Shown here: positions 1 through 64,000 of the stretch, one piece after another
How positions within the stretch are numbered: position 1 is the first letter of the stretch
Layout: each line of letters begins with the position of its first letter
Assembly (NCBI GenBank): GCA_947481575.1
Contig: CANKGV010000001.1
Location: forward strand, 124,001 to 188,000
Reading direction: 5' to 3'
Source: Alphaproteobacteria bacterium
Lineage (GTDB): Bacteria > Pseudomonadota > Alphaproteobacteria > UBA2966 > CAIVPW01
Length of the DNA stretch: 64,000 nucleotides
Made by a program: the position numbers and the translations under genes
Notes under the pieces: generated by a model
Database searches by the model: none
What the model saw: the letters and a program-made list of their open reading frames with translations, nothing else
Told to the model about the DNA's origin: nothing

Positions 1-1
1 C

Positions 2-445
2 GTGACCCTATTCGCGGGCCGGCTCGTGCTGGGGGGGCGCGTGAAGCTTCCGGCCCGGCTGACCGCCGCGTTGGCAGGTCTCGTGCGTCTGCTTTCGCAG
101 TCGAAGTGGCGCGTGGCCGCGGTCTTGGCCGCGTCGGCCGGGGCGCAACTGGCGACCGTGGTAGCGATCTACGCGATCGCCATTGGGTCCGGGGTCGCCA
201 TTCCGTTCTGGCAATGCTTGGCGCTGACCTTGCCGGTGATGATGGTGGCCTCGCTGCCCCTCTCGGTCGCGGGCTGGGGCCTACGCGAAAGCGGATTTGC
301 CGTGGCGTTCGGTTTTATCGGCATCGCCGCGGCCCAGGCGGTTACGGTGTCGGTCGTGTTCGGACTTGCCGCGATCGTTCTGGCGTTGCCCGGCGGCGTG
401 CTGTTCGGCCTGACGCGCTCGGCGGCACGCCGGTCGGGGCCCTAG
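2..445 (+). CDS. C-terminal part of a flippase-like integral membrane protein (5' end outside window)
   Basis: About 147 residues are visible and the frame is open to the window edge, so the true start lies upstream; the GTG at base 2 is only an in-frame codon. Three or more hydrophobic segments occur, at roughly residues 40-63, 67-90 and 100-135. The motif LSVAGWGLRESGF resembles the PxxxGGxGxRE signature of lysylphosphatidylglycerol-synthase transmembrane (flippase-like) domain proteins, which often sit in polysaccharide or hopanoid clusters. The neighbouring methyltransferase and deacetylase agree with a glycan or lipid role. Its TAG stop interlocks with the stop of the convergent gene that follows. 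Confidence 0.7.
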   Translation: MTLFAGRLVLGGRVKLPARLTAALAGLVRLLSQSKWRVAAVLAASAGAQLATVVAIYAIAIGSGVAIPFWQCLALTLPVMMVASLPLSVAGWGLRESGFAVAFGFIGIAAAQAVTVSVVFGLAAIVLALPGGVLFGLTRSAARRSGP

Positions 446-1288
446 TCAACGCGCAGGCCGCGCTCCCGCCGCCACTCCAGATACGCCGCCACGCGTTCCG
501 GCGCGATCCATTCCGACGGATAGACCACCGCCGCCGCGCCGGAGCAGGGCCCGGCGTCGCCGGTCAACGCGTACCAGCCGCCCACCAATTGGGTGGTCGC
601 AAGAATGCAGTACACGTGCCCCTGAAAATAGAGCGACGAGCCCGGCTGCAGGTCGCCGTAGCCGGGATCGACGGGTCCGGCGGAGCGGTCCGCGAACAGT
701 ATGATTTGGTCGGCCGGCATGGCGGTCGCGCCGTTTGTCAGCCCGCGGTAGGTGCGCAGGAGCTGCAGTGGCGCGTCCGGCGGGAAGAATTCCGGCATCG
801 CCATGTTGGTCAGAATGCGATCGTGCGGCTTCACGAGTTGCGCAGTGAGGTTGCGCGCGGGGGCAGCGAGCCGCACCCAGTCCGGTAGGGATGGGCGTTC
901 GCTGGCGAAGCGCACTCCCGCCGCGATCCCGGTAACCGCGCCGGTGACCGTGATCCCGAACAGTAGGACGGCAACAGCCGCAGCGAAGGTCAATGCAACC
1001 CGTGTCACGGCTCCGGAATTTGTAGCGATTCGCACCGACCGGGCTGTCAGGAAATAGCCTGCACCGGCGAGTACGATAGCGACGGCGGCTGCGACCCCCA
1101 CTCCAAACGGAGGCCACGGAAGGCCGAGAAGGAAGTACGTTGAGGCCACCACGCTCGCGGCGGCAGCGCCCACCATCACCGGAAGCCAAGCGGTGTGCGG
1201 AATCGCGGAACGTGACCGCGACCTGCCACACCAGCAGAATCAGCAATACCGACGCGGCGGCGGCCCCAACGAGGCGGCTTGGGTTCAT
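442..1288 (-). pseudogene. Predicted polytopic membrane protein, apparently frameshifted near 1190-1200
   Basis: The gene reads in two frames. The first begins at ATG 1288 with MNPSRLVGAAAASV and a strong transmembrane helix ending ...VAVTFRDSAH, then turns into Arg-rich nonsense. The second frame carries on with HTAWLPVMVG and further helices, and ends with a plausible 170-residue soluble tail (motif YPSEWIAPERVAAYLEWRR). Loss of one CA dinucleotide in a CACAC tract near base 1195 would account for the switch. The tail's TAG stop interlocks with the stop of the upstream plus-strand gene, which supports the second frame being real. I do not recognise the family. A shorter protein starting near 1179 is the alternative. 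Confidence 0.5.
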
Positions 1289-1373
1289 CGCACTCCGGCT
1301 TCTACGGGATGGCCTTGCCTTGACGGACTCGGCCCCGGGCAATACGGTCGCGGCTCACCCGGAGCCCCCCGAA

Positions 1374-1439
1374 ATGGAAGCGAAAAAGCGCGTTCTCGTC
1401 ACCGGCGGCGCCGGTTTTCTGGGATCGCACCTGTGTTGA
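1374..1439 (+). pseudogene. 22-codon 5' stub of an NAD-dependent sugar epimerase/dehydratase
   Basis: An ATG with a GGAG ribosome-binding site nine bases upstream opens a frame reading MEAKKRVLVTGGAGFLGSHL, the N-terminal Rossmann beta-alpha unit (GxxGxxG) of extended SDR enzymes such as UDP-glucuronate decarboxylase. It stops at TGA after one more codon. Nothing resembling the remaining ~290 residues follows; an unrelated methyltransferase starts 80 bases later. This looks like the start of a gene left by a deletion. It fits a glycan cluster that has lost genes. Confidence 0.7.
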
Positions 1440-1519
1440 ACTAGGGGCCCACTACCCTTGTCGCTACTGCGGTCGCATCGCATGATGCCTCCCTCAAAAA
1501 CCCGAAGGCAATTCGAACC

Positions 1520-2212
1520 GTGAACACCTCGATCGATCCCCGCGACTTTTGGAACCGCAAGATTCTGACGTGGGAGAAGGACCGTTACGAACCGGCCCGT
1601 GCCGGTTCCAGCGTCTTGGAAGCGTGGGCGAAGCGCTTCAGCGGACTGCCCGCGCGCATGGCCAACGCCCGCAAGTTCTTGCTGCCTCGCGTCGCCGGAC
1701 GCGATGTGGTCGAGCTCGGCTGTGGGTCCGGCCTTTTGGCCGAAGAGATGATCGACGCGGGCGCCAAATCCTACCGCGGCTTCGATGTGTCGGATGGCGC
1801 GGTCGCTGCGGCGACGGCCCGCGTGACGGCCAGTGGACTGGCGGACCGGATATCGTTCACCGTCGGCGACGTCAGTAAGCTGCCCGCGCTGAAAGCCGAT
1901 ATCGTCTATTCTCTCGGCACACTGGACTGGCTGACGCCGGAGCAGATCCAAGCGGTGTTCCGTCTGAGCGCGCAGTCGGAATTCCTGCATTCATTCTCGG
2001 AGCGGAGCGCTTCGCCGTGGCGCTATGCCCACGCCCTCTATGTGTACGTGTCGTATGGCCACAGCACCGGCGCGTATGTGCCGCAGTATCATTCGATGGC
2101 GCAGTTGCAGGGTTGGGCCAAACCGTTTGTGAACCGGCCCTTGAACGTGTTCCGCGATCCGGCGATGCGCTTCGGCGCGTTCGTGACAACCTTCCCGACC
2201 AACGTCCGGTAG
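1520..2212 (+). CDS. Class I SAM-dependent methyltransferase
   Basis: A 230-residue protein with a GTG start. Motif I (VELGCGSG, residues 64-71) and the acidic motif II position (RGFDVSDG) define a Rossmann-fold SAM-binding site, followed by VGDVSKLP and DIVYSLGTLDWL. The later SFSERSASPWRYAHALYVY segment is typical of small-molecule methyltransferases in glycan clusters, but the substrate cannot be told. Its stop is followed two bases later by the GTG of the deacetylase gene, so the two are probably co-transcribed. It sits directly after a truncated epimerase stub and may now be the first intact gene of the operon. Confidence 0.8.
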   Translation: MNTSIDPRDFWNRKILTWEKDRYEPARAGSSVLEAWAKRFSGLPARMANARKFLLPRVAGRDVVELGCGSGLLAEEMIDAGAKSYRGFDVSDGAVAAATARVTASGLADRISFTVGDVSKLPALKADIVYSLGTLDWLTPEQIQAVFRLSAQSEFLHSFSERSASPWRYAHALYVYVSYGHSTGAYVPQYHSMAQLQGWAKPFVNRPLNVFRDPAMRFGAFVTTFPTNVR

Positions 2213-2214
2213 TT

Positions 2215-3060
2215 GTGACGCCGATCCTCGTCAGCGCCGATGACTATGGCCTGGCGCCGGGAGTTGGCCACTCGATCCGGGAGTTGATCGCGGCGGGACG
2301 GCTCAGCGGAACCAGTTGCATGACCAGTTGCCCTGGCTGGCCGAGCGAGGCGGAGCGGTTGCGGCCGCTTGCTGACTTGGCGGACATCGGCGTGCACCTA
2401 ACGCTCACGGATCAGCCGTCGCTCCGCGTGATCGCCGGGTTCGCACCCGACCGGCGCCTGCCGGCACTGTCCGAGGTCCTGCGCCGCGCGCTGACCAAAG
2501 CCCTGCCCCTGGACGAAATCGGACGCGAGATCGAAGCTCAACTGGACTCCTTCGAACATGCGATGGGGCGCAGACCCGACTTTCTGGACGGCCACCACCA
2601 CGTGCACCAACTGCCCGGCATCCGCACGATCGTCGCCGACGTTGCGGCGCGGCGGCTCACCCCGGGTGGGTATGTCCGCACGTGCACGGATGGCCCACTG
2701 CGGATCGTGACGCGGCGGGTGGCGACCGTTCGTGCGCTGGTGCTGACGGCGCTGGGCACAGGATTCCGGCGTCTCCTCGCGCGCCGGGGAATCCGGACGA
2801 ACCGCGGGTTTTCGGGCGTACACGACTTCACCGGGCAGGTACCGTATGCGGCCCTATTCGAACGGTTCGTGCAGGGCGCACGAGCGGGGACCCTGATCAT
2901 GTGCCATCCGGGGTTCGTGGACGCCGAGCTTCGAGCGGCAGACTCCCTGACGGACCAGCGGGTGAATGAGCATGCGTTCTTTGCCGGGGCAGACTTTCTG
3001 GCGCTGCTGGCGCGCCGGGGGTTGCGGGTGACGCGCTTTCGCGATACGATCGGGGCATGA
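2215..3060 (+). CDS. ChbG/HpnK (YdjC) family carbohydrate or hopanoid deacetylase
   Basis: 281 residues; GTG 2215 is chosen because the family N-terminus (TPILVSADDYGLAPG) follows at once. The paired aspartates of SADDYG and the histidines of IGVHLTLT and FLDGHHHVHQLPG are the metal-binding and catalytic positions of this polysaccharide-deacetylase-like family. The later LIMCHPGFVDAEL carries the conserved HPG. Family members deacetylate N-acetylglucosamine units or act in hopanoid (HpnK) pathways. Context (methyltransferase, membrane protein, glycosyltransferase) suggests lipid-linked sugar modification. Its TGA overlaps the next ATG (ATGA). Confidence 0.8.
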   Translation: MTPILVSADDYGLAPGVGHSIRELIAAGRLSGTSCMTSCPGWPSEAERLRPLADLADIGVHLTLTDQPSLRVIAGFAPDRRLPALSEVLRRALTKALPLDEIGREIEAQLDSFEHAMGRRPDFLDGHHHVHQLPGIRTIVADVAARRLTPGGYVRTCTDGPLRIVTRRVATVRALVLTALGTGFRRLLARRGIRTNRGFSGVHDFTGQVPYAALFERFVQGARAGTLIMCHPGFVDAELRAADSLTDQRVNEHAFFAGADFLALLARRGLRVTRFRDTIGA

Positions 3061-4241
3061 GCACGCCCGGCCGCAGCAGTGTGGAGCGCTTTGGCCCGGC
3101 GGCGCTGCTGACGGCGCTGTATGTGCCGTCGCTGTGGTTCGGGTTCTTGTGGGACGACAGCAGGGAAGTGCAGCGCACCCTGGCCAGCGCTTGGGACAAG
3201 GTGCTGATCCACCCGCGGCCGCTATACTACCTATCCTTTGTGCTGACCAATGACTGGTTCAGTGGGCCGTTCCCCCATCATCTGGTGAACCTGCTGTTGC
3301 TGGCGACGGCGGTCGCGGCGATGAGCACCTTGGCGTGGCGCGCGGCGGTGCCGTTCGGGCCGGTGGTGGTGCTGGCGATCTTTTTGCATCCGTCGTTCGT
3401 GTATCCGATCACCAACATATCGCAGCGCAACGACCTGTTGCTGCTGTCGTTCCTGCCACTAGCCATGGCGTATGCCGATGCGCCGCGCGGGTTTGTCTAT
3501 CTGGTGCTGTCCGATCTCGCGAAGGCGCCATTCGTGCTGCACAATCTTTGGTATGCGGTGCGGCGCTGGAGCGACGACCGCGTGCGCGCGATCGCGGCGG
3601 TACTGATCATGGTGGCGCTGCTCGCACTGATCTTGAGGTTCTGGGCGCCGGTGGAGACAGGTTCGACCAGCCCTATGTCGGGGCTGACGGGCAGCGGTGC
3701 GGCCACGGCAGTGTTCAAGCTGATTGTGACCGGCGTGAAGAGCTTGGAGGGCATCGCCCTCGCCCACGCGCCGTTCGAGGCGCACTGGGACCTATGGGGC
3801 GGCACTGCGGCGGGTGCTGCGTTGGTGGGATACCTCGGCGCGTGGGGCGTGCTGGTGCGCAATGCGTGGCGGCGGCGCGACGCGCTGAAGCCCGCCTACA
3901 AGTTCTTCGCGGTGGCGGTTCTGTCGTCGTTGCCGTTCGCGGTGGTGACCGATCCGCGGGTGTTGTGCCCGGCGGTGCCATTCTTCCTGCTGGGCTGGGT
4001 GGTCGCGGCGGGCAGGCAGCGCAGCACGGGGATCGCACTCGGCGTGCTGCTGGTGCTCAACGCGGGCGGCACGCTGGCCAACTACCGGCTATCGGACACC
4101 GGCGCGATGACGGCGGCGGTGGCACCGGACTATACGCTGTGCGGCGCGGTCGAGATGCGCATTCCGATGGAACGCTGGCGGTGTGAACGCAGCGCCCTAG
4201 CGGCGGACATCGTCCACTGGGTCGACGGTGCGCTGCGCTAG
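3057..4241 (+). CDS. Polytopic membrane protein, possibly GT-C-like
   Basis: 394 residues with about nine to ten hydrophobic segments. An early WDDSREVQR motif lies in the first extracytoplasmic loop, where GT-C glycosyltransferases such as the PMT/ArnT group carry acidic catalytic residues. No closer family signature is visible. It overlaps the upstream deacetylase by 4 bp and its last 45 bp overlap the convergent glycosyltransferase gene. It probably uses a lipid-linked sugar or builds a surface polymer, but that is inference from topology and neighbours. Confidence 0.65.
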   Translation: MSTPGRSSVERFGPAALLTALYVPSLWFGFLWDDSREVQRTLASAWDKVLIHPRPLYYLSFVLTNDWFSGPFPHHLVNLLLLATAVAAMSTLAWRAAVPFGPVVVLAIFLHPSFVYPITNISQRNDLLLLSFLPLAMAYADAPRGFVYLVLSDLAKAPFVLHNLWYAVRRWSDDRVRAIAAVLIMVALLALILRFWAPVETGSTSPMSGLTGSGAATAVFKLIVTGVKSLEGIALAHAPFEAHWDLWGGTAAGAALVGYLGAWGVLVRNAWRRRDALKPAYKFFAVAVLSSLPFAVVTDPRVLCPAVPFFLLGWVVAAGRQRSTGIALGVLLVLNAGGTLANYRLSDTGAMTAAVAPDYTLCGAVEMRIPMERWRCERSALAADIVHWVDGALR

Positions 4242-5195
4242 ACGGTCGCTGCGTTCATCGAGCGTGTCCAAGAGGTAGAGGGGCCGCGCCTTCACTTCGA
4301 GGAAGATGCGGCCGATGTATTCGCCCAGCACGCCCAGGGTGAGTAGCTGGATGCCGCCCAAGAACAGCACGAGCACGACGATCGACGCGTAGCCCGGCAC
4401 ATCGCGGCCGTAGAGAATGGTCGAGATCACCAGGTACAGCGCGGCGACGAATGAGCAGCCCGCCACGAGCATCCCGACGTAGACCCAGATGCGCAGCGGC
4501 ACCGTGCTGAACGACGTAATACCGTCCAACGCAAAGTTCCACAGGCGCCACAGGCCCCACGACGACACGCCGGCGGCGCGGTCCTGCACGTCGTACTCGA
4601 CGGCAGCGCTACGGTAGCCGACATAGGCAAACAGGCCCTTCATGAATCGGTTGCGTTCGCGCATCTGGCACAGGGCATCGACCACTTTGCGGTCGAGCAG
4701 GCGGTAGTCGCCGGCCCCGGGCGGGATGCGTACATCGACGATGTGATTGAACATCCGGTAGAACGCCGACGACAGCGCACGCCGGATTGGGGCCTGGTCG
4801 GCGCGGGCGCGGCGCTGGGCGTAGACGACATCGAAGCCTTCGCGCCACTTGGCCAGCATCGCCAGCATCAAGGCGGGATCGTGCTGCAGGTCGGAGTCGA
4901 TGACGACCACCGCATCGCCCTTGGCGTGATCGAGGCCGGCGGTGATCGCCACTTCCTTGCCGAAGTTGCGCGACAGGCGGAACGGACGCACGCGCGGGTC
5001 GGCATGGGCCGCGGCACGCAGCGCGGCCACGGTGCCGTCGACGCTGCCGTCATCGACGCACACAATTTCGAAGTCGACCCCAGCGGGGCCGAGCACTGCA
5101 ACGACGCGGTCGAGGAACGCGGCGACATTGGCCGCTTCGTTGAACATCGGCGCAACGACCGAGATCCGTTGCGTTGGCTTGGGTGCGCTGCTCAC
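4197..5195 (-). CDS. Family 2 glycosyltransferase with C-terminal membrane anchor (GtrB/ArnC/DPM1-like)
   Basis: 332 residues, GTG start. The GT-A fold is seen as SVVAPMFNEAANV, CVDDGSVDGT and the DxD-region VVIDSDLQHDP, with RNRFMKGLFAYVGYRS near residue 180. Two transmembrane segments lie at about 233-262 and 270-298, as in polyprenyl-phosphate glycosyltransferases that load a sugar onto undecaprenyl phosphate. The partner may be the overlapping convergent membrane protein, since such enzymes commonly work with a GT-C transferase. It follows the GNAT gene on the same strand with a 19-bp gap and is probably in the lepA operon. Confidence 0.85.
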   Translation of the reverse strand: MSSAPKPTQRISVVAPMFNEAANVAAFLDRVVAVLGPAGVDFEIVCVDDGSVDGTVAALRAAAHADPRVRPFRLSRNFGKEVAITAGLDHAKGDAVVVIDSDLQHDPALMLAMLAKWREGFDVVYAQRRARADQAPIRRALSSAFYRMFNHIVDVRIPPGAGDYRLLDRKVVDALCQMRERNRFMKGLFAYVGYRSAAVEYDVQDRAAGVSSWGLWRLWNFALDGITSFSTVPLRIWVYVGMLVAGCSFVAALYLVISTILYGRDVPGYASIVVLVLFLGGIQLLTLGVLGEYIGRIFLEVKARPLYLLDTLDERSDRLAQRTVDPVDDVRR

Positions 5196-5214
5196 GGTGT
5201 TCAGCCCTCGGTAT

Positions 5215-5730
5215 TCAGACCAGCGGCCGCTTCATGTAGACGGCGCCTTCGCCGTAGGTGGTGAGTTTGCGGGCCATGGCGCTCGGGGGCTGGCGGTGGA
5301 AGCCGTGGCGGCTCCAGAACGGGGCGCTGCCATTCACGGCGACCAGCTCGGCATTGCGGAAGCCGGCCGAGCGCGCGTGTGCCAAGAGTTCGACGACGAC
5401 GGCGTTGGCGACACCCTTGCCTTGGGCGGCGGGGGCGATGGCGATGTCGTGCAGGTAGTAGATGTCGGACTTGGGCGGCAGGCCAATCAGCTTGGCATTC
5501 AGGGATGGCGGCTGGCCGCTGACCCACGGGTGCGAGATGGCGTAGCCGACGATTTCGCCTTCGCGCTCCGAGACCTTGCAGCCCGCGGGATAGAGCGAGA
5601 GGCGGCCCAAGATCACATCGCGCTCTTCCGGGTGGTCTGGATACAGCACTTCGGCGAGGGCCAGCATGCCGTCGACGTCGGCCACCTTCATGGGGCGCCA
5701 CTTGAGCGGCAGAGGACCGGCTTCGGTCAT
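5215..5730 (-). CDS. GNAT-family N-acetyltransferase
   Basis: 171 residues. The acetyl-CoA-binding motif A is clear as LHDIAIAPAAQGKGVANAVV (Q-x-x-G-x-G/A pattern), followed by the beta5/alpha4 region NGSAPFWSRHGFHRQ and a C-terminal EGAVYMKRPL typical of single-domain GNATs. The substrate is not predictable. It starts two bases after the lepA stop and is followed 19 bp later by the glycosyltransferase, so the three probably share a transcript. Confidence 0.85.
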   Translation of the reverse strand: MTEAGPLPLKWRPMKVADVDGMLALAEVLYPDHPEERDVILGRLSLYPAGCKVSEREGEIVGYAISHPWVSGQPPSLNAKLIGLPPKSDIYYLHDIAIAPAAQGKGVANAVVVELLAHARSAGFRNAELVAVNGSAPFWSRHGFHRQPPSAMARKLTTYGEGAVYMKRPLV

Positions 5731-5732
5731 GG

Positions 5733-7535
5733 CTAGCTATCGCCCATCTTGAGGGCGGCGATGAATGCTTCCTGCGGAATGTCGACCTTGCCGAACTGGC
5801 GCATCCGCTTTTTGCCCTTCTTCTGCTTATCGAGCAGTTTGCGTTTGCGGCTGACGTCGCCGCCGTAGCATTTGGCCAGCACGTCTTTGCGCATGGCGCT
5901 GACGGTTTCGCGGGCAACGATCTTGCCGCCGATCGCGGCTTGGATCGCGATCTGGAACATCTGGCGCGGGATCAACTCCTTCAGCCGCTCACACAGCTGA
6001 CGGCCGCGCGCCTCGGCGTTGGCGCGGTAAACGATGCTGGCCAACGCATCGACCGGCTCGCCGTTGATCAGGATGCCCATGCGCACGAGGGCGTTTTCGC
6101 GGTAGCCGAACAGCTCGTAGTCGAAACTCGCATACCCGCTGGAGACCGACTTCAGCCGGTCGTAGAAATCGAACACCACTTCGTTGAGCGGCAGGTGGTA
6201 TTTCACCACCGCGCGGCTGCCGGTGTGGCCGAGATCAACCTGCTCGCCGCGGCGTTCTTCGCACAATTTCAGCACCGAGCCGAGGTAGGCGTCGGGCACC
6301 ATGATGGTGGCGTGAATCCACGGCTCTTCCATCGCCTTGATGCGCGTTTCTTCCGGCAGGTCGGCGGGGTTGTGCAACTCCTGCATCGTGCCGTCGGTCA
6401 TGTGGACGCGGTAGACCACGGACGGCGCGGTGGCGATCAGGTCGAGATTGAACTCGCGGTACAGGCGCTCCTGGACGATTTCCAGATGCAGCAGGCCTAG
6501 GAACCCGCAGCGGAAGCCGAAGCCCAACGCGGCGGAGGTTTCGGTTTCGAAGTGAAACGCCGAATCGTTCAGCCGGAGCTTGTTCAGGCTTTCGCGCAGA
6601 TGGGTGAAGTCGTCGGCATCGACCGGGAACAGGCCGCAGAACACCACCGGCACGGACGGCTTGAAACCGGCGAGCGGTTTGTCGACCGGGCGGCGATCTT
6701 CGGTGATGGTGTCGCCGACGTTGGTTTCCGCGACTTCCTTGATGCCGGCGATGACGAAGCCGATTTCGCCCGGACCCAGCGCATCGCCCTGGGTGAGCTT
6801 CGGCTTGAACGTGCCGATCTGCTCGATCACGTGGGCAGCGCCGTTGGACATCATGCGGATCTTCATGCCCTTGCGCAGGGTGCCGTCTTTCACCCGTACC
6901 AGCACGACGACGCCGAGGTAGGCGTCGTACCAGGAATCGACCAGTAGCGCAGAGAGCGGCGCATCGGCGTCGCCTTTGGGCGCGGGCAAGCGGTTGACCA
7001 GGGCCTCCAGCACATCGGGGATGCCCTTACCGGTTTTGGCCGAGATCAGGATCGCTTCCGACGCGTCCAACCCGATCACGTCCTCGATCTGGGCCTTGGC
7101 TTTGTCCGGGTCGCTGGCGGGCAGGTCGATCTTGTTCAGCACCGGCACGATTTCGTGGCCGGCTTCGATTGCGAGGTACGCATTAGCGAGGGTTTGGGCT
7201 TCGACGCCTTGGCTGGCGTCCACCAGCAGGATCGAGCCTTCGCACGCGGCCAGGCTGCGGCTCACTTCGTACGAGAAGTCGACGTGGCCCGGCGTGTCCA
7301 TGAGGTTGAGGACGTAGTCCTCGCCGTTCTTGGCTTTGTAGTTGAGCCGGACGGTCTGGGCTTTGATCGTGATGCCGCGCTCCCGCTCGATATCCATCGA
7401 GTCGAGCACCTGCGCGCGCATTTCGCGCGCTTCCAGGCCTTGGCACGCCTCGATCAGCCGGTCCGCCAGCGTGGACTTGCCGTGGTCGATGTGGGCGATG
7501 ATCGAGAAGTTGCGGATGTGGGAGAGCGCAACCAT
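5733..7535 (-). CDS. lepA: Elongation factor 4 (LepA), ribosome back-translocase GTPase
   Basis: 600 residues from the ATG at 7535. G1 is AHIDHGKST (residues 14-22), G3 is DTPGHVDF and G4 is NKIDLP; G2 lies in the ERGITIKAQ segment. The C-terminal LepA-specific part is present, ending with the basic [19 protein letters not shown] motif near residue 570. EF4 binds stalled or misassembled ribosomes. A second in-frame ATG six codons upstream (7553) could also be used; neither has a good Shine-Dalgarno. I prefer the inner one because family members begin [12 protein letters not shown] within a few residues. The gene heads lepA-GNAT-GT2. Confidence 0.97.
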
Positions 7536-7624
7536 TGGCGCGGCTTGTACCATCGAGGGTTGGGGGTCACAAGGCGGGGCAGGACGCGGAGTCTCCCGCG
7601 GACCCGGCTGGGGCCGCCGCCGCG

Positions 7625-7749
7625 CGTAAATACGCGGAATCTACGCGCGAACGGGTTGCGGCAACTGGGTTGGACCGGCCCACCGTAAATACGGACGGTT
7701 TACGGACGACGCCTGTGCATCGCGTTTGCGTAAATACGCGGGATTTACG
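7625..7749. repeat. Three copies of a 21-bp imperfect dyad, CGTAAA-N9-TTTACG, between lepA and a Crp/Fnr gene
   Basis: Copies lie at 7625-7645, 7684-7704 and 7729-7749. All begin with the identical 10-mer CGTAAATACG and end in TTTACG (TCTACG in the first). Flanking bases also pair within each copy: GCGTAAA/TTTACGC in the third, CCGTAAA/TTTACGG in the second and CGCGCGTA/TACGCGCG in the first. Compensating changes at the edges indicate selection on dyad symmetry, as for a dimeric regulator. Start-to-start spacings are 59 and 45 bp. The rest of this ~430-bp divergent intergenic region (7554-7990) shows no other feature I can support. Confidence 0.7.
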
Positions 7750-7990
7750 CCAGCTCTGCCGCTCATTGGATACAGTTTGTACCATTTTACCCACAGCCCT
7801 GCTGTACGGTGGCGATAAATATAGCAGAGCCGGGTGCAGAATGCAATACATTACGTATCGGTCCGGCTTGGCGACCGGCCCCGAATGCAGTGGCCGATAC
7901 CGGGGGGCAACGAATCTTTATCTTGCGCCGGGTCAATCTGCTGCGCGACATACTACCGTAGAGTGCACTCCATCGTTCGCCGGAGGCAGA

Positions 7991-8683
7991 ATGCCGCGTC
8001 TTCCGAAAGACCCATTCGTTGCCCATATGACGACAGCGCAGCTTGCAGTAGCGCGCGCCGACGATGCACTGGTAAAGGCCCGCCTCGGCGGCGGTTGCAC
8101 CAGACTGCGATTGCGGGCCGGGCAAGCCGCGTTCCGGCAGGGCGACACCGGAGATGCCGTGTTCTACGTGGAGGACGGCGCGATCCAGCTGCGGGTGCTA
8201 TCGGCCGAAGGCAAGGAAGCGATCCTCGCGGTTCTGGGGCACGGAGACTTCTTCGGCGAAAGCTGCTTGGCCGGATATCCGCTCCACCTGACCACCGCCG
8301 TCGCCACCACCGCGGCGGCCGTGACCCGGATCGACAAGGCGGCGATGACCCGGCTGGTGCGGGACGACCCGCGCATGGCTGCGGCGCTGGTGGGGTTCCT
8401 GCTGGCGCGCAATGTTCAGGTCGAGGCCGATCTGGCGGAGCAGATGATTCATTCGGCCGAGCACCGTCTGGCGCGCCTGCTGCTGGAAATGGCGAGCGGC
8501 GGCCGGGACGGCAAATTGATCGCCATTCCCAATATCAGCCAGGGCGTACTGGCGGCGCGGGTGGGCACCACGCGGTCGCGCATCAACCAGTTCATGAACC
8601 GGTTCCGCAGGCTCGGCTACATCGAATACGGCGACGAACTGACGGTGCACGCGTCGCTCAACGACGTGATCGTCCGTCCCTGA
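7991..8683 (+). CDS. Crp/Fnr-family transcriptional regulator
   Basis: 230 residues. ATG 7991 is chosen because GGAGG at 7982-7986 precedes it at ideal spacing. Residues ~30-130 form the cyclic-nucleotide-binding-like beta-roll (RQGDTGDAVFYVEDGAIQL, GHGDFFGESCL). The C-terminal winged helix-turn-helix includes ISQGVLAARVGTTRSRINQF and RRLGYIEYG. There is no N-terminal cysteine cluster, so it is not an oxygen-sensing FNR; the ligand is unknown. It is monocistronic and divergent from lepA. The three dyads upstream are candidate autoregulatory sites. Confidence 0.88.
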   Translation: MPRLPKDPFVAHMTTAQLAVARADDALVKARLGGGCTRLRLRAGQAAFRQGDTGDAVFYVEDGAIQLRVLSAEGKEAILAVLGHGDFFGESCLAGYPLHLTTAVATTAAAVTRIDKAAMTRLVRDDPRMAAALVGFLLARNVQVEADLAEQMIHSAEHRLARLLLEMASGGRDGKLIAIPNISQGVLAARVGTTRSRINQFMNRFRRLGYIEYGDELTVHASLNDVIVRP

Positions 8684-9051
8684 CTCCGTGGCCACCCCAT
8701 GGTGTTCGCTTCTGAACATGGGCTTGGCGTGGATCCTGGTACCCATTGCCGGTAGCCGATCGCTTGCCGCGCCAACAAGGCGCAGGGCCAACCAGGGCGA
8801 GTGCAATGCCGTACGACGAAAGCCACAACAAAACCCCGGGGTTGCCCGAGGCCCGCCACAGTTGGCGGGAATATTTGCTGGGTAGCCGCCGCGCGGTTGC
8901 GGTGCGCTCCTTTGCCCTCGTGTTTGCCCGTCACACCTTTGGCTTGACCTTCGATTTGCCCATTCCCACGTATTCAGCCCGGTTTGGCAGCGCGCCACCG
9001 GCCCCCCCGCCGCCGCCCTTCCCCATCCCTTCCCACAGAAAAGAGGTCCCC
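8684..9051. other. 368-bp intergenic region without a recognisable gene
   Basis: A frame open into the downstream lipoprotein gene runs through this region but is Pro/Arg-rich and lacks an initiation site. A TTGACC (8944-8949) has no acceptable -10 at normal spacing. The last 15 bases carry AAAAGAGGT, the ribosome-binding site of the OmpA-type gene. No tRNA, terminator or repeat was seen. Confidence 0.5.
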
Positions 9052-9921
9052 ATGCACAAGACGTGGAGACAAACCGTGACTACCTCGCGCGCACTGCGCG
9101 CCGTTCCGCTTGGCTTGGTATTGCTGGCCGCGGCCGGCTGCGGCGAGGTGTACAACACCCGCTTCACCAGCCCGGGCTACAAGGAGGCCGGCAAGTATTA
9201 CGCCGGTGCGGTGAAAGAGACGGCGAACGAGCCGTACTACGCGCTCAACCTGGCTTCGGCCTATCAGGCCCAGGGCCGTATGGATTTGGCGGCGCCGTAC
9301 TACCGCCAGGCTTTGGACCAGGGCAAAGACGTACGCCCGGCCAAGGTGACCAGCGGCAGCGTGAACCGCACGCTGGCGGAAATCGCCTGCGACAATCTCA
9401 AGCTTGCGCCGGCCGCGCCTGCCGCCACGGCTCTGCCGTGCCAGCCCGTCCTGCCACCGCCACCGCCACCGCCGCCCGCGCCGGTTGCCCAAGCGGCACC
9501 GCCGGCCGTCGTGCCGCCGGTCGTTGTTCCGCCGGTGCCGGTCCAGACCCCGCCGCCCGCCGTCGCGCGTCCGGCACAGCAGCTGGCCCGCAACGTCGCC
9601 ATGGCGATCTACTTCGACTTCGACAAATCGGCGCTGACCGCCGATGGCCGCGCAATCGTCGAATCGGTGATCCGCGAAGCCAAGAACGATCCGGCAGTGC
9701 GCATTCTGCTGGTGGGCAAGGCCGATAAGGCCGGTCCCAACGACTACAACCAGCGCCTGTCGGAACGCCGCGCCATGGCAGTCCGCGATGCGCTGATCGC
9801 GGGCGGTATCCCGGTCAGCCGCATCGACAACCGCGGCGTGGGCGAAGAGCAGCCCGATGTCGCGACCGCCGACGGTGTGCGCGAACCGCGCAACCGCGTT
9901 GTTGAAATCACGCTGCGCTAA
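9052..9921 (+). CDS. OmpA-family outer-membrane lipoprotein
   Basis: 289 residues; ATG 9052 follows an AAAAGAGGT ribosome-binding site. A lipoprotein signal peptide ends in the lipobox LLAAAGC (Cys near residue 27). A TPR-like segment follows (YYALNLASAYQAQGRMDLAAPYYRQAL shape, ~55-85), then a Pro/Val-rich linker (~135-175), then an OmpA_C peptidoglycan-binding domain (YFDFDKSALTADG, ADKAG, YNQRLSERRAMAV, NRVVEITLR). It is probably anchored in the outer membrane and binds peptidoglycan, as Pal and related proteins do. The small secreted protein gene starts 9 bp after its stop. Confidence 0.88.
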   Translation: MHKTWRQTVTTSRALRAVPLGLVLLAAAGCGEVYNTRFTSPGYKEAGKYYAGAVKETANEPYYALNLASAYQAQGRMDLAAPYYRQALDQGKDVRPAKVTSGSVNRTLAEIACDNLKLAPAAPAATALPCQPVLPPPPPPPPAPVAQAAPPAVVPPVVVPPVPVQTPPPAVARPAQQLARNVAMAIYFDFDKSALTADGRAIVESVIREAKNDPAVRILLVGKADKAGPNDYNQRLSERRAMAVRDALIAGGIPVSRIDNRGVGEEQPDVATADGVREPRNRVVEITLR

Positions 9922-9930
9922 GAGGCCATC

Positions 9931-10290
9931 ATGAGCACCAAGCACAACCTTCTCGGCGTTTGGACGGCGGCCAGCGTGGCCGTTGCCATTGGCCTCACCA
10001 CCCTAGCCTTCCCGGCGGCCGCGCAGACGCGGCCCGCCGTGGCCTCGGCCGGTTCCGCCTATGTGGTCAACGGCGGCTATATGACCGGCATCGTCACCAA
10101 GATCGACACCGTCAATCACACGGTCACGATCGGCCCGGACACCTATCCGATCCTGGGCAACGAGAGCAATCGCGTGAGCGTGGGCGATCTGGTGAACGTG
10201 ACCTTTGTGGTCGTTCACTACGGCCCGGCGGCGCATCGCGTGGTGATGGGCCTGGACCGCACCGACCAGCGCGGGCCGAAGGCCGACTAG
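9931..10290 (+). CDS. Small secreted protein, resembling DUF1344/DUF5666-type beta domains
   Basis: 119 residues. A Sec signal peptide ends at AFPAAAQ (~residue 32). The mature part has a short beta-rich pattern, TGIVTKIDTVNHTVTIGPDTYP followed by VSVGDLVNVTFVV, which resembles the OB-like repeats of DUF1344 and DUF5666 periplasmic proteins; this is resemblance only. It lies 9 bp after the OmpA-like lipoprotein with GAGG as ribosome-binding site and is followed by a strong intrinsic terminator, so the two genes form a small envelope operon. Confidence 0.75.
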   Translation: MSTKHNLLGVWTAASVAVAIGLTTLAFPAAAQTRPAVASAGSAYVVNGGYMTGIVTKIDTVNHTVTIGPDTYPILGNESNRVSVGDLVNVTFVVVHYGPAAHRVVMGLDRTDQRGPKAD

Positions 10291-10325
10291 CTGACGCGCG
10301 GAACATCCCCCTTCTGCGTGACAGA

Positions 10326-10365
10326 GCCCTTCCCATGCTCCGGCATGGGAAGGGCCTTTCTTTTT
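10326..10365 (+). terminator. Strong intrinsic terminator
   Basis: A perfect 13-bp stem, GCCCTTCCCATGC with GCATGGGAAGGGC, around the tetraloop TCCG is followed by CTTTCTTTTT. It lies 36 bp after the stop of the small secreted protein and ends the plus-strand transcript before convergent pheT. Confidence 0.9.
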
Positions 10366-10499
10366 GTGCCGGCGGTGATCTTCGCCCGGCAATAGGCCCA
10401 GGCAGCAGTTTCGGCAACGCAGACGATGCGGCATCGGGAACGAGAACCGCCTCAGATAGAGCCATACCCTAAGTACGGCGACCGGCGTGCCGCCGCAGG

Positions 10500-12899
10500 T
10501 TAGGTGCGGAGCGCGGCGCCGGTCGCCTTGACCACGGCGGCGACAATGCGGGCGGCGACCGCCTCGATCTCGGCGTCGGTCAGCGTGGCCGTTACCGGCT
10601 GCAGGCGCACGGCGATCGCCAGCGACTTCTTTCCTTCGGCCACGCCCTTGCCGGCGAATTCGTCGAACACCGCCACGGCGGACACCAAGGGATCGGCCTT
10701 TTCGGCGGCGCGTACCACATCGGCGGCGGCCACGGCAGCATCCACAACGAACGCGAAGTCACGCTCCACCGCCAGCAGGTCGGGGGCGTTGAGCTTTGCG
10801 CGGTTGGCGCCTTTGGCTTTCGGCGCCGGGATCGCATCCAAGAACGCTTCGAAGGCGACCGCGGGGCCGCGGATATCCAGCTCGCGCAGGACGCCGGGGT
10901 GCAATTCGCCGAAGTACGCCAGCACCGCCTTGGGGCCGAGGCGCACGGTGCCGGAGCGGCCCGGGTGGTACCACGGGGGTGCACCGGCCACGACCTGCGC
11001 CGTGGCGATAGCGGCGCCGCACGCTTCCAGAACGGCAAGCGCATCGGCCTTGGCGTCATAGGCATCGAGCGGGCGCTGGGGGCCGCTCCAGTGACGCGCG
11101 CCGATGGTGCCTTGGCGCACACCCGCCGCAACGCGCGACTGGCCTTCGGGCGTGTCGTTGGCGTAGGTGGGGCCGACTTCGAACAGCGCCGGGTTTTCCA
11201 GCCCGCGGTTGAGGTTGCGCCCGACCGCGGTGAGGAGGTTGGGCAGCAGGCTGGGCCGCATCGCATCCAGATCGGCGCTGATCGGATTGACCAGGATCAG
11301 TTCCGGCTGGCCGCCGCCAAAGCGCCCCGCTAGCTTGCTGGGCAGGAACGAGAACGTGACGGCTTCCATGAGCCCGCGCGCGGCCAAGGCGCGCTTGGCG
11401 GTGCGCACGCGGCGCTGCGGCACGGTAAGCGCCGTGCCGGGGGCGCGGGCGAGCGGCGGCAGCGGCACACCCCGAATCGCGTTCAGGCCGTGGACGCGCA
11501 CGACTTCTTCGACCAGGTCGGCCTCGCCGTCGATATCGCGGCGCCACGACGGCGGCGTGACCTTGAGCACGATGCCGGCCGGCTCGATGGTGCAGCCGAG
11601 CGCGGTGAGGATGTGTTTGATTTCAACCTCGGGCAGATCGAGGCCGCCCAGGCTGGCGACCCGCGTGGGACGCAAATCGTAGCTGCGGCGCCAATTGGGC
11701 ACGGCGCCGGCGATCACCAGTTCGCTGGCCTCGCCGCCGCACAACTCCTGCACCAGGCGCGTGGCTTCTTCGATGCCCGCCACGACGAATTCGGGATCGA
11801 CGCCGCGCTCGAACCGGTAGCGGGCATCGGATTCGATCTGGTAGCGGCGGCCGGTGGCGGCGGTGCGCAGCGGATCGAACAGCGCGGATTCGATGAACAC
11901 GTTCTTGGTTTCGGCCGTGCAGCCGGAGGCTTCGCCGCCGATCACGCCGCCCATGGCGAGCGGGCCATCGGTGTCGGCAATCACCGTGACTTCGCCGTCC
12001 AACTCGTAGGTCTTGCCGTTGAGCGCGGCGAGCGTTTCGCCGGGGCGGGATAGGCGTACCTGCAGGGCGCCGGCGACGGTGTCGGCGTCGAACACGTGGA
12101 GCGGGCGGGCGAATGCGAACGCCATGAAGTTGGTCATGTCGACCAGCGCGGAAATCGGGCGCAGGCCGATGGCGCGCAGGCGGCGCTGCAGCCATTCGGG
12201 GCTGGGGCCGTTCTTCACGCCACGCACATAGCGGCCGACGAAGTACGGGCAGGCGGCGGCAGTATTGGCGTCGAACTGGAGCGCGACCTTGAGCGGGCTG
12301 GCGAACGTGGCCGGCACGGGGCGGATGGTGAGCGGCTTCAGACGCCCCAGGCCGGACGCGGCGAGATCGCGCGCGACGCCGTGGACGCCGAGGCAATCCT
12401 GGCGGTTCGGCGTGATGGCGATTTCGATCAGCGGATCATCCAACCCGCGCACGGTGGCGAACGGCGCCCCGAGCGGCGTGCCTTCGGGCAACTCGATGAT
12501 GCCTTCGTGTTCGTCGGACAGGCCGAGCTCGCGTTCGGAGACGAGCATTCCATTCGATTCGACGCCGCGGATCTTGGCTTTCTTCAGCACGTCGCCGGAC
12601 ACCGGGATGGTGGCGCCAATCGGCGCGTACACCGCCTTCATGCCGGTGCGGGCATTGGGCGCGCCGCACACGACTTCGACGACGCCCGATGCGGTTTCCA
12701 CGCTGCACACGCGCAACTTGTCGGCGTTGGGGTGCGGCTTGGCTTCCAGCACCTTCACCACGGTGAAGGCGGCCAGCGCCGACGCCGGATCGTGGATGCC
12801 TTCGACTTCGAGGCCGAGGGCGGTGAGTTTGTCGCCCACATCGGTCACCGACGCCGAGGTGTCGAGGTATTCCTTGAGCCAGCCGAGGGTGAACTTCAT
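10500..12899 (-). CDS. pheT: Phenylalanyl-tRNA synthetase beta subunit
   Basis: 799 residues, the normal bacterial length. It starts [14 protein letters not shown], the family N-terminus, and its ATG overlaps the pheS stop (ATGA). The EMAP-type tRNA-binding domain (~40-150, [10 protein letters not shown]) is followed by B3/B4 editing-domain sequence ([19 protein letters not shown] near 310), B5 ([19 protein letters not shown]) and the C-terminal ferredoxin-fold anticodon-binding domain ([28 protein letters not shown]). It charges tRNA-Phe as an (alpha-beta)2 enzyme with PheS. Confidence 0.97.
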
Positions 12900-13969
12900 T
12901 GGTTCAGCCCCCCGGCGACGCTGGGGATATCGAGCGGCGCGAAGCCGTAGTGGCGCAGCCAGCGCAGGTCCGCCTCGAAGAAGGCGCGCAGGTCGGGGAT
13001 GCCGTACTTCAGCATGGCGATGCGGTCGATGCCGAGGCCGAAGGCGAAGCCCTGCCATTCGGTGGAATCGACGCCCGCGGCTTCCAGCACCTTGGGGTGC
13101 ACCATGCCGCAGCCCAAGATTTCCAGCCAATCGCTGCCGCCGATTTTGAACTCGCCGCCTTTGCGGGTGCAGCCGATGTCGGCTTCCGCGGACGGTTCGG
13201 TGAACGGGAAGTGGCTGGGGCGGAAGCGGAAGCTCAGATCCGGCACGCCGAAGATGGTGCGGACGAAATCTTCCAGCACGCCCTTCAGGTGGCCCATGTG
13301 GATGTTGCGGTCGATCACCAGGCCTTCGACCTGGTGGAACATCGGCGTGTGGGTTTGATCGGAGTCGCAGCGGTAGGTACGGCCGGGCGCGATAATGCGG
13401 TGCGGCGGCTGGTGCGATTGCATGTGGCGGATTTGCACCGGCGAAGTGTGGGTGCGCAGCAGCATCTGGGTGCCGTCGGCCTTTCTCGGCAGATAGAACG
13501 AATCGTGCATCTGCCGCGCCGGGTGGTTGGCCGGAATATTCAGCGCGGTGAAATTGTGGAAGTCGTCTTCGATGTCGGGGCCTTCGGCGACGGTGAAGCC
13601 CTGGGCGGCGAAGATGGCGATGATTTCGTCCATCACTTGGCTGACCGGATGAATGCGGCCCAATGCCTCGGGGCGCACCGGCAAGGTGACGTCGATGCGC
13701 TCGGTGGCGAGTTTGGCTTCCAGATCGCGGGCGGCGAAGGAGGCCTTGCGCGCATCGATGGCGGCGGCGATGGCGTCTTTGGCGAGGTTGACCGCCTGGC
13801 CGCGCGCTTTGCGCTCTTCCGGGCCTAGCGACCCCAGGCCCTTCACCAGTTCGGTGATGGTGCCTTTTTTGCCCAACGCGCCGACGCGGAGGTCTTCCAA
13901 TTCGGACGCCGCGGATGCCGCGGCAACGCGATCGAGCACCGCGCGGGTCAGTGTGTCGAGGTCGTCCAT
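12896..13969 (-). CDS. pheS: Phenylalanyl-tRNA synthetase alpha subunit
   Basis: 357 residues. The N-terminal coiled coil (residues 1-90, with [10 protein letters not shown]) is followed by class II catalytic motifs: motif 1 [10 protein letters not shown], motif 2 [21 protein letters not shown] and motif 3 [14 protein letters not shown]. It forms an operon with pheT (4-bp overlap). A terminator hairpin sits upstream, between it and rplT, so pheST is probably transcribed partly from its own promoter or by readthrough. Confidence 0.97.
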
Positions 13970-13987
13970 GACTGCATCCTAGAAACG

Positions 13988-14018
13988 AAAAAGGGGCCGA
14001 ATGAACCGGCCCCTTTTA
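13988..14018 (-). terminator. Terminator-type hairpin between rplT and pheS
   Basis: An 11-bp perfect stem (AAAAGGGGCCG / CGGCCCCTTTT) with a 7-base loop. Read on the minus strand it ends in a short U tract. It lies 27 bp after the rplT stop and is symmetric enough to work in both directions. Confidence 0.75.
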
Positions 14019-14045
14019 CGATTGCAACGCGGTAAGGCGGACGGC

Positions 14046-14402
14046 TTATGCCAGCGCGGCCTGTGCCTGGTCCGCCAGCGTCTTGAAGGCCCCCGGATCG
14101 CGCACGGCGAGATCGGCGAGCACCTTGCGGTCGACCTCGATGCCGGCGGCCTTGAGGCCACACATAAATCGGCCGTAGGTCAGCCCGAGCTCGCGGGCGG
14201 CGGCGTTGATGCGGACGATCCACAGAGCGCGGAATTCGCGCTTCTTCACCCGGCGGTCGCGGTACGCGTACTGCAGCGCGTGGGTGGTGCGGTTGAACGC
14301 AATGCGGTAGCTGGACTTCGCGCGGTTGCGATAGCCCTTGGCGCGATCGAGAATCTTTTTGCGCGCTTCCTTACGGGGAACGGCGCGAGTTACGCGTGCC
14401 AT
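14046..14402 (-). CDS. rplT: 50S ribosomal protein L20
   Basis: 118 residues, standard length. The N-terminus [36 protein letters not shown]... is the L20 signature, and the conserved [27 protein letters not shown] block follows in shorter form. It is a 23S rRNA-binding assembly protein, co-transcribed with rpmI 22 bp upstream. In several bacteria L20 represses this operon; no such site is evident here. Confidence 0.98.
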
Positions 14403-14424
14403 GTCGGTCTAGCCTCGGTTGGAC

Positions 14425-14628
14425 TTATGGGCGCCCGTAGGGCAGCCATTGCTTCACGGTGATGCCGTCCTGCTTGCGCAGCACCTTGGTGCCACGCAGG
14501 CGGCGCGTCTGCGCTGGGCTGTTCGAGATCAAGCGGTGGCGCTTGCCGGCCTGCGCCGACTTCACCTTGCCGGTGGCCGTGATCTTGAAGCGCTTCTTGG
14601 CGCCACTCTTGGTCTTCATTTTCGGCAC
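14425..14628 (-). CDS. rpmI: 50S ribosomal protein L35
   Basis: 67 residues from a GTG start: AAGGA lies eight bases upstream, and the reading [20 protein letters not shown] matches the family start, whereas the inner ATG would be too far from the ribosome-binding site. It is followed by rplT. The usual upstream neighbour infC is not adjacent; about 6.7 kb of unrelated genes separates the two. Confidence 0.97.
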
Positions 14629-14754
14629 GATAGATTTCCTTCTCGGGCCCTGGGGGCCGGAAAGCAGGGCTTATAGCGGCCCGGTTCCGCACAAGCAAGG
14701 GAAGCCCACGCGGAATCCGCACGGGGTTGACTCTTCCCGGCCACGCCACCAACG

Positions 14755-14772
14755 TATGAACAGTTGTTCATA
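14755..14772. promoter_or_regulatory. ArsR/SmtB-type operator, TATGAA-N6-TTCATA
   Basis: A perfect dyad TATGAACAGTTGTTCATA lies 22 bp before the ArsR start codon. It matches the inverted-repeat pattern TATGAA-N6-TTCATA described for zinc-sensing ArsR-family repressors such as CzrA. A TTGACT (14727-14732) upstream may be a -35 element, though no good -10 is visible at 17 bp; the dyad would then overlap the core promoter and block it. Confidence 0.75.
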
Positions 14773-14793
14773 TGTACACGCGGACGTGAGCCG

Positions 14794-15096
14794 ATGCGCC
14801 TGTCGCCCGACCAAACCATCGAACTGGCGGAAATGCTGCACATCATGGGCGAGGCGAACCGCCTTGGCATCCTGCTGTGCTGCCTGGAGACCGAGCGGGC
14901 GGTGAGCGACATCGCGGCGGAGCTGAGCCTGACGCCGTCCTTGGTGAGCCACCACCTGCGCCTGCTGCGCGGCGCGCGGCTGGTGCGGGCGCGGCGGCAA
15001 GGCAAGCAGGTGTTCTACAGCGCCGCCGACGCCCACGTGCGGTCGGTGATCGCCGACCTGGTGGCCCACGTGGGCGAAGACGAGGCCGAGGGATGA
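14794..15096 (+). CDS. ArsR/SmtB-family metal-responsive repressor with a zinc-type alpha-5 site
   Basis: 100 residues, winged helix-turn-helix (LSLTPSLVSHHLRLLRGARLVRARRQGKQVFY region, 45-75). The alpha-5 metal motif is complete: Asp79, His81, His92 and Glu95 fit DxH-X10-H-X2-E/H, the zinc/cobalt site of SmtB and CzrA. The alpha-3N cysteine motif of arsenic or cadmium sensors (ELCVCDL) is absent. ATG 14794 is chosen because the longer frame would start inside the operator. The stop overlaps the ATG of the CDF exporter (ATGA), so repressor and exporter form one autoregulated unit. Confidence 0.92.
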   Translation: MRLSPDQTIELAEMLHIMGEANRLGILLCCLETERAVSDIAAELSLTPSLVSHHLRLLRGARLVRARRQGKQVFYSAADAHVRSVIADLVAHVGEDEAEG

Positions 15097-15743
15097 GCGC
15101 CTGCGACGACGACCACGGGCATGACCATGGGCACGACCACGGCGTAGCGGCGCTGCCGCGCACTGCGGCGGTGATCCGGACGCTGTGGATCGTGCTGGTG
15201 CTCAACGCATTGATGTTCTTCATCGAAGGCGCGGCCGGGATCCTCGCGCATTCGACGGCGCTGCAGGCGGACTCCCTCGACTTCTTCGGCGACTCGGTGG
15301 CCTACGGCCTGAGCCTGTACGTGGCGGCCCGCAGCCTGCGGTGGCGCGCCGCGGCCGGCATGGCCAAGGGGCTGGCGATGGGCGCGCTGGGGCTGGGCAT
15401 CGCCGTCACCGCGCTGGTGCGGCTGTTCGTGGCCGAGGTGCCCCATGCCGGCGCGATCGGCACGGTGGGCGCCCTGGCGCTGGTGGTGAACGTGGTGTGC
15501 GCGGTGCTGCTGTACCGCCACCGCAACGGCGATTCCAACCTGCGCTCGGTGTGGCTGTGCAGCCGCAACGATGCGATCGGCAACTTGGCCGTGATTGCGG
15601 CGGGCGTAGGCGTGGCCGGGTTCGGGTCGCCGCTGCCCGATCTGGCGGTGGGCTTGGTGCTGGCGGGGCTGCAACTGAGCAGCGCCTATTCGATCATCAC
15701 CCAGGCGCGCCGCGAACTGCGGGCGGCACCCGCGGCCGCCTAG
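15093..15743 (+). CDS. Cation diffusion facilitator family metal exporter, short form
   Basis: 216 residues, essentially the six-helix membrane domain with no sizeable C-terminal cytoplasmic domain. The N-terminus is His/Asp-rich (DDDHGHDHGHDHG, residues 5-17). TM2 carries ADSLDFFGD, giving DxxxD where CzcD-type proteins have HxxxD; TM5 carries CSRNDAIGN, giving CxxxD where most have HxxxD. Such substitutions tune metal selectivity in CDFs. It overlaps the zinc-type ArsR gene by 4 bp, so zinc or a similar divalent metal is the likely substrate. Its TAG stop interlocks with that of the convergent multicopper oxidase. Confidence 0.88.
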   Translation: MSACDDDHGHDHGHDHGVAALPRTAAVIRTLWIVLVLNALMFFIEGAAGILAHSTALQADSLDFFGDSVAYGLSLYVAARSLRWRAAAGMAKGLAMGALGLGIAVTALVRLFVAEVPHAGAIGTVGALALVVNVVCAVLLYRHRNGDSNLRSVWLCSRNDAIGNLAVIAAGVGVAGFGSPLPDLAVGLVLAGLQLSSAYSIITQARRELRAAPAAA

Positions 15744-17227
15744 ACCACCGCGAACTGCCCCATCATCCCCTGATCTTCGTGCTCCAGGATGTGGCAGTGG
15801 AACATGAACGGCTGATGGCTGGCGGCGGGCTGGGTGAAATTCACCAGCAGTTCCGCGCGCTTCTGCACCAAGACCACGTCCTTCCAACCGGCTTCCTGCG
15901 CGGGCGGCGCAGCACCGTCCTTCGTAAGAATGCGGAAGCTCACGCCGTGCATGTGGAACGGGTGCGCCATGTCGGACGCGACAATTTCCCAGATCTCGCT
16001 CGTGCCAAGCTTGGCGGTGGCATCGACGCGGTCCATGCCGAACGGACGTCCGTTGATCGACAGAACCTGCGGCAGGCCTGATTCCGAACTGACCGGCCGC
16101 CCGCCCATCATGCCGGGGCCCATGACCGGATCGAGCGTGAACTTGCGGCGCGTGACAGCCGACTTTGCGTCGGGCGCCGCGCTTGCCACGAGCACACGGG
16201 GCAGACGCGCAACAGCCACTGGCAGCGCGGCGTCGGGCTGGAACCGCAGCAGCGGCCCCGCGGCGGAACCGCCGCCCATCATGCCCATCATTCCGCCACT
16301 GTGCTGATCGGCACCGGTGAGCAGATCGACCGGCTTGCGGTTGGTGAAGTCGACCAGGATTTCGTAGCGCTCGGCCGGCGCCATGACGAGGCCGGTCAGC
16401 TCCACCGGCGCGGGCAACAACCCGGCATCGCCGCCGATCACGTAGAACGGGCGGCCATCGGAGAACCGCAGGTCGAAGTTCCGGGCATTGGCGGCGTTGA
16501 GCACCCGCAGGCGCACAAACCCGGCGGGCACGCGCGCGGTCGGCCCGGCCACGCCGTTGACCAACAGCGTGTCACCGCGCATGCCGTCCATCAGCGTCAT
16601 CATGTCCGCCGCGTAGACCAACTGCCCATCCCGGGCGAAGCGCTTGTCCTGCAGCACGAGCGGTAGATCATCGACGCCATAGGTATTGGGCAACCCGAGG
16701 TCGCGGTCGGCGCCATCGGTCACGATCATCATGCCGGCCATGCCGGAATAGACCTGGCGGCCGGTGCGCCCGTGCGGGTGGGGATGGAACCATAGGGTGG
16801 CGGCCGGCTGCCGCACCGCGAGCGCGGGCTGCCACACGCCACCGGCGCGAATCGAGTTGTGGGGACCGCCGTCGACGCTCGACGGAATCAGCATGCCGTG
16901 CCAGTGCAAGGTACTCTCTTCGGCCAGGCGGTTTTCCACCCGGAATGGAATCGTGTCGCCGCTGCGAACCCGCACGACGGGACCAAGGTAGCCGGACGAA
17001 ATGCCGGTCGTGGCGACTTCGGGCCCAACACCGAAACTGTGGCGGCCGGTCTGCAGCGCCAAGGTGACCGGTTGACCATCCCGCGCTTCGATCAGCGCCG
17101 GAATGGGCAGCGCCGGACCGGCGCCAAGGGCACTTTGCGCCGAGCCAGGCAGCAGCCAATTGATGGCGGCGCCAGCGGCACCAGCACCGGCCAGCACGAG
17201 CAGACTGCGGCGTGAGATAAGGTCCAT
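15740..17227 (-). CDS. Multicopper oxidase with Tat signal (CueO/SufI-like)
   Basis: 495 residues. The N-terminal SRRSLLVLAGAGAAG segment is a Tat-type signal, so it folds before export. All four copper-ligand motifs are intact: HWHG (108-111), FHPHPHG (147-153), HPFHMHG (422-428) and HCHILEHEDQGMM (477-489), with type 1 ligands Cys478, His483 and Met488. Met-rich stretches (GGMMGMMGGG and PVMGPGMMGG) resemble the Met-rich segments of copper-oxidising CueO. It probably oxidises Cu(I) or another metal or phenol in the periplasm. It follows the Met/His-rich gene by 21 bp in one operon. Confidence 0.93.
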   Translation of the reverse strand: MDLISRRSLLVLAGAGAAGAAINWLLPGSAQSALGAGPALPIPALIEARDGQPVTLALQTGRHSFGVGPEVATTGISSGYLGPVVRVRSGDTIPFRVENRLAEESTLHWHGMLIPSSVDGGPHNSIRAGGVWQPALAVRQPAATLWFHPHPHGRTGRQVYSGMAGMMIVTDGADRDLGLPNTYGVDDLPLVLQDKRFARDGQLVYAADMMTLMDGMRGDTLLVNGVAGPTARVPAGFVRLRVLNAANARNFDLRFSDGRPFYVIGGDAGLLPAPVELTGLVMAPAERYEILVDFTNRKPVDLLTGADQHSGGMMGMMGGGSAAGPLLRFQPDAALPVAVARLPRVLVASAAPDAKSAVTRRKFTLDPVMGPGMMGGRPVSSESGLPQVLSINGRPFGMDRVDATAKLGTSEIWEIVASDMAHPFHMHGVSFRILTKDGAAPPAQEAGWKDVVLVQKRAELLVNFTQPAASHQPFMFHCHILEHEDQGMMGQFAVV

Positions 17228-17248
17228 GGTAGCTCTCCTATTGTCCGG

Positions 17249-17932
17249 CTAGTGCTGGTGCACCGGAGCGCCAGTGGCGATCGCCAAGTGGTGCGGCTGG
17301 TGGTGCGCACCGCTGGCCAACAGCCCGATGAAGCCGAGGCCGCGGATGTGCTGAACCTCGGCAGCGTCGCTCGCCGTGACGGTCAGCAAGATGCCGCCGG
17401 GCAGCGATTCGGTCTTGGCGGTCCAGCCGTTGAGCTGGCTGAGTTCATCGGCGTGGGCGGGCAGCATGCGCTGGATCGCCGCGAGGGTGCGGCCAGCGCC
17501 CGTTACGGTAATCGCCAAGCCGCCGGGAACCTGCGCGGCCTGCGCCTCGGCACCAAGCGTGATCGCGTCCATATCGATCAGGTGTTGGCGCAGCGCTTCG
17601 AGGTCGACCTTGGTCCAATCGGTGGCCGGATCGGCTTCGAGCTTCGCGACAATCTCTTGGATGGCGCCGAACGCAGCCTGGCCCGCCTGCACCGGCGCCA
17701 TCACACCCATGTCGTGACCCGGCATGGCGGCGGCCGTGGCGCCGGGCATCGCCGTCATCTGCGCGCCGTGCATCGCCATCATGGCGGCCATGGGATTGGC
17801 AGCCGCGGCGCCATTGCCCGCGGCGGCCTGTGACATCGCGGAGTGGATCGGTGCGCCCACGAGGGCGCCGAGACCGACGGCGCCAGAGACCGCGAGCACG
17901 GCGATTCCGAGTTTGGTGAGCGACGTTGTCAT
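17249..17932 (-). CDS. Secreted Met/His-rich protein of unknown function, partner of the multicopper oxidase
   Basis: 227 residues from ATG 17932, which has GGAAGG upstream. The hydrophobic N-terminus (~1-40) is a signal peptide or anchor. A Met/Ala/His-rich segment (~44-75, with MAAMMAMHGAQM and MPGHDMGVM) resembles copper-binding methionine motifs. The central part (QEIVAKLEADPATDWTKVD, LRQHLIDMDAITL) and the glycine-rich end (HIRGLGFIGLLASGAHHQ, terminal HHLAI and HQH) look like an ordered domain. I do not recognise a named family. Operon position directly before the oxidase and after an FNR-like box suggests copper binding or delivery. Confidence 0.8.
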   Translation of the reverse strand: MTTSLTKLGIAVLAVSGAVGLGALVGAPIHSAMSQAAAGNGAAAANPMAAMMAMHGAQMTAMPGATAAAMPGHDMGVMAPVQAGQAAFGAIQEIVAKLEADPATDWTKVDLEALRQHLIDMDAITLGAEAQAAQVPGGLAITVTGAGRTLAAIQRMLPAHADELSQLNGWTAKTESLPGGILLTVTASDAAEVQHIRGLGFIGLLASGAHHQPHHLAIATGAPVHQH

Positions 17933-17992
17933 GACCGACCTTCCTGGTAGCGAGGAGAACCTCTCCAACACATAAGGACCCGGTCAGCCGGA

Positions 17993-18014
17993 CGGTATGA
18001 TCCAGATCATACCG
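17993..18014 (-). promoter_or_regulatory. FNR/DNR-like box upstream of the Met/His-rich-oxidase operon
   Basis: Perfect dyad CGGTATGATCCAGATCATACCG (9-bp arms, 4-bp spacer) with the Crp/Fnr core TGAT-N4-ATCA. Its centre at 18003.5 would be at -41.5 for a start near 17962, and a TATGTG -10-like hexamer lies at 17974-17969 on the minus strand. This is class II activation geometry. The dyad covers the last codons of the upstream Crp/Fnr gene. Confidence 0.7.
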
Positions 18015-18645
18015 CTCCGGCGGCCAGGACGATTACGTCGGCCGCTGGGCGCGCGATGGCGCCGTCCTTAGCCAGCGCCGCCAGGGTCCGATAGACCACC
18101 TCGTGGGTGAGGCCGAGGTCCGCGGCCAGATCCATCACCGTACCCGCGAGGCGCACGGTGCGGCCGTCGGGACCGGCGGCGAGGGCCAAATGGTGCAGCA
18201 GGCGCTCGCGCGCCGAGCGGATGTTGCGCTCTTCCAGCCGCGTGCGCAGGGCGTGCAGTTGCTGCGACAGCACCGCCATGAAGCGCGCTGCCAAATCCGG
18301 GTCGCGGCGCAAGGCGGCGACCAGATCGCGTTTGGAATACACCCGGACGCGAGAGTCGACCGCGGCCACCGCATCACATTGATATGCGCCGGCGAACAAC
18401 GCAGCCTCCGCAAGGAACTCGCCCGCCTGGGCCGTGTGGAGCACGACCGAACGATCACTGCCCGCGGAGCGGATCAGCCGGACCCGTCCTTCCGCAACGC
18501 CGAAGATCGCGGCCGCGTGCTCGCCCTGGCGGAACAATGTTTCGCCGGCTCCGAGCCGGCGTTCGGGGGCGCGCTCGCGGATCGCATCCGGCAGCCAGTC
18601 GAGCGAGCGCGGCCTGAGCCCATGGTGATCTGCATCGTGCGCCAA
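18007..18645 (-). CDS. Crp/Fnr-family regulator of the metal/redox island
   Basis: 212 residues. The sensory beta-roll (LGAGETLFRQGEHAAAIFGV, GEFLAEAALFAGAYQCDAVA) has one cysteine and no FNR-type N-terminal cysteine cluster. The dimerisation helix is RFMAVLSQQLHALRTRLEE and the C-terminal winged helix is MDLAADLGLTHEVVYRTLAALAKDG. It lies between the oxidase operon (same strand, 74 bp downstream) and the divergent P-type ATPase, with FNR-like boxes on both sides. Inference: it is the local activator of both and possibly of itself. The ligand is unknown. Confidence 0.88.
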   Translation of the reverse strand: MAHDADHHGLRPRSLDWLPDAIRERAPERRLGAGETLFRQGEHAAAIFGVAEGRVRLIRSAGSDRSVVLHTAQAGEFLAEAALFAGAYQCDAVAAVDSRVRVYSKRDLVAALRRDPDLAARFMAVLSQQLHALRTRLEERNIRSARERLLHHLALAAGPDGRTVRLAGTVMDLAADLGLTHEVVYRTLAALAKDGAIARPAADVIVLAAGAV

Positions 18646-18691
18646 TGGTCACCCCCGATCCCACGAATGCCGATAGTGCGGTGGCAACGCA

Positions 18692-18705
18692 TTGATACCG
18701 ATCAA
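18692..18705. promoter_or_regulatory. Consensus FNR-like box TTGAT-N4-ATCAA in the divergent Crp/Fnr-ATPase promoter
   Basis: TTGATACCGATCAA is a perfect match to the symmetric FNR/FixK/DNR consensus. It is 46 bp from the Crp/Fnr start codon on one side and 62 bp from the preferred ATPase start (18768) on the other, so a site at -41.5 is possible for either. Core -10 elements are weak by eye. Confidence 0.72.
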
Positions 18706-18767
18706 CGCCCACCCGCACCGTTCACGCGAGCATGAACCTGCGCCGCCAAACCTGGAAACCAAACATC

Positions 18768-21125
18768 ATGAATCGCGCCGACGAGCGGTCGCCCACCCCG
18801 TCTGCCGCCACGGCCGGCCTCACCAGTGCGGTCGCGGCCGCACGGCTGCTGCAGGTTGGCCGCAACGAAATCGAGCCGCCCCGCGCTAACCGGATCCGCG
18901 CATTGCTGGGCAAGTTCTGGGGCGTCGTTCCCGGGATGCTTGAGCTTGCGGTGATCTTGAATGTCGTCCTGGGGCGGCAGTTCGAGGCTGCCATGATCGC
19001 CGCTCTCCTTGTCTTCAACGCGGTCCTGGGCTTCGTGCAGGAGAACCGGGCGCAGCGCGCACTTGCCTTGTTGCGCGCGCGGCTGGTGGTGAACGCGCGA
19101 GTGCTGCGGGATGCGGCGTGGCAGCAGATTCCTGCCGCCGCGCTGGTCCCGGACGACGTGGTGCGGATTCGCCTGGGCGACATCGTTCCCGCCGACGTCG
19201 TGATTGCCGACGGCCACGTGATGGTCGATCAGTCCACGCTGACCGGTGAGTCGCTCGCGGTCGAGCGGCAGGCCGGGGAGGCGCTGTATTCCGGCGCCTT
19301 GGTGACCCGCGGTGAGGCAACCGGAGTGGTCACCGCCACCGGCATGCGCACGTTCTTCGGCAAGACCGCCGATCTGGTGCGCTTGGCCGAAGCGCCGCGC
19401 CGGTTCGAGCGGACCATCGTGAAGATTGCGAATTGGCTGGGCGGATTGGTCATCCTGCTGGCCGCCGCGGTGCTCGCCGCAACGTTGGCGCGCGGCGCGG
19501 ACGTGATCACGATGCTGCCGTTTGGGCTGATGCTGTTGGTCGCCTCAGTGCCGGTGGCGCTGCCGATTATGTTCACGCTGTCGGCGCTGTTGGGTGCGCG
19601 CGCACTGGCCGGTGACGGAGTCCTGATCACGCGTTTGTCGGCGATCGAGGACGCGGCCACGATGGACGTGATCTGCCTCGACAAGACCGGCACCATTACC
19701 GCAAACCGCTTGGCCGTGGGCGAGATTGTTGCGTTTGGCGCAGCGACGCAAAGCGACGTGCTGCGATGGGCCGCCGTGGCGTCTGACGAAGCGACCCAGG
19801 ACCCGATCGACCTTGCGGTGCTGGATAGTGCCCGCGAACGCGGTCTGCTGGCCGATGCCCCAGCGCGCCTGTCGTTCACGCCGTTCGATCCGGCAGCCAA
19901 ACGAACCGAAGCGACGATCGACCGCGGCGGCGGGGCGAGCCGCATCATGAAAGGCGCGCCCGCAGTGCTCGCCGCGCTGGCGGCAACGCCGTGGAGCGAA
20001 CTTGTGCCGGAGGTTGCGCGGATGGCGGCCGACGGAGGACGTGTTCTGGCCGTCGCGACGGAACGCGACGGCGCCCTGCACGTGGACGGGCTGATTGCCC
20101 TGAGCGATCCGCCCCGGGCCGATTCCGCGGCCCTGATTGCCAACCTGCGGGCCCATGGGGTTCGCGTGGTGCTAGTCACCGACGACGGCGAAGCGACGGC
20201 ACGGGCGGTGGCGCAGGCGGTCGGCATCACCGGCGCGGTGGCGCCCGCAGGCACATTGGCGATGGATGGCGCCGACGTAGGCAGCTTCGACGTATTCGCC
20301 GGGGTCTTCCCGGAAGACAAGTTCCGCCTGATCCAAGTGCTGCAACGCGCCGGCCATACGGTCGGCATGACCGGCGATGGGGTCAACGATGCACCCGCAT
20401 TGCGTCAGGCCGAGGTGGGCATTGCCGTTGCCTCGGCGACGGACGTGGCAAAGGCGGCGGCCAGCGTGATTCTGACCCGGCCCGGCTTGGGCGAAATCAT
20501 CGCCGCCATCGACGGCAGCCGGCGGGTGTATCAGCGGATGCAAACATTCGCGCTGACGATGATTACCCGCAAGTTGGCGGTGCCAACGCTGCTCGCCGCC
20601 GGCGTGGTCGCTTTTGGTCAGTTCCTGCTGACCCCATTGCTGATGGTGGTGTTCATGTTCTTGACCGACGCGGCGACCATGGCGCTGTCGGCGGACCGGA
20701 CGATTCCGTCGCGGCTGCCGGATCGGTGGGCCGTGCGTCAGCTCATTGCCGCCGGGATTGGCCAGGCGGCGCTGCTGCTGGCGTTCAGCGGTGCGGTGTA
20801 CTGGACCGCGGCCCATGGGCTGCGGCTGGGCGTAGCGGAAACGCAGACGGTGATGTTCGTTTGGTTGGTATACGCGGGGACCCAGGCGGTCTTGTACGTG
20901 ACGCGCGTGCCCGGATTCTTTTGGGCGAAGCCCTACCCGGCGGCGCCCCTACTCGTCGCGACCACTGCCGAGACCGTCATTGTTGCCACGCTCGCCACGC
21001 GGGGGTGGTTGATGGCCCCCGTGGCGCCAAGCTTGGTCGGCGCGGTGCTGTTGGCGGCAGGGGGGTTCATGCTGTCGGCCAACCTGTTGCGGGCCGCCGC
21101 AACGCGCTGGGCGCGCCGGCCTTAG
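18768..21125 (+). CDS. P3A-type (plasma-membrane H+-ATPase-like) P-type ATPase
   Basis: 785 residues from ATG 18768; an ATG 12 codons earlier is possible, but the FNR-like box placement favours the later one. The order is actuator TGES (LTGESLAVE), P3A-specific membrane motif SVPVALPIMFTLSALLGARALA, phosphorylation loop CLDKTGT (Asp305), nucleotide-binding KGAP, hinge TGDGVNDAPALRQAEVGIA and C-terminal helices. There is no CPx metal motif and no N-terminal heavy-metal domain. P3A enzymes export protons. Its stop interlocks with that of a convergent lipoprotein gene. Confidence 0.9.
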   Translation: MNRADERSPTPSAATAGLTSAVAAARLLQVGRNEIEPPRANRIRALLGKFWGVVPGMLELAVILNVVLGRQFEAAMIAALLVFNAVLGFVQENRAQRALALLRARLVVNARVLRDAAWQQIPAAALVPDDVVRIRLGDIVPADVVIADGHVMVDQSTLTGESLAVERQAGEALYSGALVTRGEATGVVTATGMRTFFGKTADLVRLAEAPRRFERTIVKIANWLGGLVILLAAAVLAATLARGADVITMLPFGLMLLVASVPVALPIMFTLSALLGARALAGDGVLITRLSAIEDAATMDVICLDKTGTITANRLAVGEIVAFGAATQSDVLRWAAVASDEATQDPIDLAVLDSARERGLLADAPARLSFTPFDPAAKRTEATIDRGGGASRIMKGAPAVLAALAATPWSELVPEVARMAADGGRVLAVATERDGALHVDGLIALSDPPRADSAALIANLRAHGVRVVLVTDDGEATARAVAQAVGITGAVAPAGTLAMDGADVGSFDVFAGVFPEDKFRLIQVLQRAGHTVGMTGDGVNDAPALRQAEVGIAVASATDVAKAAASVILTRPGLGEIIAAIDGSRRVYQRMQTFALTMITRKLAVPTLLAAGVVAFGQFLLTPLLMVVFMFLTDAATMALSADRTIPSRLPDRWAVRQLIAAGIGQAALLLAFSGAVYWTAAHGLRLGVAETQTVMFVWLVYAGTQAVLYVTRVPGFFWAKPYPAAPLLVATTAETVIVATLATRGWLMAPVAPSLVGAVLLAAGGFMLSANLLRAAATRWARRP

Positions 21126-21424
21126 GCCATCGGGCCGTCGCGGCGCCACGGGCGGCGGCGCCAGAACGGGCAACTGCCGGCCCACGACGACGCGCCCAGC
21201 ACGAAGCCGAGGTCGTACCAGCCGCCGGAGTTTGGGTAGGCGTAGATGCGGTAATCGGTGAACAGCTCGGCGATCAACGCGGGCGGCGCGATCCAGCCAT
21301 GCAACAGGCCCCAAAAGAAGCCCGGCAGGTCGGCGCCGGGAACATCGGGCTGGGTGGCGCAGGCGGTGAGCGCGAGCGCGGCGAACGTTAGTAGGACAAC
21401 CTTCGCCGCCGCTCTGCGCATCAT
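21122..21424 (-). CDS. Small predicted lipoprotein of unknown function
   Basis: 100 residues. A lipoprotein signal is present with lipobox LTAC (Cys ~21). The mature part contains GFFWGLLHGWIAPPALIAELF and the motif YPNSGGWYDLGFVLG, and looks like a compact membrane-associated domain; the C-terminus is Arg/Trp-rich. I do not recognise a named family. It begins 7 bp after the infC stop on the same strand, so it may be read through from infC, and its TAA interlocks with the TAG of the ATPase. Confidence 0.7.
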   Translation of the reverse strand: MMRRAAAKVVLLTFAALALTACATQPDVPGADLPGFFWGLLHGWIAPPALIAELFTDYRIYAYPNSGGWYDLGFVLGASSWAGSCPFWRRRPWRRDGPMA

Positions 21425-21430
21425 CCGTCC

Positions 21431-21970
21431 CTATTTGGGCGACATGACCATGGTCATCTGACGGCCTTCCATGATCGGGTTCTGTTCGACCTTGGCCAGC
21501 AGGGCGAGGTCGCCTTGGACCCGGAACAGGACCTTCATGCCGAGCTCTTGGTGGGCGAGCTCGCGGCCACGGAACCGCAGCGTCACCTTCACCTTGTCGC
21601 CTTCTTCGAGGAAGCCCTTCATGGCGCGCATCTTGACGTCGTAGTCGTGCACGTCGATGCCGGGGCGCATCTTGATCTCTTTGATCTCGATGACCTTTTG
21701 CTTCTTACGCGCGACCGCGGTCTTCTTCTGCTCCTCGTACTTGAACTTGCCGTAGTCGAGGATCTTGCAGACCGGCGGATCGGAATTCGGGGAAATTTCG
21801 ACCAAGTCCAGGCCAACGTCGCGGGCCATGTTCATGGCCTCGTTGATCGTCTTTACGCCTACGTTCTCGCCGGTGTGGTCGATGAGTCGCACGGTGGCGA
21901 CATTGATCATGTCATTGATCCGCGGCCCTTTACGGGTGGGCGGCGTCTGACTGGGACGTCTGACTACTAT
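21431..21970 (-). CDS. infC: Translation initiation factor IF-3, probably started at ATA
   Basis: The conserved IF-3 body is obvious ([53 protein letters not shown]). The first ATG (21910) would cut off the N-terminal motif KGPRIND, which is encoded in frame upstream. Extending to ATA at 21970, seven bases after a GGAG, gives 179 residues, the normal IF-3 length. Non-AUG starts such as AUU are known for infC and allow autoregulation by initiation-codon discrimination. thrS lies 100 bp upstream on the same strand. Confidence 0.9.
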
Positions 21971-22070
21971 GTAGCGGCTCCTTTGCTGGCGGGGCGCACT
22001 CCCGCACTCAACTCAATTAGAAAGTTGCGCCGGGACCCGGGCTTTTCAAGATACAGGCGTTGCGCCCGCA

Positions 22071-23996
22071 CTATTGCCCCGGAACCCTCGCTTCCGCGGC
22101 GAGTCTAGCCACCGCCTCGCTCAGCGCAAGGACTTCCTGGCCGTCCGAGCCTAAGCGGCGGATAGACACGGTTTCTTGTTCGGCTTCGCGTTTGCCGATG
22201 GCGAGCAACACCGGGACTTTCGCCAGCGAGTGCTCGCGCACCTTGTAGTTGATCTTTTCGTTGGCCAAATCGAGGGTTACCCGCAGGCCGGCCGCACGCA
22301 GGCGCGCCGACACCTGGTTGGCGTAGGCGTCGCCGTCTTGCGTGATGGTGGCGATGGCGACCTGGACCGGCGCCAGCCACAGCGGGAACTTGCCCGCGTA
22401 GTGCTCGATCAGGATGCCGGTGAAGCGCTCGAGCGACCCCAGGATGGCGCGGTGCAGCATCACGGGGCGCTGGCGCGTGCCGTCTTCCGCCGTGTACTGG
22501 GCGCCCAACCGCTCGGGCAGCACGAAGTCCACCTGCAGGGTGCCGCACTGCCAATCGCGGCCGATGGTATCGCGCAGCACGAATTCGAGCTTCGGCCCGT
22601 AGAACGCGCCTTCGCCGGGGTTGAGCGTGACTTCCAGGCCGGCGGCTTGGGCCGCATTGCGCAACGCGGCTTCGGCGCGGTCCCACGTTTCATCGGAACC
22701 GGCGCGCACCTTGGGCCGGTCGGAGAACTTCACGCGGACATCCCTGAACCCGAAGTCTTTGTAGACATCAAGCAACAGGTCGCAGAACGATTTCGTTTCC
22801 GGCGTGATCTGCGCTTCGGTGCAGAAGATGTGGGCGTCGTCTTGCGTGAACCCGCGTACGCGCATCAGGCCATGCAGCGCTCCGCTCGGTTCGTAGCGGT
22901 GGCACGCGCCGAACTCGGCCATGCGGTAGGGCAGATCGCGGTAGCTTTTGATGCCCTGCTTGTAGATCTGGATGTGGCCCGGGCAGTTCATCGGCTTGAG
23001 CGCGAAGGTGCGCTCTTCCGATTCGGTCGTGTACATGTGGTGACCGAACTTTTCCCAGTGGCCCGACTGCTCCCACAACGTGCGGTCCATCAGCGTGGGG
23101 GTGCGGACTTCCTGGTAATCGGCCTTGCGCAGGCGGGCGCGGATGTAGTCTTCCAGCGCGCGGTACAGCGTCCAGCCATTGGGGTGCCAGAACGCCATGC
23201 CGGCCGCTTCTTCTTGGAAGTGGAACAGGTCCATTTCCTTGGCGATGCGGCGGTGGTCGCGCTTTTCGGCTTCCTCGATGCGCGTGAGGTAGGCGTTCAG
23301 TTCCTTCTCGTCGCGCCACGCGGTGCCGTAGATGCGCTGCAGCATCTCGTTCTTCGAATCGCCACGCCAATAGGCGCCGGCGAGCTTCAACAGCTTGAAG
23401 CCGCCGCCAAGTTTGCCCGACGACGGCAGATGGGGCCCGCGGCACAGGTCGACGAAATCGCCGTGGCGGTAGAGCGTGACGTCTTCGTGGGACGGGATGC
23501 TGGCGATGATCTCGGCTTTGTACTTCTCGCCCATGTCGTGGAAGTACTGCACCGCCTTGTCGCGCTGCCACACTTCGCGCGTGACCGGCACATCGCGCTG
23601 CACGATCTCCTTCATGCGCGCTTCGATCTTGACCAAGTCATCCGGCTGGAACGGCGTGGCGCGGCTGAAGTCGTAGAAGAACCCGTCTTCGATGTTGGGG
23701 CCGATGGTGATCTGGGTTTCCGGGTACAGCTCCTTCACCGCCGCCGCCATCACGTGGGCGGCATCGTGGCGCAGCAGGTCGTAGACCGTCGCGTCGTCGT
23801 CCTTGCGGGTGACGATAGCGACCTTGGCATCCTGCTCAATGGGCCGGGTGAGATCCCACACTGCCCCGTCGACCTTGGCGGCGATCGCAGCCTTGGCGAG
23901 GCCGGGGCCGATATCGGCCGCCAGCGCAGCGCCCGTTACCGGGCCGGGGAATTTGCGGACGCTACCGTCCGGCAGTGTGATGGCAACCACAGGCAT
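22071..23996 (-). CDS. thrS: Threonyl-tRNA synthetase
   Basis: 641 residues from ATG 23996 (a GTG three codons earlier is possible). It has an N-terminal TGS domain ([14 protein letters not shown]), an editing domain with HxxxH ([10 protein letters not shown], ~residue 80), and class II motifs: motif 2 [31 protein letters not shown] in shortened view and motif 3 [13 protein letters not shown]. The anticodon-binding domain is [10 protein letters not shown] to the end. Zinc ligands are Cys in PMNCPGH and downstream His. It precedes infC, the usual order. Confidence 0.97.
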
Positions 23997-24110
23997 ACCT
24001 TCCACCAGAGAAGCGCGGAACGTACGGCGATTCCATAGGCTGTCAAGCGAACGGGCGTGCGGAAGGTGGGGCTGTGGCCACTCTGACGCGTTGCGATCTA
24101 CATTGCGGGT

Positions 24111-24323
24111 ATGACGAGGCCCCGCAAGTTCGCCGCGCTAGCGTCGGCCCGCAAACAAATGGTGTTGCGGATCGCCGCCCAAAACCCTGACCTGCCGCTC
24201 GATTTGGTCGAGGGCATTGTTGAGGCACGCGCAGAGTTCAAGGCCGGTTCGGGCAAGCCCTACGATTGGACGCCCCTTGCTGGCCATCCCCCACTAGGTG
24301 GGAGCGGGGACAAGTCCCGCTAG
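24111..24323 (+). CDS. Small hypothetical protein, possibly leaderless
   Basis: 70 residues: an N-terminal basic stretch ([15 protein letters not shown]), then an acidic amphipathic region ([18 protein letters not shown]). There is no ribosome-binding site, but TACATT lies 6 bp before the ATG, as a -10 would for a leaderless mRNA. No family is recognised. Its TAG interlocks with the stop of the convergent DUF2461 gene, the same arrangement as at four other real convergent junctions here, which argues modestly that it is real. Confidence 0.45.
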
Positions 24324-25024
24324 GCCGTGGTCACGTACTTCAACAGCCACGAGCCAATCGGCCACTGCGCCTTGTAGTGGGCAGCGCACCAATCGACGAA
24401 CTTGGGCCCGCGCAGCTCGGCGGGCAGCGTCACTTCGAGCATGGCGGTCAAGCCATCGTGGAGCAGCAACGCCGCGCGCGGGTGATCCGCGTCGAACCCG
24501 CGCGGGACCTTTTTGCGGCGGTCGCCGCCCAGTTGGTAGCCGGCCTTTTGCACCTTGGCGATGGCGGCGGCGAGCGCCTTGCCCTTGACCGGATCGGTCA
24601 CCGCGGCGCGGTAGGCGGCGAGCTGCGGCGGCTCGAAGTCGTACATGCCGACGCCCAGCATCACGCGGTCGGCGCGGAGGCGGAACCAGAACACCGGATG
24701 GGTCCAGCCCTTGTGTTCGCCGTGCCAGAACATCAGGTCGAGGTGGTCTTTGTACGGCGACTTGTCCTTGGCGAAACGGGTATCGCGGTAGATGCGGCCG
24801 ATGGAGCCGTTGACGCGCGGATCGAAGCGGACGGATGCCGAGATGCGCTGCAGCTTGGGCCCGAGCGCGGCCACAAACGATTGGGCTGGGGCGAGATAGA
24901 ACGCATCGGCGTCGGCGCGGTGGGCGGCGAACCAGGCGCGGTCGTTGTGCTTGGTGAGGCCGGCCAGGAACTTGGTGGTGCCCGCGGGGAAGCCGGCGAA
25001 CGGCGGAAATTCGGGGACGGTCAT
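24320..25024 (-). CDS. DUF2461 (TIGR02453) family protein
   Basis: 234 residues with the family pattern: FLAGLTKHNDRAWFAAHR near the start, RIYRDTRFAKDKSPYKDHLDL in the middle (RD-R-F--DK-PYK), and GVGMYDFEPPQLAAYR. The biochemical role of this family is unknown. It overlaps the upstream GT9 gene by 4 bp (ATGA) and is therefore probably translationally coupled to two glycosyltransferases. Confidence 0.88.
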   Translation of the reverse strand: MTVPEFPPFAGFPAGTTKFLAGLTKHNDRAWFAAHRADADAFYLAPAQSFVAALGPKLQRISASVRFDPRVNGSIGRIYRDTRFAKDKSPYKDHLDLMFWHGEHKGWTHPVFWFRLRADRVMLGVGMYDFEPPQLAAYRAAVTDPVKGKALAAAIAKVQKAGYQLGGDRRKKVPRGFDADHPRAALLLHDGLTAMLEVTLPAELRGPKFVDWCAAHYKAQWPIGSWLLKYVTTA

Positions 25025-25971
25025 CCGAATACCTTGAGGTCCTGACCCTTCAGCGCAACTTCCGCCACCTCATCGACGCTGAGATCGGCGAGTTTGGGTT
25101 TGCGCAGGATGCGCACTTCGGGACCGCGCGGGGCGCACAACGCCGGATCGGATTCGTGGCTGAACAACACCACGGCGCGGCACCCCACGGTGGCGGCGAC
25201 GTGCATGGGGCCGGAATCGTTGCCCACCGCCAATTCCGCGCCGCGGGCGATTTCGACCAATTCGGCGAGGCTGGTTTGCCCGGCGAGATCCTGGCCACCG
25301 GCTGCCACGGCGCCGTGGGTGACGGCGCGGTCTTCGGCACCGCCGACGGCGACGGGGGTGAGCCCGCGCGCGGCCAAGCGGCTGGCGAGTTCGGCGTATT
25401 TGGCGGCGGGCCAGCGCTTGGCCGGACGGTGGGCGGAGCCGCCGGGGACCAAGAGCGCGTAGCGCTTGGGCAGGCCCAGGCCGCTGATATCGGTGCGCGA
25501 CCACGAGAGGTCGGGGTGCGGGGTGTGGTCGATGCCGGCGGCGCGGAGCTGATCGGCCTGACGGTCGATGGTGTGCATGCGGGTGCGGTTGGGATTGGTG
25601 TGCCGGTGCGAGGCACCGGGGGCGATGCCGCTCCATTCCGGTTTGGGCCGCGCGAAGAAGCGGAAGTACAGGCTGCTGCGATCGGAGGTTTGCAGATCGT
25701 AGACGCGGGCGAAGCCGCCGCCGCGCAGACGGTGGATTAGATCGAGCCACGCGCCGACCTGGAACGGGCCCGGGCGGGTGTCGGTCCACACTTCATCGAA
25801 CAGGCTGCTAAGCCGGGCGAAATCGGCGAACGGCGGCGTGGTGAGGAGCGTGACCGAATCCGCCAAGTGGTGCGCGCGGATCGCGGTGAACGGGCCGGTG
25901 GCCAGCACGAAATCGCCCAGGGCGCCGTGCTTGATGACCAGAATGCGGCGGCGGCCGATGGGTGTTGGCAT
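25021..25971 (-). CDS. Family 9 (heptosyltransferase-type) glycosyltransferase
   Basis: 316 residues. The N-terminus RRILVIKHGALGDFVLATG is the GT9 acceptor-side motif with the catalytic-region Asp. The C-terminal half has VPGGSAHRPAKRWP, then VGNDSGPMHVAATVGC (the donor-binding S/D-GxxH) and VLFSHESDP. Family members transfer heptose or related sugars from ADP-sugars to LPS core. The ATG overlaps the last base of the upstream GT4 gene, and the stop overlaps DUF2461, so all three form one operon. Confidence 0.88.
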   Translation of the reverse strand: MPTPIGRRRILVIKHGALGDFVLATGPFTAIRAHHLADSVTLLTTPPFADFARLSSLFDEVWTDTRPGPFQVGAWLDLIHRLRGGGFARVYDLQTSDRSSLYFRFFARPKPEWSGIAPGASHRHTNPNRTRMHTIDRQADQLRAAGIDHTPHPDLSWSRTDISGLGLPKRYALLVPGGSAHRPAKRWPAAKYAELASRLAARGLTPVAVGGAEDRAVTHGAVAAGGQDLAGQTSLAELVEIARGAELAVGNDSGPMHVAATVGCRAVVLFSHESDPALCAPRGPEVRILRKPKLADLSVDEVAEVALKGQDLKVFG

Positions 25972-27158
25972 CAGCGGCCGAGCAACTCGCGGTACACGGA
26001 GAGCGTAGCGGAGCACATGCCTTCGAGGCTGAAGTTGCGGATGATGTGGGCGCGCGCCCGGCTGCCGGCGATGTGGCGCATTTCCGGCGACAAGCTGAGC
26101 GCGTGACTGATGGCCGCGGCCAGCGCCGGCGGATCGCGCGGCGGCACCAGCCAACCGGTTTCGCCCGGCACCACGGTTTCGCGGGCCCCGCCGTGATCGG
26201 TGGCGATCACCGGACGGCCCATGGCCTGGGCTTCGGCGGCGACACGGCCGAACGCTTCCGGATCGGTGGAGGCGGACACCACCACCGCCGCCATCATGTA
26301 GGCGGCGGGCATGTCGAGCTCGTGGTCGACGAACCGCACCTTGTGTTCGAGCTTGTTGGCGCGCACGAGGCGATCCAATTCCGCCACGTAGCTGTCGCGG
26401 CCCTTGGCGGAGCCGACAAACACGCAGCAGACGTCTTCACGCTGTAACAGCGGCAAGGCCTCGATGACGGTTTGATGGCCCTTCCACCGGGCGAGGCGCG
26501 CGGGCATCAGGATGACGTGTGCGTCGTCGGCCAAGCGCCACGCCTTGGACAGGCGTGCGATGCGGTGCGGGTGGACTGCGGCCGGGTCGAAGGTCGCGAC
26601 ATCGACGCCGCGCGGGATGGTGACGAGTTTGGCTTCGTCGACCTTGTAGACCTCGCGGATGTGTTCAGCGATGAAGTTGGAAATGGCGATCACGCGATCG
26701 CCGCGCAGCATCACCGAGTTGTAGTAGCGCTTGAGCGGATTGCCGTGGCTGTAGGTGCCGTGGAACGTGGTGACGAACGGCAGTTTCAGCGCGCGCGCCG
26801 CGCCGACGGCGCTCCAGGCGGGGGCGCGGGAGCGGGCATGGATCAGCGAAACCTGGTGTTCGCGCGCGGCTTCGGTAATCGCCCGGGCATTGGCGCGGAA
26901 GCGCAGCGGATTGCGCGTGTTGAGCGGCAACTGCACATGGACGCCGCCGGCGCGCAGGATTTCGCGCACCATGGGGCCGCCACTGGATGCCACGATGGCG
27001 CGCCAGCCGGCGGCGGTGAGGGCGGCGGTGACATCGACGGTGCCGCGTTCCACCCCGCCCGCTTCGAGCGCGGGCAACACCTGCATCACGGCCGGCGTTC
27101 CCGGCGGGGTGCGGGCGGTGTTAGGGTCGCTGGTAATGCTGTTGGTCGACAAAGCCAT
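25971..27158 (-). CDS. Family 4 glycosyltransferase (GT-B)
   Basis: 395 residues. The N-terminal Rossmann half has LPALEAGGVERGTVD and the C-terminal half has MPARLARWKGHQTVIEAL, the E-x7-E donor motif (DPEAFGRVAAEAQAMGRPVI) and DHGGARETVVPGETGWLVPP. It acts at the cytoplasmic membrane on LPS core or other envelope glycans; the exact sugar is unknown. It heads GT4-GT9-DUF2461 and is divergent from an alpha/beta hydrolase 36 bp away. Confidence 0.9.
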   Translation of the reverse strand: MALSTNSITSDPNTARTPPGTPAVMQVLPALEAGGVERGTVDVTAALTAAGWRAIVASSGGPMVREILRAGGVHVQLPLNTRNPLRFRANARAITEAAREHQVSLIHARSRAPAWSAVGAARALKLPFVTTFHGTYSHGNPLKRYYNSVMLRGDRVIAISNFIAEHIREVYKVDEAKLVTIPRGVDVATFDPAAVHPHRIARLSKAWRLADDAHVILMPARLARWKGHQTVIEALPLLQREDVCCVFVGSAKGRDSYVAELDRLVRANKLEHKVRFVDHELDMPAAYMMAAVVVSASTDPEAFGRVAAEAQAMGRPVIATDHGGARETVVPGETGWLVPPRDPPALAAAISHALSLSPEMRHIAGSRARAHIIRNFSLEGMCSATLSVYRELLGR

Positions 27159-27194
27159 GGCGCCCCGCGTTCAGCCAGGCCTCCTTCATCCGCG

Positions 27195-27974
27195 ATGACG
27201 GAACTCAAGCCACGAAATCACAGCCGCGGTGAGGGCGGTACTATCGCCTATCGCAAGGTCCCCGGCAAACTTCCGGGGATCGTGTTTTGCACCGGCTACC
27301 GTTCCAATATGAACGGAACCAAGGCGCTGGCGGTGGAGTCATTCTGCCGCACCCAGGGCCGCGCGTTCGTGCGCTTCGACTATCGCGGCCACGGCGAATC
27401 TTCCGGCACGTTCGAACTCCTGACGCTGTCGGACTGGATCGATGACGCGGTGACGGTGATCGACGACCTGACGGACGGCCCGCAGATATTGATCGGTTCC
27501 AGCATGGGCGGCTGGATCATGGTGCGGGCCGCATTGCAGCGGCCCCGCCGCATCGCCGGGCTGGTGGGAATCGCCGCGGCGGCGGACTTCACGGAAGACC
27601 TGATGTGGCAGTGGTTCCCCCATGCGGTGAAGGAAGCCATCACCCGCGACGGCCTGTGGCGCGGGGCCGACCCGGGCGAGAATGGCATTCTGACGGTCAT
27701 CACGCGCGCCCTGATCGACGACGGGCGCGCCAACCTGGTGCTGCGCGATACGATTCCGCTGGATGTGCCGGTGCGGCTGCTGCACGGGATGCAGGATCAG
27801 AACGTGCCGTGGAGCCAATCGCAGAAGCTGCTGGAGCGCCTGCGCAGTGCGGACGTGTCGCTGACCCTGGTGAAGGCCGGTGGGCACCGGATGTCGGCGC
27901 CGGGGGAACTGGCGCTGCTGCTGCGGACGGTGGACGACCTGTGCCGCCAGATCGAGACGGCGGCGCCCGCCTAA
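27195..27974 (+). CDS. Alpha/beta hydrolase
   Basis: 259 residues from ATG 27195. Oxyanion and strand features are PGIVFCTGYRSNMNGTKA and FDYRGHGESSG, with the nucleophile elbow IGSSMGGW. A C-terminal aspartate (LLHGMQDQNVP) and histidine (AGGHRMS) complete the triad. It resembles ABHD10/BEM46-type serine hydrolases or thioesterases; the substrate is unknown. It is divergent from the glycosyltransferase operon with very little promoter space, and its TAA interlocks with the stop of the convergent SDR gene. Confidence 0.85.
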   Translation: MTELKPRNHSRGEGGTIAYRKVPGKLPGIVFCTGYRSNMNGTKALAVESFCRTQGRAFVRFDYRGHGESSGTFELLTLSDWIDDAVTVIDDLTDGPQILIGSSMGGWIMVRAALQRPRRIAGLVGIAAAADFTEDLMWQWFPHAVKEAITRDGLWRGADPGENGILTVITRALIDDGRANLVLRDTIPLDVPVRLLHGMQDQNVPWSQSQKLLERLRSADVSLTLVKAGGHRMSAPGELALLLRTVDDLCRQIETAAPA

Positions 27975-28912
27975 CCGCGCCCGCGGAAGAAGTCGCGGCG
28001 GCTGCGGCCTGATCCGGGCGCTGCCGGAGCGGGTGCGGGCGGCAAAGTTTTCACGAGTGCGGCCAAACCTTCGCGGTAGCTGGGGTAGCGCAGCGTGATC
28101 CCCAATTCGGTGATCATCCGGCCGTTCCGCACGCGTTTGTTTTCTTCGTAGAACGAGCGCGCCATCTCGGACAACTGCGCGGTGGCAAACGGCTCCAACG
28201 GCGGCGCCGGCACACCCAATAGCTCGGCGGCGTAGGCGACGACATCGGCGGGGGACGCGGGATCGTTGTCGCACACGTTGTAAATCGCGCCGCGGGCAGG
28301 CTTGGCCATCGACGCCCGCAAGACCTGCACGATGTCATCGACATGGATGCGCGAGAACACCTGGCCGGGTTTATCGACGCGGTGGGCGGTGCCGGCGCGC
28401 ACCTGTTCCAGCGCGTTGCGGCCGGGGCCGTAGATGCCGGCCAGGCGGAACACGTGCAGCGGCAGCGGCGAGCCGATCGACAACTGGAACCAGCCGCTTT
28501 CCGCGCGCACCCGGCGGCGACCGCGTTCGTTCACCGGGGCGAGATCGGACGATTCGTCCACCCAATCGCCGCCGCGGTCGCCGTAGACGCCGGTGGTGGA
28601 CAAGTAGCCCACCCATTGTAGGCCACCGGCCGCGGCGGCGAGATCGCCGACGTGGGCATCCAGCACGGGATCGCCGAATTCATCGGGCGGAATCGAGCTG
28701 AGCAGGTGGGTGGCCGAGCCGAAGATGCGCACGGCTTGGCGCAAGGGGAGCGTGCGTTCGAACAGCACCGCTTCCATGCCGGCAGCGCGGGCGGCATCGC
28801 GGTGTTCTTCGGAACGGCAGGTGCCGACGACGGACCAGCCTTCGGCCAGCAGCGCCTTGGCCAACGCAAGCGCCGTGTAGCCGAGGCCGAAGCAGAACAG
28901 GCGCTTGGTCAT
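27971..28912 (-). CDS. NAD(P)-dependent SDR / sugar-epimerase-like protein (YeeZ-type)
   Basis: 313 residues. The N-terminal Rossmann start [19 protein letters not shown] (GxGxxx-type) is followed by [38 protein letters not shown] and [10 protein letters not shown]. The SDR YxxxK lysine is not clear, as in many atypical SDRs, so dehydrogenase or epimerase activity is uncertain. It overlaps queG by 4 bp (ATGA), suggesting coupled translation. The Pro/Ala-rich C-terminus ends in Arg-rich sequence. Confidence 0.8.
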
Positions 28913-30060
28913 GGAGTGCGGTCCCATTCGGCGCGGACATCCGCATCGGCTTCCGCGGCATAGCGCGCGGCACGCTGGGATTGCCATGCGGGTGCATCGA
29001 GGCGTGCCAGCGCCCATACCGCCATGGCGCGCACTACCGGGGCGGCATCGCCAAGCAGGCGCAGCACAACGGGCACTAGGGCCGCAGCGCCGGAGTTGCC
29101 GATGGCGATGGCCACGTTGCGGACGAACTGGTCGCGGCCGATGCGCTTGATGGTGCTGGTGCTGGCGAACGCGCGGAACTGGGCATCGTTGAGGCCGGCG
29201 AGATCGGCGAGCAACGGTGCGGTAAGGGATTCGCGCGGCAGCAGGGCGCTGTCGTGGGCGGCCTGGGCGTATTTGTTCCACGGGCACACGGCCAGGCAGT
29301 CGTCGCAGCCGAAGATGCGGTTGCCCATGGGCGCGCGGAATTCCGGCGCGATGGTGCCGGCGTGTTCGATGGTGAGGTACGAGATGCAGCGGCGCGCATC
29401 GAGCTGGTAGGGCGCGGGGAAGGCGCTAGTGGGGCACACATCGAGGCAGCGCGAGCAGGTGCCGCACGCGTCGTCCACGGGCGCATCGGCGGGCAGATCG
29501 AGCGTGGTGAATACCTCACCGAGCAGGAGCCACGAGCCGAATTCGCGCGATACCAGGTTGGTGTGTTTGCCCTGCCAGCCCAATCCGGCCGCGGCGGCGA
29601 GCGGCTTTTCCAACACCGGGGCGGTATCGACGAACACTTTGGCATCGCACGCGTAGGTGGCGCCCAGCCAGCGGGCGAGGCGCTTGAGCTTGGCGCGCAC
29701 GAGATTGTGGTAATCGCGCCCGCGGGCGTAGGTGGCGATGGCGCCCCGGGTGCGTTGCGCCAGTACGGTAAGGGGATCTTCGGCGGGGCCGACGTTGACG
29801 CCGACGGCGATCACGCTGCGGGCGGCGGGGAACAGCGTGGCGGGGGCGGTGCGTTCGGCGCGCTCCATCCACGCCATGGTGCCGTGGCGGCCGGCGGCGA
29901 AGAATTCGCCGAGATGGGTGGCGGCGGCATCGGCCGCATTCCGGTGCGCGATGCCGACGGCGCTGAACCCAAGGCCGAGGGCGCGGTCCCGAATCGATGC
30001 CGCGATGGCGGCCGGCGTGGAGTCGCCACGCCGCAGCAAGGAGGCCGCGCCCGCCGCCAC
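28909..30060 (-). CDS. queG: Epoxyqueuosine reductase
   Basis: 383 residues. The B12-binding N-terminal domain ([23 protein letters not shown] in shortened view) is followed by two [4Fe-4S] motifs, [12 protein letters not shown] and [11 protein letters not shown], and a C-terminal HEAT-like region ([13 protein letters not shown]). The enzyme performs the last step of queuosine formation in the wobble position of tRNAs with GUN anticodons. It overlaps the downstream SDR gene and follows a GST gene by 2 bp. Confidence 0.95.
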
Positions 30061-30062
30061 GG

Positions 30063-30818
30063 CTAGAAGTCGAGGTTGGCGTAGTGCTTCGGCGGGGCGA
30101 GGCCGGGGATGTAGTCCGCCAGCACCGGCCGGAAGCTCGGCCGCGATTTCACCCGGGCGTACCAGTCCTTAGCGCCGCTGTATTCGACCCACGGCACATC
30201 GCCCAAATAGTCGACGCAGCTGATCTGCGCGGCGGCCGCGATATCGGCCATGCTGAAGGTGCGGCCGGCCAGCCAGGTGCGCCGTTCGCTCAGGTAGGCG
30301 ATGTAGTCCAGGTGCAGGTTGATGTTCTGGTGGCCGGCGCGGATGGCATTCGAATCCGGCTCGCCCATGCCCATGAAGCGGCGGAACAGTTTTTCGCCGA
30401 CCAGGTTCTGGGTGACATCGTGGTGGAACTTTTCATCGAACCATGCGGTGAGGCGGCGCACTTCGGCGCGCTCGCGCGGCTCGGTGCCCAAGAGCGACCC
30501 GGGCGTTTGGGTTTCGTCCAGGTATTCGCAGATCGCCAAGTGACCGGCGATGACGGCGCCGTCCGGCTCCACCAGCACCGGCACGGTGCCGGCGGGATTG
30601 AGCGCCAGGAACTCGCGGCGGCGCTCCCAGTCCTTTTCCACGACGAGACCGAAGCCCAAGCCTTTTTCGCCGAGGGCGATGCGGACTTTGCGCGAAAACG
30701 GCGACAGCCAGCCGTGATACAGGGTGCGCAGGCGTTCGGTGGCGGGGCGCTCGGCCGCAGTCGCGGGAGCGCGCGGATCGGCGGCGGCAGCTTCGGGCGC
30801 GGGCGTTTCGTTGTTCAT
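30063..30818 (-). CDS. Glutathione S-transferase family protein
   Basis: 251 residues from ATG 30818. The N-terminal ~25 residues are Ala/Pro-rich and probably disordered. The thioredoxin-like domain starts [21 protein letters not shown] with an S/P-containing active-site loop, then [29 protein letters not shown] (cis-Pro and glutathione-binding motif). The helical domain ends with [21 protein letters not shown]. The substrate is unknown. It is the first gene of the GST-queG-SDR run. Confidence 0.88.
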
Positions 30819-30972
30819 GCACCCAGGGGCGGCATCGGCGAGCAGCATCGGCAGGCCGCCGCGCACGCTCGCGACGGGATGGTACAGTTTGCACTCCCCT
30901 AGGCAATAGGCGAAACTCCCGCCTCCTGCCTTTCCCTGTTGCCGAGGCCCGTAACCCGCCGGGATAGGTACT

Positions 30973-31776
30973 GTGAATTTGCTCCATATCGCTGTGCTCG
31001 CCCTGGTTCAGGGCGTCACTGCATTCCTTCCGGTAGCGCCGCTGGCGCATGACGCGCTGTTGCGCGCGGTGCTGGGCTGGCCCGCGCTTTCGGCGCAGGC
31101 GGAGCTGGGCGTCCACGTAGGGCTGCTGGTGGCCGGCACCGTGTACGTGTACAGCGAGGTGGGGTCGGTGCTGCTGGGGTTTGCCCACCTGACGATGGGG
31201 CGGCGCACGCGGCAATCGCGGTTGGCAGCCTATTTGGTGCTGGCGACCCTGCCGCTGGTGACCGCGGCGGTGACGGTCACGTTGCTGGGCCTGAACCACA
31301 TCGCCGACGGTCCGCGCACCATCGCGTGGATGCTGATCGGCTTCGGCATTCTGTTGTGGCTGGTCGACCGGGTGGGCATGACGCTGCGGCGGCTCGACCA
31401 CCTATCGGGCACTTCGGCGCTGATGATCGGCTTCGCCCAGGTGCTGGCGCTGATGCCCGGCGTGGGGCGCGCCGGCATCGCGGTGCTGGCGGGCCGGATG
31501 CTGGGGTTCGAGCGGCTCGATGCGGCGCGCTTTGCGGTGCTGCTGGGCTTGCCGCTGCTGCTCGGCTTGGCGGGCTACGACGTGTACCAGATGATCGACG
31601 GCGGCGGCGAAGCGATCAGCGCGGACGGCGTGGTAGCGGGCGCGCTGGCGTTTGCCGGCGGACTGTTCACGATCAACGCGATGATGCAGTGGCTGGACCG
31701 GGCGACATTTACGCCGTTCGCGGTGTACCGCGTGCTGCTGGGTGCGGCCGCGCTGGCGTGGCTGTATTTCGGCTGA
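30973..31776 (+). CDS. UppP/BacA homologue with altered catalytic motifs
   Basis: 267 residues with the eight-helix layout and ends of undecaprenyl-diphosphatase (N-terminal ALVQGVTAFLPVAPLAHD, C-terminal TFTPFAVYRVLL). Against E. coli UppP, Glu17 is Gln13 and Glu21 is Ala17; SSTGH has become APLAH, with only the His kept (His26). The second motif PGxSRSG reads PGVGRAG, keeping the Arg. The acidic residues thought essential for phosphatase activity are missing. It may be an inactive or repurposed C55-lipid protein. GTG start; it stands alone between divergent GST and convergent NDUFA9-like genes. Confidence 0.85.
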   Translation: MNLLHIAVLALVQGVTAFLPVAPLAHDALLRAVLGWPALSAQAELGVHVGLLVAGTVYVYSEVGSVLLGFAHLTMGRRTRQSRLAAYLVLATLPLVTAAVTVTLLGLNHIADGPRTIAWMLIGFGILLWLVDRVGMTLRRLDHLSGTSALMIGFAQVLALMPGVGRAGIAVLAGRMLGFERLDAARFAVLLGLPLLLGLAGYDVYQMIDGGGEAISADGVVAGALAFAGGLFTINAMMQWLDRATFTPFAVYRVLLGAAALAWLYFG

Positions 31777-31778
31777 GC

Positions 31779-32732
31779 TTACGCCGCCGGCGCCGGTGAG
31801 CGCCGGTGGTAGAGCGCCAACACTTCGGGCGCCACCGTAGCCATCGGCGCCGCTTCGATGCCGAGTTCGGCGAACCCAAGCATCTGTTCCGACACCACGT
31901 TGTCGCTGCGCAGCTGCAGCAATTCATCGGCGGTGATGCGGAACAGCTTCGGCACCGGCAGCACGGCGCACAGGGTGGCCAGCACTCCGCCGACCGCGAA
32001 CGGCACGTTGACCACGCCGCGGCGGTAACCGGTGATCGCCAGAACCCGGCGATAGATCTCACGCAGGGTCAGCACTTCGGGCCCGCCGAGTTCGAACACC
32101 CGGCCCGCGGTTTCGGGGCGGTTCAGGCAGCGGAACAATGCTTCGGCCACATCGCCGACGGCCACCGGCTGCAGACGCGGGCCGTTGCTGCCGCCGAACA
32201 ACGGCAACGCCGGCAGACACCGCGCCAGGGCGCCGAAGCGGTTGAGGAAGTCATCCTCCGGGCCGACGACCACGGATGGCCGCAGCACGGTGGCGCCCGG
32301 GAACGCGGCGCGCACGCGGGCTTCCCCATCAGCCTTGGAGCGGCCGTAGGCGGACGGCGCGGCGGTATCGGCACCGATCGCCGACAGGTGCACGAGCCGC
32401 GCGACACCGGCATGCGCCGCGGCACGGGCCACGCGCTCGGCGCCTTCGACATGCACGGCAGTAAATGTTTGGCGCCCGCGCGGGGCGAGGATGCCCACCA
32501 GGTTCACGACATCGCGCGACCCGGCGATGGCGGCGTGTACGCTGGCGTCGTTGCGTAGGTTGGCCTGGACGAAGTCGATCTGGCCGACCGCGCCCATGGG
32601 CTTTAGGAACATCGCCGCCTCGGGGTCGCGCACGGCGACGCGAATGCGGCGGCCGGCGTCGGCCAGACGCCGGACCAGGTGGCGGCCGACAAAGCCGCTG
32701 CCGCCGAACACGGTTACCAACTCGGCGCTCAT
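31779..32732 (-). CDS. NDUFA9-like NAD(P)H-binding protein (complex I-associated atypical SDR)
   Basis: 317 residues from ATG 32732 with GGAG upstream. The N-terminus has VFGGSGFVGRHLVRRL (GxxGxxG), then VVNLVGILAPRGRQTF, HLSAIGADTAAPSAYGRSKADGE and VLRPSVVVGPEDDFLNRF. These motifs match the alphaproteobacterial complex I NDUFA9-like family. Such proteins bind NADPH and associate with NADH dehydrogenase. Its stop is 2 bp from that of the convergent UppP-like gene. Confidence 0.87.
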   Translation of the reverse strand: MSAELVTVFGGSGFVGRHLVRRLADAGRRIRVAVRDPEAAMFLKPMGAVGQIDFVQANLRNDASVHAAIAGSRDVVNLVGILAPRGRQTFTAVHVEGAERVARAAAHAGVARLVHLSAIGADTAAPSAYGRSKADGEARVRAAFPGATVLRPSVVVGPEDDFLNRFGALARCLPALPLFGGSNGPRLQPVAVGDVAEALFRCLNRPETAGRVFELGGPEVLTLREIYRRVLAITGYRRGVVNVPFAVGGVLATLCAVLPVPKLFRITADELLQLRSDNVVSEQMLGFAELGIEAAPMATVAPEVLALYHRRSPAPAA

Positions 32733-32887
32733 GTGCTCCCGCTCAAACCCTCGCCGCCCTGGCCAAAAGGGCCTGGAGTGTACCCGCCCGTCACTCGCCA
32801 GCAACTGCCGCCTGCGCACGGGGACGGCGACAGGCCGCCGCACAGGTAGTGACACGCCCTGCGCACACGCTGCAACCGCGGGCGCGG

Positions 32888-32916
32888 TTGACATCCGTGG
32901 GGCGGGGCGGTACCCG
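32888..32916 (+). promoter_or_regulatory. Candidate tRNA-Leu promoter
   Basis: A consensus -35 TTGACA lies at 32888-32893; 17 bp later is a poor -10, TACCCG (32911-32916). Transcription from it would begin just before the tRNA 5' end. The -35 is convincing and the -10 is not. Confidence 0.4.
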
Positions 32917-32935
32917 TCCGCCTCCAAGCCCCTGT

Positions 32936-33022
32936 GCCCAGGTGGCGGAATTGGCAGACGCGCTAGTTTCAGGTACTAGTGGCCGCAAGGTCGTGGAGGT
33001 TCGAGTCCTCTCCTGGGCACCA
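32936..33022 (+). tRNA. tRNA-Leu(CAG)
   Basis: 87 nt including an encoded CCA. The acceptor stem GCCCAGG pairs with CCTGGGC. The anticodon arm CTAGT-TTCAGGT-ACTAG gives anticodon CAG. A long class II variable arm (GGCCGCAAGGTCGT region) and a T arm GGAGGTTCGAGTCCTC follow. It reads CUG leucine codons, the main leucine codon of a high-GC genome. Confidence 0.97.
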
Positions 33023-33086
33023 TTTTTTCTTCTGCCGCGCTCCATCTGAGACCCCCCGCACCGCCGGTCCGGGCGGTCAGGGTCCG

Positions 33087-33698
33087 ATGACCGTATTCCT
33101 CCACAAAGGCGATCTTCCGGACGGTGTCAGCTTCGGCGACACCGTGGCGATCGACACCGAGACCATGGGGCTGAACCCCATGCGCGACCGGCTATGCCTG
33201 GTGCAACTTTCCGCCGGCGACGGTCACGCCCACATCGTGCAGTTCGAGCGCGGCGTGTACGAGGCGCCCAACTTGCGGCGGTTGCTGGAAGACGAGGGCG
33301 TCACCAAGCTGTTCCACTTCGGCCGCTTCGATGTCGCCACGCTGCGCTACTACTTGGGCGTGCTGGCGACGCCGGTGTATTGCACCAAGATCGCTTCCAA
33401 GCTGGTGCGCACCTACACCGACCGCCACGGCCTGAAAGACCTGTGCAAAGAGCTGCTCGGCATTGAGCTGAACAAGCAGCAGCAGTCTTCCGACTGGGGC
33501 GCCGGCGCCCTGACCGAAGAGCAACTGAGCTACGCCGCTTCGGACGTGCACCACCTGCACCGCCTGCGGGGTGAATTGGACCGCATGCTGGCGCGCGAGC
33601 GCCGCACCCATCTGGCGGCAGCGGCCTTCGCGTTCCTCCCCATCCGCGCCGAGCTCGATTTGGCCGGCTGGAACGAGATCGACATCTTCGCCCACTAG
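33087..33698 (+). CDS. rnd: Ribonuclease D-type 3'-5' exonuclease, short form
   Basis: 203 residues from ATG 33087. The DEDDy exonuclease motifs are in order: Exo I VAIDTETMGL, Exo II LFHFGRFDVATL and Exo III YAASDVHHLHRL with the catalytic Tyr. The C-terminal HRDC domains of E. coli RNase D are missing, as is usual for the short alphaproteobacterial form. It trims 3' ends of tRNA and other small RNAs and lies 64 bp after tRNA-Leu. Confidence 0.9.
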   Translation: MTVFLHKGDLPDGVSFGDTVAIDTETMGLNPMRDRLCLVQLSAGDGHAHIVQFERGVYEAPNLRRLLEDEGVTKLFHFGRFDVATLRYYLGVLATPVYCTKIASKLVRTYTDRHGLKDLCKELLGIELNKQQQSSDWGAGALTEEQLSYAASDVHHLHRLRGELDRMLARERRTHLAAAAFAFLPIRAELDLAGWNEIDIFAH

Positions 33699-33717
33699 GC
33701 CGCATGGACGCCGGATA

Positions 33718-33733
33718 GGCCCGGAAACGGGCC
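33718..33733 (+). terminator. GC-rich hairpin after rnd
   Basis: The 6-bp stem GGCCCG / CGGGCC is closed by a GAAA tetraloop, 19 bp after the rnd stop. There is no U tract, so at best it is a weak terminator or a stabilising 3' hairpin. Confidence 0.4.
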
Positions 33734-33749
33734 CGGCGAGCCGCTCTCG

Positions 33750-33778
33750 TTGCCTTTCGCCTAGTTTCCGCTCATAGT
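33750..33778 (+). promoter_or_regulatory. Candidate promoter of the kdsD-lptCAB operon
   Basis: TTGCCT (33750-33755) and CATAGT (33773-33778) are separated by 17 bp, a four-of-six match at each element. This is the best sigma-70-like pair in the 206-bp gap before kdsD. Confidence 0.35.
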
Positions 33779-33904
33779 TTGGCCGAGATTGGCCTCACTT
33801 TTGCAGAGCGGACCGTTTGTTGGGTTCCGGAACGTGCGAGTGAGAATGGCGCGCGCAACAGGAATCCCCCGGGCAATGCGGTTTTCCCATCCAGGTTGGC
33901 AGCG

Positions 33905-34951
33905 ATGACGGGACGCCGGGCGGCGGCCCCCGCGCAGCAGCCTGCCGTGTCCAGCGCTAGCCCGGCGGCGACCGCCTTGGCGGCCGCGCAGCGCGTACTG
34001 CGGCTGGAATCGGAAGCGGTGGCGGCGCTGGGCCATTCGCTCGGCGATGAATTCGCCCAGGCGATCGACATTCTGTTCACCGTGAAGGGCCGCGTCGTGG
34101 TGAGCGGCATCGGCAAGAGCGGCCATGTGGCGCGCAAGATCGCCGCCACGATGGCCAGCACCGGCACGCCGAGCCTGTTCGTGCACCCGGCCGAAGCGAG
34201 CCACGGCGATCTGGGCATGATCACCAAGGGCGACGCGGTGGTGGTGCTGTCGAACTCCGGCGAGACCACCGAGCTTGCCGATATCGTCACCCACTGCCGC
34301 CGGTTCGGCATTCCGCTGGTGGCGATGGTGGGACGGCGCGAATCGACCCTGGCCCGCAACGCCGACCTGGCCCTGATCCTGCCGAGCGCGCCGGAAGCGT
34401 GCCCGCTGGGGCTCGCGCCCACGACCTCCACGACCATGATGCTGGCGCTGGGCGATGCCCTGGCGGTGGCCTTGCTGGACCGGCGCGGGTTCAACAGCGA
34501 CCGCTTCCAGGAACTGCACCCGGGCGGCAAGCTGGGCCGTAAGCTGGTGAAGGTTTCGGACGTACACCACACCGGCGACGCGCTGCCGCTGGTGGCACCC
34601 ACGACGCGCATGAGCGACGCGCTGCTCGAGATGAGCCGCAAGAGTTTCGGCTGCGTCGGCGTTGTGGACGAGGCCGGTGTCTTGGTCGGCATCATCACCG
34701 ACGGCGACCTGCGCCGCCACATGGACCGCGGCCTGCTGGACCGCACCGCCGGCGAAGTGATGACGCGGCGGCCAACCACCATCGCCGGTTCGGCGCTGGC
34801 GAGCGAAGCGCTGGGCCGGATGACCGCCGCCAACGGCGGCAAGGGCATCACCAGCCTGTTCGTCGCCGACCAGGGGCGGCCGGTCGGCATCCTGAACGTG
34901 CACGACTGCTTGCGCGCCGGCGTGGACGCCGACGACGGCGACCCCGAATGA
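33905..34951 (+). CDS. kdsD: D-arabinose-5-phosphate isomerase (KpsF/GutQ/KdsD)
   Basis: 348 residues from ATG 33905, with a ~20-residue Ala/Pro leader. The SIS sugar-isomerase domain (~45-190) shows GRVVVSGIGKSGHVARKIAATMASTG, HGDLGMIT and LSNSGETTEL. Two CBS domains follow (~225-340; VGIITDGDLRRHM and VGILNVHDCLRAG). It converts ribulose-5-phosphate to arabinose-5-phosphate, the first step towards Kdo. Its stop overlaps lptC (ATGA), linking Kdo supply to LPS export. Confidence 0.95.
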   Translation: MTGRRAAAPAQQPAVSSASPAATALAAAQRVLRLESEAVAALGHSLGDEFAQAIDILFTVKGRVVVSGIGKSGHVARKIAATMASTGTPSLFVHPAEASHGDLGMITKGDAVVVLSNSGETTELADIVTHCRRFGIPLVAMVGRRESTLARNADLALILPSAPEACPLGLAPTTSTTMMLALGDALAVALLDRRGFNSDRFQELHPGGKLGRKLVKVSDVHHTGDALPLVAPTTRMSDALLEMSRKSFGCVGVVDEAGVLVGIITDGDLRRHMDRGLLDRTAGEVMTRRPTTIAGSALASEALGRMTAANGGKGITSLFVADQGRPVGILNVHDCLRAGVDADDGDPE

Positions 34952-35607
34952 GCACGGAAGCCAAGACCCAAACCGCCAAGCGCCTGGCGGCGCGCGCGTT
35001 GCGTCCGGCGGTAAAGACGCTGAGCCGCACCCACAGCCGGTTCGTCGGCACGGTGAAGATCGCGCTGTTCCTGTCGGCGGGGGCGTTGATCCTGTTGCTG
35101 GTGGTGTGGCCGCGCCTGAACGGCAGCGGCGACGGGTTCCGCCTGCGCTTTGCCGACCTCAGCCGCGACACCGAGGGCAACCTGGGCGTGACCCGCGCGC
35201 GCTTTGCCGGCACCGACGGCAACGACCGCCCGTTCGTGGTGACGGCGGCCAACGCAGTGCAGCAGCACGGCAGCTTCGACGTGTTCGCCCTGAACGGCCT
35301 GCAGGCCGACATCACCATCGGCAACGGCATGTGGATTTCGGTTTCCGCCGAAACCGGGATGTATGACCGCAACGAGCGGCTGCTGACGCTGACCGGCCCG
35401 ATCGAGATCTTCTCGGACCAGGGCTATGAATTGCACGCCAACACCGCCGTGGTGGATTTGGCCAAGGGCACGATCGTTTCTACCCAGGCGGTGGATGGCC
35501 ATGGGCCGATGGGCGCCGTGCGCGCCGACGGGTTCCGCTTCACCAGCGCAGGTGGCCTGCTGAACCTGACCGGCGGCGTGCGCGTGACCGCGTATCCAGG
35601 AGCCTGA
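34948..35607 (+). CDS. lptC: LPS export protein LptC
   Basis: 219 residues. A basic cytoplasmic N-terminus is followed by one transmembrane helix (~37-53, VKIALFLSAGALILLLVVW) and a periplasmic beta-jellyroll domain (~75-210, with LTGPIEIFSDQGYELHANTAVVDL typical of LptC). It bridges LptBFG to LptA. It overlaps kdsD by 4 bp and precedes lptA by 1 bp. Confidence 0.9.
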   Translation: MSTEAKTQTAKRLAARALRPAVKTLSRTHSRFVGTVKIALFLSAGALILLLVVWPRLNGSGDGFRLRFADLSRDTEGNLGVTRARFAGTDGNDRPFVVTAANAVQQHGSFDVFALNGLQADITIGNGMWISVSAETGMYDRNERLLTLTGPIEIFSDQGYELHANTAVVDLAKGTIVSTQAVDGHGPMGAVRADGFRFTSAGGLLNLTGGVRVTAYPGA

Positions 35608-35608
35608 C

Positions 35609-36265
35609 ATGAAGTTGCCCGCGCGATGGATCGGCGTTGGCGCCGTGGTGGCGATGTTGGCCTTGCCGCTGGGAGTAGCCGCACAGACACCGGCGGCGCA
35701 GCCGAAGGCCACAGCCGTCGTGCCCAAGGCAGCACCGGCGGCCACGCCAAAAGCGGCACCGGCCGTGGTTCCCAAGGCGGCAACGCCGGCGGCGCAGCCC
35801 AAGGCTGCGGCTGCCACACCGGCCAAGCCGACAACCCCGAACAACCGCCAAGCGATCGAAATCACCGCCGACGCCCTGGAGGTACAGCAGGATAAGCGGG
35901 TGGCGGTGTTTTCCGGCAACGTCAACGCCAGCCAGGGCGAATACGTGCTGCGCGCCGACAAGCTGACCGTGCATTACGCGGCGGGCGGCGGCGACAATTC
36001 GATCAGCAAGATCGACGCCACCGGGTCGGTGTTCTTTTCCACCACCGGGCAAACCGCCCAGGGGCAGGCCGGCACCTACGACGTGGACGCCGGTATCATT
36101 ACGTTAACCGGTGCCGTGGTACTGACCCAGGGTGAGAACGTGGTTCGAGGAAATACGCTCGTGCTCAACCTGACGACCGGACAAAGCCGGATGGACGGCG
36201 GCGCCACAGGCGGCGGCCGCGTGCGCGGCTTGTTCGTACCCGGAGGCGGTCCCGCGGCGCCGTAG
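35609..36265 (+). CDS. lptA: LPS export protein LptA with Ala/Pro/Lys-rich linker
   Basis: 218 residues. The signal peptide ends at GVAAQ (~26). An unusual repetitive linker of Ala, Pro and Lys (~27-77; units like [15 protein letters not shown]) is followed by the OstA jellyroll (~83-205; [42 protein letters not shown]). It forms the periplasmic LPS bridge. The repeat linker is longer than in E. coli LptA, and slippage there could vary its length. Confidence 0.92.
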
Positions 36266-36284
36266 GCGCCGACCGGGGGATGGG

Positions 36285-37079
36285 ATGGCAGAACGCCTGA
36301 TCGACCAGACCGCCGCAGGCGGCGGCGTGGGCGGCGGCCCGCACTTGGTGGCCGACAACCGCGGCTTGGTCGTCGACAAAATCGGCAAGGGCTACAAGCG
36401 CCGGCCGGTGCTGCGGGAAGTTTCGCTGACCGTGCACCGCGGCGAGGCGGTCGGCCTGCTTGGCCCCAACGGCGCCGGCAAGACCACGTGCTTCTATATT
36501 ATCTCGGGCCTGATCGCGCCGGACTACGGCTCGATCTACCTGGACGGCAACAACATCACCGATCTGCCGATGTACCGGCGCGCGCGCCTGGGCGTGGGCT
36601 ACCTGCCGCAGGAAGCATCGATCTTCCGCGGCCTTTCGGTGGAGAACAACATCCGCTCGGTGTTGGAAGTGGTGGAGCCGATCCGCGACCGCCGCGAGGC
36701 GATCCTGGACGACCTGCTGGCCGAGTTTTCGATCAGCCATCTGCGCCGCACGCCGGCCCAGGCACTTTCGGGCGGCGAGCGGCGGCGCGTGGAAATTGCC
36801 CGCGCCCTGGCGACGCACCCGAGCTTCATTCTGTTGGACGAGCCGCTGGCGGGTATCGATCCCATCGCGGTGGGCGACATCCGCGATCTGGTATCGCACC
36901 TGAAAGACCGCGGCCTCGGCGTTCTGATTACCGACCACAACGTGCGGGAAGCGCTTGATATCGTCGACCGCGCCTACATCCTGCATGAGGGCCGCGTGTT
37001 GATGGAAGGCCCGCCCGCTGAGATCGTCGCCCACAAGGACGTGCGCCGGGTGTACCTCGGCGAACGGTTTAGCCTGTAA
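36285..37079 (+). CDS. lptB: LPS export ABC transporter ATPase LptB
   Basis: 264 residues. Walker [10 protein letters not shown] (near residue 61), Q-loop YLPQEASIF, signature [17 protein letters not shown], Walker [13 protein letters not shown] and H-loop [10 protein letters not shown] are all present. It powers LPS extraction with LptFG, which is not in this window. The ~25-residue N-terminal extension is Gly/Ala-rich. It is followed by rpoN after 6 bp, a common order. Confidence 0.96.
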
Positions 37080-37085
37080 GCGGCC

Positions 37086-38591
37086 ATGGCAGGACCGGGC
37101 CCCAGACTAGAGCTGCGCCAGAGCCAAACGCTGGTGATGACGCCGCAGCTGCAGCAGGCGATCAAGCTGCTGCAGCTAAGCAACCTGGACCTGCAGGACT
37201 ACGTCGAACAGGAACTGTCGCAGAACCCGCTGCTGGAAGTGAACGAGCGCGAGCCGCGCGCGGGCGACGATGCGCCGGAACCGGTGCGCGAAGTGGACGG
37301 TTCCGCCGAGACCGATTTGTCCAAGATGGGCCTCGCCGACACCGAGCACGAGACGCCGCTCGACATGAACGTGACGGAAGCCTTGGGCGCCGACGAGCCG
37401 GTGGCGGGCGCAGCAGGCAATGCCGACCCGTTCATGCGCACCCGCAACACGCGCAACGACTTTTCGTCCGACGAGTACGACCTTGAGCAGTCGCTGACCC
37501 ACGACATCTCGCTCAAGGACCACCTGATGGGGCAGATCAATCTGGACGTGCCCGATCCGGTAGACCGCCTGATCGCCGCGCAACTGGTCGATATGGTCAA
37601 CGATGCCGGCTATCTGGAAGGCGAGATCGCCGCCGTGGCCGACGCGATGGGCTGCGAGGTTGCCCGCGTGGAGCAGACGCTGGCCACGTGCCAGGCCTTC
37701 GACCCGCCGGGTGTGTTTGCGCGCGGGCTGGGCGAGTGCTTGGGCCTGCAGTTGCGCGAGCGCAACCGCCTGGACCCGGCGATGCAGAAGCTGCTGGAGC
37801 GCCTCGACCTGCTGGCGCGCGGCGATATTGCGGCGCTGATGCGCCACTGCAGCGTCGACGCCGAAGACATCACCGAGATGATCGCCGAGATCAAAGCGCT
37901 GAACCCGAAACCGGGCTTGGCGTTCGGCACCGACGTGGCGCAGACCGTGGTGCCCGACGTGTTCGTGCGCCCGCGCCCGGGCGGCGGCTGGATGGTGGAA
38001 CTGAATTCCGAGACGCTGCCGAGCGTGCTGGTGAATACGCGGTACTACTCGCGCATCAGCGCCGGTGCCCGCTCGGACACCGACAAGGCGTATCTGTCGG
38101 AGAAGCTCAATTCCGCGAACTGGCTGGTGAAGTCGCTCGACCAGCGCGCCAACACGATCCTGAAGGTGGCCACCGAGATCGTGGCGCAGCAAGAAGGATT
38201 CTTCCTGTTCGGCGTGAGCCGCCTGCGGCCCCTGAACCTGCGCGATATCGCCACCGTGATTCAGATGCACGAGAGCACGGTGAGCCGCGTGACCGCCAAC
38301 AAACACATGGCGACGCCGCGCGGCATCTACCCGATGAAGTACTTCTTCACCTCGGCGATTCAGTCGACCGAAGGCGGCGGCGAAACGCACTCGGCCGAAT
38401 CGGTGCGCGCCCGCATCAAGACGCTGATCGATCGCGAAGAACCCGATGCGGTTTTGTCCGACGACAAGATCGTGGAAATCCTGCGCACGTCGGAAATCGA
38501 CATCGCCCGGCGCACCGTCGCCAAGTACCGCGAAGCCCTGCGCATACCTTCGTCCGTCGACCGCAGACGTCTGAAACGCAAGGCGTCGTAA
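37086..38591 (+). CDS. rpoN: RNA polymerase sigma-54 factor
   Basis: 501 residues. Region I is Gln/Leu-rich (LRQSQTLVMTPQLQQAIKLLQ, first 45 residues in shortened view), region II is acidic (~55-140), then come the core-binding domain, the helix-turn-helix (HESTVSRVTANKHMATPRG) and the RpoN box ARRTVAKYRE (474-483). It directs transcription from -24/-12 promoters with activator ATPases, typically nitrogen and envelope genes. It lies 6 bp after lptB and upstream of ptsN. Confidence 0.97.
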   Translation: MAGPGPRLELRQSQTLVMTPQLQQAIKLLQLSNLDLQDYVEQELSQNPLLEVNEREPRAGDDAPEPVREVDGSAETDLSKMGLADTEHETPLDMNVTEALGADEPVAGAAGNADPFMRTRNTRNDFSSDEYDLEQSLTHDISLKDHLMGQINLDVPDPVDRLIAAQLVDMVNDAGYLEGEIAAVADAMGCEVARVEQTLATCQAFDPPGVFARGLGECLGLQLRERNRLDPAMQKLLERLDLLARGDIAALMRHCSVDAEDITEMIAEIKALNPKPGLAFGTDVAQTVVPDVFVRPRPGGGWMVELNSETLPSVLVNTRYYSRISAGARSDTDKAYLSEKLNSANWLVKSLDQRANTILKVATEIVAQQEGFFLFGVSRLRPLNLRDIATVIQMHESTVSRVTANKHMATPRGIYPMKYFFTSAIQSTEGGGETHSAESVRARIKTLIDREEPDAVLSDDKIVEILRTSEIDIARRTVAKYREALRIPSSVDRRRLKRKAS

Positions 38592-38890
38592 GAACTTACC
38601 CGCTTCGTTGACTTGGGCTTGGGGCGGACCTAAGGTCCGGCCGCTTGAAATGAGCTGGGCAATCGGCGGCGGTGCCGCACCGGCCAGGAAACTCTGGCCC
38701 AACCTTCGCAGCGCCGAAGGAACTAGCCCGGCAAGGGATGCAGGAAGCTTCTCAAACTTGTGCCGAATGACCGCTGAGACCCATGCCTGATCGGGGCAAG
38801 GTTTTGGGACGTCCGCGTGACGATGCGCCGGCCGCTGGCCAGGGCGCATTCCCGCGGGTTTGGCACGCTGCGGGAACGCAGGAGGGTGGC
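38592..38890. other. 299-bp rpoN-ptsN intergenic region; no hpf gene
   Basis: Many proteobacteria have a ribosome hibernation factor gene (hpf/yhbH) here; no frame in this stretch encodes one. A dyad CGGACC-TAA-GGTCCG (38625-38639) overlaps a weak promoter-like pair, TTGACT (38608-38613) and TAAGGT (38631-38636). GGAGGGT just before 38891 is the ptsN ribosome-binding site. Confidence 0.5.
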
Positions 38891-39409
38891 ATGGTTCAGT
38901 TGTGCGATTTGATCGCGCCGGTAGCGGTGGTTCCGGGCCTGAAGGCCACCACCAAGCGCCAGGTACTGCAAGAAATGGCTGCGCGCGCCGCCCGGGTGAC
39001 CGGGCAGGACGAGCGCGCGCTGATCGAAGTGTTGCTGGAGCGCGAGCGCCTGGGCACGACGGGCATCGGCGGCGGGATCGCCATTCCGCACGGCAAGCTT
39101 GCCACCATCGACCGCATGTATGGGTTCTTCGCACGGCTGGAAACGCCGATCGATTTCGATTCGATCGACAACCAGCCGGTGGACCTAGTGTTTATGTTGC
39201 TGGCCCCGGAATCGGATGGCACCGACCATCTGAAGGCCCTGGCCAAGATCGCCCGCGTGCTGCGCGATCGCAGCCTGTGCGCCAAGCTGCGCGGATCGAA
39301 CACCGCGGAAGCGATCTATGCGATTTTGACCGAGTCCGCCGCTCCGCCCGACGCCGATCCGGCGCCGGTGCGCGCCGCCCCCGTGCAGGGGCGCGTCGCG
39401 CGCCGCTAG
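38891..39409 (+). CDS. ptsN: PTS nitrogen-regulatory IIA protein (EIIA-Ntr)
   Basis: 172 residues from ATG 38891 with GGAGGG upstream. The EIIA fold has the phosphorylatable histidine in IAIPHGK (His67), preceded by RERLGTTGIGGG and followed by LVFMLLAPESDGTDHLKALA. In the PTS-Ntr chain (PtsP-PtsO-PtsN) it regulates potassium, nitrogen and envelope functions by protein contact. A Pro/Ala/Arg-rich tail of ~20 residues follows the domain. Confidence 0.94.
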   Translation: MVQLCDLIAPVAVVPGLKATTKRQVLQEMAARAARVTGQDERALIEVLLERERLGTTGIGGGIAIPHGKLATIDRMYGFFARLETPIDFDSIDNQPVDLVFMLLAPESDGTDHLKALAKIARVLRDRSLCAKLRGSNTAEAIYAILTESAAPPDADPAPVRAAPVQGRVARR

Positions 39410-39418
39410 CCGGACCTG

Positions 39419-39438
39419 CGGGGCGCTATAGCGCCCCG
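39419..39438. terminator. Perfect 20-bp palindrome between convergent ptsN and DUF1150
   Basis: CGGGGCGCTATAGCGCCCCG is fully self-complementary and lies 10 bp after the ptsN stop. It can form a hairpin with a CTATAG or TATA loop but has no U tract on either strand. It is probably a bidirectional 3'-end hairpin. Confidence 0.5.
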
Positions 39439-39463
39439 CTCCGATCCGACCCGCATCCGCGCC

Positions 39464-39667
39464 TTAGTGGACGCTGACCGGCTCCAGTTCGTTCTGGCGC
39501 ACGGCGGCAAACGCGAGTTCGCGGTTGGTGACGATGGCCAACGGGCTGCCATCGGCGGCGTGGATCGCGTAGACGCGCTCGCCGTTCAGGACTACCGCCT
39601 TGATGTAGGCGACGGGCAATGCGGCCGCTGCGAAATCGGCGCCGCTGGTATCGCTATTGAAGTCCAT
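39464..39667 (-). CDS. DUF1150 family small protein
   Basis: 67 residues from ATG 39667 with GGAGG upstream. The conserved end EPVSVH and the core VAYIKAVVLNGERVYAIHAADG identify the alphaproteobacterial DUF1150 family of unknown function. It is 13 bp downstream of hsp20 on the same strand, a pairing seen widely in this class, which suggests a role in heat or protein stress. Confidence 0.9.
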   Translation of the reverse strand: MDFNSDTSGADFAAAALPVAYIKAVVLNGERVYAIHAADGSPLAIVTNRELAFAAVRQNELEPVSVH

Positions 39668-39680
39668 GACCACCCTCCTA

Positions 39681-40151
39681 CTACTGGCCGGCCTTGGCGC
39701 GGACCCCAATGGGTCCGCTGACCGCCGGCGCTGCATTCCTACCGGGCAACTTGATGTCGATCCGGCGCGATACCGGCTCGGCTTCGGGACGTTCCAGGTC
39801 GATATTGAGCAGCCCGTTGTCGAGGCTGGCGCCCGCGACCTGGATACCGTCGGCGAGCACGAACGCGCGCTGGAACTGGCGCGCCGCGATGCCGCGGTGG
39901 ATGAACACGCGATCTTTGGCGTCGCCTTCCGGCTGATGGCGGCCGCGGATCACCAACTGGTTCTCTTCCACCGTAACTTCCAGATCGTCGCGGTTGAACC
40001 CGGCCACGGCAATGGTGATGCGCAGGCCGGAATCGCCGATCTGCTCGATATTGTAGGGCGGGTAGCCGTCACCGGCCGACTTGGCGATCCGGTTCAGCGA
40101 GCGCTCGAATTGTTCGAATCCGAGCAGAAACGGGCTTTCGAATAGGGTCAC
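39681..40151 (-). CDS. Hsp20/IbpA-type small heat-shock protein
   Basis: 156 residues, GTG start with GAGGAG upstream. The N-terminal segment SPFLLGFEQFERSLNRI is followed by the alpha-crystallin domain (~30-125; YPPYNIEQIGDSGLRITIAVAGF, LVIRGRH, ARQFQRAFVLADGIQVAGASLDNGLLNIDL in pieces) and a C-terminal extension with the IDI-type motif (RRIDIKL). It holds unfolding proteins in a refoldable state. A hairpin masking its ribosome-binding site may make translation temperature-dependent. Confidence 0.93.
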   Translation of the reverse strand: MTLFESPFLLGFEQFERSLNRIAKSAGDGYPPYNIEQIGDSGLRITIAVAGFNRDDLEVTVEENQLVIRGRHQPEGDAKDRVFIHRGIAARQFQRAFVLADGIQVAGASLDNGLLNIDLERPEAEPVSRRIDIKLPGRNAAPAVSGPIGVRAKAGQ

Positions 40152-40158
40152 GGGCGTT

Positions 40159-40179
40159 CTCCTCGTTCCGAGCGAGAAG
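40159..40179 (-). promoter_or_regulatory. Candidate RNA-thermometer hairpin masking the hsp20 ribosome-binding site
   Basis: In the hsp20 mRNA leader, CTTCTCG (40179-40173) pairs over 7 bp, with one G-U, with CGAGGAG (40165-40159), which contains the Shine-Dalgarno. The loop is CTCGGAA. Sequestering the SD of a small heat-shock gene in a short imperfect stem next to the start codon is the layout of ROSE-type thermometers. Another stem-loop lies just upstream. Confidence 0.55.
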
Positions 40180-40192
40180 CGCTGGCAGGCCC

Positions 40193-40209
40193 AAAAAGCG
40201 GCACCCGCT
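40193..40209 (-). terminator. Short hairpin plus U5 between speE and hsp20
   Basis: AGCGG-GTG-CCGCT followed by TTTTT on the minus strand. It could be a weak terminator for speE or the upstream element of a multi-hairpin hsp20 leader. Confidence 0.4.
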
Positions 40210-40297
40210 GCGCCTTGCCTAGCAGCGTTGCCGCCGCCCGACAGACAGTCATGTGGTGCGAAGCCGGGCCCGGTTCAAGGCTGCCGGCGGCGGCCGG

Positions 40298-41209
40298 CTA
40301 GCGGGAGCGCCGGGCCTTGGGCTTCGCCGCCTTGGCGCGCGCTTTGGGCTTGGCGGCTTCCGGCCCGTACATGATGGCCTGGAAGTGATTCGGGATGGCA
40401 AAGCACGCGCCGTGGATGGCCGGGTTGTAGTAGCGCGTGTTGAGATTGCGGGCGGCGTAGCGCTTGCGGATGGTGGCCGGCGGCACAGCCGGGAAATCCA
40501 GCGTGTCGGACGCCCACCCCAAGGCCATGTGGGCGCCGGCGTACAACGGCACTTCGGTGAGGTAATACCCGGCGCGCTCGAACACCCCGGCACGGTAATC
40601 GTGGGCCGCCCGCAATTCGGCGGGCTGGTAGAACGGCACGCCGTTCTGCGTAACCACCAAGCCCCCTTTGCGCAGAATACGCTGGCAGTTGCGGAAGAAC
40701 GGCAGGCGGAACAAGCCTTCGCCGGGGCCCATCGGATCGGTGGAATCGACGATGATGAGGTCGAACTTATCTTTGGTTTCGGCGACGAACTTTACCCCAT
40801 CGCCCGGCGCGTTGACGGTGCGCGGGTCTTCGCCGGCGCCGGCCCAGATGGTCGGCAGCAGCGTGCGGCACAGTTCGATCAGCTCGTCATCGATGTCGAC
40901 CAGCACGGCTTTGCGGATCGGGTGCTTCAACACTTCGCGCAGCACGCCGCCATCGGCGCCGCCGATGATCAGCACGTCTTTGACGTGGCCGTGGGCCATC
41001 ATCGCCGGATGGGTCAGCATCTCGTGGTAGTAGAATTCGTCGGCTTCGCTCGTTTGCACGACGCCGTCGAGGCACAGCACCCGGCCCAGACCTTCGTTTT
41101 CGAAGATCGCGACCTTCTGAAACTTGGTCTTACCGCGGAAGATCCAGCGATCGATGCGGATCGACTGCGCATAAAACGGGTACAGCAGTTCCTTGAACCA
41201 CTCGGTCAT
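40298..41209 (-). CDS. speE: Spermidine synthase (polyamine aminopropyltransferase)
   Basis: 303 residues. The N-terminal beta domain is followed by the catalytic fold: VLCLDGVVQTSEADEFYYHEML (shortened), the SAM-type glycine motif IGGADGGVLREVL, VDIDDEL and the catalytic-Asp region IIVDSTDPMGPGEGL. The C-terminal ~20 residues are Lys/Ala/Arg-rich and dispensable-looking. It transfers aminopropyl from decarboxylated SAM to putrescine. Confidence 0.95.
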   Translation of the reverse strand: MTEWFKELLYPFYAQSIRIDRWIFRGKTKFQKVAIFENEGLGRVLCLDGVVQTSEADEFYYHEMLTHPAMMAHGHVKDVLIIGGADGGVLREVLKHPIRKAVLVDIDDELIELCRTLLPTIWAGAGEDPRTVNAPGDGVKFVAETKDKFDLIIVDSTDPMGPGEGLFRLPFFRNCQRILRKGGLVVTQNGVPFYQPAELRAAHDYRAGVFERAGYYLTEVPLYAGAHMALGWASDTLDFPAVPPATIRKRYAARNLNTRYYNPAIHGACFAIPNHFQAIMYGPEAAKPKARAKAAKPKARRSR

Positions 41210-41289
41210 AACAATTGCCTCGCGGGAGCTAGGGCGCGACCATGCCGGGGATGATTCGCCCCGTCAACGCGCGCACGCCGGACTAGCCC

Positions 41290-42048
41290 ATGCGTGATCG
41301 CTGGAAAACCGTCCGCCGGGTGTGGAGCGCGACCGCGATTACCGCGGTGATCGCGTTTGTGGCCTGGTCGGTGCTGGCGACGCGCGGGCTCGGCGTGGAC
41401 CCTGCCCTGCTGGAAAGCAGTGCACGCGTGGCGGTGATCGTCGAGCGCGGCGCGATCCGGTTCCAGCCGGCGCTACGCGTCTCTGCCGGACTGGTGTTCT
41501 TTCCCGGTGCGCTGGTCGATCCGCGCGTCTATGCGCCGCTGGCGCACGCCATCGCCGAAAAGGGATTCCCGGTGGCGATCGTGCGCACGACGCTGTGGAA
41601 CGCATTGCTGGGATTGGACCAGGGCGCGATGCAAGGCCGCGCACTGGCGGTGATCGCGGCCGACCAGCGGACCCATTGGAGCGTCGGCGGGCACGCGCAA
41701 GGGGCGCTGCTGGCCGCCCGCCTGGCCGACACCAACGCCAACTGGATTCACGGGCTGGTGTTAATCGGCAGCACGGCGCCGCGCGACATCGATTTGGCGG
41801 ACTTGGCTCTGCCGGTGCTGAAGGTGTTCGCCACCAACGATGGCATTGCCCCGCCGGACCGGGTGCGGGAGAGCGCCGCGCGCTTGCCGGAGGCGACCGC
41901 GTGGGTGGAAATCGCCGGCGGCAATCACGCACAGTTCGGGTGGTACGGCCCGCAACTCGGCGACCACGCCGCCACCATCAGCCGCGGCGAGCAGCAGCGG
42001 CGGACCCGGGACGCGCTGGTCGCGTTCCTGGCGGCGATCCCAGACTAG
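41290..42048 (+). CDS. Membrane-anchored alpha/beta-hydrolase-fold protein lacking the nucleophile serine
   Basis: 252 residues. One N-terminal transmembrane anchor (~15-31). The fold matches the Abhydrolase_5 type: LVFFPGALVDPRVYAPLAHAI and GFPVAIVRT, then an elbow reading VGGHAQGA where the family has GGHSxGG, so Ala136 replaces the nucleophile Ser. The Asp (FATNDGIAPP) and His (GGNHAQFGWYG) regions are kept. It is probably catalytically dead or uses another mechanism. It stands alone between divergent speE and a convergent sulfotransferase. Confidence 0.78.
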   Translation: MRDRWKTVRRVWSATAITAVIAFVAWSVLATRGLGVDPALLESSARVAVIVERGAIRFQPALRVSAGLVFFPGALVDPRVYAPLAHAIAEKGFPVAIVRTTLWNALLGLDQGAMQGRALAVIAADQRTHWSVGGHAQGALLAARLADTNANWIHGLVLIGSTAPRDIDLADLALPVLKVFATNDGIAPPDRVRESAARLPEATAWVEIAGGNHAQFGWYGPQLGDHAATISRGEQQRRTRDALVAFLAAIPD

Positions 42049-42064
42049 GCGCGGCGCGCGGCCG

Positions 42065-42943
42065 TCAGGCGCCGTAGCCGAGGCGGCGATTGAGCGGTCC
42101 GGCCAACGCCTCGAACGTGCCCAACAGGGCCGGCGGTGCGGACGTTCGCCAGCCTTCATCCGGCGCCAGCAGTTCGACGCTGGTGACCGTAAACCCCGGG
42201 CTGCCGCCGAGGAAATGCATCGGTTCGGACGGCGGCGGCGGATCGCGGAGTTGCACTTCGACCCCGAACGGCGCGAGCAGCGCGGTGAGGGCCGCCTGGG
42301 GCCGGGCGCATAGGTCTTCGTACATCACGGTGACGCCGCGCGCGCCGGCGATGCGGCGCATGAGCAACATGCTTCTGGTCAGGCGCACCCAGTGGCGCAC
42401 GGCGAGGCCGACATCGATGCCGGTGCGCCGCACTTGGCTATGGATCACCGCGCGGCCATCGCGGAACAGGAACACCGGCCGCACGGCCAAGCGCGCCTGC
42501 AACGCCAGCACGAGGGCCTGGCCGATGTCTTTGGAGGAATCCACCACGACGCGGGCGCCGCTGACGCCGGCCAGCGCACCATGCAGGGTGGCGTATTGGT
42601 CGGCGAGGGCGGCGGCGTCCGGTGCCGCCATGCGCGCCAACCGGCGCGGCACACCTGCGAGGGTCGCAGCGCCGGCGAGTTCGCCGCGGCGCTGGTGCCA
42701 GCCGCCGGGGGGCGCGTGCAGCGCCGCGGGAGCGATGCCGGCGTGTTCCAGCACCGCGCGCCAATAGGCGCAGTCCGCCACCGGCGCGCCGCACGAGCAT
42801 GCTTTGCGGTCACGGATCAATTGCGGCAGGCGGCGCAGTTCGCCCGCGGTCGCCACGCCCCATTGGGTTGCGGCCAGGTACTGGAGCAGCGTTGAGCCCG
42901 AGCGGCTGTCGCCGACGATGCACAGAACGGTCGCCGCGGTCAT
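42065..42943 (-). CDS. Sulfotransferase family protein
   Basis: 292 residues from ATG 42943. The 5'-phosphosulfate loop is CIVGDSRSGSTLLQYL at the N-terminus and the 3'-phosphate region is VFLFRDGRAVIHSQ preceded by VVVDSSKD. A Cys-containing insert (CSCGAPVADCAYW) is typical of bacterial PAPS-dependent sulfotransferases. The acceptor is unknown, possibly a surface glycan or lipid. It is single-gene with tRNA-Ala upstream. Confidence 0.82.
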   Translation of the reverse strand: MTAATVLCIVGDSRSGSTLLQYLAATQWGVATAGELRRLPQLIRDRKACSCGAPVADCAYWRAVLEHAGIAPAALHAPPGGWHQRRGELAGAATLAGVPRRLARMAAPDAAALADQYATLHGALAGVSGARVVVDSSKDIGQALVLALQARLAVRPVFLFRDGRAVIHSQVRRTGIDVGLAVRHWVRLTRSMLLMRRIAGARGVTVMYEDLCARPQAALTALLAPFGVEVQLRDPPPPSEPMHFLGGSPGFTVTSVELLAPDEGWRTSAPPALLGTFEALAGPLNRRLGYGA

Positions 42944-42972
42944 CGCCCTATTCGTAGCACGCCCTGGAAACG

Positions 42973-43002
42973 CGAAGGCCCGGCCGTTAGGCCGGGCCTT
43001 CG
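42973..43002 (-). terminator. Terminator hairpin of tRNA-Ala
   Basis: A perfect 13-bp stem (CGAAGGCCCGGCC / GGCCGGGCCTTCG) with loop GTTA starts six bases after the tRNA 3' end on the minus strand. The following tract is CGTTTCC, so the U run is short but the stem is very strong. Confidence 0.8.
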
Positions 43003-43007
43003 GAACT

Positions 43008-43083
<76 letters not shown>

Positions 43084-43183
43084 AGGCGATGGGAAGTGGG
43101 AGCGGCACTTGCCCCCACGGCCCGCGGAAAGTACGTCCGCGCCTCCGTTCGAATCAAGGCGATTGGATAGGGAAACCGATCGC

Positions 43184-43495
43184 TTACTTCTCGACCTCGC
43201 CCGGATCGAACGTCTCGGGCTCGGCTTCTTCGAGGATTTCCTCTTCGTCGTCGATGAGGTCTTCGTCCTCATCCTCGGCGATCAAGTCCTCGGCTTCCTC
43301 GCCGTCCTCGGCCACAACGGCGGGCGCGGGCTTAGGCGTGGCCTTTGGCTGCGGAGCCGGGGCGTGGCCCGGCTTCGTCCATGCAACATATTCCGCGCCG
43401 CACTTTGGGCAGTGCGCCGGATCCTTGCCGAGGTCGTAGAACCGAGTGCCGCAGTGCGGGCAGTCGCGCTTGGTTCCCCATTCCGGCTTCGCCAT
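43184..43495 (-). CDS. TIGR02300 family zinc-ribbon protein with acidic tail
   Basis: 103 residues from ATG 43495. The N-terminus reads MAKPEWGTKRDCPHCGTRFYD, with the metal-binding pairs Cys12/Cys15 and Cys29/Cys32 (CPHCG, CPKCG). After a Pro/Ala linker the tail (~63-103) is nearly all Glu/Asp. This alphaproteobacterial family has no assigned function; it is usually next to aroA, as here, but divergent. The acidic tail suggests a protein or RNA-polymerase partner, which is inference. Confidence 0.9.
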   Translation of the reverse strand: MAKPEWGTKRDCPHCGTRFYDLGKDPAHCPKCGAEYVAWTKPGHAPAPQPKATPKPAPAVVAEDGEEAEDLIAEDEDEDLIDDEEEILEEAEPETFDPGEVEK

Positions 43496-43686
43496 GGAAG
43501 CATCTCCTGGGAGAAAAAGAGTTCGCGTTGAAATTGGGCGGGTGCTTTGCCACGAAGGCCACCCGGTGTCTACAAAATTGCGCGCGGCGGCGCCAGGGCC
43601 GCCCTGGGACGCCGCCCCCGGCCGTAGCACGGGCCGGGTTGCCTGTGATACCAAGCGGCCAACTCCCACGCGTTCCGGACCCCCGC

Positions 43687-45009
43687 ATGAAACTCAGCGC
43701 GAGCCGCGCGGCCAAGCTCGAAGGCACGGTATCGGTGCCGGGCGACAAGTCGGTTTCCCACCGCGCCCTGATCCTGGGGGCGCTGGCGGCCGGCACCACC
43801 AACATCCGCGGCCTGCTTGAGGGCGACGACGTCCTGTGCACCAAGGACGCGCTGGCCGCCATGGGCGCCAAATTCACCCGTACCGGCGAAGGCGCTTGGC
43901 GCGCCGAGGGGCGCGGCGTGGGGGGTCTGAGCGAGCCGACCCAGGTGCTGGACCTGGGCAACTCCGGCACCGGCACGCGCCTGCTGATGGGCGTGGTCGC
44001 AGTGCACGCGTTCACCAGTTTCTTTTCCGGCGACGCCTCGCTGAATTCCCGGCCGATGCGGCGGGTGAGCGATCCGCTGCGCAAGATGGGCGCGCAGATC
44101 GTGGCGCGGTCCGGCGACCGGCTGCCCTTGGCGGTGATCGGCACGCCGGAGCCGGTGCCGATCAGCTATACGCTCCCCGTGCCTTCTGCCCAGGTGAAAT
44201 CGGCGATTCTGTTGGCGGGCCTGGGCGCGCCGGGCGAAACCACGGTGATCGAACCGGAACCCACCCGCGACCACACCGAGCGCATGCTGACCCGGTTCGG
44301 CGCCAAAGTCCGTGTAACGCCGGAAGGCAAAGGCCGCCGCATCACCATTACCGGCCAGCCGGAACTGGTGCCGGGCAACATTCATGTGCCTGGCGATCCG
44401 TCATCGGCGGCATTCGTGATGGTGGCGGCGCTGCTGGTGCCCGGGTCGGACGTGCGGATCCTGGGCGTGGGCACCAATCCACTGCGCACCGGCCTGTTCG
44501 ACTGCCTGCGCGAAATGGGCGCCGACCTGACCATCGAGAACCTGCGCGAGCAGGAGGGCGAGCCCCTGGCCGATCTGCGCGTGCGCGGCAGCAACCTGCG
44601 CGCCATCGACGTGCCGCCGGAGCGGGCGCCGTCGATGATCGACGAGTATCCGATCCTGGCGGTGGCGGCAGCAGCCGCCAAAGGCACGACCCGCATGACC
44701 GGACTGGCGGAGCTAAAGGTTAAGGAAAGCGACCGGCTGTCCGCCATTTCGCGCGGCCTGACGGCGTGCGGCGTGAAGTTCACCGAAATGGCGGACGGCT
44801 TGGCGATCGAAGGCTGCAACGGCCCCGCGCCGGGCGGCGGATTGGTCGACGCCAAGCTGGATCACCGCATCGCGATGGCGTTCCTGGTGCTGGGCCTAGC
44901 GGCGAAAGCCCCGGTGACGGTGGACGGCGCCGAAACCATCACCACCAGCTTCCCGGGGTTCACCGACCTGATGGGCAAGCTCGGCGCACCGATTCAGACC
45001 CTGGGATGA
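43687..45009 (+). CDS. aroA: 3-phosphoshikimate 1-carboxyvinyltransferase (EPSP synthase)
   Basis: 440 residues from ATG 43687. PEP/S3P-binding motifs are [18 protein letters not shown] and [15 protein letters not shown], with [17 protein letters not shown] and the later [12 protein letters not shown]. The motifs follow the class II pattern (related to the CP4 clade) rather than the enterobacterial one. It makes EPSP in the shikimate pathway. It overlaps cmk by 4 bp (ATGA), and the trp genes downstream use its product pathway. Confidence 0.96.
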
Positions 45010-45647
45010 TCGTCGCTGTCGACGGCCCGGCCGCGGCGGGCAAAGGCACCCTGGCGCGCCGGTTGGCGGCACACTTCGGCTTGGCCTACCTAGACACCGG
45101 GTCGCTGTACCGCGCGGTGGGGCTGCGGGTGCTGCGGGCCGGCGCCAACCCGGACGACACGGTTGCGGCCGAGGCGGCCGCGCGGGGGCTGACCCCCGCC
45201 GATTTGACCGATCCCGAACTGCGCGCCGAGGCCACGGGCGCCGTGGCCTCCAAAGTTGCCGCCCAGCCGGCGGTGCGCGCCGCCCTGTTGCAGTTCCAGC
45301 GCGATTTCGCCCGGAATCCCCCTGCCGGCGCCAAAGGAGCGGTTTTGGACGGGCGCGACATCGGCACCGTGGTGATCCCCGACGCCGACCGAAAACTTTT
45401 CGTGACCGCATCGCCAGAGGAGCGCGCTCGCAGGCGTTGGGCCGAGTTGGGGGCTAAGGCACCACCCCTAGCGGAGGTGGAACGGACCATGGCTGAACGC
45501 GACCGCCGCGACCAAGAACGAGCCGCGGCGCCGCTGAAACCGGCGCCGGACGCGTTCTTGCTAGATACCAGCGATTTGGATATAGACGCAGCGTTCGCGG
45601 CCGCGAAAGCGTACATTTCCGGCGCAAATACGTCAGGAACGAACTGA
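45006..45647 (+). CDS. cmk: Cytidylate kinase
   Basis: 213 residues. The P-loop [20 protein letters not shown] is at the N-terminus, with [11 protein letters not shown] and the CMP-kinase motif [15 protein letters not shown], then [16 protein letters not shown]. It phosphorylates CMP and dCMP. The order aroA-cmk-rpsA is conserved in proteobacteria. Translation is probably coupled to aroA through ATGA. Confidence 0.96.
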
Positions 45648-45759
45648 CACCACGGTGCTGCGCCGCGCGTCTGCGGAGCGGTGGCATCCCGAGGTTAGGC
45701 TCGTCCGGCGTTTGGCTCACTCCAACCAAGTACGCACCGAAGGACCTTCGCAAAGCCAC

Positions 45760-47574
45760 ATGACTGCAACCGCCAAGACTGCCCCCACCCCCAGCGCCGC
45801 CCCCAAGTTCACCGAGAGTTTCGCCGACCTGTTGAAGGAGGTTTACACCTCCGACCACGGAGTCGAAGGCACCGTAGTGCGGGGCACGATCGTCGCCATC
45901 GAGAATGATCTGGCGGTCATCGACGTAGGTCTGAAATCCGAAGGCCGCATCGCGGTCAAAGAATTCTCCGAGCGCGGCAAGGCGCCGGAAATCAAAGTCG
46001 GCGACACCGTCGAGGTGTTCCTCGAGCGCATGGAAAACAACTACGGCGAAGCCGTGTTGTCGCGCGAGAAGGCCCGCCGCGAAGAGTCGTGGACTGAGCT
46101 GGAAAAGTCGTTCAAGGCCAACAAGCGCGTCACCGGCGTGATCTTCGGGCGCGTGAAGGGCGGTTTCACCGTCGATCTTTCGGGCGCCGTGGCGTTCCTG
46201 CCGGGCAGCCAGGTCGACGTGCGCCCGGTGCGCGACATTTCGCACCTCATGGGCTCCGACCAGTGGTTCCAGATCCTCAAGATGGATCGCCGCCGCGGCA
46301 ACATCGTCGTGTCGCGCCGCGCGGTGCTCGAAGAGACCCGCGCCGAAGCGCGCCAGGAACTGATCGCCAACCTGTCGGAAGGCCAAGTGCTGGACGGCGT
46401 GGTCAAGAACATCACCGACTACGGTGCGTTCGTTGACCTGGGCGGCATCGACGGCCTGCTGCACGTGACCGACATGGCATGGCGCCGCGTCAACCACCCG
46501 TCCGAGGTGGTGAACATCGGCGACACCGTGAAGGTGCAGGTTATCCGCGTGAACCCGGAAACCCAGCGCATCAGCCTCGGCATGAAGCAGCTGGAAGCCG
46601 ATCCGTGGGATGGCGTGGAAGCCAAGTACCCGTCGGGCGCACGCTTCCGCGGCCGCGTGACCAACATCACCGACTACGGCGCGTTCGTGGAACTGGAACC
46701 GGGCGTCGAAGGCCTGGTCCACGTTTCCGAAATGAGCTGGACCAAGAAGAACGTCCACCCGGGCAAGATCGTGTCCACCAGCCAGGAAATCGAAGTGATG
46801 GTCCTGGACGTGGACCCGAACCGCCGCCGCGTGTCCTTGGGCATCAAGCAGTGCACCGAGAATCCGTGGCAGTCGTTCAAGGACAAGAACCCGGCCGGTA
46901 CGATCATCAAGGGCGAACTCAAGAGCATCACCGAGTTCGGCCTGTTCATCGGCTTGGACGGGGGCGTCGATGGCATGGTCCACCTGTCGGACCTGTCGTG
47001 GGACAAGCCGGGCGAAGCGGCGATCGCCGAGTACAAGAAGGGCGACATGGTCGAGGCGAAAGTCGTCGACGTGGACGTCGAAAAGGAACGCATCAGCCTG
47101 GGCATCAAGCAGCTGCGGGAAGATCCGTACGCCCGCGCCGCCAGCACCCACAACAAGGGCGACACCGTCACCTGCACGATCGCTTCCGTGGAAACGGCCG
47201 GCCTCAACGTCACGTTCGGCGAGGGCCTGACCGCCTTCATCCGCAAGGGCGACCTGGCGCGCGAGCGTTCGGAACAGCGTCCGGAGCGGTTTGCCGTGGG
47301 CGATAAGGTCGACGCGATGATCACCTCGATCGACCCCGACACGCGCAAGTTCTCGCTGTCGGTGAAGGCCCTGGAGATCTCCGACGACAAGGCCGCCATG
47401 GCCCAGTTCGGCTCTTCCGACTCGGGCGCAAGCTTGGGTGACATTCTCGGCGCGGCCATGAAGGCCAAGAACGAGGACGGCACCGCCAAGCGGAAGACCA
47501 AGAAGGACGACGACGAGCCCAAGGCCAAGAAGGCCAAGTCGAAGAAGAAGGACGACGACGAGGACGAGGAGTAA
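45760..47574 (+). CDS. rpsA: 30S ribosomal protein S1 with long Lys/Asp tail
   Basis: 604 residues, about 40 more than usual. Six S1 domains lie at roughly 37-102, 120-186, 207-275, 293-363, 380-450 and 466-536 (repeats of ITDYGAFVDLGGIDGLLHVTD type). The tail (570-604) is a run of Lys, Asp and Glu. S1 brings mRNA to the 30S subunit. The nearest purine-rich AAGGA (45740-45744) is 15 bases from the ATG and sits inside a CGAAGG-A-CCTTCG dyad, so initiation may not use a normal SD, as in E. coli rpsA. Confidence 0.97.
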   Translation: MTATAKTAPTPSAAPKFTESFADLLKEVYTSDHGVEGTVVRGTIVAIENDLAVIDVGLKSEGRIAVKEFSERGKAPEIKVGDTVEVFLERMENNYGEAVLSREKARREESWTELEKSFKANKRVTGVIFGRVKGGFTVDLSGAVAFLPGSQVDVRPVRDISHLMGSDQWFQILKMDRRRGNIVVSRRAVLEETRAEARQELIANLSEGQVLDGVVKNITDYGAFVDLGGIDGLLHVTDMAWRRVNHPSEVVNIGDTVKVQVIRVNPETQRISLGMKQLEADPWDGVEAKYPSGARFRGRVTNITDYGAFVELEPGVEGLVHVSEMSWTKKNVHPGKIVSTSQEIEVMVLDVDPNRRRVSLGIKQCTENPWQSFKDKNPAGTIIKGELKSITEFGLFIGLDGGVDGMVHLSDLSWDKPGEAAIAEYKKGDMVEAKVVDVDVEKERISLGIKQLREDPYARAASTHNKGDTVTCTIASVETAGLNVTFGEGLTAFIRKGDLARERSEQRPERFAVGDKVDAMITSIDPDTRKFSLSVKALEISDDKAAMAQFGSSDSGASLGDILGAAMKAKNEDGTAKRKTKKDDDEPKAKKAKSKKKDDDEDEE

Positions 47575-47584
47575 CGGGGTCCGA

Positions 47585-47599
47585 GACCGGGCCCCGGTC
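47585..47599. terminator. GC dyad between rpsA and sppA
   Basis: GACCGGG-C-CCCGGTC lies 10 bp after the rpsA stop. There is no U tract. It may stabilise the rpsA 3' end or cause partial termination before sppA. Confidence 0.35.
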
Positions 47600-47619
47600 C
47601 TCCGCTAGACTGACGAGGC

Positions 47620-48528
47620 ATGTCGCTCGACGCTGATGCCATCGTCGACCGCCGGCGCCTAAAGCGCCGCCTCGTGGTCTGGCGCCTAGCCGCGATCGTA
47701 GTCGCGGTCGGGCTCGTGGGCGCCCTGGTGTGGCGCCAAGGCGGCGTGACGGTCGGCTCGCACGTCGCCGAACTCTCGATCACCGGCGTGATGCTGGACG
47801 ACCAGGACCGCCTGGACGCACTCGCCCGCATCGCCACCGACCGCAGCGTCAAAGCGCTGATCCTGCGCATCGACAGCCCGGGCGGGGCCGTCGTGGCGGG
47901 CGAGAACCTGTACAACGCCGTACGCGCCGTCGCGGCCGAGAAGCCGGTGGTGGCGCTGATCGAGGGCGTCGGCGCTTCGGCCGGCTACCTGGTCGCACTC
48001 GCCGCCGACCGGATCTTCGCCCACGAGACTTCGGTGACCGGCTCGATCGGTGTGCTGGTGCAGACCGCCGACATTTCGCAGATGCTGACCAAGCTCGGCA
48101 TCACTGCGGATGCCATCAAGAGCTCGCCGCTCAAGGGCGAACCGAACCCCTTCACACCCGCCACGGCGGCGGCGCGGGCCGCCACCCAATCGGTGGTCGA
48201 CGATACCTATCGCTGGTTCGTGAATCTGCTCGTGGAGCGCCGCAAGCTGCCGCCCGCCACGGCCCTGCAACTGGCCGACGGACGCATCTTTACCGGCCGC
48301 CAAGCGGTGAGCCAGAACCTGATCGACGCCACCGGCGGCCTGGTCGAGGCCCGCACTTGGTTGCAGGAAACCAAGGACGTGGCGCGCTCGCTGCCGGTCT
48401 CCAAGGTGACCCCCAGCCGTGGCCTGAGCCCTTTCAATCTGGCCGGTTTCGCCAGAAAAACGTTGCTATCAGAGACACTTACCGTTGACGGGCTGGTATC
48501 ACTCTGGCAACCTGAGACGCTTCGGTAA
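47620..48528 (+). CDS. sppA: Signal peptide peptidase SppA, short (36-kDa-type) form
   Basis: 302 residues with one N-terminal transmembrane anchor (~20-38). The Clp-like serine-protease fold shows [20 protein letters not shown], the catalytic Ser120 in [11 protein letters not shown] and the catalytic Lys172 in [11 protein letters not shown]. It degrades cleaved signal peptides in the membrane. It sits between rpsA and ihfB. Confidence 0.94.
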
Positions 48529-48571
48529 GGGGTCTGGCGGGACCGCTTCCGGGCATCGGGAGCCAACGGCA

Positions 48572-48877
48572 ATGGTCAAGTCGGAGCTGATCGCGCGCCT
48601 CGCGGAACGCAATCCGCACCTGTACCAGCGCGACATCGAACGCATCGTCACCACCGTGTTCGAGCAAATTTCGGGGGCATTGGCCCGCGGCGACCGCGTT
48701 GAGTTGCGCGGTTTCGGCGCCTATTCGGTGAAGCGCCGGGCTTCGCGCCAAGCGCGCAACCCCCGTACCGGCGAGGCGGTGCACGTGAGCGAGAAGCACG
48801 TGCCGTTCTTCAAGACCGGCAAGGAACTGCGTCAGCGCCTCAACGGCGGCACTGACGTCGGCGACTCCGAGGATTAG
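48572..48877 (+). CDS. ihfB: Integration host factor beta subunit
   Basis: 101 residues from ATG 48572. [23 protein letters not shown], the [15 protein letters not shown] beta ribbon and [10 protein letters not shown] arm are standard for IhfB. It bends DNA as a heterodimer with IhfA and helps sigma-54 promoters and recombination. The order rpsA-(sppA)-ihfB-lapA-pyrF is conserved. Confidence 0.95.
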
Positions 48878-48941
48878 CCCGGTGCGCCGCATCCCCACCG
48901 ATTGGGGACAGCGGCGCCGCGGCGATTTGGGGCGTTAGCCC

Positions 48942-49265
48942 ATGCGCATCGTATTCTGGGTCTTGGTGATCGCGCTGGCCGCGGTGGTCGCGGTATTCGC
49001 GATCGATAACCGCGCGCTGACCACTGTCGAATTCGCGCCCCTGCCCTATCTCATCGAGATGCCGCTGTTCCTGGTGATCCTGGGATCGATGTTCGTTGGC
49101 TTGCTGATCGGTGGCGCGGCCGCGTGGTTGGCCCAGGGCCGCTGGCGCCGCAAGGCGCGCGAACTGGCCCGCCGCGACCGCCAACGGGAAGCCGAAATGA
49201 CCGCCTTGAAAGCCCGCGCCACTGCACCGGCACCCGCCGGCGCCCCGCGCCTGGGAGCAAGCTGA
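48942..49265 (+). CDS. lapA: LapA (DUF1049) inner-membrane protein
   Basis: 107 residues. Two transmembrane helices (~4-21 and ~41-65, the second ending LLIGGAAAWLAQG) are followed by a basic coiled-coil tail (RRKARELARRDRQREAEMTALKA). In E. coli, LapA works with LapB on LPS synthesis control (LpxC turnover); lapB is not adjacent here. Its TGA overlaps the pyrF ATG by one base. Confidence 0.88.
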   Translation: MRIVFWVLVIALAAVVAVFAIDNRALTTVEFAPLPYLIEMPLFLVILGSMFVGLLIGGAAAWLAQGRWRRKARELARRDRQREAEMTALKARATAPAPAGAPRLGAS

Positions 49266-49975
49266 TGACCGCCAACCCGATCTTCTGCGCGCTCGATACA
49301 CCCGAACTGAGCCGCGCCGAGCGGCTGACGCGCGCGCTGGCCGGTGCGGTCGGCGGCGTAAAGGTTGGGCTGGAGTTCTTTACCGCCCAGGGCCGCGAAG
49401 GCGTGCGGGCGATCACCGCGCTGGGACTGCCGGTGTTCCTCGATCTGAAGTTCCACGACATCCCCAACACGGTGGCGCAGGCGACGGCGGCGGCGGCAGA
49501 ACTGGGCGTGGATATGCTGACGGTTCACGCCAGCGGCGGCGGGGCCATGTTGACTGCCGCCACCCACGCGGCGTGCGACGCCCGCAAGCGCCCGCGGATA
49601 CTGGCCGTGACCGTGCTGACCAGCTTGGCCGAGAGCGATCTGGCGGATATCGGCGTCGGCGGTACCCCCGTGGACCAAGTCCGCCGCTTGGCCGCGCTCG
49701 CGCACAAGGCCGGTTGCGACGGTGTGGTGTGTTCCCCCAACGAGGTGGAAGTCTTGCGCGCCGACCGGGGCCGCGACTTCCTGCTGGTGGTGCCCGGCAT
49801 CCGCCCGGCCGGCGCCGACGCGGGCGACCAGAAGCGCACCGGTACGCCGGCCGAAACGATGCAGCGCGGCGCGAGCTATCTGGTAGTGGGCCGTCCGATC
49901 ACGACTGCAGCCGATCCGCGGTTTGCGGCGTTGGCGATCGCCGCGGAGGCCGGCGCGCCGGTGCCCCAGGCGTGA
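49265..49975 (+). CDS. pyrF: Orotidine 5'-phosphate decarboxylase
   Basis: 236 residues. The catalytic Lys-Asp network lies in VFLDLKFHDIPNTV and the phosphate-binding end in QRGASYLVVGRPIT; IRPAGADAGDQKRTGTP is the mobile loop. It makes UMP from OMP. Its TGA overlaps the GTG start of trpF, and lapA overlaps its ATG, so the run is translationally coupled. Confidence 0.96.
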   Translation: MTANPIFCALDTPELSRAERLTRALAGAVGGVKVGLEFFTAQGREGVRAITALGLPVFLDLKFHDIPNTVAQATAAAAELGVDMLTVHASGGGAMLTAATHAACDARKRPRILAVTVLTSLAESDLADIGVGGTPVDQVRRLAALAHKAGCDGVVCSPNEVEVLRADRGRDFLLVVPGIRPAGADAGDQKRTGTPAETMQRGASYLVVGRPITTAADPRFAALAIAAEAGAPVPQA

Positions 49976-50649
49976 CCGTCACCGCCAAGATTTGCGGAAT
50001 CAATTCTGCCGCCGCGCTGGATGCTGCCGTTGGCGGCGGCGCGGCCATGGTGGGGTTCGTGTTCTTCCCCCGCTCGCCGCGCTACGTGACCTTGGCGCAG
50101 GCGGCCGAACTGGCGGCGCGAGCGCCATCACCCGTGAAACGGGTGGCGGTGCTGGTGGACCCGACCGACGCGCAATTGGACGAACTGCTGGCGGCGGTGC
50201 CGATCGAGGTGCTGCAGCTGCACGGCAACGAAACGCCGGAGCGAGTGGCGTCCATTGCGCGGCGCACCAAGCGCGTGGCGATGAAGGCGATTGCGGTCGA
50301 AACCGCCGCTGATTTGGATGCGGCCCGGGCCTTTGAGCCGGTGGCCGAGTGGTTGCTGTTCGACGCCAAACCGCCTAAAAGCTTGGCCTCTGCGCTCCCC
50401 GGGGGGAATGCAATAGCGTTCGATTGGACCCTGTTGCGGGGCCGCATCGTGTCACGGCCGTGGGTCCTGTCCGGCGGATTGACGCCCGAAAATGTCGCGG
50501 GCGCCATCGCCGCGTCGGGCGCGGCAGTAGTGGATGTGTCGTCTGGAGTTGAGGACCGGCCCGGCATGAAGAGCCCTGCGCGCATTCGCGCATTTCTTGC
50601 TGCCGTGCAGTCAGCCGGCGCGCCTGCCGCGCGGAAAGCCCACGCATGA
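49972..50649 (+). CDS. trpF: Phosphoribosylanthranilate isomerase
   Basis: 225 residues, GTG start overlapping the pyrF stop. The TIM barrel has [14 protein letters not shown] at strand 1 (catalytic Cys), [30 protein letters not shown] (catalytic Asp) and the phosphate-binding [10 protein letters not shown] with VDVSSGVE. It performs an Amadori rearrangement in tryptophan synthesis. Overlaps trpB by 4 bp. Confidence 0.95.
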
Positions 50650-51860
50650 ACAGCATTCCCAATTCGTTCAAGGCCGGCCCGGACGAGCGCGGGCACTTCG
50701 GCATTTTCGGCGGACGGTTCGTTGCCGAGACGCTGATGCCGCTGATCCTGGAGCTGGAGCAGGCCTACAAGGACGCCAAGGCCGATCCGAAGTTCCAGGC
50801 CGAGATCGACCGCCTGAACAAGGACTATATCGGCCGCCCGAGCCCGCTGTATTACGCCGATCGCATGACCAAGCGCCTCGGCGGCGCGAAGGTCTACTTC
50901 AAGCGTGACGAGCTGAACCACACCGGCGCGCACAAGATCAACAACTGCATCGGCCAGATCCTGCTGGCCAACCGCATGGGCCGCAAACGCATCATCGCGG
51001 AAACCGGCGCCGGTCAGCACGGCGTGGCGACCGCGACGGTCGCTGCCCTGTTCGGACTGCCGTGCACGATCTACATGGGCGCCACCGACGTCGAGCGCCA
51101 GCAGCCCAACGTGTTCCGCATGAAGTTGCTGGGCGCGGAAGTGAAGCCGGTGACGTCCGGCTCGCAGACGCTGAAAGACGCCATGAACGAGGCGTTGCGC
51201 GACTGGGTCACCAACGTGCACGACACGTACTACATCATCGGCACTGTGGCGGGCCCGCACCCGTATCCGGAGATGGTGCGCGACTTCCAATCGGTGATCG
51301 GCAAGGAAGCCCGCGCCCAGATGCTGGAAGCGGAAGGCCGCGCACCGGACAGCTTGGTGGCGTGCATCGGCGGCGGGTCCAACGCGATGGGCCTGTTCTA
51401 TGAGTTCCTCGACGACAAGGACATCAAGATCTACGGCGTCGAAGCCGGCGGTCATGGTGTGGAAACCGGCCAACATGCCGCGTCGCTGACCGCGGGGCGC
51501 CCGGGCATTCTGCACGGCAACCGCACGTATTTGCTGCAAGACGCCGATGGCCAGATCACCGAGGCGCATTCGATTTCCGCGGGGCTCGACTACCCCGGCG
51601 TCGGGCCCGAGCACGCGTGGCTGAGGGACGCGGGCCGGGTGAACTACGTTTCGATAACAGACCGCGAAGCGCTGGACGCGTTCCAGTTGTGCGCGCGGCT
51701 GGAAGGCATTCTGCCGGCGCTGGAGCCAAGCCATGCGCTTGGCTACGTGACCAAGCTGGCGCCGACCCTGCCGAAGGACCACATCCTGCTGATGAACCTG
51801 TGCGGGCGCGGCGACAAAGACATCTTCACGATCGCCAAGGCATTGGGGCAAAACCTGTGA
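50646..51860 (+). CDS. trpB: Tryptophan synthase beta chain
   Basis: 404 residues, standard TrpB1. The PLP lysine is in [18 protein letters not shown], with [13 protein letters not shown] and the phosphate-binding [12 protein letters not shown]. It condenses indole and serine. The start overlaps trpF and the stop overlaps the GTG of trpA, so subunit stoichiometry is set by coupled translation. Confidence 0.98.
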
Positions 51861-52792
51861 ACACGCCCGCGCCACCGGGCCACCCGGGCCAGCATCCCGA
51901 AGCCGCGCCGCGCCGCCCGCGCGAGCGCAGCGATGCCAAGGTGGGTGCGGCGCGCATCGCGCAGCGATTCGCCGACCTGAAGGCGGAGCAGCGGGCCGGG
52001 CTGATCACGTTCATCACGGCGGGCGATCCGGATATCGATACCTCGCGCGAGATTCTAAAGGCGTTGCCGGCGGCGGGCGCCGACCTGATCGAACTCGGCA
52101 TGCCGTTCACCGATCCGATGGCCGACGGGCCGGCGATTCAGAAGGCGAACCTGCGCGCGTTGAAGTCCGGCGCGACGGTGGCCAAGACGCTTGCGCTGGT
52201 GCGTTCGTTCCGCGAGACCGACACCACCACGCCGCTGCTGCTGATGGGCTACTACAACCCGATCTATGCGTACGGCGTGCACCACTTCCTTTCGGACGCG
52301 GTGGCCGCCGGCGTGGATGGCCTGATCGCCGTCGACATTCCGCCCGAGGAAGACGACGAGTTGTGCCTGCCGGCGCTGCGCAATGGCATGAGCTTTGTGC
52401 GCCTGGCGACACCCACCACCGATGACCGGCGCCTGCCGCGGGTACTCGAGCACACTTCCGGGTTCGTTTATTACGTGTCGATGGCGGGGATCACCGGTGT
52501 CGGCAAGATCGACCCGGCCGATGTGGCCGCCCACGTGGCGCGGATTCGCAAGCAAACGCCGCTGCCGATTGCGGTCGGATTCGGCATTCGCACGGCCGAC
52601 CAGGCCGCCGCCATTGCGCGCGTGGCGGACGCGTGTGTGGTAGGCTCGGCGCTGGTAGACCGGATCGCCGAGGCCACGGCCGCAGGCGGCGGTTCTGCCA
52701 CGGTGGTGAACGCCGCGCGCGAGCTGACGTCGACCCTCGCCGAAGGCGTGCGCCGTGTGGTCAAGGCCGCGACAGATAAGGGGGCCCCATGA
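51857..52792 (+). CDS. trpA: Tryptophan synthase alpha chain with Pro/Arg-rich N-terminal extension
   Basis: 311 residues from GTG 51857. The family fold begins near residue 36 ([26 protein letters not shown]), so ~35 residues of Pro/Arg-rich sequence precede it; a later start would also be possible, but no other start overlaps trpB. Catalytic Glu is in [16 protein letters not shown] and Asp in [19 protein letters not shown] and [10 protein letters not shown] bind phosphate. It cleaves indole-glycerol phosphate to indole. Confidence 0.96.
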
Positions 52793-53733
52793 ACTGGCTC
52801 ACGAACTTCGTCCGTCCCACGCTGCAAAGCCTGGTCCGCAAGCGCGAGACCCCGGAGAACCTCTGGGAGAAGTGCCCCGGCTGCGAAAAAATGATTTTCC
52901 ACCGCGACCTGATCGCGAATCTGCATGTGTGCCCACACTGCGAGCACCATCTGCGGTTCGCCGCCAAGGATCGCCTGCGCAGCATGTACGACCGCGGCGA
53001 GTTCCAGCTGCTGACCGTGCCCGGCGTGCCCACCGATCCGCTCAAATTTCGCGACACCAAGCGCTATTCCGACCGCCTGAAGGAAAACCGCACGAAGACC
53101 GGCGACGATGATTCGATGCTGGTTGCGGCGGGCGCCATGGGCGGCATGAACGTGGTGACCGCGATCCAGAACTTCGCGTTCCTGGGCGGATCCCTCGGCA
53201 TGGCCGGCGGCGAAGGCATGATCACCGCCGCCAAGGCCGCCATCGACCGCAAGGCGCCGCTGCTGGCGATTTCCGCTTCGGGCGGAGCGCGCATGCAGGA
53301 AGGCATTTTGTCGCTGATGCAGATGCCGCGCACGACGCTGGCGCTGAGCATGGTGCGCGAAGCCGGGCTGCCGTACTTCGTGCTGCTGACCGATCCGACC
53401 ACCGGTGGCGTTGCGGCATCGTTCGCGATGCTGGGCGATGTTGCCATCGCCGAGCCGGGCGCGATGATCGCGTTCACCGGCCAGCGCGTGATCGAAAATA
53501 CCATCAAGGAAAAGTTGCCCGCCGGGTTCCAGACCGCCGAGTACCTCGTCGAGCACGGCATGATCGATTTGGTGGTGCACCGCCGCGACCTGCGCGACAC
53601 CCTGATCCGCCTATTCGACCTGCTGATGAACCGCGCGCGCAAGGCGGCGGCAGACGGCGAGTCGGTGGCAATTCCGCAGATCGGCTATGCCGGAGCCAAT
53701 GACGCCGAAGGCGTGAAGCGCGCCGCCGAGTAG
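52789..53733 (+). CDS. accD: Acetyl-CoA carboxylase carboxyltransferase beta subunit
   Basis: 314 residues, ATGA overlap with trpA. The N-terminal zinc ribbon has Cys29/Cys32 (CPGCEK) and Cys48/Cys51 (CPHCEH). The crotonase-like domain carries [16 protein letters not shown] and [19 protein letters not shown]. With AccA it transfers CO2 from carboxybiotin to acetyl-CoA, the first step of fatty-acid synthesis. trpFBA-accD-folC order is conserved. Confidence 0.97.
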
Positions 53734-53788
53734 GCGCTAGGGGCGGGTTAGCCCAGGCCGCGCCTGTAGTTCCGGACCCGCGAATCCC

Positions 53789-55105
53789 ATGGCCAGTGAC
53801 GCGATTCTGGAGCGGCTCAAGCTGCTTCACCCCAAACTCATCGACCTGTCGCTGGAGCGCATCGTGCGTTTGCTGGCGGCGCTGGGGAATCCGGAGCGCT
53901 CGCTGCCGCCGGTGATCCATGTCGCCGGCACCAACGGCAAGGGTTCCACCTGCGCCTACCTGCGCGCGATGCTGGAGGCCGCCGGCCACCGCGTACACAT
54001 GTACACCTCGCCGCACCTGGTGCGGTTCCACGAACGCATCCGGATTGCGACCGGACCTGGGCAATCCAGCTTCATCACCGAGGCGGAACTCAGTCGTACA
54101 TTGGAAGACTGCGAACGTGCCAACGGCGGCCTGCCGATCACGTTCTTCGAGATCACCACCGCGGCCGCGTTCTTGGCGTTTGCGCGGCACCCGGCCGACG
54201 CGATCGTGCTGGAGGTTGGCCTGGGCGGATTGCTCGACGCCACCAACGTGTTGGACGCGCCCGCGCGCTGCGTAATCACGCCGGTGTCGATCGATCATGT
54301 AAATTTCCTGGGCCCGCACCTGCCGGGCATCGCCCGCGAGAAGGCCGGCATCCTGAAGCGCGGCGTGACCGCGGCAATCGCGCCGCAAGTGCCGGAAGCC
54401 CTCGCCGTGATCGAGGCGCGCGCCGCTGCAGTTGGCGCGCCGCTGCTCCTGTGGGAGCGCGATTGGTCGGCGCGGGCGAGCGGCGAGCGGCTGACGGTGA
54501 CGGTCGGGACCGCGCACTATGACCTGCCCCTGCCTGCCCTGCCCGGCCGTCATCAGTTCTTGAATGCCGGACTGACCGTGGCGGCGTTGCACGGGTTCAC
54601 GCCGCGGGTGCCAACACCCGCGCTGGCGCGCGGTCTGCGCGAAGTGGATTGGCCGGCGCGCATGCAGCGCCTGGCCGGTGGGCACCTCGCCGCACAGCTG
54701 CCGGCCACCGCCGACCTGTGGCTGGACGGCGGCCACAACCCCGGCGCGGCCGAAGTGATCGCCGACATGCTGCGCGGCTGGGCCGCAACCGACGGGCGCC
54801 CGGCGTTCCTGGTGTGCGGCATGCTGGAAACCAAAGATGCGGGCGGGTTCTTTGCGCCCCTGGCCGGACTGGTGCAGCAGGCGTTCACGCTGACCATCCC
54901 CGGCCAGGATGCGAGCCTGACCGGCGCCCAAGTTGCCGCCGCCGCCAACACCGCGGGCGTGCGCGCCCAGGCCATCACGGGATTGGCCGCTGCGCTGACC
55001 GCCGCGGCCGGTGCGGCGGGCTGCAAACCCGCCCGGGTCCTGGTCTGCGGGTCGCTGTATTTGGCCGGACACGTGCTGGAAGCGGACGGCCGGCCGCCGG
55101 TCTAG
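53789..55105 (+). CDS. folC: Dihydrofolate/folylpolyglutamate synthase
   Basis: 438 residues. The Mur-ligase P-loop is VAGTNGKGSTCAYL, followed by TSPHLVRFHERIRI, FEITTAAAFLAFA, VGLGGLLDATNVL and the carbamylated-Lys region REKAGILKRG, then LDGGHNPGAA. It adds glutamate to dihydropteroate and folates. It ends the biosynthetic run; no terminator is evident in the 146-bp gap after it. Confidence 0.95.
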   Translation: MASDAILERLKLLHPKLIDLSLERIVRLLAALGNPERSLPPVIHVAGTNGKGSTCAYLRAMLEAAGHRVHMYTSPHLVRFHERIRIATGPGQSSFITEAELSRTLEDCERANGGLPITFFEITTAAAFLAFARHPADAIVLEVGLGGLLDATNVLDAPARCVITPVSIDHVNFLGPHLPGIAREKAGILKRGVTAAIAPQVPEALAVIEARAAAVGAPLLLWERDWSARASGERLTVTVGTAHYDLPLPALPGRHQFLNAGLTVAALHGFTPRVPTPALARGLREVDWPARMQRLAGGHLAAQLPATADLWLDGGHNPGAAEVIADMLRGWAATDGRPAFLVCGMLETKDAGGFFAPLAGLVQQAFTLTIPGQDASLTGAQVAAAANTAGVRAQAITGLAAALTAAAGAAGCKPARVLVCGSLYLAGHVLEADGRPPV

Positions 55106-55251
55106 GCGGTATTCTGTAACGCAACATTGCCGCGGGCGTGATCGGCAACTCGCCGTTACCCGACGGTCGGCACCTACGGATAGCGGCCTGAGGCAAAACT
55201 AGCCATGCTCCACGGGCGTAAGGGTGACCCCGTCCGCATCGGAGCCTGCCA

Positions 55252-56715
55252 GTGAACGAACGCGATCGCGATCTGCGCCACTTGCTGTCCCGCACGGGCT
55301 TCGGCGCCCCGACGCCAGGGGAAATCGACGCACTCGCCCAAGCCGATCACCCGCAGGCAGTGCGGGCGCTGCTGGACGGCGTGAAGACGACAGCGGCTTC
55401 GCCGGATCCGGACTGGCTCGACACGGTGCAAATCGGCGCCCAGCGCGGCATGACGGTGGAGCAGGCCAAGGAATTCCGCCGACAGCGCAACATGGACGGC
55501 ACGGACGCCAAGGTGTGGTGGTACGGCGAGATGCTAGCCACGACGTCGCCGCTGACCGAGCACCTGACGCTGTTTTGGCACAACCATTTCACCTCTTCGA
55601 TGAAGAAGGTGAAGGTGCCCGACCTGCTGTACCGCCAGAATGCACTGCACCGCGCCAATGCGCTGGGCAACTTCGCCACGCTGCTGCGCGCCGCCAGCAA
55701 AGACCCGGCAATGCTGGTGTATCTCGACAACAACGAGAACCAGCCCGACCACCCCAACGAGAATTTCGCCCGTGAACTGCTGGAGTTGTTCACCCTGGGC
55801 GAGGGCCACGGCTACACCGAAGTGGATATCCGCGAGGCCGCGCGCGCCTTTACCGGCTGGCGATTCCGCCCCGACACCGGGTTCCTGTTCCAGCCGCGCC
55901 TGCACGACACCGGCCAGAAGACCTTTTTGGCCCGCACCGGCAATTTCACCGGCGACGACATCCTGGACATCATTTTGGCGCAGCCGCGGGTGGCCGAATA
56001 CATCACCGAAAAGCTGTGGCGCGAGTTCATTTCCGATGCGCCCGACCCGGCGGAGGTGACGCGGCTCGCGGCGATCTTCCGCAACGCCAAGTACGAATTG
56101 CGTCCGCTGCTGGAAGGCCTGCTGACGACGGAAGCGTTCCGCACGCCCGCCAATCGTGGGGCGCTGGTGAAGTCGCCCACCGACCTGATCGTCGGCACCT
56201 ACCGGCTGATCGGTTACACGCCGCGCGATGGCCGCACCATGGTGCTGGTTGGCCGCAACCTGGGCCAGGACCTGTTCGACCCGCCCAACGTGAAGGGCTG
56301 GCCGGGCGGCATGGCGTGGATCGATACGGCTACCGTGCCGCAGCGCTACGAGTTCCTGAACCAAGTGGTGAACGGGCTGGCCAACCTGTCGCAGATGCCG
56401 CAGCGCCGCCCCCAGAACCAGGCCCAGGCCCAGGCCCAGCAGCCCCGCCAAGCGGCCGGTGCGCCACCACCGGCGCAGGCTCAGACCATCCGCCCCGCGC
56501 CGCCCGGCGCCGCGGGCCAGCCGCCGGGCCCCGCCGGCGGCAACCGCCAACTCAACATCGCAGCACTGGACGCCGACGCGTTACGGGCGGTGGCGACGCT
56601 GCCGCCCGACCAGATGGCACAATTGGTGCTTCCCTTGCCGCCCAGCACCATGGGTGGCGGCCCCGGCGGGCCGCTCGGCGACCTGATCCGGGACCCCGCG
56701 TTCCAGCTCAAGTAG
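55252..56715 (+). CDS. DUF1800 family protein with Gln/Pro-rich segment
   Basis: 487 residues, GTG start. The DUF1800 hallmarks are LLSRTGFGAPTPGEID, LTLFWHNHFTSS, MLVYLDNNEN, NFARELLELFTLGEGHGYTEVDI, EAARAFTGW and DPPNVKGWPGG. Residues ~385-435 are Gln/Ala/Pro-rich and low-complexity. Function is unknown; members are usually paired with a DUF1501 gene and exported. No signal peptide is obvious at this start and no DUF1501 gene is in the window, so this copy is an orphan. Confidence 0.9.
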   Translation: MNERDRDLRHLLSRTGFGAPTPGEIDALAQADHPQAVRALLDGVKTTAASPDPDWLDTVQIGAQRGMTVEQAKEFRRQRNMDGTDAKVWWYGEMLATTSPLTEHLTLFWHNHFTSSMKKVKVPDLLYRQNALHRANALGNFATLLRAASKDPAMLVYLDNNENQPDHPNENFARELLELFTLGEGHGYTEVDIREAARAFTGWRFRPDTGFLFQPRLHDTGQKTFLARTGNFTGDDILDIILAQPRVAEYITEKLWREFISDAPDPAEVTRLAAIFRNAKYELRPLLEGLLTTEAFRTPANRGALVKSPTDLIVGTYRLIGYTPRDGRTMVLVGRNLGQDLFDPPNVKGWPGGMAWIDTATVPQRYEFLNQVVNGLANLSQMPQRRPQNQAQAQAQQPRQAAGAPPPAQAQTIRPAPPGAAGQPPGPAGGNRQLNIAALDADALRAVATLPPDQMAQLVLPLPPSTMGGGPGGPLGDLIRDPAFQLK

Positions 56716-56733
56716 CCGGGCCAGCGCCACAGA

Positions 56734-56768
56734 GAGCGGGCCTCACCGCCCGCTCCCCGCTTCTTTTC
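56734..56768 (+). terminator. Intrinsic terminator after DUF1800
   Basis: Stem GAGCGGGC / GCCCGCTC with loop CTCACC starts 18 bp after the stop and is followed by CCCGCTTCTTTTC, a moderate U tract. Confidence 0.7.
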
Positions 56769-56872
56769 GGGTACGGCGAAGCGCGCGTGAAGCGCTATGC
56801 TGGTATGCCACCGGACATCTTGCTGGACCGGTTCGGCGCTTGGGGGGCGCGGAAGTCTGCGCGCGTTGCGGC

Positions 56873-57283
56873 ATGTCGGCACCGTTTGAGACCAGCCTGC
56901 TCGAATTCACCACGGGGATGCCGATCTTCCACGAAGGTGACCCGGCCGACGCAGCGTTCCTGATCACCGAAGGCGAAGTTGAAGTCAGCAAGCGGACTCA
57001 CGGCCACCGGGTGCAGATCGCGCGCCTGACCGCCGGGGACGTGCTCGGCGAAATGGCCCTGCTCAGCGACATCCCCCGCTCTGCGGACGCCATTGCCGCC
57101 GTACACACCAAGGCGATCCGCGTTTCGCGCAACGAGTTCGACAAGCGCGTGGCGGCGATGGACCCCGTGATGCGGCGCATCTTCCGCATCCTGACCCGGC
57201 GGTTGCGCGAAGCGACCGACCAGATGGCAGCCCACGAAGACGAGCCGGCCCACGGACCGGCCGGGCTCCCGGCAGCACGCTAG
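56873..57283 (+). CDS. Stand-alone cyclic-nucleotide-binding domain protein
   Basis: 136 residues from ATG 56873; a start a few codons upstream is possible because no good SD is visible. A single cNMP-binding beta-roll: GMPIFHEGDPADAAFLITEGEVEVS, the phosphate-binding-cassette region AGDVLGEMALLSDIPRSADAIA (Glu and Arg in positions that bind cAMP in CRP), then helices RILTRRLREATDQM. There is no DNA-binding domain. The next gene, 22 bp later, encodes an adenylate cyclase, suggesting that this is its sensor or effector. Confidence 0.88.
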   Translation: MSAPFETSLLEFTTGMPIFHEGDPADAAFLITEGEVEVSKRTHGHRVQIARLTAGDVLGEMALLSDIPRSADAIAAVHTKAIRVSRNEFDKRVAAMDPVMRRIFRILTRRLREATDQMAAHEDEPAHGPAGLPAAR

Positions 57284-57305
57284 CCGCCTCGCACCCAACC
57301 GAAGC

Positions 57306-59516
57306 ATGTTCGAACTGCCGTCCACACCTCCACCGGCGCGGCAAAAGCTGCGGGTGTCGCTGGAGGTAGCGATCGTCTGCCTGTTCCTGCTCGTGATCGG
57401 CTGTCTGTCGGGGCTGATCATCGGCTTCAACTACTGGCTCAACCGGGACGCGGCGGTGAATACCGCAGGCGTATTGCTGGAAGAAGTGGACCGCGCGGTC
57501 GCCAGTGAAGTGTTGCGCCTATTCGACCCGGCGATCTCGACTGCCGATCTGGCGCCGTTGGTGCCGGGCATCGATCAGCTGCCGGATGCCGCGGCCCACC
57601 CGGCGCTGCCGTTCCTGTTCGGCGCCGTGAATCAGCACGCGCAAATCGCGTCGGCCTACATCGGTTTTGCCAACGGCGACTTCCTGCGCGTCGTGAACCT
57701 GGGCGAAGGCTATGGGCCGTCGCGGGTCGCACTCGGCGCGCCGGATACGAGCCGCTCGGCGGTCCAGCGCATCACCCGCCGCGCCGACGGCCAGCGCGTG
57801 GAGTTGTGGACCTACCTGGATGCCGCCGGTCTGCCGGTCGGCACGAAGGAGAACGTCGCCCCGGCCTATGATCCCCGGCAACGCGGCTGGTACCAGCTCG
57901 CCGAGAAGTCCGCCGGTGCCGTGATCACCGACCCGTACCTGTTCGCCAGCGTGCGCGAGGTTGGACGTACCGCGGCACGGCGCGTCGGCAGCCCGGTGCG
58001 GGCGGTATTCGGGATCGACCTCACGCAGGCAAGCATGTCGCGCTACGTCCGTGATGTCGCGGCGCGCGCCGGCCACTCGCTGTCGGTGTTCCTCTTCGAT
58101 GCGCAGGGGCGCATCACGGCCCACGCCGATTTTGCTACCGCGATGCCGGCGCCGGCCGATGACCCCAACGCCGGGCAGATCCCGACGCTGGCCGCGGCGA
58201 CCGACCCGGTGCTCCACGCGGTGCAGCTGGAACTGGCGCGCACGGGTGGCGCTTTCGACCAGAGCATGCTGCAAACGCCGAAGGTTACCTATGTGACCCG
58301 CATTCACCCGCTGCCCGCTGCCGTAGCCGGGGTGGTGCCGGTCACCACCGAGTATGTGGCAGTACTCGCACCGTTGGACGATTTCGTCGTCCCGATCTTC
58401 GAGGCCGGAGCAGTCGCCTGCGCGGTATCGCTTGCGGTGGTGCTGCTGTCGCTGCCCTTGGTGGTGGTGATCGCGCGGCGGATCGCGCAGCCGCTGCGCT
58501 ACCTAGCCGAGGAAGCGGACCGGATCCGCGACTTCGACATCTCGGTGCCGCTGACGCTGGACTCGCGCATTCGCGAAGTCAGCGACTTGGTGCAGGCCAC
58601 CCAGCTGATGAAGAACACGTTGACCGCGTTCGGCAAGTACGTCCCGCGGGATCTGGTGCGCAGCATGCTGCGGTCGAACCTGGAGGCGCGCCCCGGCGGT
58701 GAGCGCCGACAACTGACGCTGCTGTTCACCGACATCGAAGACTTCACCACCATCAGCGAGCAGATGGAACCGGAAGCGCTGATGCGCAAAATGTCGCGCT
58801 ACTTCGACGGCATGGTGACCACCATCCAGGACGCCAGCGGCACGGTGGACAAGTTCGTCGGTGACGCGGTAATGGCCTACTGGAACGCGCCGATGCTGGT
58901 GAACGACCACGCGGCGGTGGGCGTTGCCGCGACCTTGCGGTGCGCCAAGCTATCCAACGCGATGAACGCCGAGTGGCGCCGCAACGGCGAACAGCCGCTG
59001 CACACCCGGTTCGGCCTGCACCTGGGCGAGTGCATCGTTGGCAACGTCGGCTCTAAGGACCGCCTCGACTTCACCGTGATCGGCGCGTCGGTCAACTTGG
59101 CGTCGCGGCTGGAAGGCCTGAACAAGCATTACGGCACCCAGATTCTGACCAGCGAGGCGACCCGCGATGCGTGCGCCGACCGGTTCCTGTTCCGCACCGT
59201 AGACATGGCGCTGCCCAAGGGGGCGGTGCGGCCCACGCGCATCTACGAGCTGATCGGCGCGCTGCCGGGGGTGGACCCGGCGCTGGCGGACATCGAGGCG
59301 AGCCCCGAGGACGTGAAGCTGTGCGCCGCGTGGGAAGCGACGTATGCCCACTACATGGCGCGCCACTGGCAGAACGTGATGACGGCGATCGGCACGTTCA
59401 ACGCCAACTTCCCGGGGGACCGGCTGGCCCAGGTCTACATGAAACGCACGTGGCTGTACCTCCAAGACCCGCCAGGCCCCGATTGGGACGGCGTGGAGCA
59501 GCACCTCAGCAAGTAA
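57306..59516 (+). CDS. Membrane class III (IIIb-like) adenylate cyclase with extracytoplasmic Cache-type sensor
   Basis: 736 residues. TM1 (~19-43), a large periplasmic domain (~45-355, Cache-like with YDPRQRGWYQLA and FGIDLTQASMSRYV), TM2 (~362-392), HAMP (~393-445) and the cyclase domain (~465-645). Metal aspartates are Asp476 (FTDIEDF) and Asp520 (VGDAVMAYW). Purine selection uses Lys516 and Thr590 (DFTVIG), the Lys/Thr pair of class IIIb adenylate cyclases. Transition-state residues are Asn597 and Arg601. A ~85-residue helical tail follows. It makes cAMP in response to an external ligand. Confidence 0.92.
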   Translation: MFELPSTPPPARQKLRVSLEVAIVCLFLLVIGCLSGLIIGFNYWLNRDAAVNTAGVLLEEVDRAVASEVLRLFDPAISTADLAPLVPGIDQLPDAAAHPALPFLFGAVNQHAQIASAYIGFANGDFLRVVNLGEGYGPSRVALGAPDTSRSAVQRITRRADGQRVELWTYLDAAGLPVGTKENVAPAYDPRQRGWYQLAEKSAGAVITDPYLFASVREVGRTAARRVGSPVRAVFGIDLTQASMSRYVRDVAARAGHSLSVFLFDAQGRITAHADFATAMPAPADDPNAGQIPTLAAATDPVLHAVQLELARTGGAFDQSMLQTPKVTYVTRIHPLPAAVAGVVPVTTEYVAVLAPLDDFVVPIFEAGAVACAVSLAVVLLSLPLVVVIARRIAQPLRYLAEEADRIRDFDISVPLTLDSRIREVSDLVQATQLMKNTLTAFGKYVPRDLVRSMLRSNLEARPGGERRQLTLLFTDIEDFTTISEQMEPEALMRKMSRYFDGMVTTIQDASGTVDKFVGDAVMAYWNAPMLVNDHAAVGVAATLRCAKLSNAMNAEWRRNGEQPLHTRFGLHLGECIVGNVGSKDRLDFTVIGASVNLASRLEGLNKHYGTQILTSEATRDACADRFLFRTVDMALPKGAVRPTRIYELIGALPGVDPALADIEASPEDVKLCAAWEATYAHYMARHWQNVMTAIGTFNANFPGDRLAQVYMKRTWLYLQDPPGPDWDGVEQHLSK

Positions 59517-59529
59517 CCCGGAAATGCTG

Positions 59530-59550
59530 CGGCCCGCGCAAGGCGGGCCG
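59530..59550. terminator. Hairpin between the convergent cyclase and trxA genes
   Basis: CGGCCCGC / GCGGGCCG with loop GCAAG, 13 bp after the cyclase stop and 29 bp beyond the trxA stop. It is symmetric and could act on both transcripts; no U tract. Confidence 0.5.
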
Positions 59551-59579
59551 GAGCGGACGACAGGTCTCGGCCTGCGGCG

Positions 59580-59957
59580 TTACGCCGGCAGGACCGTCTT
59601 CAGCCACTCGACCAGCTTGCCTTTCGGCAAGGCGCCGACCTTGGTGGCGGCCACCTGGCCGTCCTTGAACAGCATCAGCGTCGGGATACCGCGCACGCCG
59701 AACTTAGTGGGCGTGACCGGATTGTCGTCGATGTTGAGCTTGGCGATGGTGAGCTTGGCGCCCATTTCCTTGGCGATTTCTTCCAGCGCCGGCGCGATTG
59801 CGAGGCACGGGCCGCACCACTCCGCCCAGTAATCCACCAGCACCGGCTTGCCGGAGCCGATCACGTCCTTTTCGAACGCGGCGTCGGTGGTGTGGGTGAT
59901 GGCGCCCGCCACGTCCGTGTGGGCGGGAGCGGCGGCGTTGACCGGGCTGAGGGCCAT
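59580..59957 (-). CDS. trxA: Thioredoxin
   Basis: 125 residues, with ~18 extra N-terminal residues before the fold. The active site is WCGPC (47-51) in [16 protein letters not shown], followed by the cis-Pro loop [11 protein letters not shown]. It reduces cytoplasmic disulfides. It follows addA on the minus strand with an 81-bp gap; the addB-addA-trxA order is common in alphaproteobacteria. Confidence 0.96.
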
Positions 59958-60038
59958 GGTGGGTCTCCTGAGATCATTGCGCCCCCGGGGCCCGGGGCCA
60001 CGCGGAGGCGTTTCGACAAAAGTAGGGTGCCCCCCGGA

Positions 60039-63000
60039 TCAGGTCAAGGCGACCGCCGTCAGGGACTGCTCCGAGAGGCGCATCAGGCGCGGTCCATCGG
60101 TCCACAACAGGGCGCAATGCACCGGGCGGCCTGGATAAATCGCCTGGATCGCACCCCGGTAAGCGGCCATCTGCCGCACGTAGAGTTCGGGCACTTGGTC
60201 TTCCGCCTTGGGCGCCGGGCGGTGCGTCTTGTAGTCGACGATCAGCACTTCCGTATCGCTCACCACCAGCCGGTCGATTTGGCCGGACAGCACGATGCGC
60301 CCGACCTTGCCGACCACCGGCACTTCCGCCTGCCCGCGTGCGCCGAAGATTGCCGCGAACGCCGGGTCGTGCAGGACGGCCAGGGCCGCGCCGGCCATTT
60401 CGGCGCGCTCATCGGCGGCGAAGTCGCCCGCGTTGGTGGCCAAGAACCGGTCCGCCGCCCGCGCCTGGTGCGCACCCGCCACGCCCGGCAGGAGCTGCAG
60501 CAGGCGGTGGATCAACACCCCGCGCCGCAGCCCGGTGCCCCGGGTAGCGGTCAGCGGCGAGAATGCCGGTGACTCCTCGCCACTGGGGCGCGACGGCGTG
60601 AGCGGCGAATCCTTGGCCGGCTCGGCCGGGGCATTGCGCTTCAGCCACCCGGGCGCCGGGGCAACCACGCCTGTGTCCGCGGCATCCCCCGCCTGCGCCG
60701 GTTCCGACTGGGGGCTGGCCCAGCGCTTCACGCCCTCGGCCGGCTCGGCGGCCGGGCTCGTCATCCGGTCCAGACCTTGGACGATCAGGTTGTACCAGGA
60801 ACCGTCTTCGCGTTTCTTGTTGGTCTCCCACCCACACACGATCAGGCGGTCTTCGGCGCGCGTCATCGCGACATACAGCAGTCGGTGATACTCCTGCGCC
60901 CGCGCCGCGCGGCCGGCCTCGCGGGCGCGTGCCGACACCGGGTCGTCGTTCTTCTTGCGGTGCGGCCACAGCGGCAGGGTGCCGTCCCACAGGATCGGTT
61001 CGTCGCGCGCCAGCGGCGTGCGGACCGTGTCGGGCAGAAACACGATCGGCGCTTGCAGGCCCTTGGCGCCGTGCACCGTCATAACGCGTACTTCGTCCCG
61101 GCCCGCTTCCAGGTCGCGTACGACTTCCGCCTGGCCCTTTTCAATCCAGTGCAGGAAGCCCTGCAACGACGGCGCGTGGGTGCGCTCGAAATCGAGGGCG
61201 CGGGCGAGGAACTCGTCAACCGGATCGTTGGCTTCGGGGCCGAGGCGCGCGAGTAGCTCGCGGCGGCCGCCCTGGGCCAACAGTTCGGCAAAGAAGGCGT
61301 GCGGCGGCACGTAGTCGGCGCGGGCACGCAATGCGGCGAGGCGATCGAAGGCGTGCTGGAAGACCGGCCGCTCCGCGGCGCGGCGGCCGAGTTCGCGCCA
61401 CAGCGAGCCGGTGCGGGGTTGCGCCAGGTCGTACAGGTCTTGCTCCGCGAGGCCGAGGAATGGACCCTTAAGCGCGGCAGCGAGATTGAGATCGTCGTCG
61501 GGCAGCAGGGCAAAGTTGGCCAGCGCGATCAGGTCCATCACCGGCAACTGCGTGGTGATGATCATGCGATCGGTGCCAGCGACCGGCACGCGGCGAATCT
61601 TCAACTCGCGGATCAGTTCTTCGACGAACGCGCTGCGGCGCTGTACCAGCACCATCACGTCGCCCGCCGCAATCATCCGGTTCTTGGACGGCAGCAGTTC
61701 CTTGCCGACCCAGCCAGCCACGGTGACGGCGATCCGCTCGGCGAGGATTGCGCTGGCGCTGCGGCGGCGCTGCTGGGTGCGCGGCGGCTCCCAGGCACTT
61801 GGTGCGTCGCTGCCGGTGTCCGGCACTTTCTCGGTGGGCCACAGTTCCACATAGCCGGCGTCGCCGGTGCGAGTGGGCAAATGGCGCACGGTGCTCTCGC
61901 CGATCAGCAGTCCGTCGCGGGCGAGGTCTGACTCGAATACCTTATCGACGGCCGACAGCACCGGCTGCACGGAACGGAACGACTGAACCAGTTCGGCCGG
62001 GCGCCAGTCCAACTCGGCGTCGATGACGCGGCGGCCGAAGTCGTCGCGCCAATGGGCAAACGCGGCGGGATCGGCGCGGCGGAAGCCGTAGATCGACTGC
62101 TTGGGGTCGCCGACTGCGAACACGGTGCGCGGGTGCACGGACGCGCCCTGGCCGACGAAGAACTCGCTGGCGATGGCCGCGATCACGTCCCACTGTTCGG
62201 GGCTGGTGTCTTGGGCTTCATCTAGCAGGATGTGGTCGAGCCCGCCGTCCAACTTGTAGAGCACCCACGGCGCGGCCGCGCGGTTCGCCAGCAGGTCGCC
62301 CGCTTTCAGGATCAGGTCGTCGTAGTCAAGCAGCGCGTGGCGCTCTTTGGCGGCCTCGTAGCGATCGAGCAGGGTTTCGCCGAACGTGAGCAGGGCCGCG
62401 GTGTTTTCGGCAACCTCTAGTGCGCAAAGATGCTCTGTAATGACCTTCAATCTCGCCTCTTCGCGGCGCAACACATCATCGCCATCCGGCGCGAAGCGAA
62501 GGGAATCTTTATAGATGAGGTCCTTTAGCGTGCCGCCGTCCTTCTTAAAGAATACGGCGCGATACGTTGGGAACTGAGACGCGCGGCCCGCAGCATCGGC
62601 GCGAATCCAGGCGTCAATGACCCCGCCGCGTTCGGTATCCTTCTTGCTACCGCCCAGCATGGCTCCCGCAACGCGAAGCAGATTGCGTTCGTCGCACGCA
62701 CCTTTGGCGCTAGCGGCGACGAATACCGACTCCTCCGTTTCGCCTTCGTCCACGCCGAGCGTGGCACGCAGGCGGGCGAGCACTGGCGCCAAGCCACCCT
62801 CGAACACCGCCTCGAAGCGCGGGCGGTCGCGGCGCAGGGCCAGCATCAACTCGCGGAACTGGTTCTCGTTCAGCCGCTCGGCCAGCACGCCCATGGCGGC
62901 GGAGATCGCCGCGGTGGGGTGCGCGAGAATCTCGTCGCGGGCGGCGTCCATCATCTCGGCGGCGGTGCGTTCGTCCGCTACCTGGAAATGCGCGGCGATC

Positions 63001-63431
63001 TTGCTTTCGACCGGGAAGCGGCCAAGCAGCGATTCGCAGAACGAATGGATCGTCTGAATGCGCAGTCCGCCGGGGGCGTCCAGCACCCGCGCGAACAAGC
63101 TGCGGGCGAACGCAATGCGCTCGGCGTCGGGGAACCCGGCGCCGCCTTCGAGCAGATGCACTTCTTCGCGCACCACCGCGGGCGGCACGGTCGCCCACCG
63201 GGCGAGGCGCTCGACCACGCGCAGCTGCATCTCGGCGGCGGCGGCCTTGGTGTAGGTGAGGCACAGAATCGCGGCGGGGCGGGTGCCGGCCAGCAACAGG
63301 CGCAGGGCGCGGTCGGTGAGCACCTGGGTCTTGCCGGCGCCGGCGGACGCGGTGACCCACGACGAAACGCGGGGGTGCGCGGCGGCGAGCTGGTTGGCGG
63401 TGGGCGGAACGACCTTGCGATCCAGCCTCAT
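60039..63431 (-). CDS. addA: Double-strand break repair helicase-nuclease AddA
   Basis: 1130 residues from ATG 63431, overlapping addB (ATGA). UvrD-type helicase motifs: Walker A TASAGAGKTQVLTDR, motif Ia LTYTKAAAAEM, motif II LLDEAQDTSPEQW, motif III VGDPKQSIYGFRRA, motif V VMTVHGAKGLQAP and motif VI LYVAMTRAEDRL. The C-terminal nuclease has SGQIDRLVVSDTEVLIVDYKTHRP (PD-(D/E)xK). With AddB it resects DNA ends for RecA. A Pro/Ser/Ala-rich linker lies between the helicase and nuclease parts. Confidence 0.97.
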   Translation of the reverse strand: MRLDRKVVPPTANQLAAAHPRVSSWVTASAGAGKTQVLTDRALRLLLAGTRPAAILCLTYTKAAAAEMQLRVVERLARWATVPPAVVREEVHLLEGGAGFPDAERIAFARSLFARVLDAPGGLRIQTIHSFCESLLGRFPVESKIAAHFQVADERTAAEMMDAARDEILAHPTAAISAAMGVLAERLNENQFRELMLALRRDRPRFEAVFEGGLAPVLARLRATLGVDEGETEESVFVAASAKGACDERNLLRVAGAMLGGSKKDTERGGVIDAWIRADAAGRASQFPTYRAVFFKKDGGTLKDLIYKDSLRFAPDGDDVLRREEARLKVITEHLCALEVAENTAALLTFGETLLDRYEAAKERHALLDYDDLILKAGDLLANRAAAPWVLYKLDGGLDHILLDEAQDTSPEQWDVIAAIASEFFVGQGASVHPRTVFAVGDPKQSIYGFRRADPAAFAHWRDDFGRRVIDAELDWRPAELVQSFRSVQPVLSAVDKVFESDLARDGLLIGESTVRHLPTRTGDAGYVELWPTEKVPDTGSDAPSAWEPPRTQQRRRSASAILAERIAVTVAGWVGKELLPSKNRMIAAGDVMVLVQRRSAFVEELIRELKIRRVPVAGTDRMIITTQLPVMDLIALANFALLPDDDLNLAAALKGPFLGLAEQDLYDLAQPRTGSLWRELGRRAAERPVFQHAFDRLAALRARADYVPPHAFFAELLAQGGRRELLARLGPEANDPVDEFLARALDFERTHAPSLQGFLHWIEKGQAEVVRDLEAGRDEVRVMTVHGAKGLQAPIVFLPDTVRTPLARDEPILWDGTLPLWPHRKKNDDPVSARAREAGRAARAQEYHRLLYVAMTRAEDRLIVCGWETNKKREDGSWYNLIVQGLDRMTSPAAEPAEGVKRWASPQSEPAQAGDAADTGVVAPAPGWLKRNAPAEPAKDSPLTPSRPSGEESPAFSPLTATRGTGLRRGVLIHRLLQLLPGVAGAHQARAADRFLATNAGDFAADERAEMAGAALAVLHDPAFAAIFGARGQAEVPVVGKVGRIVLSGQIDRLVVSDTEVLIVDYKTHRPAPKAEDQVPELYVRQMAAYRGAIQAIYPGRPVHCALLWTDGPRLMRLSEQSLTAVALT

Positions 63432-64000
63432 GGCCACGTCTCGTCTTCGCCCTTGCCCGAGGACCATTCCATGATCCGGGCGAGGTGGTCGTAGTCGGAG
63501 AAGCGTGGGCCGTAGTCGGGCCGCGGGCGCGAGCGGTACGGCATGGTGGGATCGTCGAACGCGGCGACGTAGGCGAGCAGGCCTTCCGTGACGCGCGTGA
63601 TCACGTCGTTGGGGTCCTTCACGAGCGAGATCGGATCGGCGTCGTCGCGGCCGTTGAGCTTCCAATGCGCCAACTCGCTGACATCGGCGGCGGGCACGCC
63701 GGTGAAACCGCCGCCCATTGCAATGAGGGCTTCCAGCGGCAACTGGGGTGCGAACCCGGCGGCGATTTCTTTGGCGGGCGGCACCGATCCGGTCTTGTAG
63801 TCGACGATGGCAAGGGTGCCGTCGTTGAGCCGATCGATACGGTCGGCGCGCGCCTGCACCGTGAACTTCGCCGTGGTGCCGATTTCGACTTGGCCGCGCA
63901 CCTCGCTGGCGGCAAGCTTCGCGATGGTGCGGCGCTCGCGTTCGTTGGCGACGAACCACACGGCGATGCGCTGGAACAGCGGCCACCAGAACGCGCGCAC
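63428..64000 (-). CDS. addB: C-terminal 190 residues of AddB (5' end outside window)
   Basis: Only the RecB-like nuclease end is visible: FTVQARADRIDRLNDGTLAIVDYKTGS contains the PD-(D/E)xK Asp and Lys, followed by QLPLEALIA. In AddB proteins a C-terminal cysteine set with an N-terminal one holds a 4Fe-4S cluster; no Cys is visible in this segment, so this copy may lack the cluster. It overlaps addA by 4 bp. Confidence 0.9.
   Translation of the reverse strand: MRAFWWPLFQRIAVWFVANERERRTIAKLAASEVRGQVEIGTTAKFTVQARADRIDRLNDGTLAIVDYKTGSVPPAKEIAAGFAPQLPLEALIAMGGGFTGVPAADVSELAHWKLNGRDDADPISLVKDPNDVITRVTEGLLAYVAAFDDPTMPYRSRPRPDYGPRFSDYDHLARIMEWSSGKGEDETWP

Follow-up and report, generated by a model that had tools for sequence, protein, structure and literature searches.

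A putative ATGAT-N4-ATCAT operator of a Crp/Fnr-superfamily regulator at a copper-oxidase operon in an alphaproteobacterium, and a neighbouring FNR-type box

The metal island and its two palindromes

The window, that is, the whole stretch of DNA analysed here, comprises 64,000 nucleotides and contains a metal island (ArsR-CDF, oxidase operon, regulator and ATPase) located between rpmI-rplT-pheST and infC-thrS (14046-14628; 21431-24005). The infC-rpmI-rplT order, which is usually contiguous in bacteria, is split by this island. A small ArsR/SmtB-like protein encoded before a CDF-type metal transporter (14764-15096, plus strand) adds to the island another metal regulator, independent of the first. 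Another Crp/Fnr-type protein, with the helix TTRSRINQ, is encoded about 9 kb away (window positions ~8100-8650, plus strand) and was matched by both P0001 and HTH_Crp_2 searches. The features around the two palindromes are as follows.

15740-17227, minus strand: P0003, CueO-like multicopper oxidase with Pfam Cu-oxidase domains, in a positional operon with P0002
17249-17932, minus strand: P0002, exported Met/His-rich protein, conserved partner gene of the regulator, HHQxHH conserved near the C-terminus
17969-17974, minus strand: -10-like TATGTG, placed by the window hexamer and by the -10 score, which in 18 loci peaks +29.5 from the dyad centre
17993-18014, no strand: box 1, core ATGAT-N4-ATCAT, centre 18003.5, proposed operator of P0001; conserved with the regulator, absent without it
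18007-18645, minus strand: P0001, Crp/Fnr-superfamily regulator with a TTG start, a single Cys90 in a Y-x-C-D motif and the recognition helix THEVVYR
18692-18705, no strand: box 2, dyad TTGATACCGATCAA of FNR type, between the divergent regulator and ATPase genes (86-bp gap, 18646-18731)
18732-21125, plus strand: P0004, P-type IIIA (H+) ATPase (TIGR01647, 621.3 bits; cut-off 615.5)

The oxidase P0003 scored 522.2 bits against the NCBIfam equivalog model for CueO, whose cut-off is 525. It is separated from P0002 by about 20 nt on the same strand, and by position the two genes appear to form one operon. No family in Pfam or NCBIfam matched P0002, which consists of a signal peptide, a Met/His-rich linker and a confidently modelled C-terminal alpha/beta domain, with HHQxHH being invariant; a structure search with this modelled domain revealed no relative in the PDB. 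The true start of P0004 may be the ATG at 18768, and its homologues align from about residue 20.

Box 1 (CGGTATGATCCAGATCATACCG) is a 22-bp perfect dyad, CGGTATGATC-CA-GATCATACCG, with arms of 10 + 10 bp. It overlaps the stop codon of P0001 (18007-18009) and thus does not lie in a free intergenic gap. Box 1 and box 2 were the only TGAT-N4-ATCA sites in the window (0.34 expected), both flanking P0001 and less than 700 bp apart; only 4 out of 100 shuffled 64-kb sequences reached two such sites, and the pair is beyond chance in the window. A first-pass annotation had described two FNR-like boxes on either side of the Crp/Fnr gene. Both dyads were indeed present at the coordinates listed above; a strict FNR likeness, however, held for box 2 (TTGAT-N4-ATCAA) and not for box 1, whose outer bases are A/T instead of the T/A of the FNR consensus. 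In the whole genome (2.45 Mb), 50 TGAT-N4-ATCA, 4 TTGAT-N4-ATCAA and 3 ATGAT-N4-ATCAT sites were counted. Genome-wide intergenic counts refer to single sites inspected one by one, and in this inspection two of the three ATGAT-N4-ATCAT sites lay well within long coding frames, box 1 being the sole exception.

Conservation of box 1 with the regulator

To characterize box 1, we sampled 28 relatives of P0001 from genomes and plasmids. The ATGAT-N4-ATCAT dyad was identified in all 28, on plasmids as well as chromosomes (in a few with one arm base relaxed), either at the start codon of the regulator or a short way upstream of the partner. Nearly all of these relatives adjoin a P0002 homologue. The two genes are divergent in most cases, and the dyad then lies at the start codon of the regulator; a tandem order with the regulator first was observed in the window and in four other loci (Rhizobium plasmids L032 and L033, genomes G080 and G070), and in the window and L032 the dyad lies over the regulator's stop codon. 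Where the start of the partner gene was clear, the dyad was mostly found 58-72 nt upstream of it. It should be noted that the P0002 homologue on the Rhizobium ruizarguesonis plasmid (L032:5796-6459) seems to be split into two frames, one for the signal-peptide part and one for the mature part, and that the regulator of S. meliloti 1021 pSymA also reads in two frames, that of GR4 being intact.

A TGA-type dyad was present upstream of the P0002 homologue in 23 of 23 loci with an adjacent regulator and in none of four loci without one (Fisher p = 6e-5). The sampled loci are partly non-independent, several Roseobacter plasmids being close to each other, and the value became 1e-4 when 18 near-independent loci were counted. 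Five more regulators of the family also had the dyad: L182 (with the partner), L082 (partner out of view) and three from Sinorhizobium and Rhizobium (L180, L181 and L184), in which a divergent gene for a Spy/CpxP-like exported protein replaces P0002 and the dyad is kept at the regulator's start. Thus, the dyad follows the regulator and not the target. The family operator could be summarized as A-TGAT-N4-ATCA-T, with the outer A in 21 and the outer T in all of 22 distinct operators.

To relate the dyad to the promoter, we scored a -10 matrix at all distances from it in the 18 near-independent loci. A single sharp peak was observed, with the hexamer starting at centre +29.5 (score +1.74, compared with -4.7 or lower elsewhere; TA in 12 of 18 loci). 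This conserved offset places the dyad 41.5 bp upstream of the predicted transcription start, which is class II geometry. The -41.5 position had been proposed before from the window, and was thus borne out by an independent route. The TATGTG element noted at that time (17974-17969 on the minus strand) occupies exactly the place of the relatives' -10, although it is weak as a -10 hexamer; transcription is predicted to start at about 17962, with the centre of box 1 at -41.5 and a leader of about 30 nt.

Box 1 is a perfect inverted repeat overlapping a stop codon, and one might take it for a 3'-end structure of the regulator gene, either a terminator or an RNA hairpin. Such a reading appears highly improbable, since in divergent relatives the dyad lies at the start of the regulator and not at its end, the loop would be only 2-4 bases, no T-run follows box 1 in the window and the spacing to the -10 is conserved. 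The dyad keeps its place with respect to the target gene and not to where the regulator ends, and we rejected the hairpin on this basis.

On the basis of these comparisons, box 1 is well established as an operator, and both its link to the regulator and its -41.5 position are supported across the family. We consider it quite likely that box 1 serves P0001, encoded next to it, as an operator for class II activation of the P0002-oxidase operon. A dimer of P0001, which belongs to a distinct Crp/Fnr subfamily, would bind ATGAT-N4-ATCAT centred at -41.5 and act as a class II activator of the P0002-type periplasmic Met/His-rich gene and, in this genome, also of the CueO-like oxidase. In many alphaproteobacteria, box 1 probably switches on a copper-detoxifying operon. 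In most relatives the dyad covers the regulator's start codon, and negative autoregulation is predicted there; this overlap would be lost in the order seen in the window, in which regulator, dyad and target follow each other on one strand.

Box 2 and its candidate readers

The FNR-type outer bases of box 2 were found in none of the 22 distinct family operators, and the region before the regulator in the remaining four tandem loci (L032, L033, L047/L075 and L048/L076) showed no TGA-N6-TCA dyad. Judging from these comparisons, box 2 is probably not the usual site of P0001. It is a separate FNR-type site, real and, by its frequency, unlikely to have arisen by chance, but observed in this position in no genome other than this one. 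The H+-ATPase, the regulator or both may be under its control. We also considered the H+-ATPase as a conserved member of the module and rejected it, as the P-type ATPases neighbouring the relatives are only ~30% identical to P0004. The nearest homologues of P0004 in the class came from other genomes, which lack the module.

It was previously suggested that P0001 binds both boxes, which would couple copper oxidation (through box 1) to proton pumping and, in the full form of this model, also to the regulator's own synthesis (both through box 2). For box 1 this agrees with the shared presence and absence of operator and regulator, but the outer bases of box 2 and its lack in the other tandem loci do not fit the family. 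Several observations are nevertheless in line with common control. First, the window has no TGAT-N4-ATCA site other than the two around P0001. Second, genome searches found no regulator with the canonical FNR helix E-x-x-S-R (the assembly is 98.7% complete), and P0001 was the only HTH_Crp_2 protein found that has Glu and Arg at the FNR positions and lacks a CRP-type Arg before the Glu. Third, an ATPase start at 18768 would put box 2 at -41.5 relative to a -10 element GAGCAT. However, this hexamer is a poor -10 by eye, and for the regulator, class II spacing leaves no suitable -10. Taken together, binding of both boxes by P0001 was not supported and seems doubtful: the H+-ATPase is no conserved neighbour, and TTGAT boxes occur near another type of Crp/Fnr protein that is present in the genome. 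The joint regulon, with copper oxidation and proton pumping under one control, is unproven and of about the same doubtful standing.

In a genome-wide scan of the kind proposed earlier, all four TTGAT-N4-ATCAA sites were located at gene starts or promoters, which suggests that a TTGAT reader probably exists in this genome, perhaps another Crp/Fnr paralogue. The three sites other than box 2 (L052, L053 and L054) are near the starts of genes for a cytochrome c, an FMN-oxidoreductase and a small membrane protein, and they suggest a separate small regulon. With nearly even probability, box 2 would be read by another Crp/Fnr paralogue within a genome-wide TTGAT regulon, the best candidate being a protein with an HVNR helix (THFHVNR) encoded on contig 6 (C6:33577-34440), 0.9 kb from the cytochrome c site. 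TTGAT matches in three relatives of the P0001 family looked like chance, mostly inside long frames. Among nine homologues of the paralogue with at least 40% identity, six had a TTGA-N6-TCAA box within ~1.2 kb, compared with 3 of 25 more distant ones (p = 0.004, post hoc), yet four of these six share one plasmid neighbourhood and are hence non-independent. Such boxes were not seen at distant HVNR homologues, and no general link to TTGAT emerged across 30 loci. We know of no recognition code for HVNR helices. On plasmid loci L146-L148, which carry an HVNR-type Crp/Fnr gene, two kinds of box, TTGATCTGAATCAA-like and TTGATCGAGATTAA-like, lie about 100 bp from each other. On the whole, we have a slight preference for the paralogue as the reader of box 2.

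The regulator, its possible signal and known systems

P0001 contains a cNMP_binding domain (PF00027, 61.7 bits) followed by HTH_Crp_2 (PF13545, 30.9 bits), both over the cut-off, and its model has the Crp fold, which places it in the Crp/Fnr superfamily. The structure modelling used sequence rows from the window and from genome loci. Among solved structures, DNR and CRP-type proteins were nearest to it in sequence. Residues invariant in 22 relatives included F38, G53, E80, Y88, C90, R134, R148, E182, Y185 and R186. The only cysteine, Cys90, lies in the sensor domain, and thus the N-terminal [4Fe-4S] cysteines of FNR are absent; the recognition helix reads E-x-x-Y-R in place of the E-x-x-S-R of FNR, and the family operator is ATGAT-N4-ATCAT in place of TTGAT-N4-ATCAA. 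By these features P0001 is not an FNR, and its sensor, which has no cysteine cluster, is not FNR-like. In CRP, Arg82 and Ser83 bind the phosphate of cAMP. These columns are occupied by C90-D91 in P0001, and binding of cAMP in the manner of CRP is unlikely; the comparison thus indicates loss of both the CRP and the FNR sensor residues. An E-x-x-S-R regulator from Acidithiobacillus (A. ferrooxidans, L183) has a TTGAT-N4-ATCAA box upstream, and this one contrast case suggests a recognition-helix rule in which the change from Ser to Tyr goes with the change of the outer base from T to A (TTGAT to ATGAT).

With regard to the signal, genes near the relatives' modules encode CopA-type ATPases, CopZ-like and DUF411 proteins, CDF transporters, CopC/CopD and multicopper oxidases. 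From this neighbourhood we infer that copper may be the signal. Against copper, a Dinoroseobacter shibae strain with a 102-kb plasmid showed unchanged resistance to copper, cobalt and zinc and slightly higher resistance to silver (PMC9426580). We found a P0001-family module on a plasmid of D. shibae that is equally large (102,061 bp), and with a slight gain in silver resistance and none in copper resistance, silver or other thiophilic stress is possible. We regard stress by copper or silver as the probable signal. It may be sensed at Cys90, the residue that replaces the arginine contacting the cAMP phosphate in CRP. A broader proposal is rather unlikely as a whole: that the invariant Tyr-x-Cys, located in what was once the cyclic-nucleotide pocket, lets the subfamily sense copper or silver directly, and that this subfamily binds ATGAT-N4-ATCAT to control the undescribed periplasmic HHQxHH family across alphaproteobacterial metal-resistance plasmids, a proton pump having been captured in the window through the second box. 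If metal sensing by the pocket cysteine were true, it would represent a sensing chemistry new to the Crp/Fnr superfamily, and copper control would have gained a new route.

We found no description of the P0001 subfamily in the open-access literature, 'Crp/Fnr' itself being unusable as a search term. The regulator is widespread on plasmids and has so far borne the generic annotation 'Crp/Fnr family'; our data suggest which operator it uses, in what geometry and for which target. A class II Crp/Fnr activator is of a known kind; the pocket and the operator are unusual, and the target family is undescribed, also in the family libraries searched.

P0001 shares with the FNR/ANR/DNR family (for example, E. 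coli FNR) the Crp fold, TGAT half-sites with a 4-bp spacer, the class II position at -41.5 and the Glu and Arg of the recognition helix. In contrast with that family, it has no N-terminal cysteine cluster, carries Tyr for Ser in the helix and has A/T instead of T/A as the outer operator bases, and its relatives are linked to copper genes, whereas FNR/ANR/DNR proteins are linked to anaerobic respiration. CRP is similar in fold, in the cNMP-binding-like domain (PF00027) and in class II geometry, but P0001 has Cys-Asp for Arg82-Ser83, a helix without the Arg180 of CRP and TGAT rather than TGTGA in its operator. Spy/CpxP-type proteins, like P0002, are small and exported, and in Sinorhizobium and Rhizobium their genes diverge from that of a P0001-subfamily regulator, which has the same operator there; they have no evident sequence relation to the P0002 family, and their likeness to Spy/CpxP was judged by eye and unscored. 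Finally, CueR, CsoR and CopRS are known copper regulators. Like the control proposed for P0001, theirs acts locally on genes for copper detoxification, CueO-type oxidases among them, whereas P0001 belongs to another superfamily, Crp/Fnr, and would need no sensor kinase.
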